DNA from: an uncultured bacterium
Lineage (GTDB): Bacteria > Bacillota_I > Bacilli_A > RFN20 > CAG-826
Assembly: GCA_949299195.1 (NCBI GenBank)
Contig: CASFZN010000020.1
Coordinates: forward strand, 112,903-176,902
Length of the DNA stretch: 64,000 nt
Reading direction: 5' to 3'
In this document: piece after piece, positions 1 to 64,000 of the stretch
Layout of the letters: each line of letters starts with the position of its first letter
Numbering within the stretch: the stretch's first letter is position 1
Made by a program: the position numbers and the translations under genes
The notes under the pieces: model-generated
Told to the model about the DNA's origin: nothing
Databases searched by the model: none
What the model saw: only the letters and a program-made list of their open reading frames with translations

Positions 1-1210
1 TAGAACTAAAGAAATGGATGAAATTGCTGAAAGTGGGGTTGCAGCTCACTGGAGATATAAAGAAGGAACTCACTATAACGCCAAACAAGAACAAAAAGAA
101 ATCGAAGAAAAACTTCACTGGTTTAGAGACTTTGTTTCAATTAGTAAAGATAAAGATTTATCGCAAGATGATGATGCTCAAGTTTATATTGATTCTTTAA
201 GTAAAGACATTTTTGAAGCAAATGTTTATGTTTTTACTCCTAAAGGAAAAGTTATTGATCTTCCAGCTGGATCAACGCCTTTAGATTTAGCTTTTAAAGT
301 TCATAGTAAAGTTGGAGAAAGTGCAGTAGGAGCCTTAATTAATGGTAATTTAGTACCTTTAAATACTCCTTTAAAAACCGGAGATGTTTGTGAAATTAAA
401 ACTGCTAAAAATGCTCCTGGACCAAATGAAGAATGGTTAAATATCGTTAAAACTGCATCTGCTAAAGCAAAAATTAAAAAATATTTATTAAAGAAAAATA
501 GCAATCTTGTCAGAGATGAAAAAATAAGTAGAGGCAAAACAATTTTAGCCGATTATTTTAAAGACCGTGGATATAGTGAAAAAGAAATGCTAGGAATGAT
601 TTCTATTGATAAGGTCTTAAAAAGATTTGAATTTAATGACGTTGATGAATTATATGTAGGGATTGCATCTCATAATCCTACCCCAGGACTTGTAGGTTCA
701 ATTTTAGGATTAAAAAAGAAAAATGCGTCATTATATCTATCTAAAAAAGAAAATTTTGAAGATGATAATTGTCCGGTTACCATTGAAAATGGTAAAGGAA
801 TTAAGATTACTTTAGGAAATTGTTGTACCCCAATTCCAGGAGATGATATTGTTGGTTATGTTACAAAAGGCTTAGGAGTTACAGTCCATAGAAGAGATTG
901 CCCTAATATCGCTAAAGAAAAAGCAAGATTAATTGATGTTCACTGGAAAGCTACTATTAAAGAAGGATCTTTTCCAGTGGATTTACAGCTTACCTGTAAC
1001 GATCGAGTCAATTTGATAAGTGATATTTTATCTTTACTTGCATCCAATAAAATCAAATGTACTGAAATCAGCGCAAAATTACTTTCTGATGGTTTTTTAT
1101 GTGTTGTTAGCTGTCAGATTTATGTTAAGGATTATCAAGAATTTTTAAAGATTTCTTCAATCCTTAAAAATTTAAAAGATATTTACGAAATTAAGCGTAT
1201 TATTCATTAA
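1..1210 (+). CDS. relA: (p)ppGpp synthetase/hydrolase, 3' part (RelA/SpoT family)
   Basis: The reading frame is open to the left edge (codons from base 2), so this is the C-terminal part of a bifunctional Rel enzyme that makes and degrades the alarmone (p)ppGpp. The first visible residues, RTKEMDEIAESGVAAHWRYK, are the end of the synthetase domain. They are followed by a TGS domain (VYVFTPKGKVIDLPAGSTPLDLA), a zinc-finger region with the CC of GNCCTPIPGDDIVG and a later RDCPN, and a C-terminal ACT domain. The N-terminal HD hydrolase domain lies outside the window. Position upstream of hisS is the usual order in Bacilli. The ATG at base 14 is internal, not the start. Confidence 0.95.
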   Translation, partial: RTKEMDEIAESGVAAHWRYKEGTHYNAKQEQKEIEEKLHWFRDFVSISKDKDLSQDDDAQVYIDSLSKDIFEANVYVFTPKGKVIDLPAGSTPLDLAFKVHSKVGESAVGALINGNLVPLNTPLKTGDVCEIKTAKNAPGPNEEWLNIVKTASAKAKIKKYLLKKNSNLVRDEKISRGKTILADYFKDRGYSEKEMLGMISIDKVLKRFEFNDVDELYVGIASHNPTPGLVGSILGLKKKNASLYLSKKENFEDDNCPVTIENGKGIKITLGNCCTPIPGDDIVGYVTKGLGVTVHRRDCPNIAKEKARLIDVHWKATIKEGSFPVDLQLTCNDRVNLISDILSLLASNKIKCTEISAKLLSDGFLCVVSCQIYVKDYQEFLKISSILKNLKDIYEIKRIIH

Positions 1211-1227
1211 TTTTTGTATATAATTTT

Positions 1228-1256
1228 TTGTATTTAATAGAATAATTATATATAAT
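1228..1256 (+). promoter_or_regulatory. sigma-A type promoter of hisS
   Basis: TTGTAT (1228-1233), a 17-bp spacer and a perfect TATAAT (1251-1256) precede hisS. The -10 hexamer lies in the right half of a perfect 24-bp palindrome (1239-1262). Confidence 0.65.
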
Positions 1257-1262
1257 TATTCT
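1239..1262. repeat. perfect 24-bp palindrome over the hisS -10 region
   Basis: AGAATAATTATA followed directly by its reverse complement TATAATTATTCT. It covers the -10 box of the hisS promoter, so it could be an operator. Because it is only A/T apart from its ends, it could also be a chance product of base composition or a weak bidirectional terminator after relA. Confidence 0.5.
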
Positions 1263-1283
1263 AGTTTTGAAAGAGGCTTTTAT

Positions 1284-2639
1284 ATGATAAATTTAGTTAA
1301 AGGAACCCACGATGTAATCTTAGATGAAGCTAAAAAATATGAAGCAGTTGAATCTGTTTTTCGTGATTTAGCATCTTTATATGGATTTAAAGAATTTAGA
1401 ACTCCAATTTTAGAACATAGTGAATTATTCCAAAGAAGCGTTGGTGATAGCAGCGATATTGTTAGAAAAGAAATGTATACCTTTTTAGATAAGGGTGAAA
1501 GAAGTTTAACCTTAAGACCAGAATTAACTGCTGGAATTATGAGAAGTATCGTTAATAATAAACTTTTAGCACTTGACGAAGGACCTGTTAAAGCATTTTA
1601 TTTAGGTCCTTGTTTTAGATATGAAAGGCCTCAAGCTGGAAGATATCGTCAATTCAATCAATTCGGAATTGAAATGGTTGGAATTAATGATATATACCGT
1701 GACGTCGAAGTTATTACTTTTGGATATCATGCTTTAAAAGTAATGGGTTTTGAAAATTTAACTTTAAAAATTAATACTCTTGGCGATAAAGAAACCAGAG
1801 AAAAATATAATAGGGCCTTAAAAGAATATTTTTCTAAACATATTGATTCAATGTGTGGAGACTGTAAAGAAAGATTCAATCTCAATGTTTTAAGAATTTT
1901 AGATTGTAAGATTAAAGAAGATCAAGAAATCGTTAAAAATGCTCCTAAAATTCAGGATTATTTAAGCGATAATGCTAAAGATAGATTTGAAAGAGTCTTA
2001 GAATCATTAAAAGAATTAAATATTGAATATGAAGTTGATCAAAACCTTGTTAGAGGACTTGATTATTATAGTGATGTTGTTTTTGAATTCCACTATACCT
2101 CCAAAAAAGGCGTAAATTATGGCGCTATTGGAGCTGGGGGACATTATTCTAATTTATTTAGAGAATTAGGTGGAAATAAAGATTTAGAAGGATGTGGCGT
2201 TGCTTTTGGTATTGAAAGAATCGTAAGCGTATTAGAAGATGATGGTAGTTTAGAAAAAATTAAAAACTCAGTTAATGTCTATATTATGCCTAGTAGCGAT
2301 GTAACTCGTAGTTTTGCAAGTTTATTAGCAAAAGAATTAAGAACTAATGGGGCATCAACTGATATTTGCTATGAAAATAAATCAATGAAATCAATGCTTA
2401 AAAAAGCTGATAAATTATCAGCAATAGTAGGCATTATTCTTAATGATGATTTATTAAAAGAAAATAAAACTATTGTTAAAAACTTAGTAACTACTGAACA
2501 AGAAGAAGTTTCTACTGAACATTTACTTGATAGAGTATTTGATATTTTAGTTAGTGAAATTAAGAAAAAAGAAGCTGAAGATCACGAACACGAAGAAGAT
2601 TGTGATTGCGAAGAATGTCATCACCATCATGAAGAATAA
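1284..2639 (+). CDS. hisS: histidyl-tRNA synthetase with His/Cys-rich tail
   Basis: Class II synthetase that charges tRNA-His. Motif 2 region GPCFRYERPQAGRYRQFNQF, the histidine-binding LVRGLDYYSDVVFEF and motif 3 GCGVAFGIERI are all present, with a C-terminal anticodon-binding domain. At 451 residues it is about 25 longer than usual. The extra tail is extremely rich in Glu, His and Cys (DHEHEEDCDCEEC followed by HHHHEE), which looks like a metal-binding appendage. The start has AAGAGG about 8 nt upstream. It precedes aspS, as in Bacilli. Confidence 0.97.
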   Translation: MINLVKGTHDVILDEAKKYEAVESVFRDLASLYGFKEFRTPILEHSELFQRSVGDSSDIVRKEMYTFLDKGERSLTLRPELTAGIMRSIVNNKLLALDEGPVKAFYLGPCFRYERPQAGRYRQFNQFGIEMVGINDIYRDVEVITFGYHALKVMGFENLTLKINTLGDKETREKYNRALKEYFSKHIDSMCGDCKERFNLNVLRILDCKIKEDQEIVKNAPKIQDYLSDNAKDRFERVLESLKELNIEYEVDQNLVRGLDYYSDVVFEFHYTSKKGVNYGAIGAGGHYSNLFRELGGNKDLEGCGVAFGIERIVSVLEDDGSLEKIKNSVNVYIMPSSDVTRSFASLLAKELRTNGASTDICYENKSMKSMLKKADKLSAIVGIILNDDLLKENKTIVKNLVTTEQEEVSTEHLLDRVFDILVSEIKKKEAEDHEHEEDCDCEECHHHHEE

Positions 2640-2692
2640 AAAGGAACGATTAATAGATAAAAATAGTAATAAATAAAAGAGGGGACTAATTT

Positions 2693-4444
2693 ATGGTTGA
2701 AAATATAAAAAGAAGTAATTATTGTGGAGAATTAAATAAAAGTAATGTTGGCGAAACTGTTTCAGTTGTTGGATGGGTTGCTAAAAGAAGAAATTTAGGA
2801 AGCTTATTATTTATCGACTTAAGAGATGTAAGTGGAATCGTTCAAATTTTAATTAAAACCGACGGTATCGAAATTCCTGATATTAGAAATGAATATATTT
2901 TAAATATTACTGGTAAAGTTAATTTAAAAGATGTTCCGAATCCAAATTTAAAAACTGGAGAAATTGAAATTGAAGCCAGTGAAGTTAAACTCATTAATAC
3001 CGCTAAACAACCTCCATTTATTATTGCTGAACAAACCGATGCTTTAGAAGATACTCGTTTAAAATATCGTTATTTAGATTTAAGAAGACCAAATGTCTTA
3101 GAAAACTTTAAAACTAGAGCAAAAATCGTAAAAATCGTTCATGAATATTTAGATGAACATCGTTTTATTGAAGTTGAAACTCCATATTTAGCACCTTCAA
3201 CACCAGAAGGAGCAAGAGACTATTTAGTTCCTAGTAGAATTCATAAAGGCGCATTTTATGCCCTTCCTCAATCTCCTCAACTTTATAAACAAATGTTAAT
3301 GGTTGCTGGATTTGAAAGATATTATCAAATTGCTAGATGTTTTAGAGATGAAGATTTAAGAGCTGATAGACAACCAGATTTTACTCAAATTGATATCGAA
3401 ACCTCATTTTTAAACCAAGATGAATTCTTAGAAATAATGGAAGGATTGGTCTATAAAATCTTTAAAGAGATTAAAAATATTGAAGTTAAACTTCCTTTAA
3501 GAAGATTAACCTATAAAGAAGCTGTTGAAACTTATGGAAGCGACAAACCTGATACAAGATTTGATTTAAAATTAAATGATTTAAAAGAAGTTTTAAGTAA
3601 AACTGAATTTGAAACATTTAAAAATAATAAATATGTTAAAGGAATTGTTGTTAATAATTTTGCTAAAGAATGTAGCCGTAAAAAACAAGACGTCTATAAT
3701 CTTTTAGCAAAGAAATTCGGAATGAATAATTTCTTCTTTATTAAATATGAAAATAATGAATTATCATCTTCACTTTTAAAATTCTTTAATGAAGATAACA
3801 AAAAAGAATTAATTGAAAAATTAAATCTTAAAGAAGATGATTTAGTAATTGTTGCAACAAGTAATATTGGTTATAACGTTAATTTTGGTCTTGGTGCTTT
3901 AAGATGCGATTTAGCAGAAGAGTTAAACTTAATCGCACCTCACACTTATGATATTTTATGGGTTACTGATTTCCCATTATTTGAAAAAAACGAAGAAACA
4001 GGCGAAATTTCACCATGTCACCATCCATTTACTAGACCAAAGGATGAAGATTTAGATAAACTATTAGTAAGCCCAGAACAAGTTTCTTCATATACTTATG
4101 ATATTGTTATGAATGGATATGAAGCTGGAGGTGGCGGACTTAGAATTTATGATCAAGAAGTTCAAAACACCATCTTTAAACTTTTAGGAATGGATGAAGA
4201 AACAATTAATAAAAAATTCGGTTGGTTTGTAGAATCACTTAAATACGGAACTCCTCCTCACGGAGGTATGGCTTTCGGTCTTGAAAGATTAACAATGGTA
4301 TTAACAGATACCACAAATATAAGAGATGTTATCGCCTTCCCTAAAAACTTAAATGCAGTTTGTCCAGTTACAAATGCACCAGTAGAAGTCGATGAATATC
4401 AACTTAAAGAGCTTGGAATCCAAATTATTAAGGAGGATGAATAA
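2693..4444 (+). CDS. aspS: aspartyl-tRNA synthetase
   Basis: Class IIb synthetase of bacterial type: N-terminal OB-fold anticodon-binding domain (VSVVGWVAKRRNLGSLLFID), motif 2 QIARCFRDEDLRADRQPDFTQ, an inserted GAD domain in the middle, and motif 3 HGGMAFGLERLTMVL near the C-terminus. The 583 residues fit the family. A strong SD (AGAGGGGA) lies upstream. It probably belongs to the same transcript as hisS and tkt. Whether it also charges tRNA-Asn cannot be judged from this window. Confidence 0.97.
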   Translation: MVENIKRSNYCGELNKSNVGETVSVVGWVAKRRNLGSLLFIDLRDVSGIVQILIKTDGIEIPDIRNEYILNITGKVNLKDVPNPNLKTGEIEIEASEVKLINTAKQPPFIIAEQTDALEDTRLKYRYLDLRRPNVLENFKTRAKIVKIVHEYLDEHRFIEVETPYLAPSTPEGARDYLVPSRIHKGAFYALPQSPQLYKQMLMVAGFERYYQIARCFRDEDLRADRQPDFTQIDIETSFLNQDEFLEIMEGLVYKIFKEIKNIEVKLPLRRLTYKEAVETYGSDKPDTRFDLKLNDLKEVLSKTEFETFKNNKYVKGIVVNNFAKECSRKKQDVYNLLAKKFGMNNFFFIKYENNELSSSLLKFFNEDNKKELIEKLNLKEDDLVIVATSNIGYNVNFGLGALRCDLAEELNLIAPHTYDILWVTDFPLFEKNEETGEISPCHHPFTRPKDEDLDKLLVSPEQVSSYTYDIVMNGYEAGGGGLRIYDQEVQNTIFKLLGMDEETINKKFGWFVESLKYGTPPHGGMAFGLERLTMVLTDTTNIRDVIAFPKNLNAVCPVTNAPVEVDEYQLKELGIQIIKEDE

Positions 4445-4447
4445 TCT

Positions 4448-6433
4448 ATGCTTACTAAGAAAAAAGATATTGAAAAATTAAGTGTTGCTGCTATTAGAAG
4501 CACCTGTATTGATGGTATTAATAATGCAAATAGCGGCCATCCAGGAGCAGCATTATCTTTAGCACCAATAATGTACGTACTTTATCGTGATTTTTTAATT
4601 GCCAATCCATTTAAACCTAATTGGATAAATCGTGATAGAGTCGTTTTAAGTGCTGGACATGCTTCAATGCTTTTATATACAATCCTCCATTTATGTGGTT
4701 ATAACGTATCAACTGATGATTTAAGAAACTTTAGAAAATTAGATTCTAAAACACCTGGTCATCCTGAATTTGGAGTAACTGAAGGAGTTGATGCTTCAAG
4801 CGGACCTTTAGGACAAGGTATTGCTCAAGCTGTTGGTATGGCAATGGCTGAAAAAATGTTAAGAAGACAATATTCTAAATCTTTATTTAAACATTATACT
4901 TACTGTATTTGTGGAGATGGCTGCTTAGAAGAAGGAATTTCTCAAGAAGCAATCACATTTGCGGGATTACAAAAATTAAATCGCTTAATTCTTATTTATG
5001 ATGCTAACGATATTACACTCGATGGACCATTATCAAATAGTGATGATAATAACGTAAAAATGAGATTTGAAGCTGTAAATTGGAACGTTATTACAGTTAA
5101 AGATGGTAATGATATTAAAGAAATTAGAAGTGCTTTTACTAAAGCTAAAAAAGAAAAAGAAAGACCAACCTTAATTATTTTTAAAACAATTATTGGTTAT
5201 GGATCTAAAAATGAAGGCACTAATAAAGTTCATGGGGCTCCTTTAGGAGAAGAAGATGGAAATAACGCTAAATTAAAATACGGTTATACCTATCCTCCAT
5301 TTGAAATTCCTAGTGAAGTATATGACGATTTTAAAGAAACCTTCATTGCTAGAGCTAATGAAAAGTATGAAAAATACAATAATTATTATCAACAATATGC
5401 TTCAACAAATCCTGATAAAGCGGAACTTTTAGAAAAATTAATTAATAATGACTATGACGATTTAATTGATAAACTTCAATTTGATGTTTCAACATTTAAA
5501 TCTGATTCAACTAGAAACATAAGTGAAGTTTTATTAAATTATTATCACGATAATTTACCTTTCTTAGTTGGTGGAAGTGCTGACGTTGCAAGCAGTGTTA
5601 AAACAAACCTTAAAAACGGTGTTAATTTCACTGCTTTAACTCCAGGTGGAACTAATATAAATTGGGGAATTAGAGAATTTTTAATGCTTTCTGCATCTAA
5701 TGGAATGTTACTACATGGCGGATTAAGAACTTATTCAGGTAGTTTCTTAGTATTCTCTGATTATGCAAAAAGTGCGATAAGAATGGCTGCTTTATCAAAT
5801 TTGCCAGCAATTTATTTATTCTCGCACGATTCAATTGCAGTTGGAGAAGACGGTCCAACTCATCAACCAATCGAACATTTAACAATGCTTAGATCAATTC
5901 CTAATTTGAATGTTTATCGTCCATGTGATGCTAAAGAAACTTATGGCGCATATAAAGCTGCATTAAAATCAAAAACTACACCTACAGCTATTATTTTATC
6001 TCGTCAAACTCTTCCTTTACTCGATTCTTCACTTTATGAAGGAGATTTTGAAAAGGGTGGATATTTAGTCATGAAAACCCAAAAAGAAGCACCAGATGGC
6101 GTTATTTTAGCAACAGGAAGCGAAGTTTCTTTAGCTTTAGAAGTTAGAGAAGAATTATTAGGTCAAAATTTACATTTAGATGTTGTTTCTATTCCTTGCT
6201 ATGATGTTTTTGAAAAACAAAGTGAAGAATATATTAAAAGTGTAATTAGAGCTCCTAGAAATAAGGTATTCTCTTTAGAAATGGGCTCTACATTAGGATG
6301 GTATCGTTTTAGTGAACATCCTTATGGAATTGATACTTTTGGATTAAGCGGCAAAGATAAAGACTTATTAAAACACTTTAAATTCACTAAAGATGATGTT
6401 TGTGAATTTATAGTAAAATATTTAAAGAAGTAG
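4448..6433 (+). CDS. tkt: transketolase
   Basis: Thiamine-diphosphate enzyme of the non-oxidative pentose phosphate pathway. The TPP-binding stretch GDGCLEEGISQEAITFAG with a following YDAND, the GHPGAALSLAP segment near the N-terminus and the HDSIAVGEDGPTHQPIEHL active-site segment are typical. The 661 residues are full length. It starts 3 nt after the aspS stop with AAGGAGG inside the end of aspS, so it is translated from the aspS message. Confidence 0.96.
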   Translation: MLTKKKDIEKLSVAAIRSTCIDGINNANSGHPGAALSLAPIMYVLYRDFLIANPFKPNWINRDRVVLSAGHASMLLYTILHLCGYNVSTDDLRNFRKLDSKTPGHPEFGVTEGVDASSGPLGQGIAQAVGMAMAEKMLRRQYSKSLFKHYTYCICGDGCLEEGISQEAITFAGLQKLNRLILIYDANDITLDGPLSNSDDNNVKMRFEAVNWNVITVKDGNDIKEIRSAFTKAKKEKERPTLIIFKTIIGYGSKNEGTNKVHGAPLGEEDGNNAKLKYGYTYPPFEIPSEVYDDFKETFIARANEKYEKYNNYYQQYASTNPDKAELLEKLINNDYDDLIDKLQFDVSTFKSDSTRNISEVLLNYYHDNLPFLVGGSADVASSVKTNLKNGVNFTALTPGGTNINWGIREFLMLSASNGMLLHGGLRTYSGSFLVFSDYAKSAIRMAALSNLPAIYLFSHDSIAVGEDGPTHQPIEHLTMLRSIPNLNVYRPCDAKETYGAYKAALKSKTTPTAIILSRQTLPLLDSSLYEGDFEKGGYLVMKTQKEAPDGVILATGSEVSLALEVREELLGQNLHLDVVSIPCYDVFEKQSEEYIKSVIRAPRNKVFSLEMGSTLGWYRFSEHPYGIDTFGLSGKDKDLLKHFKFTKDDVCEFIVKYLKK

Positions 6434-6445
6434 GAGGATTATTTA

Positions 6446-6778
6446 ATGGGTAATTATATTTCTTCTAGAGTATCTCCAAAAGGAGAATTTGGAATTTCTA
6501 AAGATGTATTTAAAACAATTGGTTTAGAAGTTTTAAAAGAATTTGATGGAATCATTGAAAAGGATGAAAAATTAGAAAAAAGTAAATCTACATTAACAAT
6601 TGTTTTAAGAAGAAATAAGGTACTTTTTAAATACGTTCTTTTACTTGATGAAAAAACTAGTAAAGAAATTATTGAAAATGAAATTACTAACGCAGTTAGT
6701 AATTCCTTATTAACTATTTGTGATGCTATTCCTTTTGAAATTTCATTTTCTTATATTTCAAATAAAAAGAAAAAATAA
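6446..6778 (+). CDS. Asp23/Gls24-like protein (YqhY position)
   Basis: A 110-residue protein with a good SD (GTAGGAGG). Its beginning (YISSRVSPKGEFGISKDVFK) and its place directly before nusB match the Asp23/Gls24 (DUF322) protein YqhY of Bacilli, which has been linked to the control of fatty acid synthesis. The similarity seen by eye is modest, so the family assignment rests largely on context. The C-terminus ends in a run of lysines. Confidence 0.55.
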   Translation: MGNYISSRVSPKGEFGISKDVFKTIGLEVLKEFDGIIEKDEKLEKSKSTLTIVLRRNKVLFKYVLLLDEKTSKEIIENEITNAVSNSLLTICDAIPFEISFSYISNKKKK

Positions 6779-6805
6779 GATAAATATCGTAAAAAAATAA
6801 GTATT

Positions 6806-7222
6806 ATGAAAGAAATCTCTAGAAATAAATCACAAGAAATTGCAATGCAAATTTTAGCTTCATTCCTTCTTCAACAATCTAAGAATTTAGTAATTAATGT
6901 TGAAGGAACTTTTGAAGATGTTCTTGATATGCCTTATGAAGATGCACCAATATTTTTAAAAGAAACAATCATTAAATCTTTAAAATATGAAAACAAAATC
7001 ATTGCATATATCTCTAAATATTTAAAGGATTGGAAATTTGATAGACTCAATATTTGTGTTCAAGCAATCCTTATTTTAGCAGTTACAAATTATCGATATT
7101 TAGAAGAAAAAATCGATAAAAAAGTAGTTATTAATGTTGCAGTTGAACTTGCAAAAAAATATAGCGAAGAAAACGATTATAAGTTTGTTAACGCAATTTT
7201 GGATAATTGTTTAAATGATTGA
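6806..7222 (+). CDS. nusB: transcription antitermination factor NusB
   Basis: A 138-residue all-helical protein with the NusB pattern: an N-terminal helix SQEIAMQILASFLLQQ and the C-terminal segment VVINVAVELAKKYSEENDYKFVNAILD. With NusE (S10) it binds boxA RNA in rRNA antitermination. Its end overlaps the start of xseA by 8 nt. The nusB-xseA-xseB order is usual in Bacilli. Confidence 0.92.
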   Translation: MKEISRNKSQEIAMQILASFLLQQSKNLVINVEGTFEDVLDMPYEDAPIFLKETIIKSLKYENKIIAYISKYLKDWKFDRLNICVQAILILAVTNYRYLEEKIDKKVVINVAVELAKKYSEENDYKFVNAILDNCLND

Positions 7223-8420
7223 TTTTAAAAATTATGTCTTTTCAGTTACTGAATTAAATCAACTTATTAAGGATATTTTTGATAATACTCCTTATTTTAA
7301 AAACTTAAGAATTAAAGGTGAACTTTCTAACTGGAAAGGTAAAAATATTTCAGGACACATTTATTTTTCATTAAAAGATAATGGATCAGTTTTAAAATGT
7401 GTCCTTTTTAAATACGATTCTTTATATTTAAAAGATGATTTTAAAGATGGTGATTCAGTTGTTTTAACTGGATTAATCTCTTCATATGTTCCTAGTGGCA
7501 CTTATCAATTTATAGTTAAAAAAATAGAAAAAGAAGGTGAAGGAGATATTCTTTTAAAAAAGAAAGAATTAATCGAAAAACTCGATAAAGAAGGACTTTT
7601 CTTAAAAGAACATAAAAAAGAATTACCTCGTTTTCCTATTAATATTGGAGTAATTGTTGGTAAAAATAGCGCGGCTGAAAGAGATATTGAATTTAATATT
7701 TCTAGGCGTTGGCCATTATCCAAGATTAATTTTTATTATTCATTAGTTCAAGGAGAAGGAGCATCTAAAGATATTGTTGAAAACTTAATTAAAGCTGATC
7801 AAGGTAATAATGATGTTTTGATTTTAGGAAGAGGTGGAGGAAGTATTGAAGATTTAAGTGCATTTGATGAAGAAATTGTTGTAAGAACCATTTATTCTTT
7901 AAAAACTCCATTAATTTCAGCAATTGGACATGAAATTAATAAATCTATTTCCGATTTAGTTAGTGATGCTTATGCTTCAACTCCAACTCAAGCTGCAGAG
8001 TTGGCAGTTCCTGATAAAGAAGTAATTATCGAAGATTTAAAGCAATTAAAAGATAATTTAGATACTACAATAAATCGATATTTATCGGATTTATCTAATA
8101 AAATAGATCTATTAAGAAACAATAAAGTTTTAACTAATTTAGAAAATGCGTTTGATGTCTATATTGAAAGAATCAATAACTATCAAATTAATTTAAATAA
8201 TATAATAGATAATAAAATAAATTTATTAAATAAAGATTTATTACATAAAAAGGATTTAATTGATTCGCTTAATCCTAAAAACATCCTAGAGAAGGGTTAT
8301 ACGATTATTAAGGATGATAAAAATAACATCATTAAATCTAGTAATTATCTAGTAGATAATTTGGATGGAACAATCGTGTTTGGTGATAAAGAAGTAGAAG
8401 TTAATATTAAAAAGAGGTAG
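7215..8420 (+). CDS. xseA: exodeoxyribonuclease VII large subunit
   Basis: Large subunit of the single-strand-specific exonuclease VII. It has an N-terminal OB-fold (NLRIKGELSNWKGKNISGHIYFSLKD), the catalytic core with LGRGGGSIEDLSAFDEEIVVR and the SAIGHE motif, then a long coiled-coil region and a short C-terminal domain. The 401 residues are near normal. A two-unit AGTA repeat (8340 and 8351) lies in the last codons, encoding SSNYLVDN. Confidence 0.95.
   Translation: MIDFKNYVFSVTELNQLIKDIFDNTPYFKNLRIKGELSNWKGKNISGHIYFSLKDNGSVLKCVLFKYDSLYLKDDFKDGDSVVLTGLISSYVPSGTYQFIVKKIEKEGEGDILLKKKELIEKLDKEGLFLKEHKKELPRFPINIGVIVGKNSAAERDIEFNISRRWPLSKINFYYSLVQGEGASKDIVENLIKADQGNNDVLILGRGGGSIEDLSAFDEEIVVRTIYSLKTPLISAIGHEINKSISDLVSDAYASTPTQAAELAVPDKEVIIEDLKQLKDNLDTTINRYLSDLSNKIDLLRNNKVLTNLENAFDVYIERINNYQINLNNIIDNKINLLNKDLLHKKDLIDSLNPKNILEKGYTIIKDDKNNIIKSSNYLVDNLDGTIVFGDKEVEVNIKKR
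8338..8355 (+). repeat. 11-bp phased AGTA element, 2 units (inside xseA)
   Basis: AGTA at 8340 and 8351, exactly 11 bp apart. The 18-mer CTAGTAATTATCTAGTAG is found again, inverted and without a mismatch, at 63632-63649 inside alaS; both copies encode SNYLV. Confidence 0.7.
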
Positions 8421-8426
8421 TAATCT

Positions 8427-8618
8427 ATGGCAACTAAAGAAAAAGAAACTTTTGAATCAAAATTAAATGAAATCGAGACTATTGTCGAGAAAATGAATGA
8501 AGGAAATTTACCTTTAGATGAGATGATTAAGCTCTATGAAAAAGCTCAAAAACTCATTAAAGAGAATTTAGATGAACTTAACGAAGTAAAATCAAAAATT
8601 GAAAATATTAGGAGTTAA
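8427..8618 (+). CDS. xseB: exodeoxyribonuclease VII small subunit
   Basis: A 63-residue protein with the complete XseB signature: FESKLNEIETIVEKMNEGNLPLDEMIKLYEKA forms the paired helices that bind XseA. It starts 6 nt after xseA, with the SD (AAAGAGG) inside the xseA end. Length is normal for the family. Confidence 0.95.
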   Translation: MATKEKETFESKLNEIETIVEKMNEGNLPLDEMIKLYEKAQKLIKENLDELNEVKSKIENIRS

Positions 8619-8619
8619 T

Positions 8620-8680
8620 TAGTAGTTTTCTAGTAGATTTCTAGTAGTTTATAAGTACCAATAAAGTAGCTTATGAGTAG
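8620..8680 (+). repeat. 11-bp phased AGTA array, 6 units (xseB-dinB gap)
   Basis: AGTA occurs at 8621, 8632, 8643, 8654, 8665 and 8676, each step being exactly 11 bp. The best-conserved middle part is CTAGTAGATTTCTAGTAG (8630-8647), and the same 18-mer is present inverted at 14657-14674. The array fills the xseB-dinB gap, and its last unit lies in the first codons of dinB. Confidence 0.85.
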
Positions 8681-9869
8681 AATAATTCTTCATATTGATC
8701 TAAATACTTTCTTTGTAAGAATTGAAGAAATCAAAGATCCTTCCTTAGTTGGAAAGCCTGTTGCAATTGGACATGAAGGAAGAGGAGGGATTATTTCAAC
8801 TTGTTCATATGAAGCTAGAAAATATGGTGTTCATTCAGGAATGCCTACATTCCAGGCGACTCAATTATGTAAATATTTAATATTAAAAGACCCTGATTCT
8901 GAATATATTCATCTTTATAGTAATGAATTTTTCTCATATTTGAGAAATTTTAGCAAGAAAATTCAAGTTTTAGGATGTGATGAGTGCTTTGTTGATATTA
9001 CTGAAGAATTTGCTAATTCAAAAGAGAAAAACATCGATAAATACCTAAAAAATATTCAAGACGGATTATACAAAAAGACAAAACTAAAGTGTTCAATAGG
9101 TGTTGCTCCAACTAAATTTTTAGCAAAAATGGGAAGCGATTATAAAAAACCTATGGGAATCACTATAATTCGTAAAAAAGATGTCGAAAAATTATTATTT
9201 CCCTTAGATATTAAAGACTTTTATGGAATTGGAAAGCAAACCACCTCTAAATTAAAAGCTTTAGGAATAAATACAATTGGGGAACTCTATAAAATATGTA
9301 AAGAAAATCCAAATTCTAACGATATTACGCCATTTATTAAAGATTATGTTATTTCCTCACTAGAAGGAAAAACTAGCGATAAACTCGATTTAGAATATGA
9401 AGATCCTAAATCTATAGGAACAACTAGAACCTTACCTTATAATTCTCATAATAAAGAAGAAATTCGTAAATTTTATATAAAATTAGTTGATTCTATTATT
9501 GGAAAATTAAAAAAAGAGCATCAATTAACTAAAACTATCACTTTAACCTTAAAAGATGCTGATTGTGCAACTAATTTTAAAACTAAAACATATTCTAAAT
9601 CTTTAAATAGTTATACCGATAATGAAGAAAAGATAAAAACTGCAGCATTATCGCTTTATGATAAAGTATTCAAAGATCAAGAAATAAGACTTATAGGTTT
9701 TACTGTAAAAAACTTAATAAATAAACATAACGCCGTCACTCAAATGACTTTTGATGATTATATGTATCACGAAAAAGAAAGTGAAACCTACCTATTAATT
9801 AATGAAATTAATAGAAAATTTAATAAAGAAGTAGTAAAAAGAGCATCAGACGTAATTAAAAAGAAATGA
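8673..9869 (+). CDS. dinB: Y-family DNA polymerase (Pol IV-like)
   Basis: Translesion DNA polymerase. The first metal ligand and steric gate are in ILHIDLNTFFVRIEE, the acidic pair is in LGCDECFVDIT, and the helix-hairpin-helix region is KDFYGIGKQTTSKLKALGI. The thumb and little-finger domains follow, giving 398 residues. No Shine-Dalgarno sequence is visible before the ATG, because the AGTA array runs right up to and into the start. The gene overlaps the next by 4 nt (ATGA). Confidence 0.93.
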   Translation: MSRIILHIDLNTFFVRIEEIKDPSLVGKPVAIGHEGRGGIISTCSYEARKYGVHSGMPTFQATQLCKYLILKDPDSEYIHLYSNEFFSYLRNFSKKIQVLGCDECFVDITEEFANSKEKNIDKYLKNIQDGLYKKTKLKCSIGVAPTKFLAKMGSDYKKPMGITIIRKKDVEKLLFPLDIKDFYGIGKQTTSKLKALGINTIGELYKICKENPNSNDITPFIKDYVISSLEGKTSDKLDLEYEDPKSIGTTRTLPYNSHNKEEIRKFYIKLVDSIIGKLKKEHQLTKTITLTLKDADCATNFKTKTYSKSLNSYTDNEEKIKTAALSLYDKVFKDQEIRLIGFTVKNLINKHNAVTQMTFDDYMYHEKESETYLLINEINRKFNKEVVKRASDVIKKK

Positions 9870-10744
9870 AAATAGAACAAGCATTTACTAAATATTTACA
9901 GTTTTGTGTAATCGAAAAGAATCTTAGACCCTTAACAATCTCTAATTATAAGGATGATTTTAAGGTGTTTTTAGAATATTTTCCTTATATTGAAGATACC
10001 GATGACCTTTCAATAGGTGATATTGATGAATTTAACTATAAGCAATCAATTGATGAACTTAAAGTTACTACCATAAAAAGAAGAATTTCTACTTTAAAAA
10101 ATTTCTACATTTTTTTAGAAAGTGAAGGCATAAAAACTGACATAATTAAGGAAGTTTTAACCCCTAAAGCCAATAAATATTTACCAGAATATCTAACTAT
10201 CGAAGAGGTAAATGACCTTTTTTCTAGCTTTAAAAATGATACTTTTGAAGAAATTAGAGATTATGCAATTTTAGAAATGATTTATTCCTGTGGATTAAGA
10301 ATAAGTGAACTTATCGAATTAAAATTAAAAGATATAAATGCTCAAGAAAAGGTAGTAAAAATCGTAGGAAAAGGCTTTAAAGAAAGAGAAGTACCAATTA
10401 GGGACGAAGCTTTAATCGCATTAAATGAATATTTAAAATATGTTAAGAAAAATATGATAGTTGTCGATAAAAATATCATTTTCTTAAATAAACATGGCAA
10501 TAAATTAACCCGACAATATGTTTGGCAAATGATTAAAAAACGCGCTAAAAAAGCAGGTATCACAAAAGATATTTCTCCTCATACCTTAAGACATTCTTTT
10601 GCAACTCATCTTTTATCTAAAGGATGTGATTTAAAAGTTGTTCAAAAATTGCTAGGCCACGAAAATATTGAAACGACCCAAATTTATACCCATGTTGCTG
10701 AAGAAAAAATCTTAAATATTTACGATAAATATCGGAAAAAATAG
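9866..10744 (+). CDS. xerD: tyrosine recombinase XerC/XerD
   Basis: Site-specific recombinase that resolves chromosome dimers at dif. An N-terminal SAM-like core-binding domain (residues 1-90) precedes the catalytic domain, with all catalytic residues visible: R145 (SCGLRISEL), K169, H239 and R242 (HTLRHSF), H265 (LGHE) and the nucleophile Y274 (TQIYTHV). The 292 residues are normal. A candidate dif site lies 4 kb downstream. Whether this is XerC or XerD cannot be fixed without the partner gene. Confidence 0.93.
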   Translation: MKIEQAFTKYLQFCVIEKNLRPLTISNYKDDFKVFLEYFPYIEDTDDLSIGDIDEFNYKQSIDELKVTTIKRRISTLKNFYIFLESEGIKTDIIKEVLTPKANKYLPEYLTIEEVNDLFSSFKNDTFEEIRDYAILEMIYSCGLRISELIELKLKDINAQEKVVKIVGKGFKEREVPIRDEALIALNEYLKYVKKNMIVVDKNIIFLNKHGNKLTRQYVWQMIKKRAKKAGITKDISPHTLRHSFATHLLSKGCDLKVVQKLLGHENIETTQIYTHVAEEKILNIYDKYRKK

Positions 10745-10769
10745 CATCTTGTTAGCCATAGCAAATTAT

Positions 10770-10798
10770 TTGTATAAAAATATTAAATGAATTATAAT
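10770..10798 (+). promoter_or_regulatory. promoter of deoB
   Basis: TTGTAT (10770-10775), a 17-bp spacer and TATAAT (10793-10798), followed by a GAGGTAA ribosome-binding site. The hexamers and spacing are the same as in front of hisS. Confidence 0.6.
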
Positions 10799-10816
10799 TA
10801 TTTGAGGTAATAAAGT

Positions 10817-12034
10817 ATGAAAAAATATAGAAGAGTTTTTGTAATTGTATTAGATAGTTTAGGAATTGGAAATGCTAAAGACGCCCATCTTTTTAGACAA
10901 AATAAAGAGATAGATGATGTTGGTTCAAATACCTTTAAGCATATCAGTGAAGCTTTTGAAAATGGCTTGAATATCCCTAATTTAAATAAGATGGGAATTG
11001 GCGATTTAACTGAAATTAAAGGAGCAGAAATCTTAGAACATAAAAATTCATTTTCTATCGCTTTAAATGAAGCTTCAAATGGAAAAGATACCATGACTGG
11101 TCACTGGGAGATGATGGGTATTTTAACTAAAAAACCCTTCCAAACCTTTACTGAAACTGGATTTCCAAAGGAATTAATCGATGAATTAGAAAAAGAAAGT
11201 GGTTATAAATTCATCGGTAATTATGCTGCTAGTGGCACTGAAATTTTAAAAGATTTAGGTGAACAATCTTTAAAAGATAATTCTTTAATTCTATATACTT
11301 CAAGCGATTCAGTCCTTCAAATTTGTGCAAGCGAAGAAACTGTTGGATTAAAAGAACTCTATAGAGTTTGTGAAATCGCTCGTAAATTATGTATGAAAGA
11401 TGAATGGTTTGTTGGAAGAATTATTGCTCGTCCATTCGTTGGAAAAACCAAAGATACATTTAAAAGAACTACAAATCGCCATGATTATGCAATTTCTCCT
11501 AGTGGAATCACTGCAATGGATATATTAAAAGAAAATGGATATCAAGTTAACTGTGTTGGTAAAATCTATGATATTTTTAATGGTGATGGAGTTACTTCAA
11601 CTGTAAAAATCGTTTCTAATATCGATGGAATGAATAAAACTATCGATTTAGCTAAATCTAAAGATTTTGATCAAGGATTTTGTTTTGTTAATTTAGTTGA
11701 ATTTGATAGCGAATATGGACATCGAAGAAATCCTGTTGGATATGGAAAAGCTATTGAAGATTTTGATAAAAAACTTGGTGAATTGCTCGAATTTATTAAT
11801 GAAGATGATTTAATTATGATTACTGCAGATCATGGAAATGATCCTACCTGGAGAGGAAGTGATCATACTAGAGAAAAAGTCCCATTAATCTGCTATTCTA
11901 AATCAATTAAAAACGGAAGAAACTTAAAAGATAGAGATTCTTTTGCAGATATTGGAGATTCTATATTAACTAACTTTAACCTTAAAAAAGATGATTCGAT
12001 GATTGGAAAAACAATCGATGAATTATTTGAATAA
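10817..12034 (+). CDS. deoB: phosphopentomutase
   Basis: Interconverts ribose-1-phosphate or deoxyribose-1-phosphate with the 5-phosphates in nucleoside salvage. It belongs to the alkaline-phosphatase superfamily: metal-binding FVIVLDSLGIGNAKDA at the N-terminus, SNGKDTMTGHWEMMG around residue 95, and the C-terminal ITADHGNDPTW and GSDHTREKVP clusters. The 405 residues are full length. It works with DeoC, whose gene is at 40 kb, and with Cdd at 37.5 kb. Confidence 0.96.
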   Translation: MKKYRRVFVIVLDSLGIGNAKDAHLFRQNKEIDDVGSNTFKHISEAFENGLNIPNLNKMGIGDLTEIKGAEILEHKNSFSIALNEASNGKDTMTGHWEMMGILTKKPFQTFTETGFPKELIDELEKESGYKFIGNYAASGTEILKDLGEQSLKDNSLILYTSSDSVLQICASEETVGLKELYRVCEIARKLCMKDEWFVGRIIARPFVGKTKDTFKRTTNRHDYAISPSGITAMDILKENGYQVNCVGKIYDIFNGDGVTSTVKIVSNIDGMNKTIDLAKSKDFDQGFCFVNLVEFDSEYGHRRNPVGYGKAIEDFDKKLGELLEFINEDDLIMITADHGNDPTWRGSDHTREKVPLICYSKSIKNGRNLKDRDSFADIGDSILTNFNLKKDDSMIGKTIDELFE

Positions 12035-12059
12035 AATGAAAGGAAATTATATTTAATTT

Positions 12060-13052
12060 ATGAAGATTAAAAGAATTAGCTTAGTATTATTTTTACCAAT
12101 ATTATTAAGCGGATGTACTGCTAATAATAATGTTTTAAATCAGGATTTAAACTATAAATTATTAATGCCTTCTGGTGCTCCAACCCTTCCTTTATATTAT
12201 GAGATTTTAGCAAGCGATGAAAATGTTGAAGTTACCACTCAATCAACCTCAATTAGACAAGAATTTACTCTTGGAAACTATGATTATTTAATCTTTGATT
12301 CAACAAATGCTACAAAATTATTAGATAGTCAAGAAAACCCTTTATATGAATTTAAAATGATGCTTACAGGAGGCAGTTTCCATCTTATTGGATTTAATAA
12401 AACTAATGAAGATAAACCTACTGAAGAAGATAATATCTATGGTTTTATGGCTGGAAACGCTGCCGATTTATTATTTACAAATATCTATGAAGTAACTACC
12501 GATGTTTATTTTGATAATATTAACAGTTTACAAACTGAACTTATCAATTTAGATACTAGTTTTAATGTTAGTGGAAAAACTTTGGATTGGGCTATTGTTA
12601 GTGAACCTCAATTAACCCGTTTAATGTCCACTTGGAAAGAAAATGGGCTAGATTTATCTAAAATAGTAAACATTAATCTACAAAAAGAATTTAAGGTTAA
12701 AAATCCAAGTTACGAATATGATTACATTCCTCAAGCAGCTTTATATGTTAAAAAAGAATATGAAGAAAATAATAAAGGAAGTGTCGAAACCTTAATGAAA
12801 AGATTAGAAATTGCTGTTGATAACGTTATTAATCATATTGATAATGTTAAAACTACAATTGATGAACGTTATGAAGAAGAAACCCTTCAACAAGCTACAT
12901 TTGGATTTACTTCATCCTTGGCAAAAGAAGTACAAGAAAATGGAAAAAATGGCTTTGGAATCGTACCAAATGAATATAATAAAGTTATTAATACCACTGT
13001 TATTAGAAGCTATTTAAGTATTATTAATAGTGCTATTAATAACAAAGGATAA
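12060..13052 (+). CDS. ABC transporter substrate-binding lipoprotein
   Basis: Residues 1-19 form a lipoprotein signal peptide with lipobox LLSGC, so the protein is probably anchored outside the membrane through Cys19. The mature part (LLMPSGAPTLPLYYEIL; YDYLIFDSTNATKLL) has the look of NMT1/THI5-like or NitT/TauT-type binding proteins. The next gene is a matching permease. The substrate is unknown: thiamine precursors, nitrate, sulfonates and bicarbonate are all used by members of the superfamily. Confidence 0.8.
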   Translation: MKIKRISLVLFLPILLSGCTANNNVLNQDLNYKLLMPSGAPTLPLYYEILASDENVEVTTQSTSIRQEFTLGNYDYLIFDSTNATKLLDSQENPLYEFKMMLTGGSFHLIGFNKTNEDKPTEEDNIYGFMAGNAADLLFTNIYEVTTDVYFDNINSLQTELINLDTSFNVSGKTLDWAIVSEPQLTRLMSTWKENGLDLSKIVNINLQKEFKVKNPSYEYDYIPQAALYVKKEYEENNKGSVETLMKRLEIAVDNVINHIDNVKTTIDERYEEETLQQATFGFTSSLAKEVQENGKNGFGIVPNEYNKVINTTVIRSYLSIINSAINNKG

Positions 13053-13111
13053 ATAATTAAATATTATTTATTTTATTAATTTATTTATATATTTATATAA
13101 AATAAGGATAG

Positions 13112-13888
13112 ATGAAAAACACTAAATTAAAAAATCGATATTATTTTCTATATGAATGGTTAGGAATATTAGCGATTTTTTTAATTTGGTTAATTTCTTC
13201 AACTATTGCTAATAATTCCTACGTTATACCTTCAATTTTAGATACTTTTAACGCTTTTATTGAACTTATTGGTGAAAGTAGTACTTATACAGCTTTTGGA
13301 TATACTTTTTATAGAACAATAGTTGCAATATTAATTTCAATAATTTTAGGAATATTTTTAGGATTATTATCAGGATTATTTTTAGGAAGTAGAAAATTTT
13401 TAAAACCATTTATTAATTTAATGCGTTTTGTGCCGGTTCCTTGCTTTATTTTTATTATTTTTGGACTTATTTATAATCTCGAAATTGGATCAATTTTAAT
13501 CTCATTTATTGTTATTTTTCCACTTATTTATGAAAGTATTGTTGGAGGAATAATTAATATTGATGACGATATTAAATTAAGTTTAAGACTCGAAGGATTA
13601 TATAACTTTAATTCAATTTTTAAGGTAATTTTGCCTTTAACCTTTCCTTATTTAAATGTAGCAATCATTAATTCGATTGGAATGGGGATAAAAATTAGTG
13701 TAATGAGTGAAATTATCTTAGGTTCTTCAAGAATTTGGGGAATAGGAAGATTGATTTACGTTGCTAATTCAACAGGCAATTTCCCAATGTTATTTGCAAT
13801 TATCTTTATAATTATCATTATTTTTGTGATTATTGATTCAGTTCTAGTGATTTTTAAAAGAAAAATTGATGATAAATACATCTATTAA
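13112..13888 (+). CDS. ABC transporter permease, SsuC/TauC type
   Basis: A 258-residue membrane protein with about six hydrophobic segments. The cytoplasmic EAA-type loop is visible as EGLYNFNSIFKVILPLTFPY (about residues 160-180), where the ATPase would dock. It follows the binding protein by 59 AT-rich bases with AAGGAT as SD. No ATPase gene follows and none is in the window, so the nucleotide-binding subunit must be encoded elsewhere or shared. Confidence 0.85.
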   Translation: MKNTKLKNRYYFLYEWLGILAIFLIWLISSTIANNSYVIPSILDTFNAFIELIGESSTYTAFGYTFYRTIVAILISIILGIFLGLLSGLFLGSRKFLKPFINLMRFVPVPCFIFIIFGLIYNLEIGSILISFIVIFPLIYESIVGGIINIDDDIKLSLRLEGLYNFNSIFKVILPLTFPYLNVAIINSIGMGIKISVMSEIILGSSRIWGIGRLIYVANSTGNFPMLFAIIFIIIIIFVIIDSVLVIFKRKIDDKYIY

Positions 13889-13922
13889 ATAAAAAATATT
13901 AATAAAATTTTAATAAGTTTAT

Positions 13923-13949
13923 AAAAACACGATAAATATCGTGTTTTTT
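13923..13949 (+). terminator. terminator after the ABC permease
   Basis: AAAAACACGAT (13923-13933), loop AAAT, ATCGTGTTTTT (13938-13948), with the T-run formed by the right arm. It ends the lipoprotein-permease unit and insulates the next promoter. Confidence 0.8.
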
Positions 13950-14000
13950 ATTATAAATTTTATCAAAAGAAGTACTTTTTTTAAAAAAAATATAAAAAAA

Positions 14001-14035
14001 GTGAATAATTTTTTAATTTTAAGCGTTCTTGTATA
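14001..14035 (+). promoter_or_regulatory. shared competence-linked promoter box, copy A
   Basis: TGAATA (14002-14007), 16-bp spacer, CGTTCT (14024-14029) and then TGTATA, preceded by A/T tracts. The same element lies before the C39 membrane protein (39635-39669) and before comEA (62141-62176). The spacing resembles promoters read by ECF-type sigma factors. A start of transcription about 7 nt after CGTTCT would leave the SD intact. Confidence 0.7.
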
Positions 14036-14055
14036 GTAAGAGGAGGAAAAAGACT

Positions 14056-14652
14056 ATGATTAGTGATATTAAATTAAATCTTAGACATTATTACTTTAAT
14101 TATTGGTCAAGATGCATTAGAGACTCAATTGAGAATCAAATTGTAAATAGATTTGATTATATTCAAGATGGTGTAGTTAATAAGGGCGATAAATTTTATC
14201 CCTTTAGAGACTATAAAAATCTCTTAGTCTTAAGAGGACAGATAATTGAATATGCTTTTAAGATCTCTAAAAACGGAGAATTGATTTATCAATTTGCAAT
14301 CTGTTTAGATGATTCTTTTGAAGATGATCATGAGGTATCAATTGTTCCAATTGAAACCAAATCTATTAATAAGGATGAAAATAATAATTCATCTAATAAT
14401 TTAATAAGGAAATTTGATTTAGGAGTATTACCTGCAATTAGTAAGGATTTAATTGTGGTAGCTAAAATTGACGAGGTTAAGATATTAGATAAGACATTAA
14501 TTAAAGCGGATAGTAAGTTTTTTGATTTTATATATGGTAAGGTTCCTGAAAACGTTGTTGAAGATATTAATAACAAATATTTAACGTTTGCTGGTTATAA
14601 GTTATTAAAACACGAAAAAGAGAATCTAAATTTACCTATATATGCTTGTTAA
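14056..14652 (+). CDS. unknown protein in the com-box regulon
   Basis: A protein of 198 residues that I do not recognise. The frame is open upstream to a TTG at 14029, but that TTG lies inside the promoter box and AGAGGAGG precedes the ATG at 14056, so 14056 is the start. It has no signal peptide or membrane segment. The N-terminus is basic and aromatic (LRHYYFNYWSRCIRDSIEN), the middle holds an acidic, Asn-rich linker, and it ends in LPIYAC. It is the last + strand gene before the dif site. Its promoter is shared with comEA, so a role in DNA uptake or processing is possible but unproven. Confidence 0.85.
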   Translation: MISDIKLNLRHYYFNYWSRCIRDSIENQIVNRFDYIQDGVVNKGDKFYPFRDYKNLLVLRGQIIEYAFKISKNGELIYQFAICLDDSFEDDHEVSIVPIETKSINKDENNNSSNNLIRKFDLGVLPAISKDLIVVAKIDEVKILDKTLIKADSKFFDFIYGKVPENVVEDINNKYLTFAGYKLLKHEKENLNLPIYAC

Positions 14653-14656
14653 AAAA

Positions 14657-14674
14657 CTACTAGAAATCTACTAG
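14657..14674 (-). repeat. 11-bp phased AGTA element, 2 units
   Basis: TACT at 14658 and 14669. The 18 bases are the exact reverse complement of the core of the array at 8630-8647. It lies between the unknown gene and dif. Confidence 0.75.
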
Positions 14675-14774
14675 TTAAATGTTGAAAACCTTAGTAAATA
14701 ATTTATTAAATAATTTATTTTATTCATATTTGAATCTTAAAAAATGGCCTATTTATCGTATTTTTCATAGAACT

Positions 14775-14802
14775 ACTTTACATAATAGGTATTATACGAA
14801 GT
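14775..14802. other. dif: candidate dif site (chromosome dimer resolution)
   Basis: On the - strand it reads ACTTCGTATAA (XerC-type arm), TACCTA (central hexamer), TTATGTAAAGT (XerD-type arm): an 11-6-11 layout very close to the Bacillota dif consensus (remembered B. subtilis arms ACTTCCTAGAA and TTATGTAAACT). It lies in a 168-bp gap exactly where + strand genes and - strand genes converge, as expected at the replication terminus, and 4 kb from a Xer recombinase gene. Confidence 0.88.
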
Positions 14803-14820
14803 TATATTTAAAGTAAAAAA

Positions 14821-15132
14821 TTACTTAAATAATTCATCAATATTATAGTAATTTCTACTATTATCATTAAAAATATGAATAATATAATCATAACAATCGA
14901 TTACGATCCATTTTGAAGATTCACGACCTTCAATATGTTTATAATCAATATTATTCTTTTCAAACTCTTCAACTAAGTTTTCAACTAAAGCGTTAGCATT
15001 TCTTTCATTTAATGATGTACAAACAATTGTGTAATCACATAATGAATTGTTTGTTTTATATACATTAATATCTTTAGCTTTCTTATCTTCTAATGTTTTA
15101 ACAATTAAATTTACAGTTTTTGGATATGCCAT
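14821..15132 (-). CDS. rsfS: ribosomal silencing factor RsfS
   Basis: A 103-residue RsfS/Iojap protein (KAKDINVYKTNNSLCDYTIVCTS; EGRESSKWIVIDCYDYIIHIF). It binds L14 on the 50S subunit and blocks subunit joining under starvation. It follows yqeK as in other Bacilli, but 169 bp away. That gap contains AT-rich sequence with a possible long-range ACCACT/AGTGGT pairing and nothing I can name. Confidence 0.94.
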   Translation of the reverse strand: MAYPKTVNLIVKTLEDKKAKDINVYKTNNSLCDYTIVCTSLNERNANALVENLVEEFEKNNIDYKHIEGRESSKWIVIDCYDYIIHIFNDNSRNYYNIDELFK

Positions 15133-15301
15133 ATATTTATTAACTCCTATTATCCTTATTTATAATTATTTTTTATTTTTAGACCACTTCTTTTAAAAGT
15201 AATTAAATTTTAAATTTTCGACTCTTAGTGGTGATTTTAAATTATTTTCATAATTTATAAAATTATATTCATGTTATTTTTATCTCCCGCCTACCTACTT
15301 A

Positions 15302-15907
15302 TCATTTTAAATAATATTCATACATCATTTCTGAAAGTCGATTATTTTCTTCCTCTTTATCCTTTAAAAATAATTCCACTTCTTTTACGACTTCTTTAAA
15401 ACCACTTCTATAATCTTTTAACATCATTTCTATCATATTTGACGAGTCATAATTTCTAGTGGGTTCGATTTTATCACTTGCAAATATTATCATTGCTAAT
15501 GGAGATAACTCTTTATTTCCGGTTGTATGATAAATAATTGCATCAATTATCTCTTTATCATCAATTTTTAGCTCATTTTTTAACAAATATGCTCCTATAA
15601 ACGCGTGAAATGCATATTTAGGAAGATCTAAATATTGAGAATAATATTCTTTCATTATTTTTAATGAATCTTCTTCGCTAATATATTTTCCAATATCATG
15701 AATAAATCCGGTGAAATAATATTTAATTGGATTTTCAAGTTTATTAGAAATAGCGATATTATAGGCGAGTTTTGCAACACTTAAAGAGTGTAAATATCTT
15801 CTTTCATTTAAATGAGATTTTACATAATCAACTAAAAAAGGGTCGATAATTATCTCGTCATCCTCAAATTTGAAAATATATTGATAAAAAATAACAAAAT
15901 CTTTCAT
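15302..15907 (-). CDS. yqeK: HD-domain nucleotide hydrolase YqeK
   Basis: HD phosphohydrolase. The metal ligands are seen in RRYLHSLSVAK, the GFIHDIGKY motif, the KYAFHAFIGAY His and the IIYHTTG His, with a final ASDKIEPTR. YqeK proteins are symmetrical Ap4A hydrolases. In most Bacilli the gene follows or is fused to nadD. Here nadD is absent, and the protein only has a roughly 25-residue N-terminal extension (FYQYIFKFEDDEIIIDPFLV). It starts 2 nt from the yhbY stop. Confidence 0.9.
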   Translation of the reverse strand: MKDFVIFYQYIFKFEDDEIIIDPFLVDYVKSHLNERRYLHSLSVAKLAYNIAISNKLENPIKYYFTGFIHDIGKYISEEDSLKIMKEYYSQYLDLPKYAFHAFIGAYLLKNELKIDDKEIIDAIIYHTTGNKELSPLAMIIFASDKIEPTRNYDSSNMIEMMLKDYRSGFKEVVKEVELFLKDKEEENNRLSEMMYEYYLK

Positions 15908-15908
15908 T

Positions 15909-16217
15909 TTATTTTGGTAAAACGATATGACCCTTTAATTTTAAATTTGGACGATAAACAAGAAGGGTGTTTCCTTTTTGTTCAATTATTTCAACCTTCA
16001 AATTAGATACTAAATCTAAAATAATAGTGTTTTTATCATCATTATCACTAAAAGAGTTCTTTAATAATGAAATTTTAATGATTTCATGTTTTTCTAATGC
16101 GTTATCTAAGTTTTTTAAGACGTTTTTATTTAATATTTCTTTTCCAATATTAAATTTTAAAGCATCTTTTTCAACTGCAACTTTTCTTAAAAATCTTTTC
16201 TCTTTATTACTTAACAT
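15909..16217 (-). CDS. yhbY: CRM-domain RNA-binding protein YhbY
   Basis: A 102-residue single CRM (YhbY) domain: LSNKEKRFLRKVAVEKDALKF at the N-terminus and a C-terminal strand ending in VYRPN. Members associate with the pre-50S ribosome. It overlaps the end of yqeH by 11 nt and precedes yqeK. Confidence 0.88.
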   Translation of the reverse strand: MLSNKEKRFLRKVAVEKDALKFNIGKEILNKNVLKNLDNALEKHEIIKISLLKNSFSDNDDKNTIILDLVSNLKVEIIEQKGNTLLVYRPNLKLKGHIVLPK

Positions 16218-17334
16218 TTTTTAATTTTGCACGTGTAGTATAAACGTACACTCCTTTTGGTACAAAAATACGAATTTTTTGGTTATTTCCACTAAATTGG
16301 AACCATCCTAATCCTAAAATTCCAACATCTCTTTCGCCAGTTTCAGTAATTTCAAAATCATAAACATCAAACAAAGCTAAATCTCTAAATTTGAATGAGG
16401 TATTTTCTTGAGTACCGTTTTTTAAAACAGATTTAAAGAATTTGATTGGATCACCTCTTTTAGTTTTGATTTGGATTTTATCACTTAAATAGCAAGATAA
16501 TGGGGTTTTTCCTTCATTTAATTGTTGAATGAAGCATAATCCACCAAAAGCTAATGAAACTTTATCAGAAAGAGTAACTTTTCTAGCTTCAACCTCTTTT
16601 TTAGGAACAATATAATTTGATAATGGTTTATCTAAAATTCCTAATAAACTATTAGAAATTGGGAAGCCAGGAACTTCATAAATTGCGTTAGTTTTTGATA
16701 AAGGAATTTTAAATCCACTTAAAGTTGTTTCAGGGAAATTATAGGTTATGATGTATTGATCGGTATAATTTTTATAATTCTTTAAAATTTCAAAAATTAA
16801 AGCACTTCTTCCAGATGTTGCGCTTCCAACGAAATATACATCACCTTTAGCGATATCTTGGATCTTTTCAGTTAAAAGTTCAATATTATAATTTTTACTT
16901 GATGAAGTTAAAACAATATCGTTAACCTTTAATCCTGCCATTTTTAATCTATGTCTTAAATATGAAATTAATTCGTTATCATCGACATCTTTTGGAATTA
17001 AATCTCTTTTATTTCCTACTGCAATAACATCAACATCATTTAAAAGTGTGGTAACCTCTGAAGGGAATCCACCTTCAAAAGAAAATAAATCAATAACATA
17101 AACTACTGTTGCATGGGTATCTCTAATTGTTTTTAAAACGCTTTTAAATTCATCGTTTAAAATGATTTCATTAGTAACTTTCTTTTCTTCTTCAAAACAA
17201 TTGTTGCAAAGTAAAACGCCATCAGGATATCTTTTTAAAACTAGCGCATCAATATATCCTAATGCTTCTTTATCTTCAGATTGTAAAATTGCGCCACAAT
17301 GTGAACATTTTTTAACTTTTTTTAAGATTGCCAT
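16207..17334 (-). CDS. yqeH: YqeH-type circularly permuted GTPase, motifs degenerate
   Basis: Ribosome-assembly GTPase of the YqeH/RbgH type: N-terminal zinc ribbon (CSHC at 10-13, CNNC at 43-46), then the permuted G domain with G4 GNKRDL at 107-112. The following motifs differ from the family: the P-loop is GSATSGRS (170-177), with Arg176 in place of the usual Lys; G2 is PETTL; and G3 reads YEVPG instead of DTPG. Length (375) and context (between yqeG and yhbY) are normal. GTP binding may be weakened. Confidence 0.9.
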   Translation of the reverse strand: MAILKKVKKCSHCGAILQSEDKEALGYIDALVLKRYPDGVLLCNNCFEEEKKVTNEIILNDEFKSVLKTIRDTHATVVYVIDLFSFEGGFPSEVTTLLNDVDVIAVGNKRDLIPKDVDDNELISYLRHRLKMAGLKVNDIVLTSSSKNYNIELLTEKIQDIAKGDVYFVGSATSGRSALIFEILKNYKNYTDQYIITYNFPETTLSGFKIPLSKTNAIYEVPGFPISNSLLGILDKPLSNYIVPKKEVEARKVTLSDKVSLAFGGLCFIQQLNEGKTPLSCYLSDKIQIKTKRGDPIKFFKSVLKNGTQENTSFKFRDLALFDVYDFEITETGERDVGILGLGWFQFSGNNQKIRIFVPKGVYVYTTRAKLKNVK

Positions 17335-17851
17335 ATACTACCTCCCAATTTATAAATTTATTGTGTTTTTTTAATCTATTTTTATAGTAAGACTCAATCT
17401 TTTTATTTAAAATCGTAATAAATGCGTTTTTTGTGGTGATTTCATCAACATAAATCGACTTAATCTTAGCTTTATTTGCGACTTTAATATCAGTTAATAA
17501 CTGATCTCCGATAAATATAATTTCATCCTTTTTTAAGCCGTTTTTCTTAATATATTTATTAATTTTGTTAGGAAATGGTTTAAAAGCTCTAGAAATATAA
17601 TTTACATTTAATATTTTAGCATACATTGAGACTCTTTTCTCACTGTTATTAGAAACAATAATAATACTTATATTATTATCTTTTAATCTTTTTACGAGAT
17701 TGAAAGTTTCTTTTGAAGGAGTTTTATTTAAATAAGAATCGAGGGTATTATCTAAATCAGCCATAACAGTTTTAATGTTAAAGGCTTTAAAAAACTCTAT
17801 ATTAATCTCAAATATGTTTTTTGCGTGTGCTGTTGGTATTAAATTCTTCAT
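17312..17851 (-). CDS. yqeG: HAD-superfamily phosphatase YqeG
   Basis: A 179-residue HAD hydrolase of the YqeG type. The nucleophile motif is TVMADLDNTLDSY, motif II is IIIVSNNSE, and the C-terminal motif is EIIFIGDQLLTDIKVANK. It overlaps yqeH by 23 nt. It is the first gene of the yqeG-yqeH-yhbY-yqeK unit. Related enzymes act on phosphatidylglycerophosphate, but the substrate here is not shown. Confidence 0.92.
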   Translation of the reverse strand: MKNLIPTAHAKNIFEINIEFFKAFNIKTVMADLDNTLDSYLNKTPSKETFNLVKRLKDNNISIIIVSNNSEKRVSMYAKILNVNYISRAFKPFPNKINKYIKKNGLKKDEIIFIGDQLLTDIKVANKAKIKSIYVDEITTKNAFITILNKKIESYYKNRLKKHNKFINWEVVYGNLKKS

Positions 17852-17859
17852 AAAATATA

Positions 17860-17897
17860 TACTGGAAATCTACTAATAAACTACTAGTTATCTACTA
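17860..17897 (-). repeat. 11-bp phased AGTA array, 4 units
   Basis: TACT at 17860, 17871, 17882 and 17893, exactly 11 bp apart, filling part of the gap between the divergent genes yqeG (-) and the small membrane protein (+). Confidence 0.8.
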
Positions 17898-17945
17898 AAA
17901 TTAGGTTTTTTGATATTTATACTTAATTTTTTCGATATTTAGTAT

Positions 17946-17951
17946 TAAAAT
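17946..17951 (+). promoter_or_regulatory. -10 box of the small membrane protein gene, probably leaderless
   Basis: TAAAAT ends 7 nt before the ATG at 17959, and no SD is present. Transcription would start at or next to the A of the start codon. Confidence 0.4.
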
Positions 17952-17958
17952 AAATAAC

Positions 17959-18189
17959 ATGAATAAAGACCTTAGTTTAATCAATAATATCTCAAGAGGA
18001 CTTATCCTTGTTGGATATATTATAACCGCTTTATTAACTCCATTTATTGGAATTATTTTCTTTATACCTTCTTTGATACTTTCGATTAAAAGAAGCGATA
18101 AAGATATGGCATATAATTTTTTAGGATCAATTATTGGTCTTGTTGCAAGTTTTATTTATATAATCTTAATGATTATTACGTCACTTTAA
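17959..18189 (+). CDS. small two-helix membrane protein, unknown
   Basis: A 76-residue hydrophobic protein. Two long membrane segments (about residues 12-42, broken by a Pro/Phe turn, and 53-75) are separated by a charged loop SIKRSDKDMAYN. I do not recognise the family. It is alone on the + strand between two - strand operons, its stop lying 1 nt from the parC stop. The DUF4870/TM2-like small membrane proteins are a loose comparison only. Confidence 0.6.
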   Translation: MNKDLSLINNISRGLILVGYIITALLTPFIGIIFFIPSLILSIKRSDKDMAYNFLGSIIGLVASFIYIILMIITSL

Positions 18190-18190
18190 A

Positions 18191-20938
18191 TTAATCCCCC
18201 ATATCATCAAAGATTGAAATTTGTTCATATCCAAAACCATCGTCTTCATCGTTGGTTTTTTTATTTTTTGAATGGGTTTTAACTTCTTCTTTTACCGATT
18301 CTTTTTTAATTTCTTCTTTTATAACTTCTTTTTCATCTAATGGCTCATTAATAAAAGAATCATCACCAAAACTTAAACTTAGTTGCTCTTCAATTTCTCC
18401 ACCGTTATCATTATTCCCGCTATTATCATCTCCATTATCTTTAATAGGAGATTCTTCAACCACAGTATCTTTATCGATAATTTGACAGTGATAATTAAAG
18501 ACACATTTAATAACTGAATCTTCAGGGATTGAATCGATATTTTTCTTACAATATTTATCAACCGGTGTAAGGTGATAATCATCAATATTTATATTAAATA
18601 ACTCATTATTTTCATACAAACCAGTGATTAATGTTGGTTGAGTTTTATCCTTTATTTTCATTGAGAATACAAGTTTATGAGGGTCACTTTTGAAAGATTT
18701 GAAAAGGAATTGACCGGCACCTAATCTTGCGGTTAATTCTAAATTTGAAGGATCATAAATTCGGTACATTCCTTTATCAGTAAGGAATAATATTTTATCT
18801 TTTTCATCCTTTCTAAAAGATAAAATACATTTTAATGAGGAATTTCTTAATCTCGCGATAGCTTTTACCCCACTAGATTTAATTCCAGTATGAGAGAATT
18901 CATTCTCATTAAAGAAGGTAGCTAAGCCACTTTCTGCAATAACTAAAAGATCAGAATTATTATTTAAAACGCTAATATCAACCATTTCATCATTTTGAGA
19001 TAATCTCATACATCTGATTGGTTTAGAATATCTAGTTGCATAGAATTCTTTTAATTTAGTCTTTTTAATTTGACCATTTTTAGAAATCATCGCAATAGAA
19101 ACATCTTTCGAGAAATCATTAACAACAATTGCTTTAATAATATATTCATCAAGAGGTAAATTTGTAAGATAATTTACGTGTTTTCCTTCATCTTTCCACT
19201 TATTTTCAACGATTGTATGAACTGGAATAAATAGATAATTACCAAAATTAGTAAACGCTAAAATATAGTCTAAAGTTGAAGCGAGTTCACTCATAACAAA
19301 ACTATCGCCAGCTTTAATTCCAGCAAGTTGACCTTCACAAGCTTTATAAGATTTAATTGAAGATCTTTTAATATAACCATCGTGAGTTAAAACAACATAT
19401 ACATCTTCTTTAGCAACAAGGTCACGTTTATCGATGGTTATCGCTTTTTCTTCTTCTTTTATTTCGCTTCTTCTAGGATACCCATATTCTTTAACAACAT
19501 CTTTTAAGTCGTTGACAATTGAATTCCTTAATTTAGTTTTACTATTTAAAATACCTTCGATTTTCTTAACTAAAGCGTATAAATCTTCTTTTTCTTTGAT
19601 ATAGACATTAACGTCGGTATGTGACAATCTATAAAGTCTAATATTTAAAATAGCTTCAGCTTGTTCTTTACTAAATCCAAAATTATCCATTAATTTGGTT
19701 CTAGCATCATCTTTATCAATACTATTTCTAATAGTTTTAATAATTTCATCGATTATTGAAATAGCTTTAATTAAACCTTCAACAATATGAAGTCTTAATT
19801 TTGCTTTTTCTAAATCATATTCAAAAGATTTAACTGTAATATGAGTTAAATGATTAATATAAATATCTAAATATTCGATTAAACCGAATGTTTTTGGATG
19901 GTTTTCACAAATAGCAACAATGTTTGCATTATATGTTACTTTTAATTTTGTTCTATTAAATAAATATTGAATGATAATTTTTGGATCTATATCTTTCTTT
20001 AAAGTGATAACAATATTAATTTCATCTCCAGCAGAAAAATCTTTAACATCGGTAATTCCGTCGACTTCTTTTTCTCTAATAATTTCGTTAATTTTTTTAA
20101 CAATATCGATTTTATCAACACCAAAAGGAATTTCTCTAACTATGAGCTCATTAGTATCACCTTTTTTATTTTCTTCAAATCTAGCAACAATATCGAATTT
20201 TCCACGACCAGTTTCATACATTTTCTTCATTTGATCGCTGGTATAGATAATAGCGCCTGTAGGTAAATCTGGTCCTTTAACAATCTCTAAAAGCTCATCC
20301 AAAGAGCAGGTAGGATTTTCTAATCTATAAATAGTTGCTTCACAAACTTCACTTAAATTATGAGGTGGAATTCTAGTTGCTAAAGCAACCGCGATACCTT
20401 CGCTACCATTTATTAATAAATTAGGTAAATACGAAGGTAAAACAATTGGTTCTAATTCTTCATCTGAATAATTGAGTGTAAAATCAACAATATTATCTTT
20501 TTCAATATTTTTAATTAAAAGAGATGAAACTTTTGCTAAACGAGCTTCAGTATATCTTTGATGAGCAGGTGAATCGCCATCAATTGAGCCGTTATTTCCT
20601 TGGAAATCGATTAAAGGAACATTCATCTTCCAAGGTTGTGACATTCTTGTTAAAGCTTCGTAAACAGATTGATCTCCATGAGGATGGAATCGACCAATAA
20701 CGGTACCGGTAATACGAGCACATTTTTTAGTTGGTTTATCAAAAAACATCCCTTCTTTATACATTGAAAAGATGATGCGTCGTTGAACAGGTTTTAAACC
20801 ATCTCTAACATCAGGAATAGCTCTATTTAAGATGACTTCTTTGGCATAAACTCCAAATCTATCACCCATTAAATCATCAAGAGTCTGAGTAATAATATTC
20901 TCAATTTCTTCTATTATTTCTTCTTTTTTCTTTGCCAT
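18191..20938 (-). CDS. parC: DNA topoisomerase IV subunit A
   Basis: Type II topoisomerase breakage-reunion subunit, which separates linked daughter chromosomes. RAIPDVRDGLKPVQRRIIF is the ParC form (VQRR, not the VHRR of GyrA). The catalytic Tyr is Y129 in AHQRYTEARLAK. The quinolone region reads HPHGDQSVYEAL, with Gln90 where ParC normally has Ser. The beta-pinwheel follows, then about 100 extra C-terminal residues rich in Asp, Glu, Asn and Lys that look disordered. Its start overlaps the parE stop by 1 nt. Confidence 0.95.
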   Translation of the reverse strand: MAKKKEEIIEEIENIITQTLDDLMGDRFGVYAKEVILNRAIPDVRDGLKPVQRRIIFSMYKEGMFFDKPTKKCARITGTVIGRFHPHGDQSVYEALTRMSQPWKMNVPLIDFQGNNGSIDGDSPAHQRYTEARLAKVSSLLIKNIEKDNIVDFTLNYSDEELEPIVLPSYLPNLLINGSEGIAVALATRIPPHNLSEVCEATIYRLENPTCSLDELLEIVKGPDLPTGAIIYTSDQMKKMYETGRGKFDIVARFEENKKGDTNELIVREIPFGVDKIDIVKKINEIIREKEVDGITDVKDFSAGDEINIVITLKKDIDPKIIIQYLFNRTKLKVTYNANIVAICENHPKTFGLIEYLDIYINHLTHITVKSFEYDLEKAKLRLHIVEGLIKAISIIDEIIKTIRNSIDKDDARTKLMDNFGFSKEQAEAILNIRLYRLSHTDVNVYIKEKEDLYALVKKIEGILNSKTKLRNSIVNDLKDVVKEYGYPRRSEIKEEEKAITIDKRDLVAKEDVYVVLTHDGYIKRSSIKSYKACEGQLAGIKAGDSFVMSELASTLDYILAFTNFGNYLFIPVHTIVENKWKDEGKHVNYLTNLPLDEYIIKAIVVNDFSKDVSIAMISKNGQIKKTKLKEFYATRYSKPIRCMRLSQNDEMVDISVLNNNSDLLVIAESGLATFFNENEFSHTGIKSSGVKAIARLRNSSLKCILSFRKDEKDKILFLTDKGMYRIYDPSNLELTARLGAGQFLFKSFKSDPHKLVFSMKIKDKTQPTLITGLYENNELFNINIDDYHLTPVDKYCKKNIDSIPEDSVIKCVFNYHCQIIDKDTVVEESPIKDNGDDNSGNNDNGGEIEEQLSLSFGDDSFINEPLDEKEVIKEEIKKESVKEEVKTHSKNKKTNDEDDGFGYEQISIFDDMGD

Positions 20939-22881
20939 TACTTATTTAATTCCTTAACAAATTCATCTTTTTCATTAAAATCAACATATTCTTCAAGCCA
21001 TAACTTTCTTTTTTCGGCATCGCTTCCCATTAAAATTTCAATCTTTTTAGCACAGACAATTGGATCAGCAATTGAAACTTTCATTAAAATTCTATGAGCT
21101 TTATCCATGGTTGTATATTTAAGTTGTTGATCGTTCATTTCACCTAAACCTTTATATCTATTGATAGAATATCCAGGTCCGATTTCTTTTTTAGCTTCGG
21201 CTAAATCGTTTTCGTCATAACAATATTTTTCGATAACTTTGCCGTTTTTTTGATTTTTATAAACTCTATATAAAGGTGGCATTGCTACAAATACGTGACC
21301 TTCAGTAATTAAAGGACGCATATATTTATAGAAGAATGTTAATAACAAGGTTTGAATATGAGCGCCATCGCTATCAGCATCAGTCATAATAATAATCTTA
21401 TTATAATGAATATCTTGAACATCAAAAGTGTTGCCAAATCCAGCACCGATACAATTAGCAACTGTTGCGAATTCTTGATTTTTTAAAACATCTTCTACCG
21501 TACTTTTTTCAGCATTCAAAGACTTACCTCTAATAGGTAAAATTGCTTGATATAATGGATTTCTTCCTTTTTTTGCAGTTCCTCCTGCGGAATCACCTTC
21601 AACGATAAATAGTTCGTTTTTCTTATAATCTTTTGATTGAGCTGGGGTTAATTTTTCTGATAAAGTTACTTGTTCTTTACTCTTTTTCTTAGTTCTTGAT
21701 TCTTCTTTTGCTTTTCTCGCAGCCATTCTTGCAGCTAAAGAATCTTGTGCTTTTTGAACTAATTTAACTGCGAAATCTTTATTTTCATTTAAATAATATG
21801 TGAATTTTTGATATACAAGGTTATTGATTAATGGAATAAATGAAGGGGTTGTTAATTTATTTTTTGTTTGTCCTTCAAATTCTAAACTTGCTTCAGGAGG
21901 TAATCTTAAAGAAATAATCGCATTTAATCCTTCTCTAATGTCACTTCCTTCTAGTTTAAGCTTTCCTTTTTGAAGTCCATTATTTTCAATATATTCATTT
22001 ACAGCACGAGTAATTCCGAGTTTAAAACCGGTTTCGTGACTTCCTCCATCAATGGTATGGATATTATTAACATAACTTCGAATATTTTCTGTATATTCAT
22101 CTAAATAATATTGAAAAGAAATTTCGATATAGTTGTTATCGATAGTTTCTTCAAAATAAACTGGGATTCCTAAAACTTTTTTGCCAACGCTTGATTCGCT
22201 TAAATATTCTTTAATTCCATCTTTATAAAAGAATTCATCTTTTTTATTATCTCTTTCATCAACTAAATAAAATCTAACTCCTTTAAGTAAAAAAGCAGAT
22301 TCTTGTAAACGATTAAAAATTCTTTCATAACTAATATTGGTAGTTTTAAAAATAGTTGGATCAGGTTTAAATGTGGTTACAGTACCATGTTTATTGGTGT
22401 TTCCTAAAACTTCTAAAGGTTTTTTAAGTTTGCCACCATTTTCAAATTGGATATTATAAATCTTTCCATCTTTATAAACAGTGACATCCATAAAAGAAGA
22501 AAGTGCGTTTGTTACGCTACTTCCTACTCCATGTAATCCACCACTGCTTTTATATGAATTTGAATTAAACTTACCTCCACTATGAAGAGTAGTTAAAATT
22601 ATTTGAATTGCCGGAACTTTAAATTTTGGGTGAATATCACAAGGGATTCCTCTTCCTTCATCACTAATTGTAATCGAATCATCTTTATGAATTACAACTT
22701 TTATATTGCTTCCAAAACCATTTAAAGCCTCGTCAACGGAGTTATCTAAAATTTCCCATACTAGATGGTGTAAACCATAAGTATCAGTGCTTCCGATATA
22801 CATTCCAGGTCTTGTTCTAACGGCTTCAAGCCCTTCTAGAACGTCTATGTTACTAGCATTATATTCAACTTTCTTTTCCAT
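20938..22881 (-). CDS. parE: DNA topoisomerase IV subunit B
   Basis: ATPase subunit of topoisomerase IV. GHKL motifs are EILDNSVDEALNG, ISDEGRGIPCDIHPK and SGGLHGVGSSVTNALS; the Toprim domain has FIVEGDSAGGTAKKGRN and IIMTDADSDGAHI. I place the start at the ATG 22881; an upstream in-frame TTG (22893) would add four residues. Neither start has a clear SD. It is followed directly by parC. Confidence 0.95.
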   Translation of the reverse strand: MEKKVEYNASNIDVLEGLEAVRTRPGMYIGSTDTYGLHHLVWEILDNSVDEALNGFGSNIKVVIHKDDSITISDEGRGIPCDIHPKFKVPAIQIILTTLHSGGKFNSNSYKSSGGLHGVGSSVTNALSSFMDVTVYKDGKIYNIQFENGGKLKKPLEVLGNTNKHGTVTTFKPDPTIFKTTNISYERIFNRLQESAFLLKGVRFYLVDERDNKKDEFFYKDGIKEYLSESSVGKKVLGIPVYFEETIDNNYIEISFQYYLDEYTENIRSYVNNIHTIDGGSHETGFKLGITRAVNEYIENNGLQKGKLKLEGSDIREGLNAIISLRLPPEASLEFEGQTKNKLTTPSFIPLINNLVYQKFTYYLNENKDFAVKLVQKAQDSLAARMAARKAKEESRTKKKSKEQVTLSEKLTPAQSKDYKKNELFIVEGDSAGGTAKKGRNPLYQAILPIRGKSLNAEKSTVEDVLKNQEFATVANCIGAGFGNTFDVQDIHYNKIIIMTDADSDGAHIQTLLLTFFYKYMRPLITEGHVFVAMPPLYRVYKNQKNGKVIEKYCYDENDLAEAKKEIGPGYSINRYKGLGEMNDQQLKYTTMDKAHRILMKVSIADPIVCAKKIEILMGSDAEKRKLWLEEYVDFNEKDEFVKELNK

Positions 22882-22950
22882 AAAATTTACCAAAATATTT
22901 TACCATAAAAAGGCCTATATTTTTAAGTGGAAAATAGGCTATTTTTTATG

Positions 22951-22956
22951 TAGAAT
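22951..22956 (+). promoter_or_regulatory. -10 box of plsY, probably leaderless
   Basis: TAGAAT with TGGAAA (4 of 6 to consensus) 17 bp upstream at 22928-22933. The ATG of plsY follows the -10 box after only 7 nt and there is no SD. Confidence 0.5.
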
Positions 22957-22963
22957 AGTGGTC

Positions 22964-23749
22964 ATGGAAATTTTGTATTGTGTGCTTTTACTTGCCTCTT
23001 TTTTTATAGGCGGTTATATATTTGGTTCAATCCCTTTTGGCGTAATTATCGGACATTTTTATCATAAAGATCCTAGAAAATATGGGAGTAAAAATCCTGG
23101 AGGAACAAATGTTGGAAGAACGATTTCTCATACTGCTGGAGTCTTAACGATATTATTCGATGCTTTAAAGGTATTAATTCCTTATCTTCTTGTGTTCTTA
23201 TTAGTCAATTTAAACGAAGATGTTAATAATATTTTATCTTTAAATTGTGGTGATTCTTGGTATTGGTATGGCCAAGGAAATTCCTTAGTTCAACTATCAT
23301 ATTATTTAGTTGCTTTTGGAGGATTCGTTGGTCATTCTTATAGCATCTTCTTAAAATTTAAGGGCGGAAAAATTGTTTCAACATATGTTGCATTAATGAT
23401 AGGAACTTCTTATTTAGGAATATTATTCTGCGTCTTATTCTTAATTGTCTTAAAGATTAAAAAATATGTTTCATTATCATCGATTTCAATGTCGATAGCA
23501 TTCATGTTATTTGCTTGGATTATCTATATTATATATATTGCAACTGGATGTAATAATGAAATTGCAGGATATATGATGTGGTTTGATTTTGGTCCTTCAA
23601 TATCTATTTATTTCCCTATTATTGCTAGTTTTGGTACTGCTTTACTTATTTATAAACATAAAGAAAATATCAAAAGACTTAAAGCAGGTACTGAATCTAA
23701 AGTTGCTTGGGTTGATAACTTATTTAAGAAAAAGAATAAAGAAAATTAA
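22964..23749 (+). CDS. plsY: acyl-phosphate:glycerol-3-phosphate acyltransferase
   Basis: Integral membrane enzyme that makes lysophosphatidic acid from acyl-phosphate. The family's loops are present: FGSIPFGVIIGHFYHKDPR, YGSKNPGGTNVGRT (glycerol-3-phosphate site) and VGHSYSIFLKFKGGK. The frame is open 59 codons further upstream, into parE, but the family's N-terminus fits the ATG at 22964. It is an isolated + strand gene, divergent from parE. Confidence 0.93.
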   Translation: MEILYCVLLLASFFIGGYIFGSIPFGVIIGHFYHKDPRKYGSKNPGGTNVGRTISHTAGVLTILFDALKVLIPYLLVFLLVNLNEDVNNILSLNCGDSWYWYGQGNSLVQLSYYLVAFGGFVGHSYSIFLKFKGGKIVSTYVALMIGTSYLGILFCVLFLIVLKIKKYVSLSSISMSIAFMLFAWIIYIIYIATGCNNEIAGYMMWFDFGPSISIYFPIIASFGTALLIYKHKENIKRLKAGTESKVAWVDNLFKKKNKEN

Positions 23750-23790
23750 AAATTAAATAAATTTAAAAAATATAAGAATAAAAAATAAAA

Positions 23791-23820
23791 CCGTTAGTCA
23801 TAATCGACTAACGGATTTTC
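23791..23820. terminator. bidirectional terminator between plsY and yneF
   Basis: CCGTTAGTC (23791-23799), loop ATAATC, GACTAACGG (23806-23814), with a T-rich run downstream and an A-rich run upstream, so it can serve both convergent genes. Confidence 0.85.
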
Positions 23821-23830
23821 TTTTTATTTA

Positions 23831-24055
23831 CTATTCTTGATTTTTCTTCATGCTATTCATTACTTGTCTAATTTGAGCTTCACTAGGCTTTCTACCCATA
23901 GACATAAACATCGCACGAATCATCTTTTCGTTTACTGGAGGATTGTCTTTCATTTGCTTTTTAAAGATTGCTCTTGTTATAAAAAAGCCGATAACTAAGC
24001 CACCAATTAAAGCTAAAATTAAATAAATTACAAATTGCCAAACTTCTATAGTCAT
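23831..24055 (-). CDS. yneF: YneF-family (UPF0154) membrane protein
   Basis: A 74-residue protein with one N-terminal membrane helix (FVIYLILALIGGLVIGFFITR) and the family's cytosolic part, NPPVNEKMIRAMFMSMGRKPSEAQIRQVMNSM (residues 38-69). Length and pattern match UPF0154. The function is not established. A GGAGGG SD precedes the ATG. Confidence 0.9.
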   Translation of the reverse strand: MTIEVWQFVIYLILALIGGLVIGFFITRAIFKKQMKDNPPVNEKMIRAMFMSMGRKPSEAQIRQVMNSMKKNQE

Positions 24056-24145
24056 ATATTTTTAACCCTCCTTAATTTAATTTAGAGTTAAGTATATCTT
24101 AATCTATTATTTTTAAAATATAAAATTATTTAAAATAAATTAAGT

Positions 24146-24703
24146 TTAAGCTCTTCCATCATAATCGCCAGTATCAGTTCTGACTAATACTTCTTCATCT
24201 TGACCGATGAATAATGGAACTTTAACAACTAAACCAGTTTCTAAGGTTGCATTTTTTAAAGCTTTATTAACTGAATCACCTCTAACTGCTGGTTCAGTTT
24301 CAGTAATTTTTAAAGCAACTTTAGCTGGTAAATTAATACCTAAGATTTCATCGTTATAAGTAACGATTTCAACTTCTAAGTTTTCTTTTAAGAATTTCAT
24401 TTCCCATTCTAAATTAGATTTTGGCATTTCGATTTGTTCATAGGTTTCTTGATCCATGAAGACTAAGAATTCGCCATTATCATATAAATAGGACATCTTT
24501 TTCTTATCTAATCTAATTTGTTCAACTTGATAGCCACTATTAGCTGACATATCAGTAATTGCACCAGTTCTTAAGTTTTTAACCTTAACTTTTGCAACCA
24601 TTTTTCTCATTGCAGTCTTATTTAATAAAATATCTAAAACTAAATAAATATTACCACCATCTTCGAAATAGTTGCCTGGTCTTAATTCAGTAACGTTAAT
24701 CAT
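24146..24703 (-). CDS. efp: elongation factor P, unusual tip loop
   Basis: Ribosome-bound factor that helps translate polyproline stretches. The 185 residues and the three-domain sequence are typical (MSYLYDNGEFLVFMDQETYEQI; C-terminal KVPLFIGQDEEVLVRTDTGDYDGRA). The loop that normally carries the modified lysine in PGKG reads NKTAMRK here (residues 28-34), with Met32 at the place of the modified Lys when aligned without gaps on VKNLRTG. A similar loop is, from memory, found in Mycoplasma EF-P. It overlaps the upstream MBL hydrolase by 8 nt. Confidence 0.94.
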   Translation of the reverse strand: MINVTELRPGNYFEDGGNIYLVLDILLNKTAMRKMVAKVKVKNLRTGAITDMSANSGYQVEQIRLDKKKMSYLYDNGEFLVFMDQETYEQIEMPKSNLEWEMKFLKENLEVEIVTYNDEILGINLPAKVALKITETEPAVRGDSVNKALKNATLETGLVVKVPLFIGQDEEVLVRTDTGDYDGRA

Positions 24704-25361
24704 TTTTTAATACTCCTTTTAAATATCTATTTGTTTTTAATTCATGTTCTAAATTAGTTAATTCCTCATGTCCTGGATAGACGTTTAATGATGGATCTAA
24801 ATTAACTAATTTACCTAAGCTATCATTTATTTTTGATGAATCTGATGTAGGAAGATCACTTCTACCAATACTATTTTTAAATAAAGTATCACCGGTAAAA
24901 AGAGCATTTTCACTCTTTAATAAATAACAGACACTACCTTCGGTATGAAATGGAGTTTTAATAACTTTAAAATAATATTTATTCATAAAGTTAATTTCGT
25001 CTTCGTCATCTACGATGTAATGACCAAAATCTTCTTTTAATGTTACGTCTTCTATTCCATGAATAAAATGTGAACAATTAAGCTTAGGATCAGTTAAAAA
25101 AGGGAAATCTTCTTCACTAATAAAGATGGTACAAGGATAAACTTCTAAGAATTTTTTTAATCCAGCTATATGATCATAATGTCCGTGAGTTAATAAAACT
25201 CCTGCAACGCCACTATGATTTTCTTTAATATAACGGATCACTCTATTGGTGTTGGTTCCCATATCAATAACAACACATGGTTTGCCAATTTCACCAACTA
25301 CATAGGTATTAGAAGCAAATTCGTTGTCTTTATCTTCACTAAAAAAGAAAGATTTAACCAT
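24696..25361 (-). CDS. metallo-beta-lactamase fold hydrolase (glyoxalase II-like)
   Basis: A 221-residue MBL-fold protein of the YqgX/GloB-like type: zinc motif THGHYDHIAG, a later FHTEGSVCYL His, FTGDTLFKNSIGRSDLP and the final VYPGHEELTN His. Small hydrolases of this kind are often annotated as hydroxyacylglutathione hydrolases, but the substrate is not known. It is in an operon with efp. Confidence 0.85.
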   Translation of the reverse strand: MVKSFFFSEDKDNEFASNTYVVGEIGKPCVVIDMGTNTNRVIRYIKENHSGVAGVLLTHGHYDHIAGLKKFLEVYPCTIFISEEDFPFLTDPKLNCSHFIHGIEDVTLKEDFGHYIVDDEDEINFMNKYYFKVIKTPFHTEGSVCYLLKSENALFTGDTLFKNSIGRSDLPTSDSSKINDSLGKLVNLDPSLNVYPGHEELTNLEHELKTNRYLKGVLKND

Positions 25362-25371
25362 TCATTAACCT

Positions 25372-25521
25372 CTATTTCTTTTCTTTAAAAATTTGTCTTT
25401 GTTGGCAGTGTGGGCAATATTTTTTCTTTTCAATCCTATCTGGAGTGTTCTTTTTGTTTTTACTTGTAATATATTGCTCTTCGCCACAAACGGTACATTT
25501 TAAAATAATGTTATCACGCAT
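25372..25521 (-). CDS. rpmG: ribosomal protein L33
   Basis: A short 49-residue frame that reads [20 protein letters not shown] at the start and ends in QRQIFKEKK. It has two CxxC pairs (CTVC and CPHC), so it is the zinc-binding form of L33. GAGGAG lies 7-8 nt before the ATG. The next gene starts 11 nt after its stop. Confidence 0.95.
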
Positions 25522-25603
25522 AATAAAATACTCCTCTTTCAATAAGCCTTAATATTGTATACTAAATCATTATATTTTTCTATATTTTTATTGATATTTA
25601 TCA

Positions 25604-25609
25604 TATACT
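25604..25609 (+). promoter_or_regulatory. -10 box of ispG, probably leaderless
   Basis: TATACT ends 6 nt before the ATG at 25616. No SD is present, so transcription should start on the start codon. Confidence 0.45.
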
Positions 25610-25615
25610 TTTAAT

Positions 25616-26662
25616 ATGCAAAAAAGAGAAAAAACTAAACAAATTAGAATCGGTAATTTATTGCTTGGCGGACAAAATAAAATATTAATTCAATCAATGT
25701 GTGATATAAAAACTTCTAACGCTAAAGAAGTTATCTCTCAAATCAATGAATGTGCTCGTTTAGGAGCAGACTTAATGAGAGTTTCAATCCTTGATATGGA
25801 TGATGCAAAAGCTATAAAAGAAATTAAAAGTCATATTAAGATTCCAATAGTTTGTGACTTCCATTACACTACTAATTTAGTTGAAACTGCCATTAAATCT
25901 GGAGCTGATAAAATTAGAATTAATCCGGTAAATACGTCACAAAATGAATTAATTAAAATCATAGATTTATGTAAGGAATATAAAGTTCCTATTAGAATTG
26001 GATTAAATGAAGGTTCTTTAAATAAGGATAAAAAATCTATTCATTCAATTAAAGGATTAATAGATTTATGTTTAGAAACAATCGAATTTTTTGAAAGTCA
26101 CGGATTTTATGATTTAGTTTTATCAATTAAATCTTCAGATCCATTAAAAACAGTAAAAATATACGAAAAGCTTTCAAAAGTAACAAATTATCCACTTCAC
26201 ATTGGAGTTACTGAAAGCGGATTTGAAGATATCGGAATCATACGTTCTACTATTGCTCTATCTAGATTAATACTAAACGGAGTTGGCGATACTATTCGTG
26301 TTTCTTTAACAAAAAATCCACCTTTAGAGGTTATAACTGCTAAAAGATTACTTCATGATTGTGGATTATATCCAAATTATCCAACTATTATCTCTTGTCC
26401 TACATGCGGAAGATGTAAGGTTAAAAATCTTGATGAAATTGCTAAAACTATTACCAAATATTTAGAAGAAAACTCGATAAATATCAAAATTTCTATCATG
26501 GGATGTATAGTTAATGGAATTGGAGAAGGCAAAAACTCTGATATTGGGGTAGCTGGAGAAAACGGAGCCTTTATAATCTTTAAAAAAGGAAAGATATTAA
26601 AGGAAGTTAAAGAAGGAAATTTACTTGAAGAATTAATAAAAGTTATTGAAAAAGAAAAATAA
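25616..26662 (+). CDS. ispG: 4-hydroxy-3-methylbut-2-enyl diphosphate synthase
   Basis: Iron-sulfur enzyme of the MEP isoprenoid pathway. The TIM-barrel part contains ILIQSMCDIKTS, DKIRINPVN and HIGVTESGF. The [4Fe-4S] cysteines are in ISCPTCGRC and the C-terminal SIMGCIVNGIGEG. The 348 residues match the two-domain bacterial form. It is isolated on the + strand, and together with ispH shows that this organism uses the MEP pathway. Confidence 0.96.
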   Translation: MQKREKTKQIRIGNLLLGGQNKILIQSMCDIKTSNAKEVISQINECARLGADLMRVSILDMDDAKAIKEIKSHIKIPIVCDFHYTTNLVETAIKSGADKIRINPVNTSQNELIKIIDLCKEYKVPIRIGLNEGSLNKDKKSIHSIKGLIDLCLETIEFFESHGFYDLVLSIKSSDPLKTVKIYEKLSKVTNYPLHIGVTESGFEDIGIIRSTIALSRLILNGVGDTIRVSLTKNPPLEVITAKRLLHDCGLYPNYPTIISCPTCGRCKVKNLDEIAKTITKYLEENSINIKISIMGCIVNGIGEGKNSDIGVAGENGAFIIFKKGKILKEVKEGNLLEELIKVIEKEK

Positions 26663-26687
26663 AACGAATTCCTCGTTTTATTTTTTT
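26658..26687 (+). terminator. terminator after ispG
   Basis: AATAAAACGA (26658-26667), loop ATTCC, TCGTTTTATT (26673-26682), then TTTTTC. It overlaps the last codons of the convergent DEAD-box gene. Confidence 0.8.
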
Positions 26688-28021
26688 CTTTTGGCTTCTT
26701 CTTTAAACTTTTTATCTAAAGTACTTCTAATTTGTTTTTTGATCTTTTCTCTTTTATGATCATGAACAATTTTTTCAATATCTCTTTTTCTTTTTTTCTT
26801 ATAATTTGGTTTAACTTTAGTATCTTTTGTTTTAACTTTATAAGATTTTACTTTGTTTGCTAAATCTTCATCTTTTCTATGTCTATTTTTAACAAAAACG
26901 GGCTTTTGGTCGATTTCTAGTAGATTTCTAGTAATTTTCCAGTAGATTGGTTTAACACCTATATTGATTAATTCTCTAGCTTTTTCTACTGTTTCATTAT
27001 TATAAAAGACATATGAATTACCGGTTTTTCCATTTCTAGCAGTTCTTCCAGCACGGTGGAAATAATATTCTAAATTATTAGGAATATCGACACTTAAAAC
27101 ATCACTAACATCTTCAACATCAATTCCTCTTGCTCCAACATCTGAACAAACTAAAACTTGGAATTCATTATTATTAGTTCTTCTTAGCATCGATCTTCTT
27201 TCTCTTTGAGATAAATCTCCCGAAATAATTCCACAATTAACTTTTTTACTTCTTAAATGTGAATAAATCTCGGCAACCAAAGTCTTTTTATTGGCAAATA
27301 TAAATAATAAGAAAGGATTAACGTTTTCTAAGAAAACATCGATACTTTCAAAAACATCCATATGTTTTGTATTTACAAAATAATGAGTAATTTTATCGTT
27401 TAGTCCTTTATTTAAATCGATAATTGTCGTTTCTTTAATGTTTTTTCTTAAAAAATCCCTAGTTTGTTGTGAAATAGTAGCACTAAAAACTAATATTTGA
27501 GGATTATCAATATTATCAATGATTCTTTCAACGTCATTAAAGAATCCTTGTTCTGCTAACATGTCTACTTCATCCAAAACCACTGTCTTAATATTTGAAA
27601 AATCAAAACTATAATCTTTAAGAATTGAAGATAATCTTCCGGGAGTTGAAATAATAATTTGAGAAGACTTATTTAAATCTTCTAAGTTTCTTGTAAAATC
27701 AATGCCGCTTGTAATTAATTTTGTCGATAAATTAGGGTAAAATTCTTTAAATTCTTTTAAAAATGAATAGGTTTGTAATGCTAATTCTTTAGTAGGAGAA
27801 ATAATTAAAGCTTGAGTGCCTAAATTAAAATCCAACCCATTTAAAATTGGAATTAAAAAAGAGTGAGTTTTACCACTTCCAGTACTACTTTTAACAATTA
27901 AATTTTCTCCCTTTAAAGCCTTAGGAATAACATTGAATTGAACTTCGTTTGCTTCGATATAACCTAATTTATTTAAAGCGACAACTAAATCTTTTTTTAA
28001 ATTAAAACCTTCAAATTTCAT
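26678..28021 (-). CDS. DEAD-box RNA helicase (CshB-like)
   Basis: ATP-dependent RNA helicase. Visible motifs: Q-motif region near residue 20, Walker A SSTGSGKTHSF, PTKELALQ, TPGR, VLDEVDML (DEVD instead of DEAD), SATIS, and the C-terminal RecA motifs CSDVGARGIDVEDV and HRAGRTARNGKTG. A lysine/arginine-rich tail follows from about residue 370. Three phased AGTA units (26919-26944) are inserted in the linker before the tail, encoding YWKITRNLLEID. Confidence 0.93.
   Translation of the reverse strand: MKFEGFNLKKDLVVALNKLGYIEANEVQFNVIPKALKGENLIVKSSTGSGKTHSFLIPILNGLDFNLGTQALIISPTKELALQTYSFLKEFKEFYPNLSTKLITSGIDFTRNLEDLNKSSQIIISTPGRLSSILKDYSFDFSNIKTVVLDEVDMLAEQGFFNDVERIIDNIDNPQILVFSATISQQTRDFLRKNIKETTIIDLNKGLNDKITHYFVNTKHMDVFESIDVFLENVNPFLLFIFANKKTLVAEIYSHLRSKKVNCGIISGDLSQRERRSMLRRTNNNEFQVLVCSDVGARGIDVEDVSDVLSVDIPNNLEYYFHRAGRTARNGKTGNSYVFYNNETVEKARELINIGVKPIYWKITRNLLEIDQKPVFVKNRHRKDEDLANKVKSYKVKTKDTKVKPNYKKKRKRDIEKIVHDHKREKIKKQIRSTLDKKFKEEAKRKK
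26917..26944 (+). repeat. 11-bp phased AGTA array, 3 units (inside the DEAD-box gene)
   Basis: AGTA at 26919, 26930 and 26941. The first 17 bases equal the core CTAGTAGATTTCTAGTA. It is translated as part of a linker. Confidence 0.8.
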
Positions 28022-28063
28022 ACGCCCTATTTTATATTATTCTTCCGATGAATTCATTAAAAA

Positions 28064-28072
28064 TGATAAAAT
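28064..28072 (+). promoter_or_regulatory. extended -10 promoter of ispH, probably leaderless
   Basis: TGATAAAAT is an extended -10 box (TG-N-TAAAAT). The ispH ATG follows after 6 nt, and no SD is present. Confidence 0.5.
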
Positions 28073-28078
28073 ATCAAA

Positions 28079-28954
28079 ATGAACATTAAAGTTTTAAGTG
28101 CTTCTGGATATTGTAATGGAGTTAAAAATGCAATTCGTGTTGCATTAACTTTAAGAAATGATAATCCTGATAAAAAAATAATCATTTTGGGTGAACTTGT
28201 TCATAACGAATTTACTACTAACAAAATAAAAGAAAATAACATCGAAGTTATCGATTTACCATATGATGAAATAATTTTCTATTTATCTAATAATTACGAT
28301 AATAATGCCATTTATTTAGCTTGTGCACATGGCCATTATCACGATTTAGATGAATTAATTAAAAAATATAATTTAACCATTGTTGATGCTACTTGTCCAA
28401 TTGTTAAAAGAATTAATAAAAATTTAGAATCTTTACCAAATGACATAAAAATCTATTATTTTGGTAAAAAAGGTCATAGCGAACAAACTGCTTCTTTTAA
28501 ATATATTGCATTTAAAAATAGCGAATTTATAGATATTAAAACCGAATTTGACCCAATTTTGGAAAATGAAAACGAAGTAATAATAACTAATCAAAGCACA
28601 GTAGATTTGGCTAAGTTTGAAGAAAAAATAGTTTCCAAATATCCAAATATTAAAATAAATAAATTAGATAATTTTTGCCCTGTATTAAAAGAAAGAATGA
28701 AAATTGTTGAAGAAAACCTTGATAAATATGATGTTTTTATTACTATTGGAAGTAAACACAGTTCTAACGCAAATGAACTTTTTAATTTAACTAAAACAAA
28801 ATGTAAAGACTGCTATTTTATCGATTCAATAGACGAATTAACAAGCAATATCATTAACTCTATAAAAAATAAAAAAGTTGCGATTATTTCCGCAACTTCT
28901 ACTAGTGATGAACAAATAGAAATTATTTTAAATTACTTAAACAATTTCAGGTAA
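28079..28954 (+). CDS. ispH: 4-hydroxy-3-methylbut-2-enyl diphosphate reductase
   Basis: Last enzyme of the MEP pathway, a [4Fe-4S] protein that makes IPP and DMAPP. The cluster cysteines are in ASGYCNGVKNAI, DATCPIVKRI and LDNFCPVLKER. Substrate His residues are in LGELVHNEF and CAHGHYHD, and the C-terminal SKHSSNANEL motif is present. The 291 residues are normal. Its last 18 nt overlap the end of the convergent nif3 gene. Confidence 0.96.
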   Translation: MNIKVLSASGYCNGVKNAIRVALTLRNDNPDKKIIILGELVHNEFTTNKIKENNIEVIDLPYDEIIFYLSNNYDNNAIYLACAHGHYHDLDELIKKYNLTIVDATCPIVKRINKNLESLPNDIKIYYFGKKGHSEQTASFKYIAFKNSEFIDIKTEFDPILENENEVIITNQSTVDLAKFEEKIVSKYPNIKINKLDNFCPVLKERMKIVEENLDKYDVFITIGSKHSSNANELFNLTKTKCKDCYFIDSIDELTSNIINSIKNKKVAIISATSTSDEQIEIILNYLNNFR

Positions 28955-29716
28955 AACCTCGTGATCATAAATTATTATATTTAAAGTTGGTTCTATTTCT
29001 AATAGAATCTTTTTAAATTGATACATAAACACTCTTTCTATTTCATGAGGAAGGTCTAAATAATTATACTTATTGGTTATAACTCCTCTTCTTCCATGAT
29101 GAGGAATATCTCCGCTTATAAAGACATCATAGTCTTCATTTTTAGCAATCATATATGAGCGCCATCCGCCTCCACCAACGATAGCCACTTTTTCTACCAT
29201 TTCTTTTCCATATGGTAATAAAATTCCATAAGTTACATTTAATTTATTTTTGGCATATTCAGCAAAATCATAGATATTCATCGGATTTTTTAATCTTCCG
29301 CCCCTAGCCATAGGATCTAAATTTAATGCTCTAACATCTTCTAGTTCTAGCTTTTCAGTTAATGCATCATTCATTCCATCTTTTCCTTCATCAAAATTAG
29401 TATGAAAAGAATAGATAGGAATATTAAGTTCAAGCATCTTAGTAGCTAAAATTAATTTGTTGTTATCGACGCTTGTAACTTCTTTAAAAGTTCCATAAAT
29501 AAATGGATGATGAGTAATAATTAAATCTGTTTTATATAAAATATTATCTTTTTCCATTAAAGACAAAACTTCTTCATCGAAATCTAAACATAAAACGACA
29601 GTTCTTGTATCATCTTTAATTTTACCAATTTGATGTCCACTAAAATCTCCATATTTTCTAGAAATACTTAACGGAAATCTTTTAAACAATTTTCTTAAAA
29701 GTTTTTTAGTATTCAT
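28937..29716 (-). CDS. Nif3-like dinuclear metal centre protein (YqfO/DUF34)
   Basis: A 259-residue Nif3 family protein. The metal-binding histidines are in DLIITHHPFIYG, IYSFHTNFDEG and the C-terminal SGDIPHHGRRG and YLDLPHEIER. Together with trmK it forms a pair found downstream of rpoD in Bacilli. It overlaps trmK by 11 nt. Its biochemical function is still debated. Confidence 0.92.
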   Translation of the reverse strand: MNTKKLLRKLFKRFPLSISRKYGDFSGHQIGKIKDDTRTVVLCLDFDEEVLSLMEKDNILYKTDLIITHHPFIYGTFKEVTSVDNNKLILATKMLELNIPIYSFHTNFDEGKDGMNDALTEKLELEDVRALNLDPMARGGRLKNPMNIYDFAEYAKNKLNVTYGILLPYGKEMVEKVAIVGGGGWRSYMIAKNEDYDVFISGDIPHHGRRGVITNKYNYLDLPHEIERVFMYQFKKILLEIEPTLNIIIYDHEVLPEIV

Positions 29717-30371
29717 TTCTTATCACCTTTTCATTTAGTTTTATTTCTTCTATTAAAGATTGATAATCTTTATGATTATTTTTCAAAATTTCGATAATTT
29801 TCATTAATTTTTTATTATTTTCAATAAGTTTATCGATTAATTCTTGATCTCTTTCTTTAAGTAAAATCGGACCATATTTAATTTCAAAATCACTATATTT
29901 TTTATTTCCTTTTTTAAAAGAAATTATTTCATAAAAGATTCCATCTTCTTTTAAGATTATCTCATCTTCAATATAAAAACCCAAATCTATAAAGAATTTT
30001 CGACATTCGCTAATGTTATTATGTGAATCGATTATAATTTGTTTAGTATTTTTAATTTTTGATACATCTTTAAGGATAATTTTTTTAATATTTTCATACC
30101 CCATTCCTGCCAAAACGATTGCATCATAAATGGATGAATCATAATCATTAATTCCATCAGAAAGCATGGTTTTTACGCCTTTTCCCAAAGTGTTTTTCTT
30201 TAAATTTTCATAAGGTCCGGCCTTATTTTCAACACCGCATAAAGAAATATGAGGATATTTTTCTTTCAAAAGTAACAACAAATATCCATGATCACTTCCT
30301 ACATCAAAAACGCCGTTAATATCTTCTTTTATTAATGATGATAAAAGCTTAATTCTACGTGATATCATCAT
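29706..30371 (-). CDS. trmK: tRNA (adenine-22-N1)-methyltransferase
   Basis: SAM-dependent enzyme that methylates A22 of tRNAs. N-terminal Rossmann motif is GVFDVGSDHGYLLLLLKEK, followed by AGMGYENIKKII, and then a C-terminal coiled coil. It starts with two adjacent ATGs; the second (30368) has the better distance to AAGGAG. It overlaps the sigma factor gene by 17 nt. Confidence 0.92.
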   Translation of the reverse strand: MMISRRIKLLSSLIKEDINGVFDVGSDHGYLLLLLKEKYPHISLCGVENKAGPYENLKKNTLGKGVKTMLSDGINDYDSSIYDAIVLAGMGYENIKKIILKDVSKIKNTKQIIIDSHNNISECRKFFIDLGFYIEDEIILKEDGIFYEIISFKKGNKKYSDFEIKYGPILLKERDQELIDKLIENNKKLMKIIEILKNNHKDYQSLIEEIKLNEKVIRNEY

Positions 30372-31473
30372 AATCTCCTTTTAAATATTCTTTAATTTTA
30401 TGTTTGGCATCAAATTCGATTTGACGAACCCTTTCGCGGGTTAAACCATATTTTTTTCCTATTTCTTCAAGAGTATATTGCTTATCTTTTTTAAAGCCGC
30501 TTCTTAACATTAAAATATCTCTTTCTCTTGCACTTAATTTCATTAGCGCTTTTTCCATAGCATCATGAGATTCGTTTTTATTTAAATAATCAACAGGCCC
30601 TTCTTCATCTTGATTTTTAATTGCATCTTCATATTTAATGGTTGAATCTTCATTTAAAACATCATCAAAAGAAATTGTTGAGTTAGGTAAAGATAAAATA
30701 TCTTGAATTTTATCGATATTTACCTCATGATTTAATTTTTCATAAATCTCTTCAACGCTAGGTTCGCGCTTTAATTCTATGACTAATTCATCTTTAGCGT
30801 TAATTACTTTTCTTTGAAGAGTAACAACATTTAAAGGGAGTCTAATGATTCTTTTATTTTCTGAAATTGTTCTTCGAATTGAGTTTTTAATAGCAACTGT
30901 TGCGTAGGTAGAAAATTTAACATCTTTATTAATATCAAAATTTTTTAATGCATTAATAAGACCGAAAAAACCTTCACTAATTAAGTCTCCAATATCAATT
31001 CCAAAATGAGCATATTCTTTAGCGACGCTAATAACTAATCCCATATTGTTATAAATTACTTCTTCTTCGGCGTTTTTATCGCCTTTTTGAGCTTTTTTAA
31101 TTAATTCGAATTGCTCTTCATAGGATAAATTTTTAGTGTATTGAAAGGAAGAATTGCTTTTTGTATACATTCCAAGCATTCTTTCATAACGCTTATTATT
31201 TTCGTAATCTAAAAGATTTAAATACTCTTCTTCATTTAATAAATTATAGTTTTTAAAGATTAAAAAATCTTTTATTGCTTCTTTTTCTTCTTCAGTTAAA
31301 GAAAAATCATTTAAAAAACTCTCAAGTTCTTTTTTGTTAACGCTTTTTTTAGGATCAAATTTAGAGATAAAATTATCAAAACTAATTAAAAAAGATTCGA
31401 TAAAATCTTCGCTTTTACCGAAACTTTTTAAAGATTTAATTAGATTTTTATAGTGGTTTTTACCTCTTTGCAT
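30355..31473 (-). CDS. second sigma-70 family sigma factor
   Basis: A 372-residue sigma factor encoded 20 nt after rpoD. Region 2 is seen in LISEGFFGLINALKNFDIN and KFSTYATVAIKNSIRRTI, region 3 follows IRLPLNVV, and region 4.2 is YTLEEIGKKYGLTRERVRQI. Compared with the housekeeping factor in the same operon, the WW of [12 protein letters not shown] is replaced by VA, and IRIPVHMV becomes IRLPLNVV, so it probably prefers another -10 sequence. About 120 N-terminal residues are unlike RpoD. No SD is visible before the ATG. Confidence 0.9.
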   Translation of the reverse strand: MQRGKNHYKNLIKSLKSFGKSEDFIESFLISFDNFISKFDPKKSVNKKELESFLNDFSLTEEEKEAIKDFLIFKNYNLLNEEEYLNLLDYENNKRYERMLGMYTKSNSSFQYTKNLSYEEQFELIKKAQKGDKNAEEEVIYNNMGLVISVAKEYAHFGIDIGDLISEGFFGLINALKNFDINKDVKFSTYATVAIKNSIRRTISENKRIIRLPLNVVTLQRKVINAKDELVIELKREPSVEEIYEKLNHEVNIDKIQDILSLPNSTISFDDVLNEDSTIKYEDAIKNQDEEGPVDYLNKNESHDAMEKALMKLSARERDILMLRSGFKKDKQYTLEEIGKKYGLTRERVRQIEFDAKHKIKEYLKGDYDDIT

Positions 31474-31492
31474 AGTTAATTTTTAAAAGATA

Positions 31493-32770
31493 TTATTCAT
31501 CATTTAAATCATCGATGAGTTTAAGCTTATTAGGGTTTTTTAAACGTCTAATAGCTTTAGCTTCAATTTGTCTAATTCTTTCTCTTGTGACTCCAAATTC
31601 CTTACCAACTTCTTCTAAGGTTCTTGGTTTATTATCTTCTAAGCCATAACGTAATTTAATAACTCTTTCTTCTCTTTCACTTAAAGTAGAAAGAACTTTA
31701 TAAAGAGCTTCTCTTTGCATGGATTTAGAAGTAAATTCGGTTGGAGATAAACCGTCTTTATCTTCAACGAAATCTCCTAAATGAGAATCATCTTCCTCAC
31801 CAATTGGAGATTCTAAAGAGACTGGTTCTTGAGCAATTCTTTGAATTTCTCTAATTTTTTCTGGTGGCATTTGTCCGCCCATCGCCTTAGAAATTTCTTC
31901 AGGTGTTGGTTCTCTTCCTAATTCTTGAATAAGTTGTCTTTGATAACGAGTGATTTTATTAATAGTTTCAACCATGTGAACAGGAATTCTAATAGTTCTT
32001 GCTTGGTCGGCAATTGCTCTAGTAATTGCTTGTCTAATCCACCAAGTTGCATAGGTTGAGAATTTAAATCCCTTAGTATAATCAAATTTATCAACAGCCT
32101 TAATTAAACCTAAATTTCCTTCATCGACTAAATCAAGTAAAGGCATACCTCTACCTAAATAATGTTTTGCAATTGAAACGACTAATCTAAGGTTGGAATT
32201 GATAAGTTGATCTTTAGCTTTTTGGTCACCTTGAAGGATTCTAATAGCTAATTCTCTTTCTTCATCAGCTTTTAAAAGTTGGAATCTACCAATGTCTTTT
32301 AAATACAATTTAACACTATCGTTAATTTTTACATCAGTTAATGAATAAGCATCAAAATTGGTAACAGCGTCTAATTCTTCGCTTGATTGACTAAAGTCTT
32401 CATTAAAATCTCCATCCATTAAATCTTCATTAGCTTCCATTTCCATTTCATTTAATGAAGATTCATCAAATTCGATATCATCGATATTTTCATCACTTTC
32501 TAATTTATAACCTAAATTAGCGTAATAATTAAAAATAGCGTCGATTTCGTTTTCATTTAAATCGTATCTTCTAGTTGCTTCAGTAAATTCATATTGAGAA
32601 ATAATCTTAGTATCGGAATTTTCTTCAGCAAATCTTTTTAAAACAGTTTCAAGAGTTTCTATTTCATCTCCCTCTTCTAAATCTTCATCGTTAATTACAC
32701 CTTTTTCTTTTAAGATTTTTTCAACCTTTTTATCAACGATTTGATTTGTTGCTTTAGCGGTTTTTGGCAT
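31493..32770 (-). CDS. rpoD: primary sigma factor RpoD/SigA
   Basis: Housekeeping sigma factor of 425 residues: region 1.1 (residues 1-90), an acidic linker, region 1.2 ([18 protein letters not shown]), region 2 ([37 protein letters not shown]), region 3 and region 4.2 ([20 protein letters not shown]). A strong AAAGGAGG precedes the ATG. It overlaps dnaG by 17 nt in the classic dnaG-rpoD order. Confidence 0.97.
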
Positions 32771-34646
32771 AAACTTTTACCTCCTTTAATGCTTTATTTT
32801 CTTTCACTACTTTCTTTTGCGAATTAATAGTGAGTTTAACCTTTTCAATATCGGATGTGTTTTCATTTTGTCTTAATAATTCACGGTCTAAGGCATCTTT
32901 TGCCTCTTTACATCCTTCGATTAGACGAGATTGAATGAGATTTGAATATTGTTCTACCATTCTTGAGTTAAACATCTTTTTAACCTTAGTTTTTAAATAT
33001 GCATCATCTATTTCGTCTAATAGTTCATTTATTTCAATTTTATTTTCTCCTTTTTTCTTTATATATTTTTTAATAGCACTAAATATTTCATTAGCTTCTT
33101 TATCATAAAATTCATAATTATATAAAAAAATAAAGTAATCTCTGGCTTGTTCGCTGTGAATAATGTAACCAATAATTTGATGTTCTAAATTTTTTAATCT
33201 TGTTATATTGCGACTAGATAATTTCCTTTTTGTTTCTTTTTCGTTATATATAGGAATCTCTTTTTCCCTTTCTTCAATTATCTCTTCACTTTTGATTTCA
33301 TTAAGTGAAGTTTCTTTAGAACTTTCCCTTAATTTTTTTAAATTTAATGTGTCGATGATAGCCTCAGTGCTAAAGCCAGTAATTAAAGATAATTTTTTAA
33401 CGCATTCTTCAAATTCTAATGGATTTAACTTAATTAGCATTGGCTTAATCCAGTTTAATAGTCCTTCTCTTTCTTTAAATGAATCTAAATTATGAGTTTT
33501 TTTATAAAAATTAATTACCCATGTAAATTTATCAATTAATCTAGAAAGATAAGAAACTAAGCCGTTTTCTCCTAAATTAGATAAGATTTCATCACTATCT
33601 TTATAGTTAAATGAAACGTCGTTATTAACCAATTCATAAGGAATATTATTAGCTTCAAACACCTTTATGATTTGATACATTGCTTTTTGCCCTGGGCTAT
33701 CTAAATCAAGACATAATCTAACAGTAACATTTAATTCTTTAATCATTTTTAAATGTTCTTTGGTTAATGCGGTACCCATTAAAGCAATAGCTGAATAAAT
33801 TCCTACTCGATAACAAGCAATAACGTCCATAAATCCTTCAAGTAAATAAACATATCCGCATTTTCTGGCATGATTTTGAGCTTCATAATAGTTATATAGA
33901 ATGTTTGATTTATGGAAAACTAAAGTTTCTGAAGTATTGATATATTTTGCACTAGAAGAATTTTTATCGATAATTCTCGCGCTAAAACCGACAACCTTGT
34001 TATCTTTATTTCTAATAGGAAAAACTACTCTTCCGGCGTTTTTATCTTTTAAATTCGAGTTATTATAATCAACAATTCCCGCATAATCTAATTCTTGATA
34101 AGAATAATTTTTATCAGTGACTAAAAATTTAATAACTTTTTCAGAATCTTTAGGTGCAAATCCAACATTAAAACGAGAAATAACTTCATCATTAAGTCCG
34201 CGATTATGTAAATAAGTTAATCCGTCTCTTGCTTCTTCTTCCTTATATAAATATAAGGAATAATAAGAAGTTAATAATTCTAAAGCGCTTAAAGCTTTTT
34301 CAACCTTTGGATTAGTAACGGTCTTTTTAACTTTATTAAGCTTTGGCTCATCAATTCCTGAAATTTCACATACTCTTTTTGCAGCTTCTAAATAACTTAT
34401 TCGTTCATATTTTTGAACAAAATTAATTGCATTCCCTTTTTCGCCACAACTAAAACATTTAAAAAATTGCTTTTCAGGAGAAACGCTGAAATTTCCTAAA
34501 TTTTTATCATCATGAAAAGGACATAATCCAACAAAATTCTTTCCCCTTTTTTCTAGTTGAACATAATGAGAAACAATGTCGACTATATTAACTTTACTAT
34601 TTATGCGTTGAAATACGCTATCTTGGTTACTACTTAATTTTTCCAA
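32754..34646 (-). CDS. dnaG: DNA primase
   Basis: RNA primer synthesis for replication. N-terminal zinc finger ([23 protein letters not shown] and FSCGEKG, i.e. CxxH...CxxC), the primase core with FNVGFAPK and [21 protein letters not shown], Toprim motif [16 protein letters not shown] and [12 protein letters not shown], and a helical C-terminal helicase-binding domain. Length (630) is normal. It overlaps glyQS by 17 nt. Confidence 0.96.
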
Positions 34647-35997
34647 ATAAATAATCTCTCAAATCTTTAATATTTACATGTTCTTGAGTCATTGAATCTC
34701 TATCTCTAACAGTAACAAGTCCGGTTGCTTCAGTATCAAAGTCAATTGTTACGCAATAAGGAGTTCCAATTTCATCATTTCTACGATATCTTTTTCCAAT
34801 ACTTCCAGTAGTATCATAAGTAACTCTAAAATATTTCTTTAAATCATTAAAAACATTTAAAGCTTGTTCGTTAAGTTGTTTACTTAAAGGTAAGACTGCA
34901 ACGCTTATAGGAGCAATACATGGATGGAGGTGCATAACTTTTCTAACCTCTCCATTTTCTAAAGTTTCTTCATCATAAGCATCACATACAACCATTAAAA
35001 ATAAACGATCGAGACCCAAAGATGGTTCAATACAATAAGGAACAAAACGTTCATTTTTCTCAGCATCGAAATATTCTAAACTTTCTTTTGAGAATTCTTG
35101 GTGTCTTTTTAAATCATAATCGGTTCTATCAGCAATTCCCCAAATTTCACCCCAACCAAATGGGAATAAATATTCGATATCGCAAGTTGCTTTTGAATAG
35201 AATGCTAATTCTTCTAATTCGTGATCTCTAAAACGAAGATTTTCAGCTTTGATTCCTAAATTTTCAACAAAATTAATGCAGTAATCCTTCCAATATTTAA
35301 ACCATTCTAAGTCGGTTCCAGGTTCACAGAAGAATTCAAGTTCCATTTGCTCGAATTCTCTAGTTCTAAAGGTAAAATTACCTGGAGTAATTTCATTTCT
35401 AAAAGCTTTACCAACATTAGCAATACCAAAAGGTAATTTCTTTCTACTTGTTCTTTGAACATTTTTGAAATTAACGAAAACACCTTGAGCAGTTTCAGGA
35501 CGTAAATAGACTTCGCTAGCACTATCTTCAGTAACGCCCATATGAGTTTTAAACATTAAATTGAATTTTTTAATATCTGTGAAATTGCTTTTCCCACAAT
35601 TTGGACATTTAACTTCTTTTTCTTTAATAAAAGCGTTCATGTCTTCAAAACTCATTCCTTCAACATCAGCATCTTTAAATTGATCGCCAATTAAATCGTC
35701 AGCTCTATATCTAGAGTGACAATTTTTACATTCAATTTGAGGGTCGTTAAAAGTTTGAACGTGTCCTGTCGCAACCCAAACTCTTGGGTTCATTAAAATA
35801 GCGGAATCAATTCCGACGTTATATTCTGAATCTTCAACAAATTTTTTCCACCAAAGATCTTTTAAGTTTTTCTTTAATTGGCTTCCTAAAGGACCATAAT
35901 CCCATGTATTAGCAAGTCCACCATAAATTTGGCTTCCTTGATAAACATAGCCTGTAGTTTGTAAATGTGTAACTAATTTCTCAAACTTATTTTCCAT
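34630..35997 (-). CDS. glyQS: glycyl-tRNA synthetase (alpha2 type)
   Basis: Class II homodimeric glycyl-tRNA synthetase: motif 1 region QIYGGLANTWDYGPLG, motif 2 GKAFRNEITPGNFTFRTREF, motif 3 PSLGLDRLFLMV, and a C-terminal anticodon-binding domain (KYFRVTYDTTGSIGKRYRRND). The insertion carries CKNCH and CPNC zinc pairs. The SD is AGGAGA. It heads the glyQS-dnaG-rpoD transcript. Confidence 0.96.
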   Translation of the reverse strand: MENKFEKLVTHLQTTGYVYQGSQIYGGLANTWDYGPLGSQLKKNLKDLWWKKFVEDSEYNVGIDSAILMNPRVWVATGHVQTFNDPQIECKNCHSRYRADDLIGDQFKDADVEGMSFEDMNAFIKEKEVKCPNCGKSNFTDIKKFNLMFKTHMGVTEDSASEVYLRPETAQGVFVNFKNVQRTSRKKLPFGIANVGKAFRNEITPGNFTFRTREFEQMELEFFCEPGTDLEWFKYWKDYCINFVENLGIKAENLRFRDHELEELAFYSKATCDIEYLFPFGWGEIWGIADRTDYDLKRHQEFSKESLEYFDAEKNERFVPYCIEPSLGLDRLFLMVVCDAYDEETLENGEVRKVMHLHPCIAPISVAVLPLSKQLNEQALNVFNDLKKYFRVTYDTTGSIGKRYRRNDEIGTPYCVTIDFDTEATGLVTVRDRDSMTQEHVNIKDLRDYLFGKIK

Positions 35998-36019
35998 AAA
36001 TATCTCCTAAATCTTCTAT

Positions 36020-36047
36020 ATTTTATAAAAAATAAGTCGCTTGTCAA
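36020..36047 (-). promoter_or_regulatory. sigma-A promoter of the glyQS-dnaG-rpoD operon
   Basis: On the - strand TTGACA (36047-36042), a 16-bp spacer and TAAAAT (36025-36020), just upstream of glyQS. The -35 hexamer is part of a small palindrome (TTGTC-AATA-GACAA). Confidence 0.7.
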
Positions 36048-36063
36048 TAGACAATGAGTGAAC

Positions 36064-36657
36064 TTACAAATTATTTATATTCTTATAAGATTCAAGGTGA
36101 ATATCGAGATTAAATGCAAGAATTTTTGATAATAAATTAAAATATTTTCTAAAGTTATTTTTATCAATATTTTCGTTTAGCATTACATCCTTATTTAATA
36201 ATATAAATTCTTCTTCGTTTCTAGGATCCATTCCTAAAATCTTTAAAATATTGATATAAATAACTAAGCATTCATAAAAATGATTCCTTTCTTTAGAATC
36301 AATATTTTTGATTTCTTTTAATAAAAAATCATATAAACCTGTAAAATCTATTGTTTCTTTATATTCATTTAAGTAACTTAAAAGTTCATTCAAAAAATCG
36401 ATGATTATAAGTTTATTAAAATCATCATAGGTGTTTTTTAAGAAAAAAGTTTGATTAAAGGCACTTAATTTATAATATTTTTGCCCACCCTTATAGATTC
36501 TAAATTCACCACCAGAAAACTTGTTTATATTTTCTTTAATATAAACATTTTTACTAACTTGTACTGATTCGATATTGTTATTAGTCAAAATATTAATGAT
36601 ATTATCGCTTTCTTTATATTTAGAAATCGAAATAATAATTCCATTAATTAATTCCAT
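36064..36657 (-). CDS. recO: DNA repair protein RecO, short form
   Basis: RecO loads RecA on single-stranded DNA with RecR. The N-terminal OB-fold (GIIISISKYKESDNIINIL; FSGGEFRIYKGGQKYYKL) and the helical second domain are recognisable. At 197 residues it is about 50 shorter than usual, and the C-terminal zinc finger is missing. The position after era is typical, and its start adjoins the era stop. Confidence 0.85.
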   Translation of the reverse strand: MELINGIIISISKYKESDNIINILTNNNIESVQVSKNVYIKENINKFSGGEFRIYKGGQKYYKLSAFNQTFFLKNTYDDFNKLIIIDFLNELLSYLNEYKETIDFTGLYDFLLKEIKNIDSKERNHFYECLVIYINILKILGMDPRNEEEFILLNKDVMLNENIDKNNFRKYFNLLSKILAFNLDIHLESYKNINNL

Positions 36658-37526
36658 TATTTATATCCTAGTTTTGCTAAAAAACTGCTAGAATTCTTCC
36701 AATTTTCGACAACCTGAACAAAGAGTTCAAGGTTAATATTATATCCAAGTAAATTCTCGATATCTTTTCTAGATTCAATACCGATTCGTTTGATCATTTG
36801 TCCTTTTTTTCCAATAATTATCCCTTTTTGCGATTCTTTTTCTACGATGATTTTTGCATAGATATTTTTTCCAGTTCTAAAATTAATTTCATCGCATAAA
36901 ACAGCAATGGAATGAGGAACTTCTTCATCTAATAATTTTAAGGTTTTTTCTCTAATAATCTCTTGAACCATGAAGGTAAAATTACGATTAGTAATCGTAT
37001 TGACGTCATAATATTGAGGACCTTCAGGAAGATATTTTTTAATCATTAAAATCAAATAATCGATATTAAAATCTTCTAAAGCTGAAATTTCGATAAACTC
37101 AGATTCAGGAAATAATTCTTTATATTTTTCTTTAAGTTCATTAATTAATAAAACATTAGTTAAATCAATTTTATTAAAAACTACGATGACTGGAGTTTTA
37201 AATTTGATGCTTTTAGGGATAAATAAGTCGTTTTCGTTAAATTTTTTACTAGCATCAACAATTAATAATACTAAATCATTATTTTTAGCATTATAAAAAG
37301 CAATTTTATCCATCTCACGGTCTAAATCTGTTTTAGGTTTATGAATTCCTGGAGTGTCGACAAAAATAATTTGAGAATCTTCATCGTTATAAATCCCTTG
37401 AATTGAATCTCTAGTTGTTTGAGATTTTGGGGAAATAATCGATATTTTCTTCCCAATGATTGAGTTTAATAATGTTGACTTTCCAACATTTGGTTTTCCT
37501 AAAATAGTTACAAATCCGCTTTTCAT
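36657..37526 (-). CDS. era: GTPase Era
   Basis: Ribosome-assembly GTPase with KH domain. G1 GKPNVGKSTLLN, G2 SQTTRDSIQG, G3 DTPGIHKP, G4 FNKIDL; the C-terminal KH domain has IIVEKESQKGIIIGKKGQMIK. The 289 residues are normal. It starts directly after the cdd stop codon. Confidence 0.97.
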   Translation of the reverse strand: MKSGFVTILGKPNVGKSTLLNSIIGKKISIISPKSQTTRDSIQGIYNDEDSQIIFVDTPGIHKPKTDLDREMDKIAFYNAKNNDLVLLIVDASKKFNENDLFIPKSIKFKTPVIVVFNKIDLTNVLLINELKEKYKELFPESEFIEISALEDFNIDYLILMIKKYLPEGPQYYDVNTITNRNFTFMVQEIIREKTLKLLDEEVPHSIAVLCDEINFRTGKNIYAKIIVEKESQKGIIIGKKGQMIKRIGIESRKDIENLLGYNINLELFVQVVENWKNSSSFLAKLGYK

Positions 37527-37937
37527 TTAATCTAAGTCACTTCCATCAAAACAATAAGGTATTAAATCATACTTACTCATATGTAACACCTCTTTTTTTA
37601 AATTTGAAAGATAAATTCTAACATCTTTATTAGTTAATTCAAAAATTACTTGTCGACAAGCGCCACAAGGAGAGACTGGTTTTTCAGTATCTGCAACAAT
37701 AGCAAGTTCCATAATATCGTCTTTATTAACTCCATTACTTATAGCGTTAAATAGACAAGTTCTTTCAGCACACAAAGTTAAACCAAATGAAGCGTTTTCA
37801 ATATTGGTACCATGAAAAATACGACCATCTTTGGTTCTTAAAGCAGCTCCAACTGCAAAATGAGAATAAACACAATAAGAATTTTCTCTCGCTTTAATTG
37901 CTTCTTCTACTAATGAAATTACTTCGTTTGATTCCAT
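37527..37937 (-). CDS. cdd: cytidine deaminase
   Basis: Zinc enzyme that turns (deoxy)cytidine into (deoxy)uridine. Active site GTNIENASFGLTLCAERT and PCGACRQV carry the zinc cysteines and the catalytic Glu. The 136 residues fit the tetrameric form. It overlaps ybeY by 19 nt. It feeds the same salvage route as deoB and deoC. Confidence 0.95.
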   Translation of the reverse strand: MESNEVISLVEEAIKARENSYCVYSHFAVGAALRTKDGRIFHGTNIENASFGLTLCAERTCLFNAISNGVNKDDIMELAIVADTEKPVSPCGACRQVIFELTNKDVRIYLSNLKKEVLHMSKYDLIPYCFDGSDLD

Positions 37938-38392
37938 AAATCTTCTCCATCAAAAATCTTATCTTGTAAACTAAACATGATTTCTTCATCTTCTTTTTTC
38001 ATATGATCATAACCTAAAAGATGAAGTAAGCCATGTACAAAAAGAAAACAAATTTCTCTTTCAATTGAGTTTCCGTATTCCTTACGGTTTTTATCCGCTA
38101 CTTCAAAACAAATATAAATCTCTCCTAAAAAAGACTGATATTTATCGAAGAATTTTAAATTTGGATCCTCTTCATGAACCTCTTCTAAAGAAATGACATC
38201 AGTTGGTCGATCAATTCCTCTAAAAGCGAGATTAAGTTTATGGATAGTTTCAATATCAACAAAAATAACGTTTACATCGCTATCTTCTTTTTCGATATTT
38301 AAAACTTTAAAAGTCTTTTCCCCTAACTTTTTAAATAACTCATCATAAGGACTTGTTTTTCCGCCAACTAAGCTTTCAACCGTGATATTCAT
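37919..38392 (-). CDS. ybeY: endoribonuclease YbeY
   Basis: rRNA maturation and quality-control RNase with the zinc motif FVHGLLHLLGYDHMKKEDE. The 157 residues are normal. In many Bacilli phoH lies upstream; here a C39-peptidase gene takes that place. An extended -10 box lies 9 nt before the ATG and there is no SD. Confidence 0.94.
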   Translation of the reverse strand: MNITVESLVGGKTSPYDELFKKLGEKTFKVLNIEKEDSDVNVIFVDIETIHKLNLAFRGIDRPTDVISLEEVHEEDPNLKFFDKYQSFLGEIYICFEVADKNRKEYGNSIEREICFLFVHGLLHLLGYDHMKKEDEEIMFSLQDKIFDGEDLWNQTK

Positions 38393-38401
38393 GTGACAAA
38401 T

Positions 38402-38410
38402 ATTATATCA
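38402..38410 (-). promoter_or_regulatory. extended -10 promoter of ybeY
   Basis: On the - strand TGATATAAT, 9 nt before the ybeY start codon, leaving a leader of about 2 nt. This gives the ybeY-cdd-era-recO genes their own promoter. Confidence 0.5.
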
Positions 38411-38421
38411 CGATTTAAAAA

Positions 38422-39618
38422 TTAAAAGTTAGTAGAATGGAAGAAATATAAGGCTTTATAGTACTTATAATCTTCATAGGAAGAATCTGAATTAAATAAT
38501 TTATCCAAATTATCGCCAATATAATAAAATGCAATGGTATAAAATAAGACAAAATTAAGATAAATTTCATTTTCAAACGAAGCTAAGACTAAAGATAAAA
38601 CGATTGAAATAAAAATATAAATATACTTTTTAATATTAATTAAGGATGCAACTTTATAAGTTCCATTATTTAATTCATCAAAATATTCTTCTAACTTTAT
38701 ATCATCTTTATCAACTTTAAAAAGTTGATGTTCCAAGCTACATAATTCATTTTTTTGATAGAGTAAATATCTATTTGTTAATAGATTAATAATGATGATA
38801 ATAATTAAAAATCCACCGATAGCAATCAAATTTAAATAGTTGTTAATTCCTAAAATAAAAGCGCTGAAAATAATGAATATTATCGAATTAATTATATTCA
38901 TTGGAAAAGTTATAGCTAAAGTTTTAAGTTTATTAATCTTATAGTATTTATCTTTTAAAAATCCATGACTTCGATATATCTTTTTAAATAGATTTTTATC
39001 GATTCTTTTCATAATATACATCAATACATTTTGAAAAATGATTAAGGATATGATAAAGCCTGAAAATAAAAGAATTGGAATGACAAATGATACTTCTTCA
39101 TTTATATAAAATAATCCTAATATAAATAATGAAGATGTTATAGGTTGTAAGAAAATCAATAGTAAAGACTGAGAAATAGATAAAATTCTTTTGTTTTTAA
39201 ATTTAAAATTTGATCCTCTTACTTCTGTTACTTCCATTATTTCTCCATTAAAAATAGTAATAAAGTCTTTCATTTTTAACTTTATTTTTCCAAGTTGTGG
39301 ATCTAAATAGATAACATACTTTTTTGTTGCTTTAACTAAATATACTAAATGGTAATGATTTTCTATTTTTAAATTAAGCAAAGCTTTACTCTTTTTTAAA
39401 GCATAAACATCTTCTTTTTTAGAGATTCGATAAACGCTTAATTTAACTCCTTCATTATTAGCAATTTGCATAATTTCTTTTAAGTTATATGCAATATCTA
39501 GCTTTTGTTGAGGATAATAAAGAAAATCCTTATTTTTATATACATTAGCTAATAGGATTTTTAATGCTGCAAAAGCGCAGTCTTTTTCGCCGATTTGTTT
39601 TATGTATAACAAGGACAT
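38422..39618 (-). CDS. C39-peptidase membrane protein, exporter-like without ATPase
   Basis: A 398-residue protein. Residues 1-130 are a C39 (double-glycine leader) peptidase domain: Gln8 and catalytic Cys14 in KQIGEKDCAFAALKILLA, His90 in HYHLVYLV and Asp106 in YLDPQLG. Residues 148-370 hold about six membrane segments arranged like an ABC exporter, but no nucleotide-binding domain follows. Peptidase-containing transporters of the ComA/PCAT type normally have one. The promoter box is shared with comEA, which suggests processing or export of a peptide during competence. AAGGAGG precedes the ATG. Confidence 0.85.
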   Translation of the reverse strand: MSLLYIKQIGEKDCAFAALKILLANVYKNKDFLYYPQQKLDIAYNLKEIMQIANNEGVKLSVYRISKKEDVYALKKSKALLNLKIENHYHLVYLVKATKKYVIYLDPQLGKIKLKMKDFITIFNGEIMEVTEVRGSNFKFKNKRILSISQSLLLIFLQPITSSLFILGLFYINEEVSFVIPILLFSGFIISLIIFQNVLMYIMKRIDKNLFKKIYRSHGFLKDKYYKINKLKTLAITFPMNIINSIIFIIFSAFILGINNYLNLIAIGGFLIIIIIINLLTNRYLLYQKNELCSLEHQLFKVDKDDIKLEEYFDELNNGTYKVASLINIKKYIYIFISIVLSLVLASFENEIYLNFVLFYTIAFYYIGDNLDKLFNSDSSYEDYKYYKALYFFHSTNF

Positions 39619-39634
39619 AGTTTTTACCTCCTTA

Positions 39635-39669
39635 TATACAAGAACGCTCTAATTTAAAAAATTATTCAC
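39635..39669 (-). promoter_or_regulatory. shared competence-linked promoter box, copy B
   Basis: On the - strand TGAATA (39668-39663), 16-bp spacer, CGTTCT (39646-39641), TGTATA, then AAGGAGG and the C39 gene. It is nearly identical to copy A over 35 bases and follows long A/T tracts. Confidence 0.75.
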
Positions 39670-39698
39670 TTTTTTTAAAAATTTTTTAAAAATTTAAA

Positions 39699-39724
39699 AA
39701 ACCTAGCATTTAATTGCTAGGTTT
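39699..39724 (-). terminator. terminator after rpsU
   Basis: AAACCTAGCA (39699-39708), loop TTTAAT, TGCTAGGTTT (39715-39724). In the - direction it is followed by a T-rich stretch. It separates rpsU from the promoter of the C39 gene. Confidence 0.85.
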
Positions 39725-39754
39725 ATACATACTATTTTTAGAAAAAATACGATA

Positions 39755-39928
39755 TTATCTATATTTTTTTCTTGCAGCTTCACTTTTGACTTTTCTTTTT
39801 AAAGATTTTTTTAAGAAGCATTCTCTTCTACGGCATTCTTGGATGGTGCCAGCTTTGTTAACTTGTCTTTTAAATCTTCTTAAAGCTTCATCTAATGTTT
39901 CGCCTTCTCTAACTACTACTTTTGACAT
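39755..39928 (-). CDS. rpsU: ribosomal protein S21
   Basis: A 57-residue basic protein, [20 protein letters not shown] at the N-terminus, with [14 protein letters not shown] in the middle: the S21 signature. A perfect AAAGGAGGTGA lies upstream. It is a single-gene unit bounded by the terminator at 39699-39724. Confidence 0.96.
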
Positions 39929-40020
39929 CTTTTCTTCACCTCCTTTTACCGTACGTGCTTAGTTATATTATCAAATTTATTAATAGAAAAAAAGTGATAA
40001 TTTGTATAAATTTATAAAAA

Positions 40021-40656
40021 TTACATTAATTTTGCACCGCTACTCGTACCAATTCTTGTAGCACCTGCTTCGACCATTTTTAACATATCTTCATGGGTTC
40101 TAACGCCACCACTTGCTTTAACACCCATTTCATTTCCAACAGTTTTTCTCATTAAGGCAATATCTTCAACAGTTGCTCCGCCTTTAGAAAATCCAGTTGA
40201 GGTTTTAACAAAATCAGCTTTAGCATTTTTAGAAAGTAAGCAGGCTCTAATTTTTTCCTCTTCAGTTAATAAACAAGTTTCGATAATTACCTTTAAAATA
40301 TGATCTCCGCAAGCTTTTTTAATTTCACGGATTTCATTTTCAACAAAATCATCTTTATGATCTTTTAAAGCGCCAACATTAATAACCATATCAATTTCAT
40401 CAGCGCCATCTTCAATAGCTTTTTTAGTTTCAAAAACTTTAGTTTCGGTTGTATTTTGACCTAAAGGGAACCCAATAACAGTACAAATCTTAACATCGCT
40501 TCCTTTCAATTCTTCTTTAACTAAAGAAACGTAATGAGGATTAATACAGCAACTCATAAAATCATATTCTTTTGCTTCTTTACATAAAGCTTTAATTTCT
40601 TGAGCGGTTGCTTCTGGTTTTAATAAAGTATTATCAATTAATTTATTGTAATTCAT
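40021..40656 (-). CDS. deoC: deoxyribose-phosphate aldolase
   Basis: Splits deoxyribose-5-phosphate into glyceraldehyde-3-phosphate and acetaldehyde. The Schiff-base lysine is in [16 protein letters not shown], with the second lysine in [10 protein letters not shown]. The 211 residues are normal. It completes the salvage path started by DeoB and Cdd. Confidence 0.96.
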
Positions 40657-40696
40657 TTTTTAATTACTCCTATTTTATATATTTAATCTAATAAAA

Positions 40697-40717
40697 AAGA
40701 CTTTTTTAAAAAGCCTT
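40697..40717 (-). terminator. terminator after rpmF
   Basis: In the - direction AAGGCTTTTTA pairs with AAAAAGTCTT (one G-T pair), followed by TTTT. It lies between rpmF and deoC. Confidence 0.65.
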
Positions 40718-40726
40718 GTTTATCGA

Positions 40727-40906
40727 TTATTCACCAATTTTAATAACTTGTTTTCCATCGTAATAACCACATTTTTTACAAACGGTGTGTGGTTTTACAT
40801 ATTCGCCGCAATGTTCACAAACACTGACACCAGCTAAATGGAATTTATAATTAGCTCTTCTTAATCTTTTTCTTGTTTTACTAGTTCTTCTTTGTGGGAC
40901 TGCCAT
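40727..40906 (-). CDS. rpmF: ribosomal protein L32
   Basis: A 59-residue protein beginning MAVPQRRTSKTRKRLRRANY, with a C-terminal zinc ribbon CEHCGEY...CKKCGYY. The start at 40906 is set by the family N-terminus and by TTGGAGGAA just upstream. An upstream in-frame ATG at 40927 would add seven unlikely residues. Confidence 0.95.
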   Translation of the reverse strand: MAVPQRRTSKTRKRLRRANYKFHLAGVSVCEHCGEYVKPHTVCKKCGYYDGKQVIKIGE

Positions 40907-40988
40907 AATATTTCCTCCAAATTGCAAACATAATTATATCGAAATATTCTTAATTTTCAACTCAAAAACTTTTACAGTGTAAAAAAAT

Positions 40989-42278
40989 CTAATTTTTATA
41001 GATATATTCGATGATTTTTCCGTTTAAATCCTCTTTAGATTCAATTTTAATTTCTAAAAAGTTAGAGGAATGTCCAATGAATACTCCTTCTTTATCGCTT
41101 TCCATTAAAAATTCCATTTTTTCGCCATTAAATCTTGAGTTATATTCTTCACTTAATTCATCAGATAACTCTAATAGTTTTTTGACTCTTTCATCCTTAA
41201 TTTTAGGATCGATTTGATTTTCCATTTTATAAGCTAAAGTGCCTTCTCTAGGAGAAAATGGGAAAGCGTGAATTTTATTAAATCCAATTCTTTTAGCAAC
41301 TTCATAAGTTTCATTAAAGTTTTCTTCACTTTCTCCAGGAAAACCAACGATGATATCGGTTGTAAAAGAAATATCAGGACGAATTGAACGGATAATATCG
41401 ACCTTTTCAATAAATTCTTTGATGTTATATTTTCTTCTCATTGCTAAAAGAATGTCCTTACTTCCGCTTTGAAGTGGGATATGTAAATGAGAAGCAATAT
41501 TATCGTATTTTTTTAATAACTCTAAGAATTTAGAATCGATATTCGATTCTTCAATACTTGAGATTCTAATGCGATATAAATCTTTAACATTATTTAAAAT
41601 ATCTTCGAGTAAATCACTAAAATTATAGGATTCATATAAATCAAATCCATAGGAAGAAATATCAATGCCAGTTAAAATAACTTCCTTATAGCCGTTTTTT
41701 ACAAGATTTTGAATCTCTTCAATTACTTCTTCTTTTTTTCTACTTCTTGATCTACCTCTTACAAAAGGAATGATGCAGTAAGAACAAAAATTATTACAAC
41801 CATCTTGGATTTTTACATAGGCTCTAGTATTAGTTAAAAAATGATCAAGATTTAAAGGTTCATATTCTTTCATTAATGGTGAGTCTTTAATTTGAACTTT
41901 ATCTTCTCTATTTTGTAATTTTTCTAATATTAAGTTTGCTAACTTGTCTCTATTTTGAGTGCCGATTAAAATATCGATATCTTCATTTAATAATTCATCA
42001 TATTTTAAAGAAGCGTAGCAACCCATTACCACAATTAAAGTATTAGGATAAATTCTTTTAAGTCTTCGAATCATGTTTCTACTTTTTTTACTAGAAACAC
42101 TAGTTACAGCGCAGGTATTTAAAATAACTACGTCACAATCGCTATTTTTATTAATATTTTCATCAAAAAATTTAAGGCCATAACTTTCTAAAGTGTTAGC
42201 TATACATTCGACCTCATAACTATTAACTTTGCATCCTAAAAACTTGATATTAAAGATATAATTTAAATGTTTTTCCAC
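40989..42278 (-). CDS. mtaB: tRNA t6A37 methylthiotransferase (MtaB)
   Basis: Radical-SAM enzyme that makes ms2t6A in tRNA. The N-terminal UPF0004 domain has the cluster cysteines in FLGCKVNSYE, NTCAVTSVSS and GCYASLKY. The radical-SAM motif is CNNFCSYCIIPFVRGRSRSR, and a C-terminal TRAM-like region follows. The 429 residues and N-terminus fit MtaB (YqeV) rather than MiaB. It overlaps the upstream unknown gene by 16 nt. Confidence 0.92.
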   Translation of the reverse strand: MEKHLNYIFNIKFLGCKVNSYEVECIANTLESYGLKFFDENINKNSDCDVVILNTCAVTSVSSKKSRNMIRRLKRIYPNTLIVVMGCYASLKYDELLNEDIDILIGTQNRDKLANLILEKLQNREDKVQIKDSPLMKEYEPLNLDHFLTNTRAYVKIQDGCNNFCSYCIIPFVRGRSRSRKKEEVIEEIQNLVKNGYKEVILTGIDISSYGFDLYESYNFSDLLEDILNNVKDLYRIRISSIEESNIDSKFLELLKKYDNIASHLHIPLQSGSKDILLAMRRKYNIKEFIEKVDIIRSIRPDISFTTDIIVGFPGESEENFNETYEVAKRIGFNKIHAFPFSPREGTLAYKMENQIDPKIKDERVKKLLELSDELSEEYNSRFNGEKMEFLMESDKEGVFIGHSSNFLEIKIESKEDLNGKIIEYIYKN

Positions 42279-43021
42279 TTACAAAGTCTCCTAAAACAAT
42301 ATTGAGAAATAAGGTTATTTTCGTATAAAGAATATAAAAAACCTACGAGATTATTTTCAAAATAGTAGTCCATTGAATGACGAATTCTATCGATTAAATG
42401 ATCTTTATTGACGTTTTTCATATGGCGGTCAAAAAGAGTGATATATGAATCTAGATATCCTTGATTATTAATAACAAAGATAATATCTAAATCATAATGA
42501 TAAAAAACTGTTGAATTAGCATGTTCCATTACTTTTACAAACTTAGTAAAAACTGAATCAAAGACTTCAATTTTATAGGTTTCAAAAGGATCAACTACAA
42601 AAGGATCAAATCTTCTTTTTAAATTTAAATAAGGTTCTTTATTCATCAAATCAAAGTTTGATGAATAAACTAAATTTGTAGAACGATTAAAAAATGGGAT
42701 AAATATCTTTTGATTATCAGAAATAAAACAAGGTAATTCGACACTTTTTTCCTTAATATTTGAATAAATTTCTTCTTCAGTATTGAAATTACGGTTAATA
42801 AATTCCTCTTCAAATATCTCATCAAGTCGATATTTATTAATCATCGATTTAATAATAATATTTGCCTTCATTAAATCGAAAATATTATCGATATCTAGAT
42901 ATTTCGCAAATAAAATATTTTCTTCTAAAATATATTTATATTGGTTAAAAAAAGCGTAATCATCGCTTTTTTTAAATTTAGAGTATTTTTTTTGAGAATA
43001 TAAATAAGAATATAGTTTCAT
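42263..43021 (-). CDS. unknown protein between rsmE and mtaB
   Basis: A 252-residue protein that I do not recognise. It is rich in aromatic and charged residues (YSYLYSQKKYSKFKKSDDYA at the start, FCFRRLCKWKNI-like basic end) with no signal peptide or membrane segment. The middle contains LNLKRRFDPFVVDPFETYKI. It lies 6 nt after rsmE and overlaps mtaB by 16 nt, so it is co-translated with two RNA-modification genes; a link to RNA is only a guess. Confidence 0.75.
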   Translation of the reverse strand: MKLYSYLYSQKKYSKFKKSDDYAFFNQYKYILEENILFAKYLDIDNIFDLMKANIIIKSMINKYRLDEIFEEEFINRNFNTEEEIYSNIKEKSVELPCFISDNQKIFIPFFNRSTNLVYSSNFDLMNKEPYLNLKRRFDPFVVDPFETYKIEVFDSVFTKFVKVMEHANSTVFYHYDLDIIFVINNQGYLDSYITLFDRHMKNVNKDHLIDRIRHSMDYYFENNLVGFLYSLYENNLISQYCFRRLCKWKNI

Positions 43022-43027
43022 AAATTT

Positions 43028-43738
43028 TTAATCTAGATAATATGATAATAAAGAAAGAATCGATAAACAAGCAGTCTCACTTCTTAAAATTCGATGTCCT
43101 AACGAAGTAGAAATATAATTATTTTTAATCGCATATTCTACCTCTTCTTCACTAAAACCGCCTTCAGGACCAATTAAAATATTAATAGTTTTATCCTTTA
43201 AATCGTTAATATGAGATAAAATCTCTATTTTTTCATTTATAGAGTCTTTTTCGTAGGCAATAAAAGAATAATCCGCCTTATAGTTAATAATATCTTTAAA
43301 AGAAATAACGTCTTTTAATATAAGTAAGGAATCTCTTTTAGATTGTTCACTAGCTTCTTTAATTATTTTATTAAATCTAAGAAGTTTTCTTTCTTTATTA
43401 TTAGAATCGATTTTTCCTATTGATCTAGAAGAATTAATTAAGACGATCTCTTTAACTCCTAATTCAGTAGCTTTTTGAATAACTAGCTCAATTTTATCGC
43501 CCTTTGGGATGCAATATAGTAATCTAATGTGTCCTTTTAACTCATTATTTTCTACTAACTTTTTACTAGAAATGTACTGGAAATCTACTAAATCTTTGAT
43601 TTTGCATAAAAAAACGCCTTCGTTATTAACGACCTCGAATTCGTCTCCGACTTTCATTCTCATTACATTTTTAATATGAAAAATGTCTTCTTTTGAAAGA
43701 CAAAAATTGTTTTCAGGTAATAAAAAATAGCGTTGCAT
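43028..43738 (-). CDS. rsmE: 16S rRNA (uracil-1498-N3)-methyltransferase
   Basis: SPOUT-class enzyme: N-terminal PUA-like domain (DIFHIKNVMRMKVGDEFEVV) and C-terminal knot with LIGPEGGFSEEEVEYA and SLGHRILRSETACLSIL. The 236 residues are normal. Four phased AGTA units (43553-43589) fall in the domain linker, encoding LVDFQYISSKKLV. Confidence 0.93.
   Translation of the reverse strand: MQRYFLLPENNFCLSKEDIFHIKNVMRMKVGDEFEVVNNEGVFLCKIKDLVDFQYISSKKLVENNELKGHIRLLYCIPKGDKIELVIQKATELGVKEIVLINSSRSIGKIDSNNKERKLLRFNKIIKEASEQSKRDSLLILKDVISFKDIINYKADYSFIAYEKDSINEKIEILSHINDLKDKTINILIGPEGGFSEEEVEYAIKNNYISTSLGHRILRSETACLSILSLLSYYLD
43553..43589 (-). repeat. 11-bp phased AGTA array, 4 units (inside rsmE)
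   Basis: TACT at 43553, 43564, 43575 and 43586, each exactly 11 bp apart, within the rsmE coding region. Confidence 0.8.
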
Positions 43739-43739
43739 T

Positions 43740-44180
43740 TTATTTTAAATAGACACCATTAGAATCTTTAGGATGGCGGTTTTTAACAAGAAAGAATAAT
43801 CCTAAAGCTAAATAGAAAAGAAATAAAAATCCAATTGGTAAAAGGATTGCTAAAACAATCATTGAATTATTGGATAAATAGATACTTAAAAAGAAGATTA
43901 AAAAGATAATAATATTCATCGATAATCTTATGACAGCGTTTTTATACTTTTTTAAATAAAATAAATCAGCGCTAAACATACCTAAACACATCATTAAAAT
44001 AAGCCATAATTTATAGCTTTTTATCGAATAATTACTATCTTCAGATAAGATTTTATCTAATGTTTGAGTTGTATCAGAAGAATCCTTCATATTTTCAATA
44101 GGATTCTTAGTTCCACAATATGGGCACATTTCTTTATCAAATTTTGTTAATCTTTCACCACAATTTTTACATTTAAGCAT
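43740..44180 (-). CDS. zinc-ribbon TM2-like membrane protein
   Basis: A 146-residue protein. The N-terminus is a zinc ribbon (CKNCGERL...CPYCGTKNP), followed by a polar linker and three hydrophobic segments (about 55-75, 82-102, 107-132). The piece MFSADLFYLKKYKNAVIRL resembles a TM2 domain. The function is unknown. It lies between the ADP-ribosylglycohydrolase gene and rsmE, adjacent to both. Confidence 0.7.
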   Translation of the reverse strand: MLKCKNCGERLTKFDKEMCPYCGTKNPIENMKDSSDTTQTLDKILSEDSNYSIKSYKLWLILMMCLGMFSADLFYLKKYKNAVIRLSMNIIIFLIFFLSIYLSNNSMIVLAILLPIGFLFLFYLALGLFFLVKNRHPKDSNGVYLK

Positions 44181-44183
44181 ATA

Positions 44184-44999
44184 TTAAACACCTTCATTCA
44201 TCTTTCTTTTATCAACTTCTTCTTTAAATTTATTTAAATATTCAATCATTCTTTCATCTAAAGATGAAAGAACTTTATCAATTAATTCTTCACTAAATCC
44301 TTTATATACTTCATATAAAGAACAACATATTGATAAGATTGTATCACAATCTCCATTTAATTTTATGGCTTTAACGCACATTTCATTAAACTCTTCATAA
44401 TTAATAAATAAATATAAACATATTTTTAAAGTATCAAAGGCTAAAAGAGTGAATTTATATTCTTCATATAAATTAATAGATAAATCGATATCATATTTTC
44501 CATAAACATACTTCTTTATAAATTCTTTATTCTTTTTATTTTTTAAATAGTATAAACAATCGATAAAGCAAGCTACACTCCTTTGAGCTTCATTAGAATT
44601 ATGAGTAACATCATTAAAGGTTAAAGCTACTTCTCTCATTTTTTCTAAAGAATCAAAGTAATATACTACAGGCATAATCCTCATTAAACAGCCATTACCT
44701 TTTGATTTATAAGGAAGATGTTTACTCATATGAACCCAGTTAAAAAAGTAGGCTCCATATCCGCGATTTGGATAATATTTAACCCATTTTAATAAATAGG
44801 AAGAATAGTTTTTAGTAAAATCATTATCTAATAGAGCATTAATGGTTGCAAAAGTCAAGACAGTATCATCACTAAAAGTATCGTTATTATCGATAGTTAT
44901 TACTTCTTTTTCATTTAAAGAATTAATAGAGAATCTATTTTCATATTTTGAACCAATTATATCTCCTAAAATTGGACCGATTGCATACATATTTTTCAT
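44184..44999 (-). CDS. ADP-ribosylglycohydrolase family protein
   Basis: A 271-residue DraG/ARH-type hydrolase. Metal-binding motifs are visible: LGDIIGSKYE, NDTFSDDTVLTFA near the N-terminus, and NGDCDTILSICCSLYEVYKGF near the C-terminus (family form GDTDTIA). The SDDT and D-x-D residues needed for magnesium are kept. Such enzymes remove ADP-ribose from proteins, small molecules or DNA; the substrate here is unknown. It follows the dnaJ terminator. Confidence 0.88.
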   Translation of the reverse strand: MKNMYAIGPILGDIIGSKYENRFSINSLNEKEVITIDNNDTFSDDTVLTFATINALLDNDFTKNYSSYLLKWVKYYPNRGYGAYFFNWVHMSKHLPYKSKGNGCLMRIMPVVYYFDSLEKMREVALTFNDVTHNSNEAQRSVACFIDCLYYLKNKKNKEFIKKYVYGKYDIDLSINLYEEYKFTLLAFDTLKICLYLFINYEEFNEMCVKAIKLNGDCDTILSICCSLYEVYKGFSEELIDKVLSSLDERMIEYLNKFKEEVDKRKMNEGV

Positions 45000-45005
45000 A
45001 TAAAA

Positions 45006-45045
45006 AAATCCAGTCAGTAATCATTACTTCTTACTGACTAGATTT
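45006..45045 (-). terminator. terminator after dnaJ
   Basis: AAATCCAGTCAGTAA (45006-45020) pairs with TTACTGACTAGATTT (45031-45045) across a 10-nt loop; a run of T follows in the - direction. It ends the heat-shock operon. Confidence 0.85.
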
Positions 45046-45058
45046 TAATAAATTTATA

Positions 45059-46213
45059 TTATCTTTTAAATGTTTTCTTGAATTTCTCAAAGAAAGAATC
45101 ACCTTTTTTGATACTTCCTTTATATTCTTCAAGAAGTTTCTTTTGTTCTTTTGAAAGTTGGGTAGGAATTTTTACTTGTAAATGAACATATTCATCGCCA
45201 TATCCATTACCTCTTAATTCCTTAACACCACGATCTTTAAGTCTAAATACTGCTCCTGGTTGAGTTCCAGCAGGAATCTTTAAATCAACCTCTCCATAAA
45301 CTGTAGGAACTGAGATGGTACTTCCTAAACAAACATCGATAAAGTCGATAGGAATTTCAATATGAATGTTATTTCCATCTCTTTTAAAATATTGATGTTC
45401 ATTTACGATAACTTCAATATATAAATCGCCGTTATCTCCGCCATTTATTCCCCTTTCGCCCTTACCTTGGATACGGATTTGTTGACCGGTTTGAATGCCT
45501 GAAGGAATATTGATTTCGACATCTTTTTTAACTTTTTGATATCCTTTTCCTCCACAGGTAGAACATTTATTTTTAATTAACTTTCCACTTCCTCCACAAT
45601 AAGGACATGTGCTTTCAGATTGCATGATTCCAAAGAAAGTTTGGCTTTGTCTTAAAACTCTTCCCTTTCCTCCGCAATGTGGACAAGATTCGAATTCTTT
45701 TCCATCTTTTGCACCAGTACCTTTACAATCTTTACATTTTTCATCATAAGAAATTGGAATTGTAACTTTTTTGCCATTAACAGCATCCATAAAGTTAATT
45801 CTAATTCTCATTAAGGTGTCATCTCCTCTAGAAGTTCTTGTTTCAGAACTACTTCTAGAAGAATATCCGCCACCAAATCCACCGAACATTCTTGATAAAA
45901 TATCATTTAAATCGCCAAAATCACCGCCACCGAAATTAAATCCTTCAAAGCCGCTTCCAGCAAATGGATTAGATCCGCCACTTGCTTGATCAAAGGCGGC
46001 ATGACCAAATTGATCGTAAGTTTTTCTTTTTTGATTATCACTTAAAACTGAATAAGCTTCAGTAGCTTCTTTAAATTTTTCGGCATCACCAGTTTCTTTA
46101 TTATCTGGATGATATTTTTTTGCAAGTTTACGATAAGCGCTTTTTATTTCATCTTGAGAAGAGGTTTTAGAAACGCCTAATATTTCATAATAATCTCTTT
46201 TTTGTGTAGCCAT
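45059..46213 (-). CDS. dnaJ: chaperone DnaJ
   Basis: Hsp40 co-chaperone with all parts: J domain with HPD ([13 protein letters not shown]), Gly/Phe-rich linker (residues 75-115), four CxxCxGxG zinc repeats ([32 protein letters not shown]) and the C-terminal substrate-binding domain. The 384 residues are normal. It is last in the hrcA-grpE-dnaK-dnaJ operon. Confidence 0.97.
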
Positions 46214-46233
46214 ACTTATCTCCTTTTTAACAC

Positions 46234-46261
46234 TTAAAAGGGAAACAAAGTTCCCTTTTAA
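46234..46261 (-). other. intercistronic hairpin between dnaK and dnaJ
   Basis: TTAAAAGGGAA (46234-46244), loop ACAAAG, TTCCCTTTTAA (46251-46261). It is a strong stem without a clean T-tail, so it may attenuate or mark a processing site that lowers dnaJ relative to dnaK. Confidence 0.6.
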
Positions 46262-46283
46262 TAATCTTTATACTTTTTACTTA

Positions 46284-48134
46284 TTATTTATCGGTAAAAT
46301 CAGCATCGATTACATCATCGTCTTTTTTAAATGATGAGTTTTCGTTACTTGCTTCTTCACCAGGATTTTGTGCGGAGTCTTGGCCACTTGCACCAGTTTG
46401 TTGAGCTTGTGCTTGTTGCATATAAGCAGCAGCTTTTTCTAAATCTCCAATCTTATTTCTTAAAGTATCGATATCATTGTTATTGAGAGCGTTTTGTAAT
46501 TCATCTCTAATCTTTTCAGTTTCTTCTTTTTGTTTTGGATCAAGAGTATCGCCTTTTTCTCTTAAAGAATTATTGATTTCATTGATATAAGATTCGGCTT
46601 TATTTCTTAATTCAGCTTCTTCTTTCCTCTTTTCATCAGCTTCTTTATTGATTTCAGCTTCTCTAACCATTCTATCGATTTCTTCTTTACTTAAGCCATT
46701 ACTACCAGAAATAGTAATTTCTTGTTCTTTTTGTGTATCTAAATCTTTTGCACTAACTTTAACGATACCATTAACATCGATATTGAAGGTAACTTCGATT
46801 CTTGGAGTTCCTCTTGGAGCTGGTTTAATTCCTGAAAGTTGGAAATGACCTAATAATTTGTTGTCTTTTGCAATTGGTCTTTCACCTTGATAAACCATAA
46901 TATCGACTGCTGGTTGGTTATCTGCTGCAGTTGAGAAGATTTGTGATTTTGTGGTTGGAATAGTGGTATTTCTATTGATTAATGGAGTCATAACGCCACC
47001 CATAGTTTCAATACCTAAGGTTAATGGAGTAACGTCAAGAAGAATAACATCTTTAACATCACCACTTAAGATACCACCTTGGAAAGCAGCACCGATAGAA
47101 ACAGCTTCATCTGGGTTAACTGAGAAATTTAATTTTTTACCAGTAACTTTAGAAACTAATTCTTGAACTGCTGGCATTCTAATAGAACCACCAATTAATA
47201 AGACTTCATTAATATCGTTATATGATAATTTTGCATCTCTAATTGCATCTTGTAATGGTTTTAAACATCTATCTAATAAGTGTTTGGTTAATTCTTGGAA
47301 TTTAGCTCTTGTTAAGGTTGTTTCAAAAGAAATTGGTCCGCTACTTCCCATTCCAATGAATGGTAAGGAAATAGTTGTTTCCATATTACTTGATAATTCA
47401 ATTTTAGCTTTTTCAGCTGCATCTCTATATCTTTGAAGAGCCATTTTATCGTTAATATTGACTCCGTATTGTTGTTGAATTTGAGCTTTGATCCAATCAG
47501 CAACGACCATATCCCAGTCATCACCACCGAGTTTATTATCGCCAGCTGTAGAAATAACTTCGAATGTTCCGTCTCCTATATCAAGAATAGAAACGTCAAG
47601 TGTACCACCACCTAAGTCAAAGACACAGATTTTTTCGCTCTTATCTTTACCTAAACCATAAGCTAAAGCTGCAGCTGTAGGTTCATTAATAATACGAACA
47701 ACATCTAATCCTGCGATAGTACCAGCATCTTTTGTTGCTTGTCTTTGAGCATCATTGAAATATGCAGGAACAGTAATAACTGCTTTTTTAACTTCGTGTC
47801 CAATATTGGTTTCAGCATATTTTTTCATATAAGCTAAAACTTTTGCGGAAATTTCTTGAGGTGTGAAATCTTTATTTAAGCAGTTAATATGAACTTTTTC
47901 ATCACTACCCATCTTTCTTTTAATAGATGCAACAGTGTCTGGGTTAGTAATTGCTTGTCTTTTTGCAGCATTACCAACAACTTCTTCGCCGTTTGGTTTA
48001 AATCCAACGACTGATGGAGTTGTCATTGTTCCTTCTGGGTTTGGAATAACTTTAACAGTTCCATCGCTTTGAAGATATGAAACAACAGAGTTTGTTGTAC
48101 CTAAGTCAATACCTAAAATAATTTCTTTTGCCAT
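46284..48134 (-). CDS. dnaK: chaperone DnaK (Hsp70)
   Basis: ATP-dependent chaperone. Signatures are [16 protein letters not shown]-type start ([13 protein letters not shown]), [14 protein letters not shown] and [17 protein letters not shown]. The nucleotide-binding domain lacks the insertion seen in Gram-negative DnaK, as in Bacillota. The C-terminal tail is rich in Ala/Gln and ends in [18 protein letters not shown] precedes the ATG. Confidence 0.98.
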
Positions 48135-48157
48135 AATAATCTTTACCTCCTTGAAAT

Positions 48158-48913
48158 CTATTTAGTTTCTTCTTTTTGATTACTTTCTTCACTAGTTTCT
48201 ACTTCATGAGCACTTACTTTAACCATTGCTGGTCTAACTAAATGATCATAAAGTCTATATCCTTTTAACATAACTTCTTTTACAAGATTTTCTTCGCCAT
48301 CACTTTGAATTTTATCGACTGCTTGCATATTTTTCTCATTAAATTTTTCATCAAGCTTTGGTTCGATAACTTCAACTCCTTCATTTCTTAAGATATTAAG
48401 AAGTGAGGTATAAACGAATTGGAATCCAATTAAGAAGTTCTTTGTTTCTTCGCTATTTGGTTGATATTTAAGGGAAATATCGAATGAATCTAATACTGAT
48501 ATAAGATCATGGATGAAACCTTCTAAACGATATTTAACACTTTCACTATGATCTTTTTCGATATCTTTTCTTAAATTTGCCATGTCTGCGAAAGCTTTAT
48601 AATATTCGTTTTTCCACTTTTCACATTCAGCTTTATATTTTTGAATCTCTTCGTTATTTTTTTCTCCCTTTTCTTTTTTAAGGGCTTCAAGTTCAGCCTT
48701 ATATTTTAAAATTTCAGCTTCAGCTTTTTCGTTTTTACTTTTTTTAAGAGCTTCTAACTCTTTTTTAAGTTTTTGAATCTCTTCTTCTTTCTTTTGAAGT
48801 CTTTTTGAAGAGACTTTTTTATCAAATTTATCTTCGTTTTCTAAACGTTCAAGTTCAGATTCAATATAATCACGATCTAATAAATCTACCTTAGTATTAA
48901 GCTCGTCCATCAT
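48158..48913 (-). CDS. grpE: nucleotide exchange factor GrpE
   Basis: Exchange factor for DnaK. A long charged coiled coil with repeats ([28 protein letters not shown]) precedes the GrpE core ([59 protein letters not shown]). AAGGAGG fits the ATG at 48913 or the adjacent one at 48910, not the in-frame ATGs further upstream. The start overlaps the hrcA end by 17 nt. Confidence 0.93.
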
Positions 48914-49934
48914 TACTTCCTCCTTCATCATCACCTGAAGAATTATTAAGATGTGCTTTTAATTCTTCAATCGTATATTCAAGTGCTGATAACACTTGTT
49001 CATAATTCATTCTTTTTGGTCCAATAATTGCGATTTTTCCATAATTTTCGCCATCAGCAGAGATTTCTTTTGAAATAATTGTCATATCGCTATTATCTCT
49101 AAGACCAAGGTTATTTTCTTTATTAGCTTCATTGATGATTTGATTGAGTTTATCAGGATTTGAGAATAAATCGAATAATTTCTTTAATCCATCAACATCA
49201 TCTTTAAACTCAGGTTGAACTAATAAATTTTCTTTTCCATAAACGGTACTACGATCTTTACTTCTCATTTCAGAGAATGTTTTAACTAAACTTGTAAAGA
49301 TATAGTTGAAATCGTTTATATAGTCTTCAATTAAAGGTTTTAAGCTTTCAAGTTTTTCAACTAACTCACTAACCTTAGTTCCTTTAAGACGTTTATCAAG
49401 CATTTCCATACATTTTTTAACGTCTTCCATTGAAACATTTTCTTTTAAGATAAACGTTTTATTTTCAACATATCCTTTATCAGTAATGAAGATTGCTGAA
49501 CAGCTATTTTCAGTTAAAGGTATAAGTTGAATGCTTAATAAAGATTCATCAGAAGCATTAGGACCTAAAACTACGCTAGTAAGGTTAGTCATCGATGAAA
49601 GAATTTCACAACTTTCAGCAATAACCTCTTCTACGGATTTTGAGGTTGCAAAGATACTTTGAATTTCATTTTTAAAAGACTCATCGACCTTTTTATCCCT
49701 TAAGTGTTCAATATAATATTTATAACCTAAGGTTGAAGGGACTCTGCCACTACTGGTATGAGTTTTTTCTAATAATCCATCTTTTTCAAGTTCGGCCATT
49801 TCGTTTCTAATAGTGGCGCTTGAATAAGGTAAATTATATTTTTCGATTAAATAATGAGAACCAACTGGTTCAGCATTTTTAACGAAGTCTTCTATAATAA
49901 GTTTGAGTATTTTTTGTTTCCTATTTAATTCCAT
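48897..49934 (-). CDS. hrcA: heat-inducible transcription repressor HrcA
   Basis: Repressor of the chaperone genes that binds CIRCE. N-terminal winged helix (ILKLIIEDFVKNAEPVGSHYL; SSATIRNEMAELEKDGLLEKT), a GAF-like middle and the GPKRMNYEQVLSALEYT end. The 345 residues are normal. Two CIRCE elements flank its promoter, so it controls itself and the whole operon. No SD is seen before the ATG. Confidence 0.96.
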   Translation of the reverse strand: MELNRKQKILKLIIEDFVKNAEPVGSHYLIEKYNLPYSSATIRNEMAELEKDGLLEKTHTSSGRVPSTLGYKYYIEHLRDKKVDESFKNEIQSIFATSKSVEEVIAESCEILSSMTNLTSVVLGPNASDESLLSIQLIPLTENSCSAIFITDKGYVENKTFILKENVSMEDVKKCMEMLDKRLKGTKVSELVEKLESLKPLIEDYINDFNYIFTSLVKTFSEMRSKDRSTVYGKENLLVQPEFKDDVDGLKKLFDLFSNPDKLNQIINEANKENNLGLRDNSDMTIISKEISADGENYGKIAIIGPKRMNYEQVLSALEYTIEELKAHLNNSSGDDEGGSNDGRA

Positions 49935-49946
49935 AAAACAATATTA

Positions 49947-49973
49947 ATAGCACTCATTTTTCTTAAGTGCTAA
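49947..49973. promoter_or_regulatory. CIRCE operator 1
   Basis: ATAGCACTC, 9 nt, AAGTGCTAA: one mismatch per arm from TTAGCACTC-N9-GAGTGCTAA. It lies in the leader, just downstream of the expected transcription start. Confidence 0.92.
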
Positions 49974-49977
49974 CAAT

Positions 49978-50006
49978 ATGATAGATACAAAGTTTGGCAC
50001 TGTCAA
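49978..50006 (-). promoter_or_regulatory. sigma-A promoter of the hrcA operon
   Basis: On the - strand TTGACA (50006-50001), a 17-bp spacer and TATCAT (49983-49978). CIRCE 1 lies downstream and CIRCE 2 covers the -35 hexamer. Confidence 0.85.
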
Positions 50007-50020
50007 GTTAAAAGTGCTAA
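49994..50020. promoter_or_regulatory. CIRCE operator 2, imperfect
   Basis: TTGGCACTG, 9 nt, AAGTGCTAA: two mismatches in the left arm and one in the right. It spans the -35 box of the hrcA promoter and runs into the stop codon of hemW. Confidence 0.8.
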
Positions 50021-51138
50021 ATATTTTTAAAAAGTTTTAAAAGTATAAAATCTAAAATTATAAGTCCTTTATCGGTGCATTTAAAATATCCCTTATTTAT
50101 CGTGATTAAGGAATCTTTTTTTAATTCTTCAACAATATTTTTATATTTAATTAAAAAGTCATTTTTAAAATTTTTTTGATATTTTTTTAAGGAAAAACCT
50201 CTTTCTAAACGAAGGTTGGTTAAAAGGAAATATTCTTCTTTTAAAACTTCATTTAATTCTTCTTTTTCAATGTCTCTTATTCCACTTAAATATTTATTAA
50301 TGGAAGGCAAAATTTTATAGCGATAATTATCAATATATCCACTAGCAGAAATCCCGATAGCTAAATATGGTTTATTTAGCCAATAGTTTAAATTATGACG
50401 AGAATATTTTTTATTTTTAGCAAAGTTTGAAACTTCATATCGCTCAAATCCGTTTTCCCTTAACCTATTTAATAATAAATCATAAAATAAACGAGAATCA
50501 TCTTCATTTTGGAGAGGATATTTTTTTAAATAAAATATTGATCCTTCTTCAACAATTAAGGAATAGATTGAAAGATGGTTAATATCTAATTTAATAAAAT
50601 TAGTTAAATCTTCATTTAATTCTTCTAAGGTTTGATTTTTAAATCCATAAATTAAATCAACATTAATGTTTTTAATATACTTTTTAACTAATTTTATTAA
50701 ATTAAAATAATCAATATCATAATCTCTATTTATTTCTTTTAAGATTCTTTTATTAAATGATTGGATGCCAATAGAAATACGATTAATTTCGTATTTTTTT
50801 AATAATTTTAAAAGTTGTTCATCAATATCTTCAGGATTACATTCGATAGTAAATTCACTATTTCTTTTTTTTAAAAAAGAAAGATTAGATAGAAGTTTTT
50901 CTAAATTCACTCTACTTAAAATAGACGGAGTTCCTCCGCCTATATAAAGAGTTTCGAATTTATAAAATTTATCTTTAATTTTAGAAATATCTTTTATAAG
51001 TTCTTCAATATATAAATCTTCCATTTCCTTGTTTTTAACCATCTTTACAAAATCACAATAAGGGCAGGTATTTTTACAAAAAGGAATATGAATATATAAA
51101 CTATTGATTTTTATTTTCTTTGTCTTTTTCGCCTTCAT
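50017..51138 (-). CDS. hemW: radical-SAM protein HemW
   Basis: Related to oxygen-independent coproporphyrinogen oxidase but of the HemW (haem chaperone) type: SLYIHIPFCKNTCPYCDF with the CxxxCxxC cluster, YIGGGTPSIL, and ISIGIQSFNKRIL. The frame is open to an ATG at 51180, which would overlap the upstream gene by 80 nt. I prefer the ATG at 51138 (38-nt overlap), which leaves 13 residues before the LYIHIP strand. Neither has a clear SD. The usual neighbour lepA is two genes upstream. Confidence 0.88.
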   Translation of the reverse strand: MKAKKTKKIKINSLYIHIPFCKNTCPYCDFVKMVKNKEMEDLYIEELIKDISKIKDKFYKFETLYIGGGTPSILSRVNLEKLLSNLSFLKKRNSEFTIECNPEDIDEQLLKLLKKYEINRISIGIQSFNKRILKEINRDYDIDYFNLIKLVKKYIKNINVDLIYGFKNQTLEELNEDLTNFIKLDINHLSIYSLIVEEGSIFYLKKYPLQNEDDSRLFYDLLLNRLRENGFERYEVSNFAKNKKYSRHNLNYWLNKPYLAIGISASGYIDNYRYKILPSINKYLSGIRDIEKEELNEVLKEEYFLLTNLRLERGFSLKKYQKNFKNDFLIKYKNIVEELKKDSLITINKGYFKCTDKGLIILDFILLKLFKNI

Positions 51139-51364
51139 TATAATTTTTAAATTCTTCTTCTGTTTTAGGATCTTCAACATCCTCTAAATAACGAGACATA
51201 GTTTCTTCAGCAATCTCTTCTTCAGTTGGTTTTTCATCCTTTTTATTACGATTGAGAAGTTTATAAATTAAGAATGAAATTCCTCCAATAAGAGCAAAAA
51301 GTACGATAATTGCGATTAAAATGAACCATGGTTCGTTATATATTTCACCTGCAAAAACAAACAT
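51101..51364 (-). CDS. small membrane protein with acidic tail, unknown
   Basis: An 87-residue protein with one membrane helix (FILIAIIVLFALIGGISFLIY, about 14-34), a short KLLNRNKK stop-transfer segment and a very acidic tail to the end. I do not recognise it. It starts 14 nt after the Fic-like gene with AGGAGA upstream, and its end overlaps hemW. Confidence 0.7.
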   Translation of the reverse strand: MFVFAGEIYNEPWFILIAIIVLFALIGGISFLIYKLLNRNKKDEKPTEEEIAEETMSRYLEDVEDPKTEEEFKNYNEGEKDKENKNQ

Positions 51365-51377
51365 TTAAATAAATCTC

Positions 51378-52748
51378 CTAATTCTTTTTAACTGGTTTAT
51401 AAATGAACTTATTCTTTAAAAGTTCTTTTCTATAATATCCCAAAAAGACCAAATTATCCATAGCAACTCTTGCAGTTTCATATGCACAACCGACCTCTTT
51501 TTTATATTGAGAAATGGTATAAGCCATACCTACAGTACAGTGACGAGCATAAAAGTAAGCTTGAGCATGACTTAAATTAGGATTCATTTCTTTAAGATGT
51601 TCTTCGAGTCTTTTTGCTTCAACTTCATTTAATCCAGTAGGAACATTTTCGATTGCGACTGATTTAGAGAAATTAATTGGATTTGGTGATTTATCATCCA
51701 TTTTAACTTCAATTTCAGCTTCAAGAGATGATAAATCAGGCATTTCGCTAGAAACATCTTTATCTTCTTGGAACATTTCATGTCTTACTTCACTAGTTTC
51801 AGCAATTGAAAGATATTTATTAACTTCATCAATGATTCCATTAATTTTAGATAAAACATAATTTAAAACATAGGTTAAATCTAAGGATTTTTGTGCTTCA
51901 ATGATATGTTTTTCTAATTCTTCCTTATCATCTAATAAGATTTCAAAAGGTAAGGTAGCTCCTAAATCATCAAGTCCTGCATTAGCAAGAACATTTTTGA
52001 AAGTTAAAATAGCGATTTCTTCACTATATGTTTCCATTGGTTTAACGTAATAAACGTAATATAAAGCACAGCTTGCTTTAACAAGCATTCCAACATTATC
52101 ATCATTTAAAAATGCGACTAAATCGTTCATTGATTTATCAATAGAGGTGGTAGGAATACCTAAATAGAGTTTATTAATTAAAACTTTAGATAAACTGTTG
52201 GTGATTTCGCTTTTTCTAAATTCGGTAACTTCACTTCCTTGGATTGTAGATAAATATCCTTTAAAAGTATTCAAATTTATATCAGAAATATAGTCTTTTT
52301 CGAGTTTTTCTAAAGTTAAATAATAATGATATATAATCATTAATTCTGGTGATAATGATTGAACGTTTTTATTTAAAATGCGGTTTAAAGAAACTTCATC
52401 TAAAACGAGATTATAATGAGTTGCAACACTCTCTAAAACGCTTTTATATGCTAATTTTTTATAAGAATATTCATTTTTATTAACGAGTAAACGTATATAT
52501 TTTGAATATAAACGAAGCATTTTTCTTTCAGCTGCATTAACTTTTTCATTCAAAGTTGGAGTTAAACAGATTGAATAATTTGCATCGGTAATATGTCTTA
52601 ATTTAGTAAGCATTGAAAAATTGCTACGATATTCTAAAACGGAGTTCCAAATACTATCGATCATTGGAGTTTTCATGTATTCGGAAACTTCTTTTTTAGT
52701 AGCATAAACTTCATTAGAGAATTTAATTGCTAAATCGTTACTTGCCAT
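51378..52748 (-). CDS. degenerate Fic-fold protein with winged helix
   Basis: A 456-residue protein; AAAGGAG places the start at 52748 (not 52790). The segment FRKSEITNS, then GIPTTSIDKSMNDLVAFLND and KASCALYYVYYVKPMETYSE, follows the layout of Fic proteins, but the catalytic HPFxDGNGR is replaced by KPMETYSEEIA, so AMP transfer is unlikely. The last 60 residues (YTISQYKKEVGCAYETARVA, then LVFLGYYRKE) form a winged helix as in many Fic proteins. It may be a regulator. It lies between lepA and hemW. Confidence 0.72.
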   Translation of the reverse strand: MASNDLAIKFSNEVYATKKEVSEYMKTPMIDSIWNSVLEYRSNFSMLTKLRHITDANYSICLTPTLNEKVNAAERKMLRLYSKYIRLLVNKNEYSYKKLAYKSVLESVATHYNLVLDEVSLNRILNKNVQSLSPELMIIYHYYLTLEKLEKDYISDINLNTFKGYLSTIQGSEVTEFRKSEITNSLSKVLINKLYLGIPTTSIDKSMNDLVAFLNDDNVGMLVKASCALYYVYYVKPMETYSEEIAILTFKNVLANAGLDDLGATLPFEILLDDKEELEKHIIEAQKSLDLTYVLNYVLSKINGIIDEVNKYLSIAETSEVRHEMFQEDKDVSSEMPDLSSLEAEIEVKMDDKSPNPINFSKSVAIENVPTGLNEVEAKRLEEHLKEMNPNLSHAQAYFYARHCTVGMAYTISQYKKEVGCAYETARVAMDNLVFLGYYRKELLKNKFIYKPVKKN

Positions 52749-52824
52749 ATTTTTTCTCCTTTTTGTAAATATATAAACTTGTGTAATCATTATAATATAA
52801 AGTTTAAATTTATAAAAGAAAAAA

Positions 52825-52872
52825 TACTAAAAATCTACTAAATTAATACTAAAAAACTACTAGAAAACTACT
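52825..52872 (-). repeat. 11-bp phased AGTA array, 5 units (after lepA)
   Basis: TACT at 52825, 52836, 52847, 52858 and 52869, each exactly 11 bp apart. The last unit reaches the lepA stop codon; the others fill the gap before the Fic-like gene. Confidence 0.85.
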
Positions 52873-54682
52873 AATTATCTTCATCAACGCTTAAAATGCT
52901 CATGAATGCTTCTTGTGGTAATTCGACACTTCCGACCATTTTCATGCGCTTTTTACCTTCTTTTTGCTTTTCTAAGAGTTTACGTTTTCTTGAAATATCG
53001 CCTCCGTAACACTTAGCTAAAACATCTTTTCTTACAGCTTTGATGTCACAACGAGCAATAACTTTTCCATTTACTGAAGCTTGAACTGGGACTTCAAATT
53101 GTTGACGAGGAATAACTTCTTTTAATTTTGAAGTTAATCTTTGGCCCTTATGATAAGCATCCGGTTTATAAACAATCGATGATAAAGCATCAATTACATC
53201 GCCATTTAATAAAATATCCATCTTTGCTAAATTACTAACTTTATATTCGCTGATTTCATAGTCTAAAGAAGCGTATCCTTTTGTATAAGATTTTAATTTA
53301 TCAAAAAAATTATAAATAACTTCGCTTAAAGGTAACTCATAAATGATAATTCTACGTGTTTTATCGAAATATTCTTGATCTAAATAGATGCCACGTTTTT
53401 CTTGGCATAACTGCATAATTGGACCAATATATTCTTCAGGGGTCATAATTGAAGCTTTAACATATGGCTCTTCAATCGATTTAATTAAGGTTAAATCAGG
53501 CATTTTTGAAGGGTTATCAAGTTCAATTGTTGTTCCGTCGGTTAAATTAACCTTATATATAACGCTTGGAGCAGTCAAAATAAGGTCAAGATTATATTCT
53601 CTTTCAAGTCTTTCTTGAATAACGTCCATATGTAAAAGACCTAAAAATCCACATCTAAATCCAAATCCTAAAGCTTGAGAAGTTTCAGCTTCAAAAATTA
53701 ATGACGAATCACTTAAACATAATTTGTCTAAGGCATCTTTTAAATCTTGATATCTTTTTGAATCGGTTGGATAAATTCCACAATAAACCATCGGTTTAAT
53801 TTGGCGATATCCAGGAAGTGCACTATCTGCTGGATTATCTTCTAAGGTGATGGTATCACCAACATGAACATCCTTAATATCTTTAATTTGTCCGCATAAA
53901 TAACCAACTTCTCCACAGTTTAATTCTCCGGTTGATACTTCTTTTGGAGTTCTAATTCCTACCTCTGTTACTAAAAAGGTTTTATTAGATTTCATTAAAT
54001 GAATCTTATCTCCAACCTTAACTTTTCCGTCTTTTATTCTAATTAAAACAACGACTCCACGATAAGAATCGTAATAGCTATCAAAAATTAAAGCTTTTAA
54101 TGGGTTATTATTATCGCCACTAGGACATGGAACATCACTTACTACTCTTTCTAAAATTTCACGGATATTTTCACCAGTTTTAGCACTAACGCAAACAGCT
54201 GATTCGCCGTCTAATCCGATTCTTTCGCTCATTTCTTCCTTACAAAAATCAATTCTTGCGCTAGGAAGGTCAATTTTATTTATACAAGGAATAATTTGAA
54301 GATCATTATCGATTGCTAAATATAGGTTTGCTAAAGTTTGGGCTTCAATTCCTTGAGTTGCGTCAACTACTAAAACAGCACCTTCACAAGCCGCTAAAGA
54401 ACGCGATACTTCATAAGTAAAGTCAACATGCCCAGGAGTATCGATTAAATTAAAAATATAAGATTCGCCATCAAGAGCATTATATTTGATAGTTACTGCA
54501 TTTAGTTTGATGGTAATTCCTCTTTCTCTTTCTAAATCCATAGAGTCAAGAATTTGGTCTTTCATCTCTCTTTTATCGATAGTTTCGGTTAATTCTAAAA
54601 TACGATCGGCAATTGTCGATTTACCATGATCGATATGAGCGATAATGCTAAAATTTCTAATCCTACTTTTGTTATATTCCAT
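52871..54682 (-). CDS. lepA: elongation factor 4 (LepA)
   Basis: Translational GTPase: G1 [17 protein letters not shown]2 [11 protein letters not shown]3 DTPGHVDF, G4 NKIDLPSA, followed by the LepA-specific C-terminal domain ending in [20 protein letters not shown]. The 603 residues are normal. An array of phased AGTA repeats starts at its stop codon. Confidence 0.97.
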
Positions 54683-54706
54683 AATTCTTTAAATATTATC
54701 AAAAAC

Positions 54707-57076
54707 TTATAAATTATAGAAGGTTTTTACTTCCATTTCTATATCCTTTTCATCGTTTATAAATCTTGAATTTTTCCACACTTTTTTAAATAAAAATGAA
54801 TAGGATCTTCCTTTATATCTACTATCGATTAATAAAGCCATTCCATGGTCATTTTCACTTCTAATCAATCTTCCAACTGCTTGCATAATCTTATTGATTC
54901 CAGGATTTACAAAAGCATATTCGAATGAAGGATAGTTAGAAACTTCTCGATAATATCGGTCTAATTCCATCGTTTCAAATGAAATATTTGGATACCCAAC
55001 TCCGATAATTATAACTCCAATTAGTCTATCCTCAGTTAAATCAATTCCTTCTGAAAAACTTCCTCCTAAAACGCAAAATCCTATAGTTGTTTTTTTAGGA
55101 TTTTTCTTAAAATTAGCAGTAAATCTTTCTTTTTCTTCGTTTGTCATCTTCTTTTCTTGGAAAAACAAATCGCAATCTTTTAAAAGTTTTCCATCAATTA
55201 TTGCCATAAGTTTAAATAAATATTCAAAAGATGGGCAATAAACAATGTAATTTCCAACCTTTGATGAAACAAACGAATTGATTTGAGAAACTACGTTATT
55301 TATCGTTAAATCTCGATCTTTATATTTCAAAGAAATCTTATCATTAACTAAAACTTTTATTTGTTCATCTTTAAAAGGCGAATCGATATGTGAAAAAGGA
55401 ATCTCCATTTCGCTAGTTAAAATTAAATCTTTATAAAACTTAAAAGGGGATAATGTTCCACTAAAATAAAGACTCGATTTAAACTGAGTATTGGTTCTTA
55501 AAATATATTCTGAAGCATCTAAACAGTTTATTTTTATAAGAATATTCTTATCTTTTCTTCTTTCTATTGAATAAACGAAGTTAGAAAAGTTAAAGAATTC
55601 CAAAATTTTTAAAAATCTATTAATTTCTAAAGAAACTTGCGATAAATCGATGAGTCTTTCATCCATTTTCTTCTTTTTCATCCTTAAATACGTGTCTTTA
55701 AATTTCATTAAAAGATTGATAAGTTCAAAATCTAAAACTTCATATTTATGGTTACTTTCATTTTCAATAAAATCATCTTCGTATTCAGAAATTCTTTCTT
55801 TAATTTCTTTTAAGATCTTTGAAAATCTTGTTAATTTCAGCTTTTTAGCTTCATCTAATGCTGAACCTACCATTTTTAAAGATATTTCAGCGCTATACAT
55901 ATCACGACTTCTAGTTACTAAATTATGAGCTTCATCAACTAATAAAAATTTATTTGAAGCAATAATATTCGTGTCGCCAAAATAGCGAATAAGTCTAGCA
56001 CAAGGATCAAAAACATAGTTAAAATCGCATAAAATTAAATCACTATAGTTAGATAAATCTAAACTTAATTCAAAAGGACAAATATTATTCTTTTTAGCAA
56101 TTTCTAGTACTCTTTCCTTATCGAATAAGTCATTTTTATTTAAAGAATCGATGATTACATCATTAATTTTCGAATAGTAATCCTTAGCAAATGGACAATC
56201 ATCTGGATTACACAATTTGTTCGCACTTTTATTGATACAAATTTTCTCTTTGGCAGTAATTTGAACACATCTTAATCTCAATTTTTCTTCAAAAAGTATA
56301 TTTAAAGCTTTTAAAACCGATTCAAAACCACTATTTTTAGCAGTTGCATAAAAAATTTTATCAATATTATTGTTATTCATATTTTTAATAGATGAATATA
56401 AGAAAGAAATCGTTTTTCCAACCCCGGTCCTAGCTTCAATAAATGTAGTCTTATTTTCATCCATTGTTTCAATAACTTTTTCGATAATTTCAGCTTGACC
56501 TTTGCGATAATATTGAAAAGGAAACTGCAATTTTTCAATAGCTTCGTTTTTAATATCAATAAAATTTCTATTTATCTTTAAAAAATCGACATATACCCCT
56601 AAATATTTAAAAAATAGGTCTTTTAGTAGATTTCTAGTATATTTATAGTACTTTATTAGTACTTTTTCAGAGTTCTGCGAGATATAAACTAACCTGATTT
56701 TTATCTCTTCTAAGTCATTTTGAAGGGCATAAAAATAGGCATAAACCTCTGCTTGGCCTAGATGCCAAGATTCATTCTTTTCAAAGAACTCTTCTAAATC
56801 GATATTGGTAGATTTAATCTCTTCAATAACTACTTCGTCTTTATTAATTTCAATACCGTCAATTGATCCCTGAATAGTGATTAAGTAATCTTCAAATTCA
56901 ATAGTTTCTTTGATTCGATATTCGCTAATATAATTCTTTCCTTGTTTTGATTGATATTCACGATGAATTCTACTTCCTTCTTGCATCGTGGCTTGGTTAA
57001 AAACACGGTCATCAATATCACCGGTTCTTAATACAAAATCAACCAATTCATGAACACTTATATTAATCTTTGTCAT
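54707..57076 (-). CDS. DinG/XPD-like helicase fused to a PD-(D/E)XK nuclease
   Basis: A 789-residue protein. The N-terminal 150 residues match a Cas4/RecB-type nuclease: H38, D73 in GSIDGI, E86 and K88 in VVIEEIKST, and QAEVY (108-112). The helicase follows with Walker A EARTGVGKTISF, four cysteines of an Fe-S cluster (KICINKS, KLCNPDDCPF, NNICPFEL), DEAH box LLVDEAHNLV and motif VI QAVGRLIRSENDHG. It probably acts in DNA repair. Four phased AGTA units encode part of the region between nuclease and helicase. Confidence 0.9.
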   Translation of the reverse strand: MTKINISVHELVDFVLRTGDIDDRVFNQATMQEGSRIHREYQSKQGKNYISEYRIKETIEFEDYLITIQGSIDGIEINKDEVVIEEIKSTNIDLEEFFEKNESWHLGQAEVYAYFYALQNDLEEIKIRLVYISQNSEKVLIKYYKYTRNLLKDLFFKYLGVYVDFLKINRNFIDIKNEAIEKLQFPFQYYRKGQAEIIEKVIETMDENKTTFIEARTGVGKTISFLYSSIKNMNNNNIDKIFYATAKNSGFESVLKALNILFEEKLRLRCVQITAKEKICINKSANKLCNPDDCPFAKDYYSKINDVIIDSLNKNDLFDKERVLEIAKKNNICPFELSLDLSNYSDLILCDFNYVFDPCARLIRYFGDTNIIASNKFLLVDEAHNLVTRSRDMYSAEISLKMVGSALDEAKKLKLTRFSKILKEIKERISEYEDDFIENESNHKYEVLDFELINLLMKFKDTYLRMKKKKMDERLIDLSQVSLEINRFLKILEFFNFSNFVYSIERRKDKNILIKINCLDASEYILRTNTQFKSSLYFSGTLSPFKFYKDLILTSEMEIPFSHIDSPFKDEQIKVLVNDKISLKYKDRDLTINNVVSQINSFVSSKVGNYIVYCPSFEYLFKLMAIIDGKLLKDCDLFFQEKKMTNEEKERFTANFKKNPKKTTIGFCVLGGSFSEGIDLTEDRLIGVIIIGVGYPNISFETMELDRYYREVSNYPSFEYAFVNPGINKIMQAVGRLIRSENDHGMALLIDSRYKGRSYSFLFKKVWKNSRFINDEKDIEMEVKTFYNL
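56625..56661 (+). repeat. 11-bp phased AGTA array, 4 units (inside the helicase gene)
   Basis: AGTA at 56625, 56636, 56647 and 56658, exactly 11 bp apart. On the coding strand it contributes YYKYTRNLLKDL, whose TRNLL recurs in the DEAD-box protein at its own copy of the repeat. Confidence 0.85.
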
Positions 57077-58012
57077 TTATTTAATAATATCGTTAACTTT
57101 AAATTCTTCTCTATTGCCGTTATAAAAATCAGCGTAATTCATCATCTTTTTGCCTTGTTTTTGAATTTTTTCAACTCCTATTGCTCCGTTATTACAAGCT
57201 ATAACAAAATTCTTTTTATCATAACTAATAACTTTTCCTGGAACATCAACTACGTCTTTTAAAAGAATAGATTTTCTAATCTTATATTTAATTTCGTTAT
57301 TAATAAAATAAGCACAAGGTGATTCGCTTAAAGCTCTAATTTTATTATGAATTTTAACCGCATCTTCATTAAAATCTAACTTTTCATCCTCTTCTAAAAT
57401 CTTTTTAGTAAAGGTAACTTTTGATTCATCTTGAGCTACGCCTTTATTCTTTCCGCTTAAATAATCATCGATATTATCGATAAAAACTTTATATGCAGCA
57501 TCAACCATTTTATTAGATAATTCAGTATAGTTGTCATCATTAATCCCAATTTTTTCAATTCCAAAAACTCTTCCTGCATCCATTTTTTGGACCATTTCCA
57601 TTAAAGAAACACCGGTTTCTTTATCACCATTTAATATTGCATATTGAATAGGAGCAGCTCCTCTATAGGATGGTAAAATCGAACCATGGAAATTTAAAGA
57701 TCCATATTTTGGAGTTTCTAAAATTTCTATAGGCATGATTTGCCCATAGGCAAAAGTTAAGATTAACTCAGGATTAATTTCTTTAATTTTATCGATATTT
57801 TCTTTGATTTTTTCAAATTGATATAAAGGAATATTATATTTATTTGCTACTATTTTTGTAGGAGTTGGCTCTAATTTCATCTTTCTACCACTTGGTTTAT
57901 CAATTTGAGAAACGACCCCAACAATGTTATATCCTTCAACTATTAATTTTTCTAACAATTTGGCACTCATTTCAGGAGTTCCAAAATATAAAATTCTTAC
58001 GCTTTTTTTCAT
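57077..58012 (-). CDS. fmt: methionyl-tRNA formyltransferase
   Basis: Formylates initiator Met-tRNA. Signature SLNFHGSILPSYRGAAPIQYAI with the catalytic Asn, His and the GVSLMEMVQKMDAGRV segment. N-terminal RILYFGTPEMSAKLLEKL is typical. The 311 residues are normal. The SD is AAAGGAAA. Its stop codon is directly followed by the helicase gene. Confidence 0.96.
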   Translation of the reverse strand: MKKSVRILYFGTPEMSAKLLEKLIVEGYNIVGVVSQIDKPSGRKMKLEPTPTKIVANKYNIPLYQFEKIKENIDKIKEINPELILTFAYGQIMPIEILETPKYGSLNFHGSILPSYRGAAPIQYAILNGDKETGVSLMEMVQKMDAGRVFGIEKIGINDDNYTELSNKMVDAAYKVFIDNIDDYLSGKNKGVAQDESKVTFTKKILEEDEKLDFNEDAVKIHNKIRALSESPCAYFINNEIKYKIRKSILLKDVVDVPGKVISYDKKNFVIACNNGAIGVEKIQKQGKKMMNYADFYNGNREEFKVNDIIK

Positions 58013-58099
58013 GTAATTTTAATTTCCTTTAAATTCCTTATTATTTTATAATATTCAAGCTAAATATCATAATAAAAGCTTGAAATTTTTCATCGATTT

Positions 58100-58129
58100 T
58101 TGATTAATTTCGTTTGCTTTTGTTATATA
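58100..58129 (+). promoter_or_regulatory. promoter of rpsT
   Basis: TTGATT (58100-58105) and, 18 bp further, TATATA (58124-58129) preceded by TGT, i.e. an extended -10. Confidence 0.45.
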
Positions 58130-58170
58130 GTTTTGATACTATTATTGACGTATCTATTTTAGGAGATGTT

Positions 58171-58434
58171 ATGGCAAATATTAAATCACAAATCAAAAGA
58201 AACAAAACAAACGAAAAAGCAAGACTTAGAAATATCTCTTATAAATCAAAATTAAGAACTGCAATGAAGAAAGTTAGACTTGCTGTTGAAGCAAAAGACT
58301 TAGAAAAAGCAACTTTAGCATTAAACAAAGCAGTCTCAATTATTGATAGAGCTGTTGTCAAAGGCATTATTCATAAGAAAACTGCTGCAAGAGATAAAAG
58401 TAACTTACAAACTCTCGTTAATACTTTAAAATAA
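58171..58434 (+). CDS. rpsT: ribosomal protein S20
   Basis: An 87-residue basic protein beginning [20 protein letters not shown], with the C-terminal [19 protein letters not shown]: the S20 signature. TTAGGAG lies upstream of the ATG at 58171; the frame is open upstream but the family N-terminus fixes the start. Isolated + strand gene opposite fmt and holA. Confidence 0.96.
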
Positions 58435-58468
58435 TTTAAAATATTAACTACTAGTTTTGCAGGTTTTA

Positions 58469-58500
58469 AGGGGATTTATGTTGATATCCTCTTTTTATTT
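58469..58500 (+). terminator. terminator after rpsT
   Basis: AGGGGAT (58469-58475), 10-nt loop, ATCCTCT (58486-58492) with one G-T pair, then TTTTATTTT. A single TACT unit (58449) precedes it. Confidence 0.7.
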
Positions 58501-58553
58501 TATAAATTTTTCTTTTTTTAATATATTTATCTTATATTTATATATAGAAAAAG

Positions 58554-59516
58554 TTAAATACTTGCTAAAAATAATTCAAAACCTAAGAATCGATCAATTT
58601 CGTTTCTTTTAATTGATAAATCTAATTTATATAAATCATCTAAAACTCTTCTAACTTCTTCTAAAGGGAAGTTTTTTAAGTTTCTTAAAGAAATTTGAAC
58701 TCTATAAGGATTTTGATTTAATATTTCGGCAATTTCTTGAGAAGAATGCTTTTGTTTTTGAAGTGTTAATATTTCATCATAAAAGATGAAATTGGTGGTT
58801 AAACCTGAAATTAATACCACAGGTTCTACATTTATTTCTTTTAAATCGCGATATATTTCAAATATTTGATCATGATTTTTTGAAACTATTGCGTTTGCTA
58901 AATCAAAAAAATTATCGCTAATTATTCGTGAAGATAATTCATCGATATCTTTTAAAGTTATTTCTTTTTCTTCTATTTTATAAAGCATTAATTTATCAGC
59001 TTCATTATGAAAGGAATAAAAATCATAATTAACGTATTTTATTAATAAATTTAATGCATCATCATTAATTTTATATTTCATATTCTTAAAATATTCTTTT
59101 GCATATTGAATAAATTCTGGTTTTTTTACCTCACTAAGAATATAAATCTTGCCATTTTCTTCTACTAATTTAACAATGTTATTTGATTTAGCAATAACAT
59201 TATTAGAGATAAAAATAACGAGTAAATTCTGATTTTTCTCTAAAATAACATCTTTTAAAAGATTAAAGGCGCCATCTTTAATCTTTTTTCTTTCTTTTTC
59301 AGTTACTAAAAACTCGCTATTTTTAATAACTACTGCTTTTTTTAAAAAGAAACCTAAACTAGTTTGGGTTAATTCATCTAAAAAAGGTTCGATACCATCT
59401 TTTAAATAATCATAAGTATATAAATTAATATCCTCACCATTAAAAAAGTCTTTAATTACCTTTTTAAATCTTTTTTCTATAAAAAATGTTTCTTTACCAC
59501 AAAAAATATAATTCAT
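58554..59516 (-). CDS. holA: DNA polymerase III delta subunit
   Basis: Clamp-loader subunit of 320 residues. The sequence pattern fits HolA: N-terminal NYIFCGKETFFIEKRFKKVI, FISNNVIAKSNNIVKL in the ATPase-like domain, and the C-terminal ILNQNPYRVQISLRNLKNF. It lies directly after comEC, as in many Bacilli. A TAAAAT box ends 10 nt before the ATG and no SD is visible. Confidence 0.9.
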   Translation of the reverse strand: MNYIFCGKETFFIEKRFKKVIKDFFNGEDINLYTYDYLKDGIEPFLDELTQTSLGFFLKKAVVIKNSEFLVTEKERKKIKDGAFNLLKDVILEKNQNLLVIFISNNVIAKSNNIVKLVEENGKIYILSEVKKPEFIQYAKEYFKNMKYKINDDALNLLIKYVNYDFYSFHNEADKLMLYKIEEKEITLKDIDELSSRIISDNFFDLANAIVSKNHDQIFEIYRDLKEINVEPVVLISGLTTNFIFYDEILTLQKQKHSSQEIAEILNQNPYRVQISLRNLKNFPLEEVRRVLDDLYKLDLSIKRNEIDRFLGFELFLASI

Positions 59517-59534
59517 GTTAGAGATAATTTTACA

Positions 59535-61559
59535 CTAAAATTCATAAAATTTATATGTAATCGTGCCTTCAAGATCAGTTCTTCTAATTTTAACGTTATA
59601 TTTATTTAAAGTAGCGATTACTTCATCACTTGGATGATTATAAAAATTATTAACTCCACAGCTAATAATCGCTTCTTTTGGTTTTAAAAATTCGATAAAT
59701 TCACTACTTGTTGAAGTTTTAGAACCATGATGTCCTACCTTTAAACAATCTACCTTCAAATCCTTATATTCATTCATAATATTTTTTTCAATATTTATAG
59801 ATGCATCTCCCATAAATAAAAAGTTATAAGAAGATAAAGAAAGATATAAAACTAAAGAATTATCATTTTCATCTAAGGAAAATGAAGAATTATTTAAATT
59901 CCTTATATTAATAGATGAATCATTAAACTCTTTAAAATTATTATAATCATAAATATTATTAATTTTAAAATTAGAGTTTAATGATTCTAGTGCTCCATAA
60001 TGATCAAAATCATAATGGGATATAAATACTGAATCTAATGAATATATTCGATTTTTCTTTAAATAAGGAATTAAAGAATTGGTTGCTAAATCAGTATAGG
60101 TTAATCCTCCCGTATCAATTAAATAAGACTTATTTTTGATTCTTATTAAAGTAGAATCTCCTTGTCCAACATTAATAAATGAAACTAAAACACTAAAGCT
60201 ATTTTCTATAGGTAAAGTATATAGAGATAAAAATAACGAAAAAGTAAGAATATATGGGATAAATCTAGCTTTATTGTTAACCTCAACAAAGTAGAAAAAT
60301 CCATAAAGAATAAAGAAATAAAAACATAACAATAAATCATTAAAATATGGGATATGAATCGTTAAATTTATATCGCTAAATAGATAAATTATATTTTTAA
60401 CTAAGATAAAAATATCATTCACTACTATTGAAGGGACTCCTAAAAATGAAAATAATGAAAATAAATAAAAGATTTTAGTAAGTGGAGTTAATAAAAATAT
60501 GAAAATAGTCGATAAAACATTAAATGAATTATTAAACTTTATTAAAAATGGAAATAAAACAACACTTATAATAAGTTGGTTAATAAACGCTTTTTCAAGT
60601 TTATTAAAATCTTTAATTCTGCCTTTAATTAAAAATAAAAATATCGAAATCATATAAGACATATAAAATCCTGCTTGAAAGATAATTCGAGGATTAATAG
60701 CTATAAAAAACAAACCTAAAATCGCTAAACTATCGAGCTTTTTAAACTTATAATCTAGATAAAATTTATTAATAAAATTAAAGATATAAAAAATTAATGC
60801 TCTAAAAATTGAAAACTTATTAATTGTTATAATTAAAAGTGGAGAATATGTAATTAAAGCTAAAATATGGGATGTTTTTTCATTAAATTTAAGGAAAAAT
60901 AATCTTTTTAATCCATATAAAGAAAAATTAATATACATTCCAGTAATCGAAAAAAGATTAATAATCTGTAAATCTTTTAAAATAATCGTTGATTCGTTTG
61001 AATAATCAATAGTTGAAAATAAAATTCCTCCAATTAAATTTTTAACTACTTCATCTTCAAAATTAGTTAAAAATCTCTCCTTTAAAAAATAATTATTTAA
61101 AGGGAAATTAAAGATATATTCAACACTTTTCGCATCTATTTCATAATCTATTCCTTTAGAAAATAAATATTCATTAAAATCAAAGCTTGATTCAAGAGTA
61201 ACAAAATTAATTTTTGTCTTTATTCCCTCTATTTTTATTATGTCTAAAAAATCAAATGTCGATTCTTTATCAACTCTTACATATATTTTTTCTAATCCAT
61301 TAAAAGCAACAATATAGCTCTTTTTTCTTTCGATTATTAAAAAATAAGGAGATGAAAGCGAGACACTATCTTTAATTAGACATAATAAAATAGTAAGGAT
61401 AAAGGAAAAAAGAATAACAGCTAAAACTTTTTTATTATTTTTAAGATGAACTAAGATTAAATAAATATCAAAAACTAGGATAACTAAGCCTAAAATGTAT
61501 CTTTCATAATAAATTAAACTAGCTAATATGGAGCTTAAAAAAATACAAAATAGGCTCAT
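59535..61559 (-). CDS. comEC: competence protein ComEC
   Basis: Membrane channel for uptake of single-stranded DNA. The N-terminal half has several membrane segments and an OB-like extracellular region. The competence domain starts near GGILFSTIDYSNESTIILKD and FSITGMYINFSLYG, followed by many membrane helices. The C-terminal third is a metallo-beta-lactamase-like domain (SFINVGQGDSTLIRIKNKSY, ISHYDFDHYGALE, KVGHHGSKTSTS). The 674 residues are near normal. It starts 5 nt after comEA. Confidence 0.94.
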   Translation of the reverse strand: MSLFCIFLSSILASLIYYERYILGLVILVFDIYLILVHLKNNKKVLAVILFSFILTILLCLIKDSVSLSSPYFLIIERKKSYIVAFNGLEKIYVRVDKESTFDFLDIIKIEGIKTKINFVTLESSFDFNEYLFSKGIDYEIDAKSVEYIFNFPLNNYFLKERFLTNFEDEVVKNLIGGILFSTIDYSNESTIILKDLQIINLFSITGMYINFSLYGLKRLFFLKFNEKTSHILALITYSPLLIITINKFSIFRALIFYIFNFINKFYLDYKFKKLDSLAILGLFFIAINPRIIFQAGFYMSYMISIFLFLIKGRIKDFNKLEKAFINQLIISVVLFPFLIKFNNSFNVLSTIFIFLLTPLTKIFYLFSLFSFLGVPSIVVNDIFILVKNIIYLFSDINLTIHIPYFNDLLLCFYFFILYGFFYFVEVNNKARFIPYILTFSLFLSLYTLPIENSFSVLVSFINVGQGDSTLIRIKNKSYLIDTGGLTYTDLATNSLIPYLKKNRIYSLDSVFISHYDFDHYGALESLNSNFKINNIYDYNNFKEFNDSSINIRNLNNSSFSLDENDNSLVLYLSLSSYNFLFMGDASINIEKNIMNEYKDLKVDCLKVGHHGSKTSTSSEFIEFLKPKEAIISCGVNNFYNHPSDEVIATLNKYNVKIRRTDLEGTITYKFYEF

Positions 61560-61564
61560 AAAAG

Positions 61565-62122
61565 TTAATCGCTTAAGCAGATGTTATTTTTAATTTTTGA
61601 AAAGATAGAATTTCCGATTCCTTTAACATCCATAATGTCTTCTAATGTTTCAAATCGTCCATTTTCTTCACGATGTTGAACTATTGAAGAGGACATTACT
61701 TCACCAATTCCATCCAAAGAATCGAGTTCTTCTTCATCTGCATCGTTAATATTTACTTTTTCGATTGGATTATTCCCACAAACATCATCTACTTCATATA
61801 ATGGCGCAATATAATATGAGGTAGAATCTTCAACAATTGCTTCAAAAAAGTAACATTTTTCATCCGCATTTGAAGTAACTCCTCCAGCGGCTTCAATTAA
61901 ATCTGCCATTGAAGAACCTAAAGCCAGGGTGTAATTCCCAGGTCGAACAACTTCACCGCTTACCCCAACCGAAATATTATCGTCATCAACAATATCAATC
62001 GAACTATCACCACTTCCTCCGTTATTAGAGTTTCCTTGAAGATTTGGATCGATTGCTTTAAGGACAATAATTCCAATTATAGTAACAATGAGCGTTCCAA
62101 TAATTACTTTTGTTAAGACCAT
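61565..62122 (-). CDS. comEA: competence protein ComEA
   Basis: DNA receptor of the uptake machinery. An N-terminal membrane anchor (VIIGTLIVTIIGIIVLKA), a flexible Gly/Ser/Asp linker, an SLBB domain (GVSGEVVRPGNYTLALGSSM) and two C-terminal helix-hairpin-helix motifs (VNINDADEEELDSLDGIGEV, then IMDVKGIGNSIFSKI). AAAGGAGG precedes the ATG. Its promoter box is shared with two other genes in the window. Confidence 0.95.
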   Translation of the reverse strand: MVLTKVIIGTLIVTIIGIIVLKAIDPNLQGNSNNGGSGDSSIDIVDDDNISVGVSGEVVRPGNYTLALGSSMADLIEAAGGVTSNADEKCYFFEAIVEDSTSYYIAPLYEVDDVCGNNPIEKVNINDADEEELDSLDGIGEVMSSSIVQHREENGRFETLEDIMDVKGIGNSIFSKIKNNICLSD

Positions 62123-62131
62123 AAATAAAAA

Positions 62132-62164
62132 CCTCCTTTATATACAAGAACGCTCTAAAGGAGG
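62132..62164 (-). repeat. inverted repeat involving the comEA Shine-Dalgarno sequence
   Basis: CCTCCTTTA (62132-62140) and TAAAGGAGG (62156-62164), a perfect 9-bp inverted repeat with a 15-nt loop. On the comEA mRNA strand the arm nearest the gene is the SD itself. Confidence 0.6.
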
Positions 62165-62176
62165 AAAATTATTCAA
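62141..62176 (-). promoter_or_regulatory. shared competence-linked promoter box, copy C (comEA-comEC)
   Basis: On the - strand TGAATA (62175-62170), 17-bp spacer, CGTTCT (62152-62147) and TGTATA (62146-62141). Same element as at 14001-14035 and 39635-39669; the spacer differs by containing CCTCCTTT. Confidence 0.75.
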
Positions 62177-62198
62177 CTTTTTTAAAAATTTTTAAAAA

Positions 62199-62681
62199 TT
62201 ATTTAATTGAGGTGATTTTAATATCGTATGGTTTAACAGTTTTAACGGTTACAACTTCATCAACTTTATGTCCAACTAAAGCAACACCAAGTGGACAAAC
62301 GTTTGAAATTTTTACGACATTATCGCTAGATAATGGATTTGCTTCGATAGAAGAAACAATCTTAACAGTCTTTTCTTCATTTTTTAATAAGTCAATGAAG
62401 GTAACGATATTAGAGATTTTTACTTCTTGAGCTTTATTATTATCTTTAACGACTGTAGCATCAGCTAAGATAGCTTCAATTTCTTTAATTCTACCTTCAA
62501 CTTCAGCTTGTCTATTTCTAGCACTATCATAATCAGCGTTTTCACTTAAGTCACCCATACTTCTTGCGTTTTGAAGTTGTTCGATGACGTGAGGTCTTTC
62601 AACATCAATTAAATGACGTAATTCTTTATTTAATTGTTCGACACCTTCTTTGGTTAATTCGATACCTTTTTTTGCTACCAT
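62199..62681 (-). CDS. greA: transcription elongation factor GreA
   Basis: Rescues backtracked RNA polymerase. N-terminal coiled coil (LTKEGVEQLNKELRHLIDVERP; RSMGDLSENADYDSARNRQAE, with the acidic tip) and C-terminal FKBP-like domain. The 160 residues are normal. It follows ruvX and the DUF1292 gene in the usual order. Confidence 0.96.
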   Translation of the reverse strand: MVAKKGIELTKEGVEQLNKELRHLIDVERPHVIEQLQNARSMGDLSENADYDSARNRQAEVEGRIKEIEAILADATVVKDNNKAQEVKISNIVTFIDLLKNEEKTVKIVSSIEANPLSSDNVVKISNVCPLGVALVGHKVDEVVTVKTVKPYDIKITSIK

Positions 62682-62735
62682 ATTTTTAATATCTCCTAAA
62701 TCGTAAATTATATTAGCATTAAATCGTTCTAATTT

Positions 62736-63008
62736 CTATTTAATGTTTTGGATTTTTTCATCATTCATATAAGCGTCTAAAATTTCGCTTGCTTCTTCTA
62801 GTTCACTTTCATCAGTAACTTCGAATAATTCGTGTTCTTCATTATATCTCATAACGTAGATATCATCTGGTTCAGCTGGATCATAAACTAAAACATATTC
62901 TGCATTTCTTTCTTTAACTTCATAGGTAAAAAGAATATTCATTACATATTCCATTCCATCTTCACCATAAATTAATATTTGATTATCATTTAATTTTTTC
63001 ATATTCAA
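62736..63008 (-). CDS. DUF1292 protein (YrzB family)
   Basis: A 90-residue acidic protein (GEDGMEYVMNILFTYEVKER; VLVYDPAEPDDIYVMRY; DESELEEASEILDAYM) of the DUF1292 family, which in Bacilli lies between ruvX and greA. The function is unknown. It overlaps ruvX by 23 nt. Confidence 0.88.
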   Translation of the reverse strand: MNMKKLNDNQILIYGEDGMEYVMNILFTYEVKERNAEYVLVYDPAEPDDIYVMRYNEEHELFEVTDESELEEASEILDAYMNDEKIQNIK

Positions 63009-63420
63009 GGCTCCTTAAATAGTCTTCTAAAATAATAAAAGCACTCATCATATCGATTCTTTTTTTGATTTCGTCTTTTTTTAACCCAGCGTCTTCTAAT
63101 CTTTTCCTAGCTTCAATGGTTGTAAAAGATTCGTCAAAAAGAATGAAATTTAAAGTATCATCCATCTTTTTAATATCATCAACAAATCGTCTAACAGATT
63201 GACATCTTATGCCTTCTTGACGGTCGAGTTGAAGAGGGAAACCAATAACTATATCTTTAATATCTAATTCTTTACTTACTTCTAAAACTCTTTCTCTGGC
63301 TTTTTTATAATTTCCTTTTTCAAAATTAAAATTTTCTTTATTATGGATAATTCCTAAAGAATCTGAGAAAGCTATTCCTAAACTATTGGTTCCTAAATCT
63401 AATCCGAGATATTTTTTCAT
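62986..63420 (-). CDS. ruvX: Holliday junction resolvase-like RuvX/YqgF
   Basis: RNase H-fold nuclease implicated in 16S rRNA maturation: GLDLGTNSLGIAFSDSLG, VIGFPLQLDRQEG and DESFTTIEARKRLEDAG carry the acidic residues. The 144 residues are normal. It lies 5 nt after the alaS stop. Confidence 0.95.
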   Translation of the reverse strand: MKKYLGLDLGTNSLGIAFSDSLGIIHNKENFNFEKGNYKKARERVLEVSKELDIKDIVIGFPLQLDRQEGIRCQSVRRFVDDIKKMDDTLNFILFDESFTTIEARKRLEDAGLKKDEIKKRIDMMSAFIILEDYLRSLEYEKIK

Positions 63421-63425
63421 AAATT

Positions 63426-64000
63426 TTATTTAATAATATCTTCTTCTTTAATATCAAAATTATCAATACTTACTAAATTACCTTGGGCTCTATCAGGTTT
63501 TCCACCGCCATTTCCTCCGAATTTAGAAGTAACAATTTTTAAGACGTCTCCAGCTTTATATCCCTTATCTAAAAGTTCTTTTCCAACCCCTACAATAATA
63601 GGATGTTTTCCTTCTTCTGAACCAACTAAAACTACTAGATAATTACTAGTTTTCGACTTAATATCGTCTAAAATTGAGATTAATCCATCTCTAGAGGTAT
63701 TTTCTAAGACTTTTGCAATAAAGGTTAATTCATCTTTATTTTTGATTAATGAAGCGATGTTTGCGAACTTAGCTTTATTGATTTGTTGATTTAAAGTTTT
63801 AACTTCTTCCTCTAAATCTTTGATTTGAGTATTAATAGCATTAAGTTTTGAAATAACTTCTTGATTTGATTTAACGCTTATAAGGTTACGAGTTTGATTT
63901 AAAACTTCTTCCTTTTGTTTCATATATAAATATGCATTGAATCCGGTTGTAGCTTCTATTCTTCTTACACCAGCTGAAATGCTTTCTTCGCTTTTAATAA
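63426..64000 (-). CDS. alaS: alanyl-tRNA synthetase, 3' part
   Basis: The frame runs to the right edge; the last bases encode SEESISAGVRRIEATTGFNA on the coding strand, the end of the editing domain, and it continues as a coiled coil and the C-terminal DHHA1 domain (GVGKELLDKGYKAGDVLKIV; FGGNGGGKPDRAQG with the Gly-rich loop). The ATG at 63923 is internal. The catalytic part lies beyond the window. alaS-ruvX-DUF1292-greA is the Bacilli order. Confidence 0.94.
   Translation of the reverse strand, partial: IKSEESISAGVRRIEATTGFNAYLYMKQKEEVLNQTRNLISVKSNQEVISKLNAINTQIKDLEEEVKTLNQQINKAKFANIASLIKNKDELTFIAKVLENTSRDGLISILDDIKSKTSNYLVVLVGSEEGKHPIIVGVGKELLDKGYKAGDVLKIVTSKFGGNGGGKPDRAQGNLVSIDNFDIKEEDIIK
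63632..63649 (-). repeat. 11-bp phased AGTA element, 2 units (inside alaS)
   Basis: TACT at 63633 and 63644. The 18-mer CTACTAGATAATTACTAG is the exact reverse complement of bases 8338-8355 in xseA. Confidence 0.7.

What the first reader, a model, noticed from the sequence alone, without database searches (positions are those of the whole stretch)
38422..39618. C39 peptidase fused to exporter-like membrane domain, no ATPase, under the competence promoter
The catalytic set Gln8, Cys14, His90 and Asp106 is intact, and six membrane segments follow, but the protein ends where the nucleotide-binding domain of ComA/PCAT exporters would begin. The shared promoter with comEA suggests that it processes a double-glycine leader substrate during competence: a pheromone, a bacteriocin for fratricide, or a pilin-like protein.
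Basis: partly seen in the sequence, partly recalled or inferred. Interest (0 to 1): 0.75.

Follow-up and report, generated by a model that had tools for sequence, protein, structure and literature searches.

The report
Peptide-trimming protease in a competence regulon
The protein is a membrane-bound cutting enzyme that looks like a peptide exporter without its motor; it is probably switched on with the DNA-uptake genes and probably trims one small membrane peptide that is conserved across a whole order of uncultured gut bacteria and has no known function.

Summary
ORF 38422-39618(-) is a C39 peptidase plus a six-helix exporter-type membrane domain with no nucleotide-binding domain. Gln8, Cys14, His90 and Asp106 are invariant in 29 homologues. 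The AlphaFold model (pLDDT 88.7) matches the peptide exporter PCAT1. Its promoter box is shared with comEA and, genome-wide, with comFA, dprA, recA, ssb and a Tad-like pilus operon (15 sites, 0 in the control). The same box precedes a 60-aa gene 10 kb outside the window: a double-glycine-type leader, then a constant ~43-aa membrane peptide ending LPGG(Y/F/W)xFxW. This family was found in 39 of 41 genomes across eight families of the order and is the likely substrate. The membrane domain is dispensable: at the same locus one family keeps C39 plus one helix, another C39 alone. So this is probably a leader protease derived from an exporter, not an exporter awaiting its ATPase. The role of the mature peptide is unresolved: a structural membrane component is slightly favoured over fratricin or pheromone. 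It is unlikely to be simply the Tad pilin, because families without a secretion ATPase keep the pair and the Tad operon has its own pilin-like gene. I found no paper describing this pair.

The parts
38422..39618 (-). NBD-less PCAT-like protein: C39 peptidase + six-helix ABC-exporter-type membrane domain (398 aa)
39226..39606 (-). C39 peptidase domain (residues 5-131) with Q8, C14, H90, D106
38494..39177 (-). membrane domain (residues 148-375), fold of the PCAT1 transmembrane domain; no nucleotide-binding domain follows
39635..39667 (-). competence box GAATAATTTTTTAAATTAGAGCGTTCTTGTATA upstream of the C39 gene
62141..62174 (-). same box upstream of comEA
61565..62122 (-). comEA
   Evidence: ORF with C-terminal helix-hairpin-helix motif, read from the sequence
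59535..61559 (-). comEC (Pfam Competence E 3.0e-12)
14003..14035 (+). third copy of the box in the window
14056..14652 (+). 198-aa protein of unknown family under that box
36064..38392 (-). recO-era-cdd-ybeY cluster immediately downstream; the C39 orthologue lies beside ybeY/cdd/era in most related families examined

Best explanation
The gene encodes a leader peptidase that evolved from a peptidase-containing ABC exporter (PCAT) by losing the ATPase. In the competence regulon its C39 domain, on the cytosolic face, cuts the 17-residue double-glycine-type leader (MNKIMLTEEELVAIKPG) from a 60-residue precursor encoded 10 kb outside the window (G000:C20:102814-102993). This leaves a ~43-residue peptide with one membrane helix and a conserved LPGG(Y/F/W)xFxW tail. 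The membrane domain would hold the protease at the membrane and perhaps hand the cut peptide to the bilayer; it is not an energised exporter. I think it slightly most likely that the mature peptide is a structural membrane part of the competence (DNA-uptake) state rather than a diffusible toxin or signal. Shown computationally: domain architecture, catalytic residues, shared box, peptide family and its leader, co-occurrence, loss of the membrane domain in orthologues. Inferred: that C39 cuts this peptide, the topology, and the function of the product.
For: Catalytic residues are invariant in 29 homologues, and the PCAT1 fold is retained without the NBD. C39 and the peptide share the box with comEA, comFA, dprA, recA and ssb. 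In 22 genus members their upstream regions resemble each other more within than between genomes (permutation p 5e-5). Leader positions match the known C39 rule of hydrophobic -4, -7 and -12 (PMC7018657): L-12 in 32/38, E-8 in 33/38, L/M-7 in 26/38, small residue G/A at -1 in 37/38. NCBIfam's class IIb bacteriocin (GG-leader) model hits 7 of 29 members, one above its cut-off. The peptide occurs in 39/41 genomes and C39 in 51/59. The membrane domain is lost stepwise: family f2 167-171 aa with one helix, f4 120-131 aa with none, yet both keep the peptide.
Against: No cleavage has been shown. In this genome the motif is PG rather than GG. Co-occurrence is weakly informative because both genes are nearly universal: one clean joint absence (G049, 86% complete), while G007's absence is an artefact of masked sequence. 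In f4 the C39 keeps Cys, His and Asp but the Gln is not seen, so activity there is uncertain. D207, K232 and N259 in the membrane domain are invariant where that domain exists, so it may do more than anchor. Other substrates were not sought genome-wide beyond the box.
Confidence: 0.68

Rival explanations
1. The mature peptide is a competence-induced bacteriocin (fratricin), like pneumococcal CibAB, matured by this protease and released by another exporter.
For: The GG leader resembles class IIb bacteriocins (TIGR03949, one member above cut-off). Pneumococcal late-competence genes include the two-peptide bacteriocin cibAB together with comEA, dprA and radC (PMC6560143), and here the peptide precedes radC in several families. 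A MacB-like ABC pair is in the same regulon.
Against: Single-copy, order-wide and apparently vertically inherited at the valS-radC/rplU locus, with near-constant mature length and an invariant PGG..F tail in 29 members; bacteriocins usually vary. No adjacent immunity gene was seen.
Confidence: 0.2
2. The peptide is a signalling pheromone; the active part may be the C-terminal aromatic hexapeptide after the second Gly-Gly (LPGG-YQFSWG).
For: GG-leader peptides processed by C39 exporters include competence pheromones (general knowledge; PMC7018657). The tail (Y/F/W)xFxW varies in detail between lineages.
Against: It is expressed from the same box as effector genes rather than from a separate early promoter. 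The whole mature region is conserved, not only the tail. No receptor was identified.
Confidence: 0.15
3. The peptide is the pilin of the co-regulated Tad-like pilus and C39 replaces the prepilin peptidase.
For: The regulon contains a secretion-ATPase operon (T2SSE E 1.8e-22; PDB relatives include CpaF and VirB11) with a platform-protein-like fold (EpsF, OutF, PilC). The genome has no recognisable prepilin peptidase. The mature peptide is Flp-sized.
Against: The operon ends with its own 61-72 aa pilin-like gene without a GG leader. Families f3 and f4 and most of f5 have no secretion ATPase above cut-off yet keep C39 and the peptide.
Confidence: 0.1
4. It is the membrane half of a PCAT whose ATPase is encoded elsewhere and acts in trans.
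For: The exporter membrane fold is retained, with invariant D207, K232 and N259.
Against: Orthologues at the same locus have lost the membrane domain altogether. The box-linked ABC genes seen are MacB-like with their own membrane parts. Stand-alone NBDs were not searched for genome-wide.
Confidence: 0.07

Closest known systems
PCAT/AMS peptide exporters (PCAT1, ComA, BlpA, LahT)
   Same: N-terminal C39 peptidase with Gln/Cys/His/Asp and the same membrane fold; double-glycine-type substrate.
   Different: No nucleotide-binding domain in any of 29 homologues; relatives lose the membrane domain too; leader ends PG, CG or GG.
Competence-linked GG peptides of pneumococcus (CibAB, BriC)
   Same: Small GG-leader peptides expressed with competence genes (PMC6560143).
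FapD and stand-alone C39 proteases
   Same: C39 protease without an ABC ATPase; FapD gives a weak NCBIfam hit (E 5.8e-5).
   Different: Far below the FapD cut-off (22.5 of 330 bits); here a six-helix exporter-type domain is attached and the candidate substrate is a membrane microprotein.
Competence Tad/Flp pilus of Micrococcus luteus (PMC4322843)
   Same: A Tad-type secretion operon tied to natural transformation.
   Different: Here the C39-peptide pair is an additional element and persists where the Tad operon is absent.

Membership tests
Peptidase C39 family (PF03412) | Profile match over the domain above cut-off | tested here: met
   41.7 bits against cut-off 22, residues 5-131
Peptidase C39 family (PF03412) | Catalytic Gln, Cys, His, Asp conserved | tested here: met
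   Q8, C14, H90, D106 invariant in 29 sequences
Peptidase C39 family (PF03412) | Cleaves a double-glycine leader | not testable with these tools
PCAT / AMS exporter | ABC-exporter transmembrane domain after C39 | tested here: met
   Foldseek to PCAT1, TMq 0.70; profile alignment 5-300
PCAT / AMS exporter | C-terminal nucleotide-binding domain | tested here: not met
   Absent in the protein and in all 29 homologues
Double-glycine leader peptides | Hydrophobic residues at -4, -7, -12 and Gly/Ala at -1 | tested here: met
   L-12 32/38, L/M-7 26/38, I/V/L-4 28/38, G/A-1 37/38
Double-glycine leader peptides | Gly at -2 | tested here: inconclusive
   G 16/38, P 12, C 7, V 2, K 1; this genome has P
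Class IIb bacteriocins (TIGR03949) | Score above the curated cut-off | tested here: not met
   The window genome's peptide has no hit; one member passes, 22.3 against 21.5 bits
Tad/Flp pilin | Encoded with, and dependent on, a Tad operon | tested here: not met
   Present in families without a secretion ATPase; the Tad operon has another pilin-like gene

The most novel reading that the evidence does not exclude
In an order of Bacilli that mostly lacks the ComG pseudopilus, a C39 protease descended from an exporter took over a role like that of prepilin peptidase: it matures a tiny, order-conserved membrane subunit of the DNA-uptake apparatus that works with ComEA/ComEC, with or without a Tad-like pilus.
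Probability: 0.28. Interest if true: 0.85.

Novelty: new variant of a known kind. Interest (0 to 1): 0.62.

Why it matters
It links a motor-less relative of peptide exporters to one specific, order-wide candidate substrate and to the competence state of uncultured gut Bacilli that mostly lack the usual uptake pilus. If right, a double-glycine leader here marks a resident membrane microprotein rather than a secreted bacteriocin or pheromone, and annotation pipelines would mislabel both partners. It also shows stepwise reduction of an exporter to a bare protease, and gives a defined gene set for testing how DNA uptake works without ComG.

Tried and rejected
(1) Peptide as major pilin of the Tad-like operon: my first idea once the ATPase operon appeared; weakened when the operon proved to have its own 61-72 aa pilin-like gene and when families with C39 and peptide proved to have no secretion ATPase above cut-off. 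(2) Joint absence in G007 as co-loss evidence: rejected, the sequence beyond deoC on that contig reads N. (3) Half-transporter with a trans ATPase: made unlikely by orthologues without the membrane domain. (4) PHROGs and plasmid searches for the C39 protein: only a weak ABC-transporter hit and no match, respectively. (5) The first pattern search of the box failed because I set the spacer too long. (6) Pfam for the peptides: no convincing family. (7) A peptide-alignment scan with 29 members had no usable stretch; a closer subset worked.

Full report
OBSERVATION. The ORF at 38422-39618 (minus strand) encodes 398 aa. Residues 5-131 match Pfam Peptidase_C39 (E 1.3e-10, above cut-off); it is the only C39 domain found in the 1.17-Mb genome G000. 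None of the 29 carries an ATP-binding domain. AlphaFold2 on this alignment gives pLDDT 88.7 and pTM 0.80, with six long membrane helices after the peptidase. Foldseek's first hits are PCAT1 structures covering both domains (6v9z, E 2.5e-12, TMq 0.70), and a sequence profile of the family aligns to PCAT1 from residue 5 to 300 (E 1.4e-14). The description "PCAT minus the ATPase" therefore holds.

THE PROMOTER AND ITS REGULON. The sequence upstream of the gene and of comEA shares GAATAATTTT-(10 or 11 bases)-GCGTTCTTGTATA. A third copy lies in the window at 14003-14035, before a 198-aa ORF of no known family. In the whole genome there are 8 exact sites and none for the reversed control; with up to three mismatches, 15 against none. 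Reading downstream of the sites, they precede comEA-comEC, comFA-comFC, dprA, recA, rpsF-ssb, this C39 gene, a MacB-like ABC pair, two AlbA/Schlafen-like genes, the 198-aa ORF, an operon with a secretion ATPase, and a 60-aa ORF upstream of rplU. Four sites lie in a repeated intergenic element without an obvious ORF. Gene names here are my reading of the translations; comEC, the ATPase and the AlbA domain of the 152-aa gene were also checked with Pfam. I call the box a competence box by this association; no expression data exist.

THE SUBSTRATE CANDIDATE. The 60-aa ORF (G000:C20:102814-102993, about 10 kb before the window starts) reads MNKIMLTEEELVAIKPG-DAITLGAVLAIMAIAILAIAVYKLFTSNEAIIKLPGGYQFSWG. 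Known C39 substrates are recognised through hydrophobic residues at -4, -7, -12 and -15 and a Gly-Gly/Ala/Ser end (PMC7018657). Over 38 family members, -12 is L in 32, -8 is E in 33, -7 is L or M in 26, -4 is I, V or L in 28, and -1 is G or A in 37; the -2 residue is G in 16, P in 12 and C in 7. The mature part is 42-46 aa in most members, usually begins with E or D, has one hydrophobic helix and ends in (L)PGG(Y/F/W)xFxW. The family was found in 39 of 41 genomes searched and in 42 loci of public genomes named as uncultured Bacilli, Erysipelotrichaceae, Tenericutes or Candidatus Alloenteromonas, which may include some of the same genomes. NCBIfam's class IIb bacteriocin model, a GG-leader model, hits 7 of 29 members, one above its cut-off. 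In the loci inspected the gene usually sits after valS and, in several families, before radC, with rplU nearby. In 22 genus members the upstream regions of C39 and peptide resemble each other more within than between genomes (permutation p 5e-5), as expected for a co-evolving shared promoter; shared base composition may contribute.

PROTEASE, NOT EXPORTER. C39 domains are found in 51 of 59 relatives. In the families where I read the neighbourhood, the gene usually lies beside ybeY, cdd and era, so these copies look orthologous. The membrane part differs: proteins of about 387-441 aa with several membrane helices in f1, f3, f5 and f8; 167-171 aa with a single C-terminal helix in f2 (G035, G042, G047); 120-131 aa with no predicted helix in f4 (G037, G044, G054). 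Members of f2 and f4 still encode the peptide with a GG leader. An exporter cannot lose its channel; a leader protease can. The f4 enzymes keep Cys, His and Asp but the Gln is not seen, so their activity is uncertain. The synteny is less clear in G037, G044 and some f8 fragments.

THE TAD-LIKE OPERON. One box precedes an operon (L085 14092 to about 9400, minus) with a TadA/VirB11-type ATPase (T2SSE E 1.8e-22; PDB relatives include CpaF, VirB11 and an archaeal GspE), two membrane proteins, small membrane-anchored proteins and a 70-aa pilin-like gene. The modelled platform protein has EpsF, OutF and PilC as its top Foldseek hits (probability 0.92-0.99, but E about 0.6-1.3). No ComGB-type T2SSF or prepilin peptidase is detected in this genome. 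I first took the 60-aa peptide for the pilin of this system, but f3 and f4, most of f5, and G018, G030, G033 and G034 lack a secretion ATPase above cut-off while many of them keep C39 and the peptide, and the operon has its own candidate pilin. The peptide may still be a structural part of DNA uptake, since comEC is detected in 39 of 59 genomes, including several without the ATPase.

ALTERNATIVES. In pneumococcus the late-competence set includes cibAB bacteriocins, comEA, dprA and radC, and BriC is a competence-induced GG peptide secreted in part by ComAB (PMC6560143). A fratricin or signal role is therefore well precedented. Against it stand the order-wide single-copy conservation of the whole mature peptide and the absence of a visible immunity or receptor gene beside it. 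I give a structural membrane role about 0.4, fratricin 0.2, pheromone 0.15, Tad pilin 0.1, and other roles the rest.

LIMITS. No cleavage, topology or expression was tested. Co-occurrence has little power because both genes are nearly universal: among 41 genomes searched for both, only G049 lacks both cleanly; G015 (70% complete) lacks C39 only; G007 is masked there. Stand-alone ATPases and other GG substrates were not searched for genome-wide. In literature searches over open-access papers I found no description of this pair.

Noticed in passing
L085 9418-14092 (-), G000:C19: Tad-like pilus operon with TadA/VirB11-type ATPase, platform proteins and a 70-aa pilin-like last gene under the competence box, in a genome without a recognisable ComGB or prepilin peptidase.
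   Followed up: partly
L085 9418-9630 (-): Pilin-like protein MGEIKGQILGVVMVLAIFGAV...; the KG-Q start resembles archaeal class III signals although no A24 peptidase is found.
   Followed up: no
L032, L035, L053, L054 (about 1440-1560): Repeated intergenic element (four copies) carrying the competence box but no obvious ORF; a possible small RNA or mobile repeat, no Rfam match to the element.
   Followed up: partly
L086 1916-6803 (+), G000:C18: Two adjacent MacB-like ABC proteins (684 and 942 aa) with the competence box upstream; possible peptide exporter or efflux partner.
   Followed up: no
window 30355-31473 (-): A second RpoD-like sigma factor gene next to rpoD (31493-32770); a candidate regulator for the box.
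   Followed up: no
L085 14207-15337 (-): A 376-aa secreted-type protein resembling the first gene of the Tad-like operon, with a similar box upstream (GTGAATAAAAAATAATTTTAAAACGTTCTTGTATA).
   Followed up: no
L091 (G032), L092 (G029): Two relatives carry, besides the motor-less C39 protein, a second C39 domain in an open frame of 727-729 aa, the length of a full PCAT.
   Followed up: no
G007:C1 from about 88,000: A long stretch of this relative's genome reads N, which mimics absence of the C39 and peptide genes.
   Followed up: yes
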